Shown piece by piece: positions 1-33,856 of a stretch of 33,856 nt of DNA. Position 1 is the stretch's first letter. Every line of letters starts with the position of its first letter. The notes under the pieces are model-generated. The model did not search any database, was not told where the DNA came from, and was given only the letters and a program-made list of their open reading frames with translations. The translations under genes and the position numbers were made by a program. Origin of the DNA: Candidatus Mucispirillum faecigallinarum (lineage in GTDB: Bacteria > Chrysiogenota > Deferribacteres > Deferribacterales > Mucispirillaceae); assembly GCA_019116905.1 (NCBI GenBank), contig DXAQ01000128.1, positions 1 through 33,856 on the forward strand. Direction: 5' to 3'.

Positions 1-122
1 ATCGATAAAATAACAAATAGTGTATATTTATTATTTACTACAAAATAAAATTGATATAAAATATATATACAAAAAATTTATAATGCGTCATTATTTGTCG
101 TTTAATAGGGTTATTATTAGAT

Positions 123-884
123 ATGAATATAAAAAAAGTGATATCAATAATAATACTTATTTTTTACCCTGTATCTTTATGTCTTAGTTATGACAATATT
201 ACTGTGCCCCACAATAATACTTCTTTTTCAAAAAGTAAAAAGTTAATGGAGCAGGTGTATTATGACAATATGTTTTCTTTTTATTGTAACTGCCAATACA
301 GCTATCAGATTACAGATAAAAGTATTAAAGCAGTGGTAGATAATAAAAGCTGCGGATATATGCCCAGAAAAAATCAAAAGCGTGGCAAATATATAGAGTG
401 GGAGCATGTAGTACCAGCCTGGGCTTTCGGAAATACTAGGAAATGCTGGCGTGAAGAAATATGTACAGATAAATATGGCAATAAATATAAAGGTAGAAAA
501 TGCTGCACAAAAATTGATAAAGTATTTAAAGCAATGGAAGCAGATATGTATAACCTTTACCCTGCAGTAGGCGAATTGAATGCTGATAGAAAAAACTACA
601 AATATGGCATAATACCTGGTGAAGAAAGGAAGTATGGCGCATGTGATTTTGAAGTAGCTGATAAATTAGTAGAGCCAAAAGAAGATATAAGAGGCGATAT
701 TGCACGCACTTATTTTTATATGGAAAAAACTTATAACGTGCCGATTTCTGATAAGCAGCATAAACTTTTTGAAGTATGGGATAAGCAGGACAAAATAGAT
801 GAATGGGAAATAATAAGAGCTAAACGTATAGAAAAAATACAGGGAAATAGAAATACTTTTGTTATAAAAGATGATGAAGAATAA
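123..884 (+). CDS. Secreted endonuclease I family nuclease (EndA/NucM/Vvn type)
   Basis: A 253-residue protein with an N-terminal signal peptide (basic start, hydrophobic core about residues 6-22). The family hallmark EWEHVVPAW is at about residues 92-100, with the catalytic His at 95. A second conserved block, NLYPAVGELNADRKNYKYG (about 144-162), carries the Asn/Asp residues that hold Mg2+ in Vvn and EndA. These enzymes cut DNA and often RNA non-specifically in the periplasm or outside the cell. About nine cysteines in the mature part suggest disulfides, as in periplasmic homologues. The length is normal for the family. A weak AGGG lies about 13 bases before the ATG. The gene stands alone and faces the next gene convergently. 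Role in nutrient DNA breakdown or DNA-uptake control is inferred; family assignment is firm. Confidence 0.93.
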   Translation: MNIKKVISIIILIFYPVSLCLSYDNITVPHNNTSFSKSKKLMEQVYYDNMFSFYCNCQYSYQITDKSIKAVVDNKSCGYMPRKNQKRGKYIEWEHVVPAWAFGNTRKCWREEICTDKYGNKYKGRKCCTKIDKVFKAMEADMYNLYPAVGELNADRKNYKYGIIPGEERKYGACDFEVADKLVEPKEDIRGDIARTYFYMEKTYNVPISDKQHKLFEVWDKQDKIDEWEIIRAKRIEKIQGNRNTFVIKDDEE

Positions 885-908
885 GAAAATATGGTAATTG
901 TAATATAC

Positions 909-995
909 ACCTGTGAAAATCTATTTTTTAAATAATGAGTATATTTGTATTTCTTATATTGCAGGTAAAATATACCATAAAACTTTTTCACAGGT
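909..995. repeat. 11-bp perfect inverted repeat with 65-base interior
   Basis: ACCTGTGAAAA at 909-919 is exactly reverse-complemented by TTTTCACAGGT at 985-995, between two convergent genes. The arms have an A- or T-run on the inner side, so each could form the base of a bidirectional terminator only if the AT-rich interior folds. A worn-out miniature element is also possible. No target-site duplication is obvious. Confidence 0.5.
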
Positions 996-1016
996 TTGAA
1001 ACTATAATAAATCTTT

Positions 1017-1751
1017 TTATAACTGGTTTTCTTTTGCAAACTGTATTAATTTTTCACGCAGTTCCTGACTGCCTATCCAGTTTTTATTAACTGCTCTATC
1101 TGCATTTAAACATTCATCATATCTATTATAATCTATTTTTTCCAGTTCTTCTTTTGATTTAAGACTTCCGTCAGCATTAAGGCATGTTTTAAGTAATTCT
1201 TTTGCTTCTTCTGGTTTTTTTTCAAATTCAGTTATTGTCCTTGCTGTTCCAAACATAAGACCAATTCTATCAGAAGACTGCACTGCTATATCGCCATTAA
1301 TGCCGTCTTTCACTGCTTTAACAGCATTATTATATTCTTCTTTGACTTCTACTGGTAAAGATTTACTATTTTTACAAGATTTTATGTATCTCATAGCATC
1401 TTTTAAGTGAGTGCTGTAATATTTAACTGATTTTACAAAATTTTTTGCATTTATAGCTTTTTCTGCATTATCACATTCATTAAGCATATTTATAGTCTTT
1501 TTAGGAATTTTAGATATATTGCCAGAAAAAAGTGATTCCATAATCGTCTTTTTTTCTTTATCACTAAGGTTTTTTTCCCATTTTTTACATTCCTGAACTT
1601 TCTTTTGTGCTTCTGCCTGATTTAAAAAGTAATAATCGTAAGTTTTTGCTTCAGAAATTAAGCATGTAGAAAATAAAAAAACAAATATAAAAAATAATAT
1701 TTTACCTGTATATGGTTTATAATATTTATTACTATTAACTGAACTTTTCAT
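1017..1751 (-). CDS. Secreted protein with EexN-like repeats, function unknown
   Basis: A 244-residue protein with a signal peptide (hydrophobic about residues 18-33) and a likely cleavage after SEA near residue 35. No proper lipobox is present, because the Cys in FSTC follows Thr. The mature part appears to contain three degenerate copies of a unit resembling EexN entry-exclusion proteins: YDYYFLNQAEAQKKVQEC...ECDNA, then VKYYSTHLKDAMRYIKSC, then ITEFEKKPEEAKELLKTC...ECLNA. Each starts with an aromatic/charged helix and a Cys; copies one and three end in EC-x-NA. EexN proteins are normally about 80 residues with one unit and act in the envelope to block redundant conjugative entry. No conjugation genes lie nearby, so that role is not implied. 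The start ATG has AGGA about 7 bases upstream. The gene lies beyond the tRNA terminator and is probably transcribed on its own. Confidence 0.75.
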   Translation of the reverse strand: MKSSVNSNKYYKPYTGKILFFIFVFLFSTCLISEAKTYDYYFLNQAEAQKKVQECKKWEKNLSDKEKKTIMESLFSGNISKIPKKTINMLNECDNAEKAINAKNFVKSVKYYSTHLKDAMRYIKSCKNSKSLPVEVKEEYNNAVKAVKDGINGDIAVQSSDRIGLMFGTARTITEFEKKPEEAKELLKTCLNADGSLKSKEELEKIDYNRYDECLNADRAVNKNWIGSQELREKLIQFAKENQL

Positions 1752-1791
1752 AATATATTATCCTGTATTTTAAAATTATTAATAAATATAC

Positions 1792-1820
1792 AAAAAAAGC
1801 AAAGCATATAAATGCTTTGC
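1792..1820 (-). terminator. Intrinsic terminator downstream of tRNA-Leu
   Basis: Read leftward, GCAAAGCAT / ATGCTTTGC (1812-1820 and 1799-1807) forms a 9-bp perfect stem with a 4-base loop, followed by seven U (plus-strand A run 1792-1798). It ends the tRNA transcript and separates it from the EexN-like gene. Confidence 0.9.
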
Positions 1821-1829
1821 TATGTATTA

Positions 1830-1912
1830 TGCCGAAGGCGGGACTTGAACCCGCACGAGGAAATCCCACCACCCCCTCAAGATGGCGTGTCTACCAATTC
1901 CACCACTTCGGC
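1830..1912 (-). tRNA. tRNA-Leu (anticodon GAG)
   Basis: Read leftward, the acceptor GCCGAAG (1912-1906) pairs with CTTCGGC (1837-1831), with discriminator A at 1830. The D-arm is TGGTGGAATTGGTAGACACG. The anticodon stem CCATC/GGTGG encloses loop TTGAGGG, giving anticodon GAG, which reads CUC/CUU leucine codons. A class II variable arm and the T-arm GCGGGTTCAAGTCCCGC follow. CCA is not encoded, since the bases after the discriminator read TAA, so it must be added by CCA-adding enzyme. The strong hairpin just downstream makes this a monocistronic unit. Confidence 0.97.
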
Positions 1913-1972
1913 GTTAGAAATAATTATATATATTAAAAAAAGCAGTTTGTCAATATATTAATATTAAAATAT

Positions 1973-2956
1973 TTAATTTTTTTCACTTAAAAAATTATCT
2001 ATTCTTTCTTTTGCATTTTCTCCAAGGTTTACATAATACAGCTGAAAAGACTGGCCATGATATGAGCCTGTTCCAAATACTGACGGGATAGGGATTTGAT
2101 ACATAGATTCATCTATTGTAGAGCATATTACAACACCTTTTTTTAAATCAAGTTTAGCGTCTGCAATACCCGGAGTTGTAATGGTTAAATCTTTTTGGTT
2201 AAGTGTGCCTAAATTTTTATCTGCATGCACTAATTCTTCATCTATTTTCCAGCTTAAAGGGTTAATAACAAGCCTTCCTTCTGTATAAAGGGCATCTACA
2301 CCTGCCTTATCTGGTGCCTGCACTTCAAAGGCTACTATTACACCAGTATCATTTGCTCCTGCTGCAAATTTTAAATGTGGATTTTCTAACATAAATTCTT
2401 TTGTAATAGGATAGCCTACAACATAAGCAGCAATCATATTTTTATAATATTCTGGGTGGTTTTTCATATAATCGCTTAAAACTATCTGCATCATTGCTGA
2501 GCCTTGTGAATGGCTTGCAAGAATAAATGGTCTGCCATTATTATAATGATTAAAATAATAATCTAACGCATCATATATTTCCTGCAGACCTTTTGTATTT
2601 TTTCTGATATTTGCTTGAATTTCTTTATAGTTTGAATATTCAAAAATGTCTATATCATACTGAGTATAATATGGAGCAAAAATATTTGCAGTGTTTTTAA
2701 ACGCATCTGCCTGTAATTTTAAAACTCTTTTAGCAGAGTTTTGCATCTGGCTGTTATCTATGCTGCACATATTAGAATTTTCACTTACGCATACTGTAGG
2801 GTAAATATAAAAAACATCTGCTTTATACGTAATATTATCAGGCAGACTAAGCCAGTTATTTTTTTCTGCAAATATATTTTCTACACTGCTTTTATTTTCC
2901 TTATTTATGCAGCCTGCTGCAAGCAAAATAAAAAATAAAATTATTATTTTTTTCAT
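1973..2956 (-). CDS. DUF3089 alpha/beta-hydrolase lipoprotein
   Basis: A 327-residue protein that starts with a lipoprotein signal peptide, MKKIIILFFILLAAGC, with the lipidated Cys at 16, so it is membrane-anchored. The body matches DUF3089, an esterase/lipase-like alpha/beta-hydrolase family: DVFYIYPTV (about 48-56), the Ala/Asp-rich ADAFKNTANIFAPYY block and the nucleophile elbow SHSQGS with Ser150. The general His is probably in the C-terminal SYHGQSFQLYY region. Substrate is unknown; some relatives act on esters or peptidoglycan-linked acyl groups, but nothing here decides that. Its ATG overlaps the stop of the upstream symporter by four bases (ATGA), so the two are translationally coupled, which suggests the hydrolase product or its substrate is handled by the transporter. 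Confidence 0.87.
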   Translation of the reverse strand: MKKIIILFFILLAAGCINKENKSSVENIFAEKNNWLSLPDNITYKADVFYIYPTVCVSENSNMCSIDNSQMQNSAKRVLKLQADAFKNTANIFAPYYTQYDIDIFEYSNYKEIQANIRKNTKGLQEIYDALDYYFNHYNNGRPFILASHSQGSAMMQIVLSDYMKNHPEYYKNMIAAYVVGYPITKEFMLENPHLKFAAGANDTGVIVAFEVQAPDKAGVDALYTEGRLVINPLSWKIDEELVHADKNLGTLNQKDLTITTPGIADAKLDLKKGVVICSTIDESMYQIPIPSVFGTGSYHGQSFQLYYVNLGENAKERIDNFLSEKN

Positions 2957-4167
2957 ATAGTTTGCTCGTTATTTTTTTTAAATATTCCCTGCAGCATAAG
3001 AGCGAGTGCGCCGTCTCCTGTAACATTGCAGGCTGTGCCAAAGCTGTCCTGTATTGCAAATATTGCCATAACAAGACCAACACCTGTATCATCAAAGCCT
3101 AAAACTGATATTATTATACCAACTGATGCTGCTACTGTACCACCTGGAACGCCTGGCGCTCCCACTGCAAATACACCTAAAAGAATTATAAATACAATCA
3201 TTGTTCCAAGGCTTGGAAGTGAGCCGTAAAGAATATAGCTTATACCCATTACAAAAAATGTTTCTGTTAATACTGAGCCGCATAAATGGATAGTGGCTCC
3301 CATAGGTATGGCAAAATCAACCACATCTCTATCAAGTGCATCTGACTTATTAGCACATTTTAAAGCAACAGGAAGTGTGGCAGCACTAGACATTGTTCCA
3401 ACTGCTGTTGCATAGGCTGGAGCATAATGTTTTAATACCCTGAATGGAGATTTACCTGATACAATACCTGCAATAGTATATAATACAGTAAGCCAAATAA
3501 AATGACCTATTAATACAATTAATACCATATAAATAAATGTGCGGAACTGACTTGTAATTTTATCAAGATATGTAAGCTCAATAAATGTAGTTAATATAAA
3601 AAATGGGAGAATAGGGATAATCAATTTATTAACAAGCAGCATTACAACGTTGTTAAGCTCATTAAATATTTTTTCAAGCAGTAATGATTTTGTATAAATA
3701 ATTGCAAGACCAAATGTTATAGAGAAAAAAAGTGCTGTAATAACAGGAAATATTGGAGCAATATCTAATTTAAAAATCATTTCAGGAAGTTCTATATTGG
3801 TAACATTTTTTACAATATCTAAATGAGGAATAATTAAATAGCCTGCCACCATTGCAAAAGCAGCAGCTAAAACTGATGATAAATATGCCATAATAAGAAT
3901 TGCACCAAGCATTTTACTTGTATTATTTTTTATACCAGTAATTGCAGGAGTTACAAAGCCAATAATTATTAACGGCACCATAAAAAATATAACCTGACCT
4001 AAAATATGCTTTATAGAAAGCACTATATTCATAAGAATATGCTGGGTGGACATTTGACCGTCTACTGCCTGACTGCTTGTAGATTTAATTATTATACCAA
4101 TTATTATACCAAGAACGACTGCCACTGCAATCTTTATAAGTAAATGGTCTGATTTTTTTTCTTTCAT
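2953..4167 (-). CDS. Dicarboxylate/amino-acid:cation symporter (DAACS, GltP/SstT type)
   Basis: A 404-residue inner-membrane protein with about eight hydrophobic segments plus two re-entrant loops, the normal size for PF00375. The serine-rich hairpin SSAATLPVALKC, the TM7-like PMGATIHLCGSVLTE and the C-terminal CNVTGDGALAL motif are all present. The family takes up glutamate, aspartate, C4-dicarboxylates or serine with Na+ or H+. The usual NMDGT of TM7 reads HLCGS here, which departs from classical GltP and makes the substrate hard to guess; SstT-like serine/threonine uptake or another small amino acid is possible. GAGGTG lies just upstream of the ATG. It is the first cistron of a coupled pair with the DUF3089 lipoprotein. 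Confidence 0.92.
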   Translation of the reverse strand: MKEKKSDHLLIKIAVAVVLGIIIGIIIKSTSSQAVDGQMSTQHILMNIVLSIKHILGQVIFFMVPLIIIGFVTPAITGIKNNTSKMLGAILIMAYLSSVLAAAFAMVAGYLIIPHLDIVKNVTNIELPEMIFKLDIAPIFPVITALFFSITFGLAIIYTKSLLLEKIFNELNNVVMLLVNKLIIPILPFFILTTFIELTYLDKITSQFRTFIYMVLIVLIGHFIWLTVLYTIAGIVSGKSPFRVLKHYAPAYATAVGTMSSAATLPVALKCANKSDALDRDVVDFAIPMGATIHLCGSVLTETFFVMGISYILYGSLPSLGTMIVFIILLGVFAVGAPGVPGGTVAASVGIIISVLGFDDTGVGLVMAIFAIQDSFGTACNVTGDGALALMLQGIFKKNNEQTI

Positions 4168-4221
4168 TTTTCACCTCATAGAAATTACTAACTTAAATAT
4201 ACTTATTTATCAAGAATATTT

Positions 4222-6510
4222 TTAATTTATATTACGCATAGCTGTTTTTATATCTATATTAATATTAAACCAGTTTAAGATATATTTTATATCTTTTGTA
4301 ACACTTAATTCTATTGCTAAAATACCTTGGTTTATTTTAGGGGCATAGTTATCTTTTATTTTATTTACTTCATTTATGATTTTATCTATATTTTCTTGTA
4401 TCTGACCGTAAGATAAAATATTCATAGTAATATTTATAATAAAATTTTCTAACAGTACACGTATGCTGTCTGCTATTTGTATAGGCAGTTCTTTTGTTTT
4501 ATATAAAGTAGAGCATAAGGCATAGTTTTCATCAAATAGTTTTTCTGCTTCAAAAAGTCTGGCATTACTAAAATAGATATATGCAAGGCTTAAAAGAGCA
4601 GGGGAGCAGTCAAAAAAGGAGTTTGTTAAATCCTGCAGATAGTCTTGATTATCCTTAGTATTTTCAATATTTTCTGCTTCATATATAATGTTTTTGCATG
4701 CATTAAATTCATCTATTGCTTGCATGTAATCCTGTTTTGAAAGATATGTTTCATCTTTTATGTATTTAGATGTTTCTATTTTTTCAAATATTTCTTTTAA
4801 ATATTTACTGCCTGATGTGCGGATATATTTTATGTATGCTGATATTCCCTTATGGTTTATAAGCTTGACAGAGGAATCAAGAAGAATTACTTCACTTGTA
4901 ATAGTGTATAAGTTTATTGTTTCTTTTTCAGGTTTTGTAAGCTCTGCAACAAGTTCGCGCCACATATCTTCATAATCTTTATCTTTTAACGATACGCCTT
5001 TTGGTATAAGTATATTAAACATATTTTCTGCCACATCTTGAGCTAATACATAAAGATTATGCAGGGCTTTTTCCATTTCTATCTTATTATTTTGTTTCTG
5101 GTATAAATATGCTAAAAGCTGGTAAGATTCAGGCATATTTCTTTTAATATATATGGCACGTTTTAAAAAATATTCTGCCTTTTCATAATCCTGCATTCTA
5201 AATAAAGTAAAGCCTGCAAGATATAAAAATTCGCTGTCATTAATACCTTGATTTATATATTTTTCTATTAATTCATAAGATTTATTAATAAACCCTTTTG
5301 CATGATATATTTTTATTATTGTTACAGCATTATCAAAGGAAATATTAGGGTTTTTTAGGGTATTTACTGCATAAATAATATTATCAAAGTTATTTTCTGA
5401 CATATTATCTTCAATATATTTATTAATATTTTTTTTAGAAACTGATGGTTTAAACTGCTTTTTTAAGTCAACTTTAATTATTTTTCTAGCGTAAAGCCCG
5501 TTATTATCAGTATAGTCAAAAAATATAGATGTAGTATTGTAAAATGGATTAAGTGAAAATCCTGCTAATTTTTTTGATATATAATTTTTAAAATATCCGT
5601 TATCGCCAGCTTTAAAAATATACTTATCATCTGCAATAATTTCAGGTTTATATATATTATCAGCAATATATAACCCAAAAGCGTTTGGTGATGAGTGAGT
5701 TTTTAATGATAATGAATTATGTTGGAAAAATAATGGACTGCCGCCTGCAGCAATATATTCCCACTGGTTTCTATTGGGAATATTATATCCTTTTGATGTG
5801 TAAGAGAAAAGTATTTCTTCATAGCTTATATCAGTATATTTATATACATTTATGCCATGTTCAGTTATTTCATATTTTTGTATTTTATTTGTACCAGATT
5901 TTGAAGTATGTTGTTTTATAATAAATTTTTTATCACTTTTAATAATATCTTGATATATTTTTAGATAAGTTGGACTGTCAGCAATTACTTTTGATGATAC
6001 TTCTTTAACAAACACCCAGTTAATGCTTGTACTTCTTCTTTCTACAAGCATAGGCTCTATATCTAATTTTCTTAAAAAAGATGTATGTTCATCTATAAAA
6101 TTTAAAGTCATTTTAGTAAGCAGTTTATCTGCCTGTTTATAATCTTCATTTTCAATATATGATTGTAACTGAGCAGTATTTTCAGAATCAGCTAAACTAG
6201 AATTAACATTAGGGGAAAGAAAATAATCAAGCAGAATATCTTTAAGGTTTTCTATTTGTGCAGAGTCTTCATTTTTATAAGAAATAGATGCTTTAAAGCC
6301 TAATGATACACTTTTTGCTCCAGGAATAAATACAAACTCTGTGCCATTATCATCATAAACAGCAGTGTATAATGATATGCCATTTCTTTCAAATTCTGCA
6401 TAATTTTTTATTGTAAAGCCATAATGAGCAGCAATATTATTTAATATTTCATTTTTTTCGCTGATATCTAATTTATCGTAATTAGCTTTATATAAGTTTT
6501 TCTTATTCAT
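4222..6510 (-). CDS. FGE/SUMF1-like and TPR-containing protein of unknown function
   Basis: A 762-residue cytoplasmic protein with no signal peptide or membrane segment. The N-terminal part recalls the formylglycine-generating-enzyme (C-type-lectin-like) fold: EFVFIPGAKSVSLGF at about 58-72, then PNRNQWEYIAAGGS and NAFGLYIADN around 245-285. It lacks the catalytic Cys pair of true FGE. Residues about 380-510 form helical pairs with TPR character (SEFLYLAGFTLFRMQDYEKA, PESYQLLAYLYQKQNNKIEM), and the C-terminal third is also helical. The combination suggests a scaffold or sensor rather than a sulfatase activator. The start is uncertain: ATG at 6510 is used here; an in-frame TTG at 6534 would add eight residues. 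Neither has a visible Shine-Dalgarno. It lies 54 bases upstream of the symporter and may share its transcript. Confidence 0.72.
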   Translation of the reverse strand: MNKKNLYKANYDKLDISEKNEILNNIAAHYGFTIKNYAEFERNGISLYTAVYDDNGTEFVFIPGAKSVSLGFKASISYKNEDSAQIENLKDILLDYFLSPNVNSSLADSENTAQLQSYIENEDYKQADKLLTKMTLNFIDEHTSFLRKLDIEPMLVERRSTSINWVFVKEVSSKVIADSPTYLKIYQDIIKSDKKFIIKQHTSKSGTNKIQKYEITEHGINVYKYTDISYEEILFSYTSKGYNIPNRNQWEYIAAGGSPLFFQHNSLSLKTHSSPNAFGLYIADNIYKPEIIADDKYIFKAGDNGYFKNYISKKLAGFSLNPFYNTTSIFFDYTDNNGLYARKIIKVDLKKQFKPSVSKKNINKYIEDNMSENNFDNIIYAVNTLKNPNISFDNAVTIIKIYHAKGFINKSYELIEKYINQGINDSEFLYLAGFTLFRMQDYEKAEYFLKRAIYIKRNMPESYQLLAYLYQKQNNKIEMEKALHNLYVLAQDVAENMFNILIPKGVSLKDKDYEDMWRELVAELTKPEKETINLYTITSEVILLDSSVKLINHKGISAYIKYIRTSGSKYLKEIFEKIETSKYIKDETYLSKQDYMQAIDEFNACKNIIYEAENIENTKDNQDYLQDLTNSFFDCSPALLSLAYIYFSNARLFEAEKLFDENYALCSTLYKTKELPIQIADSIRVLLENFIINITMNILSYGQIQENIDKIINEVNKIKDNYAPKINQGILAIELSVTKDIKYILNWFNINIDIKTAMRNIN

Positions 6511-6613
6511 ATTAATATTAATATGTGTAATCAAAAAATTTGTAAAGGAAAATATATTAATATTTCATAAAATATAAAGTTTTTATGGAAGTAAATAATG
6601 ATGTGTATAAATC

Positions 6614-6649
6614 ACTGCACACCATATTTAATTAAATACAGTGTGCAGT
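6614..6649 (-). terminator. Hairpin downstream of the chemoreceptor
   Basis: ACTGCACAC (6614-6622) pairs perfectly with GTGTGCAGT (6641-6649), and the intervening bases contain a 14-base palindrome TATTTAATTAAATA (6625-6638), so the whole folds into one long hairpin. It sits just after the mcp stop. There is no good U-tract on either strand, so it may act in 3'-end stabilisation as much as termination. Confidence 0.5.
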
Positions 6650-6666
6650 ATATGTATTATAAAGGA

Positions 6667-8664
6667 TTATGATTTAAACTGTTCTACAAGAGTTTTAAGT
6701 TTTTCAGTTCTTTCCTGCAGGTGGTCAACAGTAACTGTCACTTCACTTACTGCCACGTTACTTTCTTCAATACCGCTTGCAATAGCCTGAGTTTTATCTG
6801 TTACATCTTGTATTGTATGGTGCTGTTCTTCAAAACCGCTCATCATAGTATGAGTAGAGTTTGTAACATCACTTACGCCGTCAACCACAAGATTAAATGA
6901 TGATGCAGTTTCTTCAATTACATCAACACCAGTAGATACGCTTGTATCTGCTGATTTCATAGCTGATGCAGCCTGTTCTGATTCATGCTGCAGAGTAGAA
7001 ATAATATTTTCAATTTCACTTGTAGCTTTTGTAGTGCGTTCTGCAAGTTTTCTAACCTCATCAGCAACTACTGCAAAGCCTCTGCCTGCTTCACCAGCTC
7101 TTGCTGCCTCAATAGCTGCATTTAATGCAAGCAGATTAGTCTGGTCTGCAATATCATTAATAACTGTTAAAATCTCGCCTATTTGAGTAGAACTTTCAAG
7201 GAGATTATCAATAGTTTTAGAAAGCTGTTTAGTGTTATTGCTTATTTCAAGCATAGTGTCTTTAATATTATTTAATTTTTTCTGACCTTCAATTGTTCGT
7301 TGAGTTGTTTCATCTATTTTATTTAAGTTTTGCCCCATTTCTGTAGTAGCTGCTTCTGAGTTGTTTTGAATAGCTTTCATATCAACAACTATATTATCAA
7401 CCTGTTCTGCCTGAGAACTAAATGTGGCAGAAAATTCTTCCATAGTAGCTGCAAGCTGGTTGTTACCAGATGCTACATCGTTTGCAGCCTCTTTAACTTC
7501 CCTTACAATAGTCTGCACATTTTCAATAAATGTATTAAAGTATACTGCCAGTTCTGCAAGCTCATCTTTTGTTTTAGTAGTAAGCCTTATTGTTAAATCT
7601 TTATCACCGCTTGTTAAGTTTTTCGCAGTATTAACAAACATATTGATAGGAGAAAGAACTGTTTTTTGAACTGTTAAGAAAGAAAATACAGCTGTAACTA
7701 CCATTAATATTAAAAGGACAAATATTACAATATTTGCACGAAGAATAGAGTTGATAGATTCATCAGAAGTAGTTTTTGTAATATTATTTACTACCTGGCT
7801 TACTTTATCAATCATTTCTTCCATTACTTTAAGAGAACTTGTTCTGTTTTTTGCAATATTATCCATTTCTATATAAACAGTATTTAATGTTTTATAGTTT
7901 GTAATTAATTTTTCAGAAGCTGAAATCATAGAATTAATGCTATTTACCAGGTTTCTATTATTTAAATTATCTCTAATATTTGATAAATTTTTATGTATAT
8001 TATCTAAAAGAATACCAATATGCTGCATATCTTTTGCACTGTTAAGAGATACGGCATTTGAAAATTCATCTTTTACATTTGCCATATCAACAGTAACATC
8101 AGATATTCTATCATAGTTTGTAAAATATCTGATTGCTTCCTCCGGTGTTTCTGCATTATTTATCATTTTTTTAACAGTTGCACGAAATTCTGTGGCTTCT
8201 TTTATAAAACCGTCAATATTTTTAACAAAATCATCTTCTTTTGGTGCATTCTGCACTCTTAATGTTAACTGTTTAATTGCCGTATCAATATAAGTATCTA
8301 CAGCAGTATTAAATTGAGGAACGATACTTGCCACATTAGGCATTAGGCTTTTATTTTCTGCCTGCTGCATAAAATTATTAAGTGTACTCATATTATCAGT
8401 TGTTTGTTTTCCAAATTTTGTAAGAACTGCTAAATTTTCCTGAGTAGGTGTTCTTTGTAAAATATAGAAAAACCTTCTGAAATCCATAGAGTTTAAACCT
8501 ATATTTGAATTTAATGTATAAACATACATATATTTTTGGCTCATATTTTCAGTATTTGTTGCTGCATTTCTCATTGAAACAAATGAAAAAATACCCATAA
8601 TCAGATCCATAATGATTAATAAAATAATAATGGCGAAAATTTTAACTCTAAGCGTAATTTTCAT
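6667..8664 (-). CDS. Methyl-accepting chemotaxis protein
   Basis: A 665-residue transducer. TM1 is at about residues 8-30. An all-helical periplasmic sensor of about 280 residues follows (longer than a 4HB domain, so possibly a bimodular helical type). TM2 lies at about 310-332, HAMP at about 332-390, and the cytoplasmic coiled coil carries the conserved hairpin tip [20 protein letters not shown] (about 503-522) and [16 protein letters not shown]. This tip binds CheW and CheA. The C-terminus ends at VEQFKS and has no NWETF-type CheR-tethering pentapeptide. No Cys, PAS or Cache signature is seen, so the ligand is unknown. A strong Shine-Dalgarno AAGGGGG lies about 6 bases before the ATG. No other che or flagellar gene is present in the window, so it is an orphan receptor. 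Confidence 0.96.
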
Positions 8665-8720
8665 ATTGACCCCCTTACTACTCTAATACTTATTCCCATT
8701 ATATATATTTTTTTTAACCT

Positions 8721-8748
8721 AAAATATAACTTAGTGTCAATGTGTCAA
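8721..8748 (-). promoter_or_regulatory. Candidate sigma-70-type promoter for the chemoreceptor
   Basis: Leftward TTGACA (8743-8748), a 16-base spacer, then TATTTT (8721-8726), about 57 bases before the ATG. A second TTGACA overlaps 11 bases further on. No flagellar sigma-28 consensus (TAAA...GCCGATAA) is visible, which is unusual for a chemoreceptor. Confidence 0.4.
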
Positions 8749-8846
8749 TAGATATTTGCAGTTTCTTTGACATAAATTGTAAAAATGATGTTACATTTGT
8801 AAGGAAATATGAAACTTGATAAAGTCATTAGATAATATTAGTAAAT

Positions 8847-9452
8847 CTAAGATTTTTCTATTTTGCAGATATCTCCAAATCCTGCAACAGGAATACCAAG
8901 ACTACGTATGAGTCTTGCCCAGTAGTTAACCTGTGCGATTGTGGAGGCAATAATGACAATACCTCTTTCTGAAAAGTTACTGTGAAGTTTTTCTACCATT
9001 TCTTCTGGTATTATAACAGGTGTTTTTGTTACAAGAGATACATATTCCATAATAACTTTTTCTTTATCAGAAAAAGTGCTGTAATTATAATTACCTTCTC
9101 TTATTGCATTTATTTCATCAATATTTAAGCCTGCTTTATCGTATTCAAAAGCGTTCATATCTATACAGAAGGGGCATGCAACCATTACAGAAACCTGCAC
9201 TCTTATTATTTTAAGCATACGTTTATTAATTTCTTTATCATCATGGGCAACAAGGCTTTCCATAATACCAGAGCTTACTGCTGTTTTTGGATACCATGCT
9301 AAAAGTTTTGGTATCATTACATCTTTTTTAATAACTTTTTTTGAAATCCAGCCGCCAAGCCTTATAAAAAGAGGAAGTCTTTTAGGTGGTTTTATATATG
9401 CCTTATCAAAATCTTTAAAAAAATTATCCTTATTATTTAATGTAAATCTCAT
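8847..9452 (-). CDS. Carboxymuconolactone decarboxylase/AhpD-like protein
   Basis: A 201-residue helical protein with the AhpD-type active site CPFCIDMNAF: Cys93 and Cys96, with a downstream acidic/aromatic residue of the kind used for proton relay. The CMD superfamily includes true gamma-carboxymuconolactone decarboxylase and alkylhydroperoxidase-like disulfide reductases; a CxxC favours the latter, a thiol-peroxidase or disulfide role in the cytoplasm. ATG at 9452 is chosen because GGGGG stands about 4 bases upstream; the reading frame extends further into the branching-enzyme gene, but that would be an out-of-frame overlap with no better start. It is 52 bases downstream of the branching enzyme and in the same direction, so it may be the last gene of the glycogen operon, though the functional link is unclear. 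Confidence 0.82.
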   Translation of the reverse strand: MRFTLNNKDNFFKDFDKAYIKPPKRLPLFIRLGGWISKKVIKKDVMIPKLLAWYPKTAVSSGIMESLVAHDDKEINKRMLKIIRVQVSVMVACPFCIDMNAFEYDKAGLNIDEINAIREGNYNYSTFSDKEKVIMEYVSLVTKTPVIIPEEMVEKLHSNFSERGIVIIASTIAQVNYWARLIRSLGIPVAGFGDICKIEKS

Positions 9453-9504
9453 ACTGCCCCCACTTTTGTACAAAAATTTTGGGAAGATTGCTCTTCCCAA
9501 AGTT

Positions 9505-11082
9505 TTATGCATATATTCTGTAATCAATTCCTTGAAAAATAGAGTTTTTAGTTTCCAGCCATTCCAGATAACCAATATCTATCCTGCCGTCTTCAAGCAT
9601 ACCATATAATTTCATAAAATTATAAATATGCTCTCTTGTTCTTTCTGTAGAATATTCTGTAGCTGTACCTGTTGTTATTAAAAATGCCCAGTCGCTTGCC
9701 TGGCATAACAGCAGTTCTCTTGCAAGCTGATTTAAACAGCGTGTTTTAAGTGAATCTGTGCCGTCTTTATATTTATTTGCAAGGATTGTCATATTATCAG
9801 CCATAAAATGCAGATGACGGTATATCCAGTCGTTGCCTGCATTAAGCCATACTTTATAATAACCCTCATCACCCCAGGAAGATGGGTTTACATCTACAAC
9901 CTGGTTAGTAGGGAACTCGCCTAAGTATTCTAAGGCTGTTACAGCTTTTACAGTTTCTGATTTATCCATTTCTCTAAATACATTCATCAGAAAATCAGGA
10001 CCTTCAAACCACCAGTGGCCGTAAAGTTCTGCATCATAAGGGGATATTATTAATGGTTTTCTGTCAATAATATCGCCAACCTCATTGATTTGAGCCTCTC
10101 TGCCGCTTACAAAATGTTTTGCATGGTCTATTGTTTTGCTGTATGCAATATCTGGCTGATAAACTTCTTTATATTCAGAATCACCAGTTATTCTGTGATA
10201 TTTTAGACCAGTAAATACTCTTGTACCGTCTGGGCAGATATATGGTTTAATATAGTCATAATCTAAATCATAACCTATATCTCTGTAAAAATCTCTGTAA
10301 TATAAATCGCCAGGATAACCTTCTTTTGAGCTCCACACTTGTTTTGAAGAAAAGTAATCTCTGCCAAAAGCTGCCACTCCGTTTTTAGTATAAACTGGGG
10401 CATAAGTGCCGTAACGTGGGCGTGGTTTTGCATAAAGTATGCCATGGGTATCTACAAAGAAGTATTTTATACCAGCTTCTTCAAGTTTGTATTCAAGCCC
10501 TGCATAGTATGCACATTCTGGAAGCCATATACCTAGAGGACGTCTGCCAAAATGTTTTTCATGGGTTTGAGCTGCCACTTCTAACTGAGCGCGGACTGCC
10601 TTTTCATTTGTCATAAATGGCAGATAACCATGGGTTGCTCCGCATGTAATAATTTCAAGGTAACCTTTATCTTGAAAATATTTATAGCCGTTTAAAACAC
10701 AGCCGTCTAAATCGTTTAGTAAAAAGCCTTTTAAAGTGTTAAGCCTGTCCCTGTACATTTCAACGACTGGTTTAAAATGCTTATCATCTTTTGTGCGCCA
10801 TAATTCTTTGCCTACAAGCTCAATACTTCTGTCTAAATACCTGATGTATTTATCACGCAGATGGTAATCTGCAAGCATTTCTGCAAGGGGCGGCGTAACT
10901 GATGATGTGAGCCTGAAATGAACATTTTCTGCCTCTAATTTTTTTAAGTTTAAAAGCAGGGGCAGGTATGTTTCTGTAATCGCTTCAAAAAGCCAGTTTT
11001 CCTCTAAAAAATAATCATAATCAGGGTGCTTTACAAAAGGAAGGTGAGCATGCAGCACCAGCATCCAATATCCTTGTTTCAT
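9505..11082 (-). CDS. GH57 1,4-alpha-glucan branching enzyme
   Basis: A 525-residue cytoplasmic enzyme matching archaeal/Thermus-type GH57 branching enzymes (EC 2.4.1.18) in size and motifs. HAHLPFVKHP (about 10-19) is conserved region 1. WLPECAYYAG holds the nucleophile Glu189. SPYDAELYGHWWFEGP holds the acid/base Asp350. The C-terminal DUF1957-type helical domain follows (NPSSWGDEGYYKVWLNAGNDWIYR split over about 415-440). It cleaves alpha-1,4 chains and reattaches them through alpha-1,6 bonds to branch glycogen. It starts two bases after the stop of the DUF4912 gene, with AAGGA upstream, so it is translated from the same operon mRNA as glycogen synthase. No signal peptide is present. Confidence 0.93.
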   Translation of the reverse strand: MKQGYWMLVLHAHLPFVKHPDYDYFLEENWLFEAITETYLPLLLNLKKLEAENVHFRLTSSVTPPLAEMLADYHLRDKYIRYLDRSIELVGKELWRTKDDKHFKPVVEMYRDRLNTLKGFLLNDLDGCVLNGYKYFQDKGYLEIITCGATHGYLPFMTNEKAVRAQLEVAAQTHEKHFGRRPLGIWLPECAYYAGLEYKLEEAGIKYFFVDTHGILYAKPRPRYGTYAPVYTKNGVAAFGRDYFSSKQVWSSKEGYPGDLYYRDFYRDIGYDLDYDYIKPYICPDGTRVFTGLKYHRITGDSEYKEVYQPDIAYSKTIDHAKHFVSGREAQINEVGDIIDRKPLIISPYDAELYGHWWFEGPDFLMNVFREMDKSETVKAVTALEYLGEFPTNQVVDVNPSSWGDEGYYKVWLNAGNDWIYRHLHFMADNMTILANKYKDGTDSLKTRCLNQLARELLLCQASDWAFLITTGTATEYSTERTREHIYNFMKLYGMLEDGRIDIGYLEWLETKNSIFQGIDYRIYA

Positions 11083-11084
11083 AG

Positions 11085-11831
11085 TTATTTATCCTTCAAC
11101 ACACCAGAAGAACCCATGTGTTGTGATATGTGTTTTGCTATTTCTGTATTAATAGTAACACTGCTGTTTAAATCTTTTAGACCAACCCCTGAAAGTTCAT
11201 AAAGTTTGTCTAAATTACCACCGATAGTCATCCATGTTTCCTGGTCAACTATATCTGACACCTTATCAGAAGGCATACGCACTTTATTTGATTTTAAAAT
11301 AGGGTGGAATGCACCGTTAGAATCAATTAACCCTATTTCTGACCAAAGAACCGTATCAGGAGCATATATGTTAAAATACCAGTTACCTATTTTATCAACA
11401 GCGACAGAGGCTGCCTCTGTTGTGTAGTTATCCATATTAGAGAATATTTTTAAAACTATTCTAGATTCTGATAATTTAAGCTCGCTTTTAAAACGGTTCA
11501 GCGTATAATCGCTTATTTCCCAGTATACATATTCTTTAGAAGGGTCAACAGGCATAAAAGCTATTGTATCCTTATCATAGTATGGCGGGATAGGATACTC
11601 ATCACGTTTTACTTTTACAGGCTGCCCGGTAACTTCTTGATATGTATATCCTACATTTTGCTCTGCTTTTCTATTTTGCAAATCTTCTGCATCTTTAGCA
11701 GGAGCAGGTTCAGCAAAGAATGGCTCTAATGCTTTAATAAGCTCATCTTTACTCATCTTGCTTCTACCTGCAACTTTTTTTGCTGCAGCCAGGTCAAGTA
11801 ATTCCTTTTTTGTTAGTTTATCAAGCTTCAT
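11085..11831 (-). CDS. DUF4912 protein with N-terminal Rho/SAP-like domain
   Basis: A 248-residue cytoplasmic protein. The first 40 residues, MKLDKLTKKELLDLAAAKK and following SKMSKDELIKAL, look like a Rho-N/SAP-type helix-extended-helix domain, usually a nucleic-acid or protein-contact module. Residues about 85-205 match DUF4912 (YVYWEISDYTLNRFKSEL, RIVLKIFSN, WYFNIYAPDTVLWSEIGLI), a beta-rich domain often found next to GH57 and glycogen genes, with an immunoglobulin or carbohydrate-binding-like appearance. ATG at 11831 is chosen because GGAGGG stands 10 bases before it; an upstream in-frame TTG lies inside that ribosome site. It sits between glycogen synthase (7-base gap) and branching enzyme (2-base gap). 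A role organising or anchoring the glucan enzymes is an inference from context. Confidence 0.83.
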   Translation of the reverse strand: MKLDKLTKKELLDLAAAKKVAGRSKMSKDELIKALEPFFAEPAPAKDAEDLQNRKAEQNVGYTYQEVTGQPVKVKRDEYPIPPYYDKDTIAFMPVDPSKEYVYWEISDYTLNRFKSELKLSESRIVLKIFSNMDNYTTEAASVAVDKIGNWYFNIYAPDTVLWSEIGLIDSNGAFHPILKSNKVRMPSDKVSDIVDQETWMTIGGNLDKLYELSGVGLKDLNSSVTINTEIAKHISQHMGSSGVLKDK

Positions 11832-11838
11832 TGTATAT

Positions 11839-13251
11839 TTACCCTCCAATAATCTTTCTATACAATTCTATATATTTTTCTGATGCTTTTTGCCATGAAT
11901 TATCTATTTGAAGAAGTGTTTTTACTACTTCATCATGTTTATCAGATGTAATAAGAGCAACAGCTTTTTTAACAGCTTTCATCATGGCCTCCACACTAAA
12001 ATCATCAAAAGTAAAGCCTACACCTTTTTCTACTGCCTCTTTTGAGCCGTCAACAAGACCGCCTGTATTTCTTGCAACAGGAACAGCTCCATACCTCATA
12101 CCTATCATTAAACTTGAACCACACGGCTCATAAAGGGAAGGCATTATTACAATATCTGCAGCTGCATATTCTTTCTGACTTTTATTAGCATGGTCATTAA
12201 ATATTATTTTTATATTATTATATTTTTCTTTTACTTCTTGAATCTTATTAACATAATCACTACTATTTGGTCCGAAGATAATTAAGTTTATATCATTATC
12301 AGCAAATTCTTCTGCTGCATTAAGTACTAAATCAAGCCCTCTTTCTGGCAGCATTTTTTGTATAAATACTACTAACGGCAGGTTTTGGTCAAGACCAAGT
12401 TCACTGCATAGTGCATTTTTGCACACATTTTTGCCACTTATATCATCTGCGGAAAAGTTTTTTTCAATATTTGTATCTTCTGCTGGGTTCCATATCATTG
12501 AGCAGATACCATTTAATATACCTACTAATTTATGAGCATGGTTATAAAATATTTCTTCTACACCAATGCCGCCCCCATTGTTTATTAATTCTTTTGCAAA
12601 GGTTGGGCTTAATGTGGTAATAGCATCTGCAAAAACAATCCCACCTTTTAAGAAACTTATATTGTCATAATATTCTATATTATCAATATTGTATATCTCC
12701 CAAGGCAGATTTAATGCTTCAAGAGTAAATTTATTAAATACACCAAGGTTATCAACAGAATGTATTGTTAATACAACTTTGCATGATAAATCTGAGTAAT
12801 TAAGTTTTTTATATACAGGCACAAGGGCAGTCTGCCAGTTATGGCAGTGTAAAATATCTGCATCTATATTATGGTATTTTACAAAATTTAATGCTGCCTG
12901 AGAAAATGTGCCAAACCTAATATCATTATCAGCATAATCAAATTTAACCATACCATAAAGCCCTGCACGGTTAAAAAGGTCATCATTTTTAAAAAATACA
13001 TATCGTATATCGTTTAGGTATGTTTCAAACAGTTCAAATTCATATACAGCAAACCCTGCATTTACCCATGTTTTAAGCTGCAGTGATTTTATATTATGTT
13101 TAGCAGTATCAACTGATGCATAAAGCGGTGATAATACTGTTACCTGATGACCTGCACGTTTTTCTGCATAAGGTAAACAAAATAATGTTTCTGCCATACT
13201 TCCTGCATAGGAAAAGGGTAATACTTCTGATGTTATGTGAACTATATTCAT
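11839..13251 (-). CDS. glgA: GT5-family glycogen synthase
   Basis: A 470-residue GT-B glycosyltransferase of the glycogen/starch synthase family. The N-terminal Rossmann domain begins MNIVHITSEVLPFSYAGSMA, and the catalytic starch-synthase domain fills the first half. The second half carries PLVVFIQKMLPERGLDLVL, and the donor-binding C-terminal block MPSLYEPCGSSLMIGMRYG (about 370-390) with the conserved EPCG Glu. It transfers glucose from a nucleotide sugar to the non-reducing end of an alpha-1,4-glucan. An odd point is that the usual KxGGL loop, whose Lys15 contacts ADP-glucose, reads SYAGSM with Tyr15, so donor use may differ. The ATG overlaps the galT-like stop by four bases (ATGA), and GGGAGG lies 11 bases upstream. 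It is mid-operon with three GH57 enzymes. Confidence 0.92.
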   Translation of the reverse strand: MNIVHITSEVLPFSYAGSMAETLFCLPYAEKRAGHQVTVLSPLYASVDTAKHNIKSLQLKTWVNAGFAVYEFELFETYLNDIRYVFFKNDDLFNRAGLYGMVKFDYADNDIRFGTFSQAALNFVKYHNIDADILHCHNWQTALVPVYKKLNYSDLSCKVVLTIHSVDNLGVFNKFTLEALNLPWEIYNIDNIEYYDNISFLKGGIVFADAITTLSPTFAKELINNGGGIGVEEIFYNHAHKLVGILNGICSMIWNPAEDTNIEKNFSADDISGKNVCKNALCSELGLDQNLPLVVFIQKMLPERGLDLVLNAAEEFADNDINLIIFGPNSSDYVNKIQEVKEKYNNIKIIFNDHANKSQKEYAAADIVIMPSLYEPCGSSLMIGMRYGAVPVARNTGGLVDGSKEAVEKGVGFTFDDFSVEAMMKAVKKAVALITSDKHDEVVKTLLQIDNSWQKASEKYIELYRKIIGG

Positions 13252-14270
13252 AACTGATTAACCTCCCTTAAATGTTTTGCCGCATCTTCTGGACTTACAG
13301 GGTTTATGCATATATTTGCTGCCCAGTTTGTTGTTGAAAGTTTTGCAACCACAGGGGCAATATCTATATGCCAGTGAAATGACTCATTAATATATTTTAA
13401 TGAACCGTTAAAATCAGGTCTGTTATTACTGTAAGGGGCAAGCCTTAAAGCAAGTGTTAATGCAGGGTTGTCTAATACCTGAGCAAGCCTTGTAAAAAGC
13501 TCATGAGTAATATCTGCAAGCTGCCTGATAGAGTTATCTGAAATATCTGCAAAACGACATGTATGGCGTTTTGGATATATTGATATTTCAAAAGGATGCT
13601 CTGATGCGTAAGGCGTAAATGATATAAACTCATAGTTTTCAAAGATAACCCTTGATTTATCCTTTTTCTCCTGATTAATCATATCACAGTATATGCATCT
13701 TTCTTTTTCCTTATAATAATTTACTGCTTTATTAATATATTCTTCTACAATACTTGGCACAATAGACATGGCAAGAATCTGTGCATGTGGGTGGTGAATA
13801 TTTTCCCCAGCATCCTCACCAATATTTTTAAAAGCTGCCGCATATCTAAACCTTACATCTTTTTCTAAATCTGCAATACGGTTTCTAAATGCAGTATAAA
13901 GGTTTGCAAGCTCATTTTCTGTATAGCCTGAAATATCTATACCGTGCCTGAAAGAATCAATAATTACTTCATGAGCACCTATGGCAGACATTTTATCATA
14001 CATGCCGCAGGATTCTCTATTAAGTAATCCTTCAATCCCCATAGCAGGATATTTGTTTGGTGTAACAATTAAAGCAGGGGCAGAGCTTTCAGGCAGATTT
14101 ATAGTGAAAATACTGCGCAGTTTTTTATTTATACCACCGTCTTTATCACAGAAAGGGCAGGGAGTATCAGCAGTTTTGTCTTTTGTAATATATGAATTTC
14201 TATGGGTGCCTCTTTCCTGAGAAATAACTGCCCATTTTTTTGTTACTGGATTATACCTTAATTCTCCCAT
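13248..14270 (-). CDS. galT: Galactose-1-phosphate uridylyltransferase-like nucleotidylyltransferase
   Basis: A 340-residue HIT-superfamily enzyme of the GalT family. Zinc ligands are suggested by CPFC (about 38-41) and a second CxxC, CIYCD (about 193). The active-site triad HPHAQ is at 160-164, with His162 the expected nucleophile. GAHEVIIDS, SEHPFEISIYPKRH and a WHIDIAP block near 308 complete the family pattern. Canonical GalT moves UMP between UDP-glucose and galactose-1-phosphate; plant and bacterial relatives act as ADP-glucose or other NDP-hexose phosphorylases. Lying between a glucanotransferase and glycogen synthase with no galK or galE nearby, it may serve glucose-1-phosphate and nucleotide-glucose interconversion rather than galactose catabolism. 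Four-base overlap with glgA; AAGGATA precedes the ATG. Confidence 0.9.
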   Translation of the reverse strand: MGELRYNPVTKKWAVISQERGTHRNSYITKDKTADTPCPFCDKDGGINKKLRSIFTINLPESSAPALIVTPNKYPAMGIEGLLNRESCGMYDKMSAIGAHEVIIDSFRHGIDISGYTENELANLYTAFRNRIADLEKDVRFRYAAAFKNIGEDAGENIHHPHAQILAMSIVPSIVEEYINKAVNYYKEKERCIYCDMINQEKKDKSRVIFENYEFISFTPYASEHPFEISIYPKRHTCRFADISDNSIRQLADITHELFTRLAQVLDNPALTLALRLAPYSNNRPDFNGSLKYINESFHWHIDIAPVVAKLSTTNWAANICINPVSPEDAAKHLREVNQL

Positions 14271-14275
14271 TATCC

Positions 14276-16321
14276 TTATCCTATACTAAGTGAGCCTTTA
14301 ATATTTATATCTTTTTTAAACGGCATACCAAACGCAACTGTTACACCCTGAACTGTTAAGTCTATACCCATTTCAGACTGAGATACAGTGTATAATGTAA
14401 AGTAGATAAATTCTATCTCTTTTTCTACTTCAATTGCAATCTTTTTATTAAGATATTTATCATAAATTTCAAATTTGTTGCCTTTAAATGAGCCATGCTC
14501 ATCAAATTCTTTACCATTAATAATAACTTGCGTTACATCTGCAAAATGAAAATTAAATTCGCAGCTGTAATCACATTCTAAATTTTTAGAGGCTTTTGCT
14601 TTAATATTAAAATCAACTGCATTATTATTTAATGTATATGATTTTTCCATATATGTTTTAATTTTTTCATTATTAACATATATGCCGCCGTCTCTTTTAA
14701 ATAATATATTATTATCGTTTACTTCAACAGTATCTGCCGGCTGGTTTGTAAAATCACTAAACTCTCTAAATGAACATTTTTCAAAAGTTTCAAGCGTAAA
14801 TTTATCTAAGAAATGGTCAACAAAGCAGTTTTTGTTATACCAGTCGTAAATAATTTTACCAGCTTCTTCTGGTGTTATGGAATACTCCATATCATGAATT
14901 GATGCTGTTTCTTCCTGTTTAGTTTCCTGCCTTGGTTTAATATTTTTTAGCAGTTTTGCATGGTATGCTTCTTTTTTTCTTGAAATTACATTTAAAAGGT
15001 TAAAGTTTTTATCTTTTAATTCTATTGCTGTAAGCTGCCCGAAATCTCTTGTTTCAAATAAGCAGTTAAATGTATTTCCGCGTGTATATACTTCATCATA
15101 ACCGTTTCTATCAATATCTGCTGGTTTTTCTACAACAGGCAGTTTAATTTTTTCAAGTTTTTCATACATGGCTTCAGCCTGAATAAGAGGTGCCCACGCA
15201 TTATTTCTTAAATTAGGCAGATAAAGACCGCCAAAAACGCCATGCCATAAGGAATCGTTACACTGGCTTCTGTATAGCAAATCTTTAAATTCTGCATTAT
15301 CTTTATATTTTCTGCCTCTTATAGATAAATCAACAGTTCTTTTATGCAGTCTGTTACTTTCTGGGTATTTAACAAGGAAGTTTTTCCAAACACTGCCCTT
15401 TAAAAACTGCTCAATATCATTACTAAAAGGTGATGATTTTAAATATTCTTTTATTTCTGCAAATTTTTCAGCCTTATCTGCAAATAATGACCATTCGCCC
15501 ATTTCTTCATAGCTTGTAATAGGCAGATATACATGGCCTGACGGCTTAACTTTGCTGACTGCCTCATCATAATGCATAAATTCTATTTCTTTTTCAGAAG
15601 ATATTGCTTTAATAAAATTTTTCAGCCAGCCTTTTGTATATACCCAGTCATAAGTGTTAGGCCATACTCCAAATTTTTCGCCGTCATCAAAGCAGGATAT
15701 AAGTTTAACATTTCTGTTTTTTGCTTCAAGAATATGTTTTATAACATCTTCCTGCGGCTTAAATGGGGTAAGATACCTAAGCCCCATATCTATTGGAAAA
15801 AGGTTCATAAGGCAGCCGTCCTGCTCAGTAGTAAAATATCCTGTTAAAGATTCTTTTGGAAAGCCTGCTGCAATTAAATGGTAATCATCTATAATAATAT
15901 GCTTTATACCTATTTCTGCCATATCTGGAATAACTGCAGGGTCCCATACTCTTTCTGTAAGCCATAAGCCTGCTGGTTTTTGTCCAAAATGGTTATGGAT
16001 ATAATCTATAAGCATTTTAACCTGACCTTTTCTATCATCACTAGGGATTGCAGAAAGTATTGGCTCGTAAAAGCCACCTGCAAAAAATTCTATTCTGCCT
16101 TCCTCGTTTATTTTTTTCAGGTTATTAAATACATCTTCTCTGTGAGTTCTAATGTATTCTAAAAGCCAGCCGCTGTAATGGGCGGAAAACTTAAATTTTT
16201 TATTTTTTAAAGCAACCTCAATAAAAGGAGCATAACTTTCATTTATTGCCCAGTCTACTACGTTGTAAAAATTTTCAGCAGGCTGGTGGCAGTGAATACC
16301 AAATAAAAACGGGATTTTCAT
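14276..16321 (-). CDS. GH57 4-alpha-glucanotransferase
   Basis: A 681-residue cytoplasmic enzyme close in size and layout to the Thermococcus litoralis 4-alpha-glucanotransferase (EC 2.4.1.25). HCHQP is at about 10-14, and WLTERVWDP carries the nucleophile Glu123, the same number as in the T. litoralis enzyme. SCFDDGEKFGVWP carries the acid/base Asp (212/213). DUF1925- and DUF1926-like domains, the latter a C-terminal beta-sandwich (about 385-680), complete the family structure. It moves maltosyl or longer glucan segments between chains, remodelling glycogen or malto-oligosaccharides. There is a five-base gap to galT and 33 bases to the amylase gene upstream; GAGG lies 5 bases before the ATG. 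Alpha-amylase is the main alternative label, but the Glu123/DDGEKFG pair favours transferase. Confidence 0.9.
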   Translation of the reverse strand: MKIPFLFGIHCHQPAENFYNVVDWAINESYAPFIEVALKNKKFKFSAHYSGWLLEYIRTHREDVFNNLKKINEEGRIEFFAGGFYEPILSAIPSDDRKGQVKMLIDYIHNHFGQKPAGLWLTERVWDPAVIPDMAEIGIKHIIIDDYHLIAAGFPKESLTGYFTTEQDGCLMNLFPIDMGLRYLTPFKPQEDVIKHILEAKNRNVKLISCFDDGEKFGVWPNTYDWVYTKGWLKNFIKAISSEKEIEFMHYDEAVSKVKPSGHVYLPITSYEEMGEWSLFADKAEKFAEIKEYLKSSPFSNDIEQFLKGSVWKNFLVKYPESNRLHKRTVDLSIRGRKYKDNAEFKDLLYRSQCNDSLWHGVFGGLYLPNLRNNAWAPLIQAEAMYEKLEKIKLPVVEKPADIDRNGYDEVYTRGNTFNCLFETRDFGQLTAIELKDKNFNLLNVISRKKEAYHAKLLKNIKPRQETKQEETASIHDMEYSITPEEAGKIIYDWYNKNCFVDHFLDKFTLETFEKCSFREFSDFTNQPADTVEVNDNNILFKRDGGIYVNNEKIKTYMEKSYTLNNNAVDFNIKAKASKNLECDYSCEFNFHFADVTQVIINGKEFDEHGSFKGNKFEIYDKYLNKKIAIEVEKEIEFIYFTLYTVSQSEMGIDLTVQGVTVAFGMPFKKDINIKGSLSIG

Positions 16322-16354
16322 ATTAACCTCAAATCTATTATATTTTCTTATTTT

Positions 16355-18442
16355 TTACACAATCCATTCTTCTTTAAAATCATCTGCAATATTTACTTCC
16401 ACAGCGTTATAAAGAGGAGCTTTTTCAATAACAAGGCCGTCTTTTAAAAGCCTTAATTCTATATAAATTTTTTCTGCCCCTTTAAATAGTTTCAGAGGGA
16501 TAGATGCTTCTAAAATATGGTCAACAGCATAAGTAACATCATTCATAGTGTTCTTTTTATAGCCTAAGTCTATTTCAAAAGTTTTTCTGTCTTCTTCAAA
16601 TGATATATCTATCTGGCATATTGTATCTTCCAAAGACGAAAAATCACTTTTTAAAGCAAGATACAGGTTATTACTGTCAAAGCCGTAAAGCATATTCTGC
16701 AGAATATCGCCGCCTGCATGCATAGAGCCTGCGTCTGATTTTAAATCAAACTCACCGGCACCAAGCCATTCAAAAAAGGTTGTAATTTTACCTTCTATTT
16801 TAGGGCATATAAATGATGACGGCTTTGTGATTACTCCTGAATTTTTTACTGCTTTAATAGGTGTAAAAAGTTCAGAAGGCACATTTAATTTTAAAAGCCT
16901 GTATATATTGACAAGATGTGTTCTAAAAAGTTTATCAAACATATCTGCCTGAATAGAGAAATGGTCATCGCCATACCACCAGAACCAGTCGCTGCCTTCT
17001 GCTGCGTGGTATTCCTTATGCACCTGTTTTACTGCCTCCTCATCAGCATTAGAAATATGTTTTTCAATAGAACGTTTTGTTTTGCTGAGCAGCTCCCATG
17101 CTTTATTTTTTTCAGGGTGGCCTATCCATATACGGAAATTACCCATAATCCAGGAGCCTGCTTTTATGTTATAAAGCATTTCTTCAGGCACATCATAGTT
17201 ATTGATAACTTCTGAATAAGTCTGAGTCTGCAGCCAGTCAGTATTGGCAAACCTGTCATACAACTTTGTGAAAAATTTATATGCATTTTGACTGTAATAT
17301 TCCCATGCATTTTCACCGTCTAAAATAACTGATACATGGGGAGAAAAATCTACAGAATCATATATATTTCTTAAATGATGCATAAAATCATTAACAGCAT
17401 CATCTTCATTCCATGATGAATATGTAAACCCTATTAAATCAGAAAGCATTTTATCTCTGAAAAATATATTTATTTTCTGCCCATTATGCACTTGAAAATG
17501 TTTTTGATATAATCTGTATCTGTTAGCGCTGTCTTTCATATCAACCTGCAGGCTGTTTCCTAAAACCTCCTCATCGGTTGCTATCCAGCTTATGCCGTTA
17601 TCTGCAAACATTTCTGCTGCTTTTTGGCTTACACTGCCTTCTGCAGGCCACATGCCTTTTGGACGGAAACCAAAGTTACGCTCAAATTCGTTAAGTCCTT
17701 CCCTTACATGCCATGCTGCATCATCTGCTAAATTCCCCTCAAATACAGGCATATTCATATCAGGGCACGCTTCTTTTGCAGAGTTAATATCAATTAATAA
17801 AGGCAGAATAGGGTGATAAAATGGAGTGCATGATATTTCTGCCTTATTATTATCATGTAACCTTTTATGGATTTCAACTATTTTAGATACCCAGTTTGCA
17901 GCGTGCTTTAAAAGCTCTATTTTGTCTTCTTCTGTAAAAGATGAGCCTTTACTAAAAAGATATTGAACATGCTGGTCTTCCTGCCTGATATATTCTCCGC
18001 ACCATGAAAGTATATAAAGCACTTCTATATCAAGTATTTCTGTATCCGAAAAATCTGCAGCATTACCGTTTACTGCAACAACCTTTTGATGCAGCTCATA
18101 AAATCTTTTTATAGGCTTAATCATAGTATTTAAGTTTGCCATACAGCACTGGTTTAAAATCAGCTGGCGTTCTTCAGGAGTAAGGGTTGAAACCTGTTTA
18201 CGCATAAGTATAAGGAAATTATCTGCCACATTAAAATCAGTATATTCTTTTAACTGAATAAGCAGGGAAGGCACATAGTTAAATACTGCTTTTACATTTG
18301 ATTTTTCAATATGTGCAGCCATTTCGTAGTAATCTTTTAAGGCATGCAGATATACCCATGGCATATAATATCTTCCATCGCTGTCATTTTTATAATATGG
18401 CTGATGCTGATGCCACAGAAAACTTAAATACAATTTTTTCAT
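16355..18442 (-). CDS. GH57 alpha-amylase/amylopullulanase-type glycosidase
   Basis: A 695-residue cytoplasmic enzyme, the first gene of the glycogen operon. Conserved region 1 is LWHQHQPYY (about 9-17). GMWPAEGSVS holds the nucleophile Glu268, and VILDGENAWEYY holds the acid/base Asp375; this pair is typical of GH57 amylopullulanase-like and alpha-amylase subfamilies. Residues about 530-695 form a beta-rich C-terminal domain resembling those of pullulanase-type GH57 proteins. It should hydrolyse internal alpha-1,4, and perhaps alpha-1,6, glucan bonds. No secretion signal is present, so the substrate is internal glycogen. AAGGGATA lies just before the ATG. Exact bond specificity cannot be read from the sequence. 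Confidence 0.88.
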   Translation of the reverse strand: MKKLYLSFLWHQHQPYYKNDSDGRYYMPWVYLHALKDYYEMAAHIEKSNVKAVFNYVPSLLIQLKEYTDFNVADNFLILMRKQVSTLTPEERQLILNQCCMANLNTMIKPIKRFYELHQKVVAVNGNAADFSDTEILDIEVLYILSWCGEYIRQEDQHVQYLFSKGSSFTEEDKIELLKHAANWVSKIVEIHKRLHDNNKAEISCTPFYHPILPLLIDINSAKEACPDMNMPVFEGNLADDAAWHVREGLNEFERNFGFRPKGMWPAEGSVSQKAAEMFADNGISWIATDEEVLGNSLQVDMKDSANRYRLYQKHFQVHNGQKINIFFRDKMLSDLIGFTYSSWNEDDAVNDFMHHLRNIYDSVDFSPHVSVILDGENAWEYYSQNAYKFFTKLYDRFANTDWLQTQTYSEVINNYDVPEEMLYNIKAGSWIMGNFRIWIGHPEKNKAWELLSKTKRSIEKHISNADEEAVKQVHKEYHAAEGSDWFWWYGDDHFSIQADMFDKLFRTHLVNIYRLLKLNVPSELFTPIKAVKNSGVITKPSSFICPKIEGKITTFFEWLGAGEFDLKSDAGSMHAGGDILQNMLYGFDSNNLYLALKSDFSSLEDTICQIDISFEEDRKTFEIDLGYKKNTMNDVTYAVDHILEASIPLKLFKGAEKIYIELRLLKDGLVIEKAPLYNAVEVNIADDFKEEWIV

Positions 18443-18479
18443 TATCCCTTATCCTTTATCATCTATCAATAATAATTAA

Positions 18480-18528
18480 GCCGTATCATATTTGCACGGC
18501 AGTCTACTATAAAAATACTATCTACTAT
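18480..18528 (-). promoter_or_regulatory. Candidate operator region upstream of the glycogen operon
   Basis: The 144-base gap before the operon holds GCCGT (18480-18484) and its complement ACGGC (18496-18500), separated by 11 bases. It also holds two direct copies of TCTACTAT (18503-18510 and 18521-18528), 18 bases apart start to start. No convincing -35/-10 pair is visible. This is an interpretation from symmetry only. Confidence 0.25.
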
Positions 18529-18552
18529 TATATATAAGTTATATGCATTAAA

Positions 18553-18576
18553 CCCTGCCGCTTAAAAGGGGCAGGG
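18553..18576 (-). terminator. Terminator of the nucleotidyltransferase/mutase fusion gene
   Basis: Leftward CCCTGCC/GGCAGGG (18570-18576 and 18553-18559) forms a 7-bp GC-rich stem with a 10-base loop, followed by a short UUUAAU. It lies 10 bases after the stop and separates this gene from the glycogen operon. Confidence 0.7.
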
Positions 18577-18586
18577 ATATTTTAAA

Positions 18587-21088
18587 TTATTCAGCTTCGT
18601 GTTCTGCAATCCATTTGTTAATTTTATCAACAAATTCTTTATGGATTTTATCGCCATCTTTTTCTGTTTTTCCTTCAACATAAAGATGAACGTTTGGCGA
18701 GTATTGGTCTGGCACCATGTGCGCCCAGCCCCCATCAAGCATGATTTTAATACCGTCTAAGAAAGATGCATCTTTTTCTCTTGCTTCCTCGCTCATTTTT
18801 CTCATTAAGAAACCTTTAACTTCCACAGGACAGTTGATTACTGAATGGTAAAACTTGTATTCAGGTATTTCTGATACAATATCAGAAAGTGGTTTTCCTA
18901 TTTTATTCATCATTTCAACAATTTTTAATGATGCATAGATGGCATCAGGCGTAGTATTATGCTCAGTAAAGCATATAAAGCTGCGCAGGTTGCCTGCAAA
19001 ATAATAATCGCGTAAAAATGAACCTTTTATACCTGTAAATGTGCCGTGTATTACTTCCACATTTTTAAGTTTATTGTCAAGCACACTTGGAGCAAATGCA
19101 GGAAGATATACTTTGACTTTTCTGTCAATAGATTTATCTATTAATAAAAGTACAAGCATAAGCAGCCTGTGTCCGTTAAGTTTTTCGCCTAAATTATCAA
19201 TAACTGTTAAACGTTCGCCAGATGGGAATATAATAAATCCAGCCTCAGCATTTAATACTTTCACAATATTTGCTGCCTGAACTATAGCAGCATTTTGCTG
19301 ATGCTCAGAGCGTGAAAGTTTAAGTTCATCATGGTTGGCATTTAATATAACAGAATCTATACCAACTTTATTTAATATTTTAGGCAGTATTGGGTCTGTT
19401 ACGCCATTAAGCAAATCAAGGACGATTTTAGTGCTTTTTGCCATAATGGCAGTCTGGTCAAGACTTCTTAAAATACCTTCTATATAAAATTCTTTAACCA
19501 TTTGTTTTTCATTAATATCGCCTATTTCATTATGTGTAACACGTCTGAAATTTTCTCTAAAAAATGCTCTTTCAAGATTTTTTTCCACACCAGAATCAAT
19601 ACTATCGCCTGCGTCATTAAAGAAAAGTATTTCTGTATGTGTAGGGTCGCTAGGGGACTGTCTGAAATGAACGCCGCCTACTTCTCCAAAAGTGGAAAGT
19701 TTATAACGCATAGCAGGTACAGCTTCCATTTTTAAGTCAACAGCGTTTACTCCTGTTGAAAGCAGACCACCTAAAAATGCTCTTTTAAGCATTCTTGATG
19801 CCCTGTGATAATCTCTTGAAGTAAGTATTTTTGAACCCTGTGGCAGTAATGAGCCAAAGGCAGCACCTAGTTTTGCAGCCATATCTGCAGAAAGCTCAAT
19901 ATTTGTTCTGGCACTTACTTTACCGCCTTCAAAAATAGAGTTTTTCCATTTATCGCCCCATATAAGGTTAGATGAAACTATTGAGCCTTCTTCCACCTGT
20001 TTATTAGGCCATGCCATAATGTCTTTTTCAAATACAACATTATTACCAATAGTTGTACCTTCTGCAATAATAACACCATATTCGCATTTAACTTTGTTTC
20101 CAACAAGCACATTATCGCAGAATACTGCATTAGTAATAGAGCAGTTAGAACCAATTTCTACTTTATTCCATAAAATAGATTTTGAAATGGAAGTGTTTTT
20201 ATCAACAGAACAGTCATTACCCATGCAGCAGTCAGAAATTTTTGAACCTGCTCCAAAAGTACAGTTATTACCTACAACAACAAGCCCTGTAATTTCAACC
20301 CCTTCTTCCATTTTAAAATTTTCACCATGATAAAGCACACCTTCATTTAATGTAACTTTTGTGCCTTCAAATGGCAGTTTTATCATACCTGATGCAATTT
20401 CAAGTAATGAGGTTCTATATGAATCAGGGTTACCAACATCTCTCCAGTAGCCTTTTGCATTATAGCCGTATATACTTGTGCCGCCTGCCATTATGCTTGG
20501 AAATAAATCTTTTGAAAAATCAAAGTTTTTATTTTCTGGAATATAGTTTAATATTTCAGGTTCAAAAACATATATACCTGTATTTATTGTATCACTGAAA
20601 ACTTCTCCCCAGCCTGGTTTTTCTAAAAATCGGACGATTTTGCCATCGCTGTCAGTGATTACAACACCAAACTGTAAAGGGTCTGGCACGGAGGTAAGTG
20701 TAATAGTTGCTTTTGATTTTTTATCTTCATGGTATTTTATAATATCTGGTATGCTGAAATCAGTAATTAAATCACCGCTGACAACAATAAAGCGTTCATC
20801 TAAAAATTTTTCTGCCTTTTTAACTGCACCAGCTGTGCCGTAATCATCATCTGGAGTAAAATATTCTATATTTATACCAAGTTTTGAGCCATCTCCAAAG
20901 TGAGCTTTTATAATTTCCGGCTTAAAGTAGAGCAGAATAGCAATATCTTTAATGCCTGCATCTCGCAAAGACATTATGATATACTCCATCATAGGTTTAT
21001 TGTAAACAGGAATCATTGGTTTTGGAACACTTGAAGTGAGGGGCTGAATCCTTGTTCCAAATCCACCAGCCATAACAACTGCTTTCAT
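18587..21088 (-). CDS. Sugar-phosphate nucleotidyltransferase/phosphohexomutase-like fusion
   Basis: An 833-residue fusion. Residues 1-230 are a nucleotidyltransferase with the signature MAGGFGTRIQPLTSSVPKPM (7-26) and VVSGDLITDF. About 245-375 is a left-handed beta-helix of hexapeptide repeats. About 380-833 is a phosphomannomutase/phosphoglucomutase-like region (TSRDYHRASRMLKRAFLGG, DLLNGVTDPILPKIL). Such fusions are annotated as mannose-1-phosphate guanylyltransferase/phosphomannomutase. The mutase catalytic serine loop (TASHNP) is not present; the corresponding place reads GGVHFRQSPSDPTHTE near residues 468-484, as in known degenerate homologues, so mutase activity is doubtful. A plausible role is GDP-mannose or another NDP-hexose, conceivably glucose, for polysaccharide or glycogen. 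AGGTGGT precedes the ATG. It is 142 bases downstream of the response regulator. Confidence 0.87.
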   Translation of the reverse strand: MKAVVMAGGFGTRIQPLTSSVPKPMIPVYNKPMMEYIIMSLRDAGIKDIAILLYFKPEIIKAHFGDGSKLGINIEYFTPDDDYGTAGAVKKAEKFLDERFIVVSGDLITDFSIPDIIKYHEDKKSKATITLTSVPDPLQFGVVITDSDGKIVRFLEKPGWGEVFSDTINTGIYVFEPEILNYIPENKNFDFSKDLFPSIMAGGTSIYGYNAKGYWRDVGNPDSYRTSLLEIASGMIKLPFEGTKVTLNEGVLYHGENFKMEEGVEITGLVVVGNNCTFGAGSKISDCCMGNDCSVDKNTSISKSILWNKVEIGSNCSITNAVFCDNVLVGNKVKCEYGVIIAEGTTIGNNVVFEKDIMAWPNKQVEEGSIVSSNLIWGDKWKNSIFEGGKVSARTNIELSADMAAKLGAAFGSLLPQGSKILTSRDYHRASRMLKRAFLGGLLSTGVNAVDLKMEAVPAMRYKLSTFGEVGGVHFRQSPSDPTHTEILFFNDAGDSIDSGVEKNLERAFFRENFRRVTHNEIGDINEKQMVKEFYIEGILRSLDQTAIMAKSTKIVLDLLNGVTDPILPKILNKVGIDSVILNANHDELKLSRSEHQQNAAIVQAANIVKVLNAEAGFIIFPSGERLTVIDNLGEKLNGHRLLMLVLLLIDKSIDRKVKVYLPAFAPSVLDNKLKNVEVIHGTFTGIKGSFLRDYYFAGNLRSFICFTEHNTTPDAIYASLKIVEMMNKIGKPLSDIVSEIPEYKFYHSVINCPVEVKGFLMRKMSEEAREKDASFLDGIKIMLDGGWAHMVPDQYSPNVHLYVEGKTEKDGDKIHKEFVDKINKWIAEHEAE

Positions 21089-21145
21089 AATTATACCACC
21101 TTTTGTATATCTTTATTTGTTTTTTTAAAATTTACTTATTGCTTT

Positions 21146-21182
21146 CATACGGCAGAGAATATATTTGTTTCTCTGCTGTATG
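21146..21182. repeat. 14-bp inverted repeat between response regulator and fusion gene
   Basis: CATACGGCAGAGAA (21146-21159) and TTCTCTGCTGTATG (21169-21182) form a 14-bp stem with a 9-base loop. The single non-matching position is a G-U wobble in a rightward RNA but an A-C mismatch in a leftward RNA. No U-tract follows on either strand, so it is not a standard terminator; mRNA processing or protection is possible. Confidence 0.55.
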
Positions 21183-21230
21183 TAGCAGCCTGCTGTTTTT
21201 ATGCATTTATTATAAAGTAAATGTTTATTA

Positions 21231-21593
21231 TTAATTTTCTTTAGCAAGCACTTTTTTAACTTCTTCTTTAAGAGAGTCAGTATCCTGAGATTTAACCCAG
21301 TAGCCGTCTGCACTCCATGTAGAGAAGTCATCTTGATAAGCAGAGTAAGCTGTGGCAAGGATAGTTTTAATACCTTTATACTCTTTTACGATACGCTGTA
21401 AAATATCAATCCCGCTTTCGCCTTTAAGTTTGATATCCAGCAGGCAAAGGTCTATTTTTTCACTATCTAATATTTTGAAACATTCTGCTGAATTAGAAGC
21501 TTCAAATGTATTATAGCCTTCTTCTTTTAATACTGATGAAAAAAGAAAACGGATGTCTTCCTCATCATCAACAAGTAAAATATTATAAGCCAT
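21231..21593 (-). CDS. Stand-alone response-regulator receiver domain (CheY/Spo0F-like)
   Basis: A 120-residue single receiver domain with no output domain. The acidic pocket is Asp9/Asp10, the phospho-acceptor is Asp53 in LCLLDIKLKG, the switch Thr81 lies in LATAYSAY, and Lys101 is in YWVKS; all key residues are intact. It should be phosphorylated by a histidine kinase encoded elsewhere and act by protein contact. An ideal Shine-Dalgarno AAGGAGG lies 6 bases before the ATG, so it is probably well translated. A TATAAT box stands at 21638-21643 on the same strand, but its best -35 is 19 bases away. It lies upstream of the nucleotidyltransferase fusion with a hairpin between. Whether its partner is chemotaxis or a phosphorelay cannot be told. 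Confidence 0.93.
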   Translation of the reverse strand: MAYNILLVDDEEDIRFLFSSVLKEEGYNTFEASNSAECFKILDSEKIDLCLLDIKLKGESGIDILQRIVKEYKGIKTILATAYSAYQDDFSTWSADGYWVKSQDTDSLKEEVKKVLAKEN

Positions 21594-21808
21594 AAAATCC
21601 TCCTTTTGAACTGTATTAAAACAGGTTTATGTAAGGATTATATTTTGTTATAGTAGGATAAAATCAAGTTATACTGCAATAATAATACAACAAAATACGC
21701 TCCCTAAAAAGAGTATAACAGAAAAATTTTAAATATGCTACAAAAAATCATCAAATGTTATATTATTTTTTAAAATTTATAACGGTAATATAAAATTTTA
21801 AAAAACAT

Positions 21809-21840
21809 AAAAAAGAGCTTTTTATAAAAAGCTCTTTTTT
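21809..21840 (-). terminator. Perfect 32-bp palindromic terminator after rpe
   Basis: Six A, GAGC, a 12-base AT palindrome, GCTC, six T: the whole 32 bases equal their own reverse complement. Read leftward it gives a stem with a U6 tail nine bases after the rpe stop; it would also stop rightward transcripts. Confidence 0.9.
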
Positions 21841-21848
21841 ATCAATAA

Positions 21849-22493
21849 TTAATATGTTTTTAGTAACTTGATAGGCGTGCTGTAATCACTGGCTCCAAAT
21901 ATATAACTGCCTGCAACAGCTGCTGTCATTCCAGATGAGGCAAGTCTTTGTATTGTTTTATCGTTAACACCGCCATCAACTTGAATAATAAAATTATGTT
22001 TTAAATTTTCACCCATAATTTTTAACTTTTTGATTTTATCATAACTTGTTTCAATAAGGCTTTGGGCAGGAAAGCCAGGGTTTACAGACATAATCAATAC
22101 TAAATCAAGAAATGGCAGTATTTCTTCAAGCATACATACAGGTGTGCCTGGGTTTAATGCAACTCCTGCTTTTTTGCCTTTACTCTTAATGTAAGATATA
22201 GTTCTTTGAATATGTTTATCTGCTTCATAGTGGGGAACGATAATATCTGCTCCAGCATTAATAAAATCATCTATGTATTTTGCTGGATTATCAATCATTA
22301 AATGAACATCAAATAATTTATTAGTATGTTTTCTTAAAGCTTTTACAACTGGCGCACCAAAAGTAATATTTGGCACAAAAGAGCCATCCATTATATCTAA
22401 ATGAATCCAGTCTGCACCTGCATTATCAACTGCTTTTATTTCTTTTTCTAAATTAGAAAAATCTGCACTTAAAATAGATGCGGAAACTATCAT
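21849..22493 (-). CDS. rpe: Ribulose-phosphate 3-epimerase
   Basis: A 214-residue TIM-barrel enzyme (EC 5.1.3.1) that interconverts ribulose-5-phosphate and xylulose-5-phosphate in the pentose phosphate pathway. Diagnostic motifs are SASILSADFSNLEKEI (N-terminal), HLDIMDGSFVPNITFG with a catalytic Asp, DVHLMIDNP, MSVNPGFPAQ and the phosphate/metal site QVDGGVNDKT. Length is typical. ATG at 22493 is chosen because GGAGG stands just upstream; an in-frame TTG four codons earlier overlaps that ribosome site. It is a single-gene unit, divergent from mltB and closed by a palindromic terminator. Confidence 0.97.
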   Translation of the reverse strand: MIVSASILSADFSNLEKEIKAVDNAGADWIHLDIMDGSFVPNITFGAPVVKALRKHTNKLFDVHLMIDNPAKYIDDFINAGADIIVPHYEADKHIQRTISYIKSKGKKAGVALNPGTPVCMLEEILPFLDLVLIMSVNPGFPAQSLIETSYDKIKKLKIMGENLKHNFIIQVDGGVNDKTIQRLASSGMTAAVAGSYIFGASDYSTPIKLLKTY

Positions 22494-22616
22494 TTTATCC
22501 TCCAAAAAAATATTTAAAAATTATATAGTATAATATGTAAAAAATCAATATTTTAAGAATGAAAAAATATAAACTTTTTGCTTTTATTTTTTAAAAATAT
22601 ATGGTATACCCAACTT

Positions 22617-23633
22617 ATGAAAAAATTGATATTTTTTATTTTTTTGTTGAGTTTGACAATATTTACTAAATCTTATGCAGAATTAACCTCAGGTATGTTT
22701 ATTAATAATCCTGATGTGGATGTGTTTGTGGAAAGAATGGTCAGGCAGCATGGGTTTAGTAAAGAGTATATGTATGATGTTTTCAGCAAAACAATGCATT
22801 CTGGTTTTACACCTAAGTATATGAATAAACCAGCAGAAACTGTAAATACATGGGCAAGTTATAGAAAAAATATGCTTAATGATATTCGTATAAATTATGG
22901 TGTAAAATATTTTAAAGAGCATAAATATGAGCTTTTAAAAGCACAAAATCAGTATGGAGTTCCTGCCCATATTATTTCAGGTATTATTGGTATGGAAACT
23001 AATTACGGCAACTCACCTATGAGATTTCGTGCTGTTGATTCTATTGCTACCCTTGCTTTTTATTATCCAAGGCGTGCAGAATATTTCCAAAGAGAATTAG
23101 AAGCTTTATTTTTATTTGCAAAAAAAACAGATACTAATATTTTTGATATAAAAAGCTCTTATGCTGGAGCCATAGGGATACCTCAGTTTATGCCAAGTAA
23201 TGTTTTGACTTATGCTGTCAGCGGAACTGGCGATAAACATATTGATATAATAAATAATCATCTTGATGCATTATACAGTGTTGCTAACTTTTTAAAGCGC
23301 AAAGGGTGGAAAACTGGTGAGCCTGTATCTATAAAAGTGCAGGTAAAAGGTAATAAATTTAATAAATATGTTACAGAAACACCTTGTAATGGTTATAAAG
23401 TTACTGTTGAAACATTAAAAAAATCAGGCGTAGTATTTCCTTTTCAAGTTCCTGATGAAACAAAAGCTATACTTTTTACTGTACAGGGTGCAGGTGGTAA
23501 AGAATACCATGCAGCATTTAATAATTTTTGTGCCGTTTACAGATATAATCCAAGCATACACTACGTTCTTGGAGTTAATTATTTAGGCAATATAGTTGGT
23601 TCGCGAGCAGGAGCATCATTATATCCACGTTAG
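22617..23633 (+). CDS. mltB: MltB-type lytic murein transglycosylase
   Basis: A 338-residue secreted enzyme with a type I signal (MKKLIFFIFLLSLTIFTKSYA). The SLT_2 catalytic domain begins near residue 35 (FVERMVRQHGFSKEYMYDVF). The catalytic Glu127 lies in IIGMETNYG, followed by the family motif SYAGAIGIPQFMPSN and a long helical region (NNHLDALYSVANFLKRKGWK). It cleaves the MurNAc-GlcNAc bond of peptidoglycan with anhydro-MurNAc formation. There is no lipobox, so it is probably periplasmic and soluble, unlike E. coli MltB. ATG at 22617 fits the signal peptide; an in-frame TTG 13 codons upstream would prepend residues that spoil it. It opens a rightward operon with two lipoproteins and an outer-membrane barrel, spaced 19 bases from the next gene. 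Confidence 0.94.
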   Translation: MKKLIFFIFLLSLTIFTKSYAELTSGMFINNPDVDVFVERMVRQHGFSKEYMYDVFSKTMHSGFTPKYMNKPAETVNTWASYRKNMLNDIRINYGVKYFKEHKYELLKAQNQYGVPAHIISGIIGMETNYGNSPMRFRAVDSIATLAFYYPRRAEYFQRELEALFLFAKKTDTNIFDIKSSYAGAIGIPQFMPSNVLTYAVSGTGDKHIDIINNHLDALYSVANFLKRKGWKTGEPVSIKVQVKGNKFNKYVTETPCNGYKVTVETLKKSGVVFPFQVPDETKAILFTVQGAGGKEYHAAFNNFCAVYRYNPSIHYVLGVNYLGNIVGSRAGASLYPR

Positions 23634-23652
23634 ATATTATTGAGGAGAGAAG

Positions 23653-24540
23653 ATGAAAAGACTGTATTTATATTTTTTATTAATTGTTTTAATTTCTTTT
23701 ATATACGGCTGCGGAGAGAGCATATACAGCGATGTTGATAACAATTATTCAGCTGCATCAAAACAAGATGAAGTAGATTTTGATTTTATAAGCAATAACT
23801 GTGCTCCTGTTATGGCATATTATGAAAGTGTAGACAGCACTGCTGCCACTCTTTCAAGAGATGATGCATTTAAATATCTATGCTCTGTATTATATTGCGG
23901 CGGTTTTAATATCATAGGTGGTATAGATATGGTAGAAAAAGCAGGCACATCAGATGTTTATGGTGTAATAGCATCTATGCTTAATATTTCTACAGTAAAT
24001 ACAGAAACACTGCAAAATTTAATACCATATTATAGTAAAGCAGTAACTATTTGTGATACACGGGATAATATATCAAGGCTTGATAATACTACATTAGATA
24101 CAAGCACTGCATCAGTATGTGGTTTTGCTGGTATGATTAGCTCTGCTGTGAATGTATCATCACTTATCAGCAGTATTTCTGGCACTGATATAGAATTAAG
24201 TGAGCAGGGTTTTATAGATGCTTTAAATCAGGTTGATGTATCAACTGCTGTTGATGAATTCCTTGCAAATGCAGAAAATGATGAATATATTAATAATTTA
24301 TCAGATTCAGTTAATATTATATTAGATAGTACATCTTCTATGGAAAGCCTGCTTGGCGGCTCAACTTCCATGGTTAATGATATAAGAGATAATTTGATTG
24401 ATACAGCAACAGGCAAAGTAACACCTGAAAAATTAAAATCATATCTTTTAAGTATACAAAATAGTACAGGTACTGAAAGCTCAAATAATGGGAGCGGAAT
24501 AAATGGTGGCAATCATGGCAATGGAGGCAGAAATATATGA
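23653..24540 (+). CDS. Lipoprotein of unknown function
   Basis: A 295-residue protein with lipobox FIYGC (Cys20) after a hydrophobic signal, so it is anchored in the envelope. The mature part is rich in Ser, Asn, Asp and Ala with predicted amphipathic helices, and it has a four-Cys set (SNNCAPV, LCSVLYCGG, ICDT, SVCGF). The last 15 residues are Gly/Asn-rich (GINGGNHGNGGRN), a flexible tail. I recognise no family. GAGGAGAG stands before the ATG, and the stop overlaps the barrel-protein start by four bases (ATGA), so the two products are made together. A role as a periplasmic partner or plug of the barrel is inferred from coupling only. Confidence 0.75.
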   Translation: MKRLYLYFLLIVLISFIYGCGESIYSDVDNNYSAASKQDEVDFDFISNNCAPVMAYYESVDSTAATLSRDDAFKYLCSVLYCGGFNIIGGIDMVEKAGTSDVYGVIASMLNISTVNTETLQNLIPYYSKAVTICDTRDNISRLDNTTLDTSTASVCGFAGMISSAVNVSSLISSISGTDIELSEQGFIDALNQVDVSTAVDEFLANAENDEYINNLSDSVNIILDSTSSMESLLGGSTSMVNDIRDNLIDTATGKVTPEKLKSYLLSIQNSTGTESSNNGSGINGGNHGNGGRNI

Positions 24541-25688
24541 AATTTAAAGCAATATTAATTACCATTTTAGTAATGATACCATTTGCATCAAGTTATGCAC
24601 AAAAAGCTGTATTTTCAAGGGAATATCCTAGAATGATGACTTCTGTCAGAGCTATGGGTATGGGTAATGCTTTTTTTGGCGTAAGTGATGATAAATATGC
24701 AGCATTTTATAACCCAGCAGGCCTTGCCATGAATAAAAGTTTATGGAGTGTAGATATTATACCACTTAGTATTGGTGCAAACAGCAATATGGTTTCAAAT
24801 GGAACAGATATTGGCAGCATGTTTTTACAAGGTGGTTTAAATACTGATACTATTATAAAAACATTAGATGGTATGATGGGGCAGTATAATAATATAAGCC
24901 CTGTAACATTTTTTCCAGCTTTTACATATAAAAACTGGTCATTTGGTATATTTTTAAACAGTTATGCGAATATCCTTACATATAATAAAGTTATGCCAAC
25001 AGCGTTAGCAAAAGTCCATGCAGATGCAGGGGCAGTATTAACTTATGCTCACTCTTTTCTTAAAGATAAATCTCTGCATGTAGGTGTTTCTCTTATGGGG
25101 TTTTATCGTATGGCTTATACTGCGTCATATACTGCTGTTGATATTGCCTCTATTGACACAAATAATCTTTTAAATAGTATGCTTGAAAGCACAGGCTGGG
25201 GTATTCTTGCAAGTGTTGGTGTAATGTATGAACTGCCATGGCTTAGAAAAGAATTAAATCCACGAGTAGGGCTTTCTTTTAATGATTTTGGATATCAGCA
25301 GATGGCACAAAGCGTAGATAAAGTTGAGCCTACATTAAATTTAAGTTTAGCAATTTCTCCTAACTGGGAGTTTATTTCATCTAACATAGTTGTAGATTTT
25401 AATGATTTACTTTTTATGAATGGCAGTGATGATTCCTTTGGGAAAAGGGTAAATATCGGTGCAGAGATAGGTTTCTGGAATAGAATATTTCTTCGTACAG
25501 GGCTGCATCAGGGTTACTGGACAGCTGGAGCTGGTGTCAATATCTGGGCACTTCGTATAAACTATGCATATTATACAGAAGAACTTGGTGCTTATGCAGG
25601 CCAGTATGCAGATACAAGACATGTTATAGAAGTAGTTCTTGGCTGGGACCAGCTTAAAAAACAGCCAAATAACAGGCTTATTGATTAA
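24537..25688 (+). CDS. TraF/PorV-like outer-membrane beta-barrel protein
   Basis: A 383-residue protein with a signal peptide cleaved after SYA (about residue 21). The mature start SVRAMGMGNAFFGVSDDKYA followed by AFYNPAGLA is the hallmark of the FadL/PorV/TraF_2/UPF0164 barrel clan, where Gly-Asn and NPAGLA turns start the first hairpins. Alternating-residue strands run to the C-terminus, which ends VVLGWDQLKKQPNNRLID after an aromatic strand. Relatives are outer-membrane porin or transport barrels; PorV is a type IX secretion partner, but no por genes are seen here. It is translationally coupled to the lipoprotein upstream and 13 bases before the next lipoprotein. Confidence 0.8.
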   Translation: MKFKAILITILVMIPFASSYAQKAVFSREYPRMMTSVRAMGMGNAFFGVSDDKYAAFYNPAGLAMNKSLWSVDIIPLSIGANSNMVSNGTDIGSMFLQGGLNTDTIIKTLDGMMGQYNNISPVTFFPAFTYKNWSFGIFLNSYANILTYNKVMPTALAKVHADAGAVLTYAHSFLKDKSLHVGVSLMGFYRMAYTASYTAVDIASIDTNNLLNSMLESTGWGILASVGVMYELPWLRKELNPRVGLSFNDFGYQQMAQSVDKVEPTLNLSLAISPNWEFISSNIVVDFNDLLFMNGSDDSFGKRVNIGAEIGFWNRIFLRTGLHQGYWTAGAGVNIWALRINYAYYTEELGAYAGQYADTRHVIEVVLGWDQLKKQPNNRLID

Positions 25689-25701
25689 TAATTAATTTTA
25701 T

Positions 25702-26943
25702 ATGAAAAAAATCTTATCAGCACTATCAATAATGTTTTTTCTTTATGGATGTGCAGAAAAACAGAAAATAATAACAAACGGCCAGCTTTTACAGGTTGTA
25801 AGCCCTGTAAAAGCTGAACCTTCCAACCCAAAGGATTTTGAAACAAAAATCCCTGATTCTTCTATGATACGCAATTCTTTAATAAGTTTTAGCAAAACAT
25901 ATCAAAGAGTTTATTCAGACAGCGATGTTATATCATTTGCGGCAGGTAAAGATATGATTGCTGTATTAAAGCCTGATGAAATTGGTTTTACTGTTGCCTC
26001 ATGCCCAGGGCTTTATTTAAAAGAAAAATATGATAATGTAAGGGTTTATGGGTATGAAGCAGTAATATATAATGGCAGTAGAGTAGATGTTTATTCTGCA
26101 AAAGAATGTGCAAGTTTTGGTATATTTCCGCGGCTTTTAAACGGTAATGTAGAAATTGTGCCAAATTATATTATTGAGTGGGCAGGTTCTCAGGCAGCTT
26201 TAAGAAATGCTTATACTGGAGAAGAATTATATAAAGGTGATACAGGAATTAATATTGTATCAGCAGGGTATGTAAAGGGAGTGCCTGTATTACTGCAGGA
26301 TAATGGCTATCTTTTAAGTTATGATAAAAATATAAAAGCCTTTGTATTATCTGGGCAGATGCCATCAGGTTATAATGAAATATATCATTCAGAGGGCAGA
26401 TTTTATGGCACATTAAAGGACGAAAAAAAGTTTTTTGTGCTTGATAATGATACTATAAAAATAAGCGATGAAACAAACTGCACTGCAAGCCCTGCAAGTG
26501 TATCAGGATTATGTGGCACAACTTTAATTACTGACAGCGAAATTTATAGAGATATGCCTGTAAAAGGGCAGTTTGCCTCCACATCAACAACATTTATGAC
26601 TCTTGATAAAGCAAATTTAAATATTTATTATCTTGAAACAGTATGGCAGAGGTTTCTTTCTATGAGTTATAAACTTCCAAATGCATGCCGTGCAGGTAAC
26701 GCCCTGTATTATAAATCATTTAGTGGAAATATTTATAAAAATGTAAATGGAAAGGAAAGTGTTGTTTCATCTATCCCAAAAAACTGTTTAAGTAAAAATA
26801 TAGTATTAAATTATGGTGAATTTTACTGCTCTGGTAAAAAATGCGGTAAGTTTGCAGCTCCTATTAAAAATAATTCAGATGCAGTAATGTACCGCAGAAT
26901 TGAAGATAATACTATTTATTATTACTTTGATAATCTTAAATAA
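25702..26943 (+). CDS. Lipoprotein with propeller-like strand repeats, function unknown
   Basis: A 413-residue protein with signal MKKILSALSIMFFLYGC (lipidated Cys17). The mature region lacks helices and shows repeated short beta-strand/turn units (for example VLLQDNGYLLSYDKNIKAF and RFYGTLKDEKKFFVLDND), which suggests a beta-propeller-like fold, though no PQQ or WD signature is exact. Several cysteine pairs (SCPG, ECAS, NCTAS, LCGT, NCLSK, YCSGKKCGK) point to disulfides in the periplasm or at the cell surface. It is the last gene of the mltB operon. I recognise no family; a BamB-like assembly role is one possibility, not a claim. Confidence 0.7.
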   Translation: MKKILSALSIMFFLYGCAEKQKIITNGQLLQVVSPVKAEPSNPKDFETKIPDSSMIRNSLISFSKTYQRVYSDSDVISFAAGKDMIAVLKPDEIGFTVASCPGLYLKEKYDNVRVYGYEAVIYNGSRVDVYSAKECASFGIFPRLLNGNVEIVPNYIIEWAGSQAALRNAYTGEELYKGDTGINIVSAGYVKGVPVLLQDNGYLLSYDKNIKAFVLSGQMPSGYNEIYHSEGRFYGTLKDEKKFFVLDNDTIKISDETNCTASPASVSGLCGTTLITDSEIYRDMPVKGQFASTSTTFMTLDKANLNIYYLETVWQRFLSMSYKLPNACRAGNALYYKSFSGNIYKNVNGKESVVSSIPKNCLSKNIVLNYGEFYCSGKKCGKFAAPIKNNSDAVMYRRIEDNTIYYYFDNLK

Positions 26944-27070
26944 ATCGTTTTTAAAAATTGAGACACTAAATATAAAAAATAAAATCTTGATACAGTATTA
27001 GCTAAAAAATACTAACCTGTATAAAAATATTAAATTAGCTTAATTAATTTTGAAATAAATGCTTTAAGAA

Positions 27071-27130
27071 AGCAGCAGGCGAAGAACCTTATCTTTGCTT
27101 ATAAAGCAGTGCAAGATTCTTCGCTGTGCG
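27071..27130. repeat. Long interrupted palindrome between convergent genes
   Basis: GCGAAGA (27079-27085) pairs with TCTTCGC (27118-27124), and ATCTTTGC (27091-27098) pairs, with one bulged T, with GCAAGAT (27111-27117). The result is a roughly 45-base hairpin with a 12-base loop. The rest of the 205-base gap is AT-rich. Neither strand shows a good U-tract. It looks like a copy of a dispersed palindromic repeat, to be confirmed by counting copies in the genome. Confidence 0.5.
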
Positions 27131-27148
27131 TTATAGATAAATTATTCT

Positions 27149-29056
27149 TTAAAATTGTGAGTAAAATACAGTTGTATTTGTACCCTGAAGTGTTAAATTA
27201 TCAGGGGTTGTAAGCCATTTTTTATACTGAAATGTATATGGCACTGCATTTTGTTTTACATATCCTGTATAAGTTGTATATATGTCTGTAAATGGCGGAG
27301 TATCAATAAAAATATCAAGCATTTCTGCAAGACTTATATAACTTGAAAGATATTCTTGTGTATTTTCTTTATTATTAAATTCAGGCACATTGTATATTGG
27401 GTCATCTGTTACATTTCTGCCTGTTACAAGTATCATTTTCAAGAAATCTTTATATAAATTATTAAAATTCATACCTGATGCTTCTTCTACTGCCTGATAG
27501 CCTAGATATTGTGAATTTATAAGTTTTTGTATACCAGTATCACCAAACCTGTAATAAAAATAACGCATAAAAAGATAAGAATAACCATAACTTAAATCTT
27601 GTGTATTATTAACAAGTGGTTTATCTAATTCATAGGCAAAAAAGTTTAATAAATGGTCTCTCATAGTTGCAGGATAGCCTGTATAATATGCTGTAAGTGT
27701 TGATAAACCTTCATTTATCCAGTAATCCATAAAAGGTTCTTTACCAGCATTTAAGCGCACATCAAAAAGTGCCATGTGGTGAAATTCATGAGTTAATGTA
27801 GATAACAGACTATCTTTATTTAGTTCCCAGCTTATGTTTTTTTGCAAGTAGTCAGATTCTATATACATCATATCTGATTCATTAGAACGAACGCCTGATG
27901 ATAATATTGATGCATCACTGTATTTATCTGCTGTGTAGAAAAAACCAAGAACATTGCTGCCTATTGGAGTAAAAAGAAATACTATTTTACCATTTGCATC
28001 TACATCATTTTCATGACCGCATTTTTCATGAACTTTTTGATATGCAGCAGCAAACTTTTCATCAATTTCTTTCACTCTGTTTATATCTATACTGGCAGTA
28101 GATACTCTGTCATCAAGAAAATAATATACGTTATCAGATACATATATGCATGTAGCATTAGTTAAATACTGCTGTGAAGTTGTTACATCCATTACCCATA
28201 CATTATTCCATTTTGTTCCAGTATTAATAGTATTAGGAAGTGTTTTGTATAGTGCATTATTATTTTTACTGATAGGTTTTATATTTTTTTCTTTGACTAT
28301 ATTATTAATATTAATCTGTGATTTTATAATATTTCTGCTAACATTATCATTATCAAATAAGGCATTATCTTCTATATATTTTTGCATTGTAAGGTTTGAT
28401 GCAGTAGAACCTGTTAAAGAATATGTAACATTTGCAGGCAGCGTGTCAGTAGGTGTTTGAGGAATATGGCTTGCAATAGAATATAATATATAGTTTGTTT
28501 TGTTATTTTCTAAACTGCCTTCATTAGTGTCGTCCTGATTTGTTTCATTATCTTTATTGTTTGTCTGCTGGTTATCAGTATTTGTGTTATCAGTATTATC
28601 ACTGCCAGTATCAGTATCTGGTTTATCAGTGCTGCCGCTCCCAGTATCAGTATCTGGTTTATCAGTGCTGCCGCTGCCAGTATCTGTATTTGGTTTATCA
28701 GTATTATCACTGTCTGTGTCTGTATTTGGTTTATCTGTATTATCACTGCTAGTATCTGTATTTGGGTTGTTGGTATTTTCACTGTCAGTATCAGTGTTTT
28801 GTTCATCAGTGTTTTCGCCGTCAGTATTTGTATCCCCCTGGTTAATACTGCCAGAATTAATACCTCCAGTATCGCCTGTTTCTATACCACTAATACTTGA
28901 ATCTCCAGAACTGCCTCCGTTATTTCCAGAAGGATTTGAACTGTTATTGTTTTCATTTAATCCACTGTTAACAGCAGACTGGTTATTATCGCTGCTTTCA
29001 ATGGCGCAGCCAAAAAGAAGAAAAATACAACTAACTAATAATATAAGTTTTTTCAT
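27149..29056 (-). CDS. Lipoprotein zinc metallopeptidase, M30 (hyicolysin)-like
   Basis: A 635-residue protein with lipobox MKKLILLVSCIFLLFGC (Cys17). Residues about 25-195 are a low-complexity Asn/Asp/Thr/Gly/Ser linker containing six 12-residue repeats. The C-terminal half carries TLTHEFHHMALF with the zinc motif HExxH at 423-427 and a downstream YWINEGLSTLTAYY whose Glu is the likely third zinc ligand, as in peptidase family M30. The enzyme is probably tethered to the outer membrane by a flexible stalk and acts on proteins outside the cell. ATG at 29056 is preferred: GGAG lies 6 bases upstream, and it gives a clean lipoprotein signal; an ATG four codons earlier overlaps that site. It is downstream of two metallophosphoesterase genes in the same direction. 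Confidence 0.85.
   Translation of the reverse strand: MKKLILLVSCIFLLFGCAIESSDNNQSAVNSGLNENNNSSNPSGNNGGSSGDSSISGIETGDTGGINSGSINQGDTNTDGENTDEQNTDTDSENTNNPNTDTSSDNTDKPNTDTDSDNTDKPNTDTGSGSTDKPDTDTGSGSTDKPDTDTGSDNTDNTNTDNQQTNNKDNETNQDDTNEGSLENNKTNYILYSIASHIPQTPTDTLPANVTYSLTGSTASNLTMQKYIEDNALFDNDNVSRNIIKSQININNIVKEKNIKPISKNNNALYKTLPNTINTGTKWNNVWVMDVTTSQQYLTNATCIYVSDNVYYFLDDRVSTASIDINRVKEIDEKFAAAYQKVHEKCGHENDVDANGKIVFLFTPIGSNVLGFFYTADKYSDASILSSGVRSNESDMMYIESDYLQKNISWELNKDSLLSTLTHEFHHMALFDVRLNAGKEPFMDYWINEGLSTLTAYYTGYPATMRDHLLNFFAYELDKPLVNNTQDLSYGYSYLFMRYFYYRFGDTGIQKLINSQYLGYQAVEEASGMNFNNLYKDFLKMILVTGRNVTDDPIYNVPEFNNKENTQEYLSSYISLAEMLDIFIDTPPFTDIYTTYTGYVKQNAVPYTFQYKKWLTTPDNLTLQGTNTTVFYSQF
28583..28798 (-). 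repeat. Six tandem 36-bp repeats coding a 12-residue linker unit
   Basis: The unit encodes variants of NTDTDSDNTDKP; the two neighbouring copies GSTDKPDTDTGS are nearly identical at the DNA level. It makes the extended stalk of the M30-like lipoprotein. Perfect neighbouring copies suggest recent slippage or recombination, so copy number may vary between strains. Confidence 0.9.
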
Positions 29057-29090
29057 AATATACTCCATAAAAATATATTAATATATTATT

Positions 29091-29119
29091 ATATTATATA
29101 ATAAGTTAAAAATATTCAA
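29091..29119 (-). promoter_or_regulatory. Possible promoter for the M30-like lipoprotein
   Basis: Leftward TTGAAT (29114-29119), 17-base spacer, TAATAT (29091-29096), in the 73-base gap before the gene. The region is so AT-rich that a chance match is quite possible. Confidence 0.33.
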
Positions 29120-29129
29120 GTATTTATAA

Positions 29130-30248
29130 TTATAAATCTTTACCTTTTACGTTTATAATAAGTATTTCAGAATCTGTGCCAACTCTAACTGGTGGACCCC
29201 ATAAGCCTAAACCACTTGATACAAAATAATAAAAGCCGTTATCATTAATCATGCCGTGTGGTAAAAAAGTTAGTATCTTTATAATTAAATTTAAAGGAAA
29301 CGTCTGCTCGTCATGAGTATGACCTGAAATCTGTATATCTGCATTTATTTTTCTGCCGTCATCAAGTCCTTTTGGTACATGGTCTAATATAATTACTGGT
29401 TTTGATTTATCTTCTATATTATTATACAGTGATACTATATTCTGCCTTTTACTGCCGTTATCATTTGTATGGCGCAGGCTGTCTCTGCCTATAATATATA
29501 TTCCTTTTTCTTGAATATAGGTTACATTATCAAGCAGCACTTTTATATTAGTTTTTTCAATTAATGATTTTAGAGTTGCTGCATCTGCACTGTAATAATC
29601 ATGGTTGCCAATCACTGCATATACTCCAAGGGGAGCATATAATTTTTTTAATGCATCAATATGAGCGTATGTAAAATCTTTAATGTTATTATCAATTATA
29701 TCGCCAGCTATAAAAATAATATCAGGATTATATTTATTAATATTATTAACTTCTTTTTCAAGCCTTGCAGGGCTCATATCTGCTCCAATATGCAAATCTG
29801 AAACAGCAGCGATTTTTAGTTCTCCATTTAAGTGTTTATTAAGTGTTATATTGTATTCTGCTGTTTTTGTGTCATGGCTGTTTATATAGCCATATAAAAC
29901 TGTAATAAATGTGGCAGAAAGGACTATGATTAACTGTAATTTATGTGTGATAAATGGTTTATGTATGATTTTAAAAATAATCCTTACAATATCTGTAATT
30001 ATTAAATACATAAAAAGATAGTTTGTAACCGCAAGTATAATATGTGTTGCAAATACTATATTATGCGGCACATTAATATGGCAGTATTTTACTAAGATAC
30101 GGACTATTAAAAAAGAGCTGAATACTAAAAGCAAAGATATTATAACAGGCAGTTTTTTATATTTTGTAAAAAAAGCCTGATAAAGCCTGTAAGCAGTATA
30201 TAATCCAAAAACAATACTTTGCAGAATTATTAAAATTAGTATGCCCAT
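29130..30248 (-). CDS. Membrane metallophosphoesterase (copy 2)
   Basis: A 372-residue protein: four hydrophobic segments in the first about 130 residues, then a calcineurin-like phosphoesterase domain. Metal-binding motifs in order are AAVSDLHIGAD, IFIAGDIIDNN, VIGNHDYYS and ISGHTHDEQ. Such YkuE/YaeI-type proteins are membrane-bound phosphodiesterases; some act on phospholipid or UDP-diacylglucosamine-type substrates. It lies six bases after its paralogue and is clearly a tandem duplicate, with the two sharing the same TM layout and almost the same catalytic text. The usual GHTHDGQ reads GHTHDEQ here, a Gly-to-Glu change next to a metal ligand, which may alter activity. AGGA precedes the ATG. 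Confidence 0.88.
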   Translation of the reverse strand: MGILILIILQSIVFGLYTAYRLYQAFFTKYKKLPVIISLLLVFSSFLIVRILVKYCHINVPHNIVFATHIILAVTNYLFMYLIITDIVRIIFKIIHKPFITHKLQLIIVLSATFITVLYGYINSHDTKTAEYNITLNKHLNGELKIAAVSDLHIGADMSPARLEKEVNNINKYNPDIIFIAGDIIDNNIKDFTYAHIDALKKLYAPLGVYAVIGNHDYYSADAATLKSLIEKTNIKVLLDNVTYIQEKGIYIIGRDSLRHTNDNGSKRQNIVSLYNNIEDKSKPVIILDHVPKGLDDGRKINADIQISGHTHDEQTFPLNLIIKILTFLPHGMINDNGFYYFVSSGLGLWGPPVRVGTDSEILIINVKGKDL

Positions 30249-30254
30249 ATTTAA

Positions 30255-31367
30255 TTATTTTCCTGTTACATTTATTATAAGTATTTCAGAATCAGTGCCA
30301 ATACGAATAGGCGGACCCCATAAACCTAAACCGCTTGAAACAAAATAATGAAAGCCGTCATAGTTTTTCATACCATGGGAAAGCTCATACATTTTATTTA
30401 CAATTAAATTACCTGGGAAAAACTGTCCGTCATGGGTATGACCTGAAATCTGTATGTCTGCATTTATTTTTCTGCCATCAAGAGAAGATTTTGGTATATG
30501 GTCTAATATTATTACAGGTTTAGTTTTATCTTCCACCTGCTTATAAAGTGTTTCTATGCTTGTTCTTTCATCATTTTTAGAGTTTGTATGCCTTAAACTG
30601 TCCCTGCCTATAATATAAAATTCTTTTTCAGGTATATATGTAACATTATCTACTAAAACATGAAAACCTGATTTTTCAAAAAGTTTTATTATATCTGCCT
30701 GGTTGCCGCTGTAATATTCATGGTTTCCAAAAACTACGTATGTGCCAAGTGGCGCATTTATTTTTTGAAACTCTTTAATATATTCTTCTTTATAGTCTTT
30801 AATGTTATTATCAATTATATCACCAGCAATAAAGACAATATCAGGCTTTATATCGTTTATAAGTTTGATTTCCTTATAAAGCCTGCTGCTTGTCATATCT
30901 GAACCAATATGAATATCTGATAAGGCTGCTATTTTAAAAGGTTCTATTACTTCTTTATTAAGCACTATATTATATTCATTTATTTTGGTTGTATGGCTGT
31001 TTAAATACCCTAAGGCACATACAAGCACTGCCGTAATTGTTACTATTAAACCTTGTATATAGTGGCTTATAAACTGCTTATGCAGCCGTTTAAATATTAT
31101 TCTTATAATATCTGTAACAAGGTAGAGCATAAAAATATATATGCATACTGCAAAAATTATGGTTGATATAAAATTTAATATATAAGGTATTACTATATCT
31201 GCGTTTTTACTTATTATTTTTAAGATAATAAATAAATTGCTGGTAACCATTATAGATGATATTATTAATGCTCTATTATATTTAGTAAAAAATGATTGGT
31301 ATAAACGGTATGATAAATATATGGTAAAAACAATATCTTGTAACAAAATAAGAAACAGCATACTCAT
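30255..31367 (-). CDS. Membrane metallophosphoesterase (copy 1)
   Basis: A 370-residue paralogue of the next gene downstream. It has four N-terminal membrane segments, then the catalytic motifs AALSDIHIGSD, VFIAGDIIDNN, VFGNHEYYS and ISGHTHDGQFFPGN, the last in canonical form. The active site probably holds two metal ions. The substrate is unknown; membrane anchoring with the catalytic domain after the last segment suggests a lipid or envelope phosphoester. Note NHEYY where most have NHDYY. An AGGAG site 6-7 bases upstream fixes the ATG at 31367, and a good promoter lies just ahead. It is the first gene of the operon that continues to the paralogue and perhaps the M30 lipoprotein. Confidence 0.9.
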   Translation of the reverse strand: MSMLFLILLQDIVFTIYLSYRLYQSFFTKYNRALIISSIMVTSNLFIILKIISKNADIVIPYILNFISTIIFAVCIYIFMLYLVTDIIRIIFKRLHKQFISHYIQGLIVTITAVLVCALGYLNSHTTKINEYNIVLNKEVIEPFKIAALSDIHIGSDMTSSRLYKEIKLINDIKPDIVFIAGDIIDNNIKDYKEEYIKEFQKINAPLGTYVVFGNHEYYSGNQADIIKLFEKSGFHVLVDNVTYIPEKEFYIIGRDSLRHTNSKNDERTSIETLYKQVEDKTKPVIILDHIPKSSLDGRKINADIQISGHTHDGQFFPGNLIVNKMYELSHGMKNYDGFHYFVSSGLGLWGPPIRIGTDSEILIINVTGK

Positions 31368-31388
31368 AAATTTCTCCTTTAATAATAA

Positions 31389-31417
31389 AATATATAAAAA
31401 TAATTGACAAATATCAA
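31389..31417 (-). promoter_or_regulatory. Promoter of the metallophosphoesterase operon
   Basis: Leftward TTGATA (31412-31417), a 17-base spacer and TATATT (31389-31394), 22 bases before the start codon. It lies downstream of the candidate small-RNA terminator, so the two transcripts are separate. Confidence 0.5.
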
Positions 31418-31454
31418 TAAAGAAGTTAAATATAATTTAAAATGTTCATGTAAT

Positions 31455-31495
31455 AAAAAAAGACTGCCGAAAAAGGGTCAGTTTTCCGGCAGTCT
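31455..31495 (-). terminator. Strong intrinsic terminator with no annotated gene upstream
   Basis: Leftward AGACTGCCG/CGGCAGTCT (31487-31495 and 31461-31469) is a 9-bp perfect stem extended by AAAA/UUUU, followed by a U6-7 tract (plus-strand A run 31455-31461). The nearest protein gene to the right ends about 330 bases away and has its own terminator, so this one must serve another transcript, here the candidate small RNA. Confidence 0.9.
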
Positions 31496-31601
31496 ATTTC
31501 AGCTTAAAAGCTGCATAGGAGTTCAAATATAACACAGGGGAGGTTGTTTATATTTGAAAAATATATATGGGAAAGAATAAAAAAGACTTAAATTGTCTTA
31601 T
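31455..31601 (-). ncRNA. Candidate small RNA with C-rich anti-Shine-Dalgarno loops
   Basis: Read leftward, an approximately 147-base unit has no open frame but clear folds. A weak 5' hairpin AAGAC/GTCTT is followed by a 9-bp perfect stem CAAATATAA/TTATATTTG (31548-31556 and 31524-31532) whose loop contains AACCUCCCC. Then come single-stranded AACUCCUAUG, a small CAGCUU/AAGCUG hairpin, and a strong terminator whose loop reads CUGACCCU. Three C/U-rich single-stranded patches complementary to ribosome-binding sites are typical of trans-acting regulatory RNAs. Promoter-like boxes lie at 31608-31635. The start is approximate. No match to 6S, tmRNA, SRP RNA or RNase P is seen. An rRNA-like or CsrA-sponge reading on the opposite strand (GGA in loops) is less likely because that strand lacks a terminator. 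Confidence 0.55.
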
Positions 31602-31607
31602 ATTAGA

Positions 31608-31635
31608 AATATAAGTTATTTTCTGTAAAAATCAA
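31608..31635 (-). promoter_or_regulatory. Candidate promoter of the small RNA
   Basis: Leftward TTGATT (31630-31635), 16-base spacer, TATATT (31608-31613). A start 6-8 bases on would be near 31601. The rest of the gap, 31636-31757, is AT-rich and shows nothing else recognisable. Confidence 0.4.
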
Positions 31636-31759
31636 GTAATAAAATGTAAAAAATCAAAAATATACATATAATTTTTACACAATCATATTAATTTTAAAAA
31701 ATAAGTTCATAACTCATTGATAATAAAAAGAAAAATAGTAATGGTAAAATATTGAAAAT

Positions 31760-31799
31760 AAAAAAGCCTGCCAAAAATTCTACACAATTCAGCAGGCTT
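31760..31799 (-). terminator. Terminator of the substrate-binding protein operon
   Basis: Leftward AAGCCTGC/GCAGGCTT (31792-31799 and 31764-31771), 8-bp stem with a 20-base loop, then a U6 tract (plus-strand A run 31760-31765). It lies 23 bases after the stop of the last substrate-binding gene. Confidence 0.9.
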
Positions 31800-31822
31800 G
31801 TTATATAATATTGTATAGTATG

Positions 31823-32818
31823 TTATTTTGTAATTAATTTACCGTCTTTTATGATATACTCTGCAGAGTTAATCATTTCATCGCTAAAATTAATACCCAG
31901 TAATTTTGCAGTATCTAAATCAAGCAGTTTTTTATAAAATGCTGGGTCATTTAATGAGAGTATTGGCAGTTCATCAGCCTTTTTACCCTGCAGCACTTCT
32001 GCAACAAGTTTACCTGTCATTCTTCCCATTTGATAATAGCTGAACCCTAACGCATAAACTACTCCGCCATTTAATGTTGGTGTGATATCGCCGCCAAAAA
32101 CAGGTATTTTATTTTGTTTTGCTGTATCTGTTAAGGCTGTCATCGCTGTTGCAATAGAGTTATCTGTAAAGCAGTAAAATGCATCTACCCTTGAAACAAG
32201 GCTTTCTGCTGCCTGTTTTACTTCGGCAGGGGTAGTAATCGTCTGCACAATTAATTCTACACCCATTTCATCGCACACTTTTTTTGTAGTTTCTGCCATA
32301 CTTACAGAGTTTGATTCAGATGTTGTATATATTACGCCAAGTTTTTTAAAATCGTATATTTTTTTAAACTCTGCCAGCTGTTCTTTTATAGGTATTGCAT
32401 CTATTACCCCTGTAATATTTTTATGGCCTTGTGTAATAGATGAGGCAAGCCCTGCTTTTACAGGGTCAGTTACTGCTGTAAAAACAATAGGAGTATTTGT
32501 CAGCTGTTTTGAAAGTGCTACAGTTATTGGGGTAGCAATACCAACAGCCACATCAATCTTATCGCTTTTAAATTTACTGGCAATAGCTGATGCAATATTT
32601 AAATCACCATTTGCATTCTGCAGGTCAATATTTGCTTTAACGTTAAGCTCTTTTAATTCATCAAGTACGCCTTTTTCTGCATCATTTAATGAATTATGGG
32701 AGATTAATTTAGCAATCCCAATAGTTGGAAGTTCTGGGTTTTTTGCCTCATTTTTTTTACATGCTGTAATGTTTAATATTAAGCCAAAAGCTAATAATGT
32801 TATTAATATTTTTTTCAT
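31823..32818 (-). CDS. ABC transporter substrate-binding lipoprotein, TrpX/PF04392 type (second copy)
   Basis: A 331-residue lipoprotein; signal MKKILITLLAFGLILNITAC with lipobox ITAC (Cys20). The type I periplasmic-binding fold of the ABC_sub_bind family is seen in PTIGIAKLISHNSLNDAEKG, PIVFTAVTDPVKAGLA, ITGVIDAIPI, KLGVIYTTSESNS, DAFYCFTDNSIATAM and VYALGFSYYQMGRMTG. The family binds small ligands such as tryptophan or tyrosine for an ABC importer; specificity here is unknown. ATG at 32818 has AGGA upstream; a TTG two codons earlier is unlikely. It follows its paralogue by nine bases. No permease or ATPase gene is in the window; they may be beyond the right edge or elsewhere. Confidence 0.93.
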   Translation of the reverse strand: MKKILITLLAFGLILNITACKKNEAKNPELPTIGIAKLISHNSLNDAEKGVLDELKELNVKANIDLQNANGDLNIASAIASKFKSDKIDVAVGIATPITVALSKQLTNTPIVFTAVTDPVKAGLASSITQGHKNITGVIDAIPIKEQLAEFKKIYDFKKLGVIYTTSESNSVSMAETTKKVCDEMGVELIVQTITTPAEVKQAAESLVSRVDAFYCFTDNSIATAMTALTDTAKQNKIPVFGGDITPTLNGGVVYALGFSYYQMGRMTGKLVAEVLQGKKADELPILSLNDPAFYKKLLDLDTAKLLGINFSDEMINSAEYIIKDGKLITK

Positions 32819-32827
32819 AAGCAAATC

Positions 32828-33829
32828 CTATTTTTTTACTTCTTTTCCATTTTCTAAAAATATAGTATTTTCAGAAATCAGGTCTGCAGGAATTGTTACA
32901 CCAAGAGCTTTTACTACATCATTATCAATAATAGTTTGTGTTTCTTTTGCACCTTTTACAAACCTTGTTGGTATATCTTCTGTTTTTTTGCCGTTTAAAA
33001 TGTCTATAATCTGCTGTCCTGCAAGTCTGCCGATTGTATAATAATCAGCCCCTGCAGTATATAAAACTCCGCCAAACTGTAAAGAAGATGATGGGTCAGC
33101 AGAAAATACTGGCAGATTATTTGCAGCAGCTGTTGATGTAACTGCGCTAAGAGATGAGCATACATTGTTATCTGTTACAACATAAAATGCATCAACTCTG
33201 CCGATTAAGCTTTCTGCAGCCTGTTTTATTTCGCCAATATTAGTTATTGCCTGGCTTAATAATTTAATACCTAATTTATCACAAACTTCTTTTGTCCTTC
33301 TATTCATTACAACAGAATTATCTTCTGAGCTTGTGTAAATCATACCAAGTTTTGTAAATGGCACAATAGAGCGGAAAGCATTAATTTGATTTTCAATATC
33401 TACAGCATCAGAAACGCCTGTAATATTTTTGCCGCCTTTATCAATGCTTGGTACAAGTTTAGCAGATACTGGGTCGCTTATTGCAGCAAATACAATAGGA
33501 GTATTTTTCATAGTATTAAGCAGAGCAACAGCCATAGGTGTGCCTATACCTACTGCAACAGCTGCACCGTCCGATTTAAATTTATTAGCAATAGATGTAG
33601 CAATATTCATATCTGCATTTGCATTTTGGAAGTCATAGTTTACTTTCACTCCTTTTTCTGCAAGTTCATCTTGAATACCCTGTTCTACTGCGTTTAAGGC
33701 TGGGTGAGCAAGCAGTTTTGCAACAGCAACAGTCGGCAGAGATTGTGAAGCAGCATCTTCATTTTTTTTACATCCTGAAACTGCTGCAAGTAATACAACT
33801 GCCATAGAAATAATCATTAATTTTTTCAT
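32828..33829 (-). CDS. ABC transporter substrate-binding lipoprotein, TrpX/PF04392 type (first copy)
   Basis: A 334-residue lipoprotein with signal MKKLMIISMAVVLLAAVSGC (Cys20). It is a clear paralogue of the next gene: PTVAVAKLLAHPALNAVEQG, PIVFAAISDPVSAKL, ITGVSDAVDI, KLGMIYTSSEDNS, DAFYVVTDNNVCSSL and VLYTAGADYYTIGRLAGQQ line up one to one. Tandem copies with divergent pocket residues (FTDNSIATA against VTDNNVCSS) suggest two ligands, or two affinities, served by one transporter. ATG at 33829 follows a GGAG site; a TTG four codons upstream overlaps that site. It is probably first in the operon, with the promoter beyond the window edge. Confidence 0.93.
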   Translation of the reverse strand: MKKLMIISMAVVLLAAVSGCKKNEDAASQSLPTVAVAKLLAHPALNAVEQGIQDELAEKGVKVNYDFQNANADMNIATSIANKFKSDGAAVAVGIGTPMAVALLNTMKNTPIVFAAISDPVSAKLVPSIDKGGKNITGVSDAVDIENQINAFRSIVPFTKLGMIYTSSEDNSVVMNRRTKEVCDKLGIKLLSQAITNIGEIKQAAESLIGRVDAFYVVTDNNVCSSLSAVTSTAAANNLPVFSADPSSSLQFGGVLYTAGADYYTIGRLAGQQIIDILNGKKTEDIPTRFVKGAKETQTIIDNDVVKALGVTIPADLISENTIFLENGKEVKK

Positions 33830-33856
33830 TTCATTCTCCAAATATTATTTTTTATT

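Follow-up and report, generated by a model that had tools for sequence, protein, structure and literature searches.

A single-copy, probably non-coding RNA gene conserved across Mucispirillum that exposes two C-rich sites and may mask Shine-Dalgarno sequences

Several small RNAs with C-rich motifs, or with pairing to G-rich leaders, are the closest described systems for the locus analysed here. The defining trait of RsaE/RoxS, from Staphylococcus and Bacillus, is its several conserved unpaired C-rich regions, which are considered to pair with Shine-Dalgarno sequences (PMC4409812). RepG binds a G-rich stretch in a 5' UTR of Helicobacter pylori, a host without Hfq or ProQ (PMC8322730). In addition, IsrR, an iron-sparing RNA from Staphylococcus, carries C-rich motifs and is predicted to pair with the mRNAs of respiratory proteins that contain iron (PMC9410917). 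Mucispirillum lives in the mouse gut and has been linked to inflammation; in the open literature, we found no description of a small RNA in this bacterium, or of post-transcriptional control in its phylum.

The region between a substrate-binding protein gene and a metallophosphoesterase gene of Candidatus Mucispirillum faecigallinarum is very probably (about 93%) a real small RNA gene, belonging to a previously unlisted RNA family of a kind that is already familiar. It would be transcribed leftward, as its own gene, from about 31601 to 31455 into a non-coding RNA of about 147 nt displaying two single-stranded C-rich sites: a linker, CUUUCCCAUAU, and a hairpin loop, AAC(C/U)UCCCCU. Acting in trans, these sites would base-pair with several mRNAs at their purine-rich Shine-Dalgarno regions, blocking ribosome binding independently of Hfq. 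Such masking of Shine-Dalgarno sites in trans is the likely mode of action.

The window, i.e. the whole stretch of 33,856 nucleotides that was analysed, belongs to a genome (G000) whose nearest named relatives are Mucispirillum assemblies. We searched 100 related genomes at the DNA level and 60 genomes with a covariance model, and aligned the intergenic region using the metallophosphoesterase gene as anchor. All three approaches agree: 8 of the 10 Mucispirillum genomes have one copy of the element, always at the same place. In G007, the orthologous interval is C1:2142578-2142755, on the minus strand. The two others are incomplete (G002, 86% complete, whose assembly ends inside the metallophosphoesterase gene, and G005, 57% complete), so the lack of the element in them is uninformative. 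The eight genomes fall into clade A (G000, G003, G004, G009 and G007) and clade B (G001, G006 and G008). The features of the locus are as follows.

31823..32824, minus strand: upstream gene, outside the RNA, encoding an ABC transporter substrate-binding protein (Pfam PF04392, E 2.8e-62)
about 31762-31800, minus strand: terminator of the upstream operon (hairpin folds with z = -3.4)
31635-31630, minus strand: -35-like box TTGATT (promoter scan)
31613-31608, minus strand: -10-like box TATATT, separated by a 16-nt spacer from the -35-like box
31583..31599, minus strand: 5' hairpin AAGAC-AAUUUAA-GUCUU (folding), with a stem invariant within clade A
31562..31575, minus strand: single-stranded linker CUUUCCCAUAUAUA, conserved C-rich site 1, unpaired in the folds
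31524..31556, minus strand: C-loop hairpin presenting AACCUCCCCU, conserved C-rich site 2 (folding and alignment)
31500..31523, minus strand: AACUCCUAUG followed by a small GCAGCUUUUAAGCUGC-like hairpin, in clade A only and missing in G001, G006 and G008
31495-31461, minus strand: intrinsic terminator, a 14-pair hairpin followed by TTTTTTATTA, with a U-tail to about 31454 (terminator scan)
31389..31417, minus strand: promoter-like site of the metallophosphoesterase gene, TTGATA-17-TATATT (scan, 10/12 matches)
30255..31367, minus strand: downstream gene, outside the RNA, encoding a calcineurin-like metallophosphoesterase (Pfam PF00149, E 2.3e-17)

The promoter-like boxes, the 9-bp stem, the unpaired stretch and the terminator hairpin on which the original prediction was built are thus all found on the minus strand, where it placed them or close by. 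Its proposal that both neighbouring operons have signals of their own also held, as a terminator of the upstream operon and a promoter-like site of the downstream gene were both found.

The pair of promoter-like boxes (31608..31635, minus strand) has 9/12 matches in the scan, and a CTTG(A/C) box and a TATAT box lie at an equal distance from the RNA in all eight aligned genomes. The RNA would start near 31601. The linker CUUUCCCAUAU (31575-31565) is invariant in these eight genomes and unpaired in the computed folds. The stem of the C-loop hairpin has 9 bp, CAAAUAUAA/UUAUAUUUG, and three further inner pairs are possible; on the minus strand, its DNA arms read CAAATATAA (31556-31548) and TTATATTTG (31532-31524), with AACCTCCCC at 31545-31537 and AACTCCTATG at 31523-31514. 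The 149-nt transcript would fold at -38.4 kcal/mol, whereas dinucleotide shuffles give -16.6 +/- 3.2 (z = -6.8; none of 200 shuffles was as stable). The region contains no ORF of at least 80 aa. The only short frames, started by GUG or AUG and 5-13 codons long, are frame-shifted in G007 and absent from clade B in the alignment; with no conserved ORF seen, the region has the non-coding character of a base-pairing small RNA. In this AT-rich DNA, the scans returned 34 promoter-like sites (29.8 expected) and 3 terminators (2.1 expected), and by themselves they are no evidence. What raises the region above chance is the conservation of its sequence.

Among the five genomes of clade A, the RNA core (31519-31601) has a mean pairwise identity of 97-98%, and the segment from the -35 box to the RNA start 84%, versus 68% for the upstream spacer. 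The flanking spacers reach 64-68%, the start of the downstream coding sequence 70% and the end of the upstream one 87%. Hence, the initial proposal of a separate small RNA gene carrying a C-rich loop finds strong support in an element found at one place in eight genomes, with signals at both ends conserved in all of them and a core more conserved than the neighbouring genes. In the C-loop stem, 98.9% of the pair cells are paired across the eight genomes; of the 13 pairs, 9 are invariant and 4 vary on one side only. No compensatory double change was found in this stem among these genomes because it hardly varies, and covariation neither supports nor refutes it.

All eight genomes share the loop AAC(C/U)UCCCCU, presented as AACYUCCCC. 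Clade B retains the linker together with the hairpin CAAAUAUA..AACUUCCCCUGU..UAUAUUUG, whereas its 5' hairpin differs (GGAUAAA/UUUAUCC at the corresponding place) and its terminator, a hairpin GUGGUUUC...GAAACCAC with a U-tail, is unrelated in sequence. The clade B RNA would be about 110 nt long, and the two that were folded have z = -5.8 and -6.0. Since both C-rich sites are kept in clade B despite a different 5' hairpin and an unrelated terminator, selection probably maintains a short, terminated RNA and the exposure of its two C-rich sites. In clade A, the stem of the terminator is kept, its upper part is variable and its loop drifts freely. Free drift of loops and stems in close relatives would have counted against the original prediction; for the C-rich hairpin, the comparison instead favours the RNA, but the terminator loop CUGACCCU is not kept. 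This loop, with 36% identity in clade A, is not supported as a pairing site, and neither is AACUCCUAUG, which is clade-specific, being absent from clade B and changed to AACCCUAUG in G007. The second conserved pairing site is instead the linker CUUUCCCAUAU, with its UUUCCC, which had not been put forward.

As far as searched, the RNA family appears to be restricted to Mucispirillum. No convincing match was found outside this genus among the 60 genomes searched with the covariance model (best E = 0.13 and 0.56); the match at E = 0.13 was rejected as AT-rich sequence with no resemblance to the RNA. No second genomic copy was found, a short 85% match on contig 2 of G008 being inside a coding region, and viral contigs gave no match. 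Scanning with Rfam 15 gave no match at the gathering score, and none for the region when E was relaxed to 5. The best sub-threshold Rfam match, AaHKsRNA41, lies on the terminator side and reaches 22.8 bits, far below its gathering score of 97; it was discarded.

Any C-rich stretch resembling an anti-Shine-Dalgarno sequence is expected to pair with Shine-Dalgarno sites. We predicted duplexes for 678 genes, defined by a simple ORF rule in stretches of G007 totalling 0.8 Mb (about a third of the genome), taking -15 kcal/mol or better as a strong duplex, ignoring accessibility and using 20 shuffles as controls. The loop gave 11 strong duplexes at ribosome-binding sites versus 1 in gene interiors, and its shuffled versions gave 2.4 +/- 1.7 (maximum 5), a clear enrichment in these predictions. 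The linker gave 16 versus 0, with 7.8 +/- 4.3 for shuffled versions (maximum 17); its predicted enrichment is weak to modest because one shuffled set reached as many matches. Some of the matches are start regions with G-runs, for instance AUGGGGGGGGGGAU at position 1451604 of G007. Furthermore, Hfq had no match in any of the 10 Mucispirillum genomes, while 5 of 14 control genomes were matched.

A small RNA that works mainly through a protein or through another RNA, acting as a sponge or titrating an RNA-binding protein and not targeting ribosome-binding sites of mRNAs, is an unlikely alternative. The C-loop stem is conserved in sequence and not by its pairing alone, which would fit recognition by a protein as well as pairing, but the most constrained bases are those of the unpaired anti-Shine-Dalgarno-like sites, which favour ribosome-binding sites over gene interiors.

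It is quite unlikely that the region is a leader of the metallophosphoesterase gene, i.e. a riboswitch or an attenuator with a condition-dependent terminator, even though it is highly structured and always located just upstream of this gene in the same direction. Indeed, CTTGATA and a TATATAAT/TATACT-like box recur before the metallophosphoesterase gene in all eight genomes, between the terminator and the start codon, so that this gene would have its own conserved promoter. Folding of the full leader predicts no alternative antiterminator, and a shared antiterminator partner is impossible because the terminator hairpin differs entirely between the clades. Moreover, no riboswitch of Rfam matches the region. 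An independent RNA, with its own promoter-like boxes and terminator as originally proposed, is the better reading of these sequences. Lastly, it is highly improbable that the region is only a conserved spacer or 3' end belonging to the upstream operon, or a functionless chance hairpin: scans for promoters and terminators do return about as many sites in this AT-rich DNA as in shuffles, but the upstream operon stops at its own terminator, the drop to 68% identity in the intervening spacer already disfavours this reading, and the fold, far more stable than shuffles, is kept across both clades.

The surroundings of the RNA gene show other particularities. Terminator loops usually drift; the long loop AAUUGUGUAGA of the upstream terminator (31762-31800, minus strand) is nearly invariant in clade A, and a second RNA, derived from a 3' UTR, is possibly encoded there. 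The RNA gene is preceded by a tandem pair of related substrate-binding proteins (31823-33841, minus strand) from the TrpX-like ABC_sub_bind family. Two adjacent metallophosphoesterase paralogues that are 58% identical (29130-31367, minus strand) are found in clade A, and clade B shows one. In addition, a 36-bp tandem repeat in 6.6 copies (28573-28810), encoding a Thr/Asp/Asn-rich repeat, is located close to the start of a putative surface protein of 639 aa that resembles lipoproteins (27149-29068).

If the independent small RNA acts on mRNAs, sequence complementarity points, as the best conserved lead, to a NapC/NirT-type multihaem cytochrome (PF03264, E 5.6e-15), with an mRNA start region that reads UAUAUGGGAAAGGAGUAAAUAUG. 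Among the 678 genes of the G007 sample, this region comes second for the linker, at -20.3 kcal/mol. The pattern TATGGGAAAG precedes the cytochrome gene in G003, G004, G007, G001, G006 and G008, with 11-14 continuous pairs across its Shine-Dalgarno site and predicted duplexes of -16 to -24 kcal/mol. By contrast, the pairing is broken in G000 and G002, where AUGUAAAAGGAG replaces AUGGGAAAGGAG and the site reads AUAUGUAAAAGGAG; the predicted duplex of G000 has only -13.1 kcal/mol. Therefore, the cytochrome is a lead at the level of the genus and not a claim for the genome of the window. Matches of TATGGGAAAG to a methionyl-tRNA-synthetase-like gene were rejected, being inside the coding sequence. 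We also dropped the conserved GGGGAGGUAAUAAUUAAUG, located before a zinc-ribbon protein gene, as it may fall within the end of the preceding frame and its conservation could come from coding.

In mice, M. schaedleri has its DNRA and cytochrome c genes among those that it expresses most (PMC5285517), which makes respiration an attractive process for the RNA to control, although this role is unproven. A central Hfq-independent small RNA that tunes anaerobic respiration in Mucispirillum, repressing the quinol-linked NapC/NirT-type cytochrome and other mRNAs through its two separate C-rich sites, with a target set rewired in the branch of G000 and G002, is a doubtful extension of this lead. Besides the cytochrome, the start of an isochorismatase-like gene (L096 in G006 and L093 in G001) carries GGGGAA(G/U)UGUAUG, conserved in several species and complementary to the loop of the clade B RNA; as a target, this gene is a weak candidate, an idea only. 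A recurring 21-nt match (query 74-94) upstream of it was set aside as promoter-type AT-rich sequence with an ordinary GGGGAAG Shine-Dalgarno.

A single-copy RNA that is found genus-wide, with a core more conserved than the neighbouring genes, offers a concrete entry to post-transcriptional control in this phylum. Moreover, two clades with unrelated terminators around shared pairing sites make a clean comparative case.

The original prediction named RsaE-type and RepG-type RNAs; membership of either family is not supported, and the resemblance is one of mechanism only. In RepG, the pairing loop is the terminator loop. In the Mucispirillum RNA, however, this loop lacks conservation, clade B has an unrelated terminator, and the C-rich sites are on a separate hairpin and a linker. 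The two RNAs share a host lacking Hfq, or in which none was detected, and pairing with G-rich 5' UTRs, which for the Mucispirillum RNA is a prediction, whereas the targets of RepG are homopolymeric G repeats of variable length. The likeness to IsrR is a lead only, consisting of C-rich motifs and a candidate respiratory target, with no homology detected. RsaE/RoxS differs by a covariance model that does not match the region, no homology in sequence or structure being detected with Rfam; the Mucispirillum RNA belongs to another phylum (Deferribacterota), and its two C-rich sites have their own sequence and layout. RsaE/RoxS is controlled by a two-component system that senses O2 or NO (ResDE/SrrAB). 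Nevertheless, both are RNAs of about 100-150 nt with their own terminator and unpaired C-rich sites, Hfq being undetected in Mucispirillum, and the redox and central metabolism targets of RsaE/RoxS have a possible counterpart in the respiratory cytochrome that is the lead target here.
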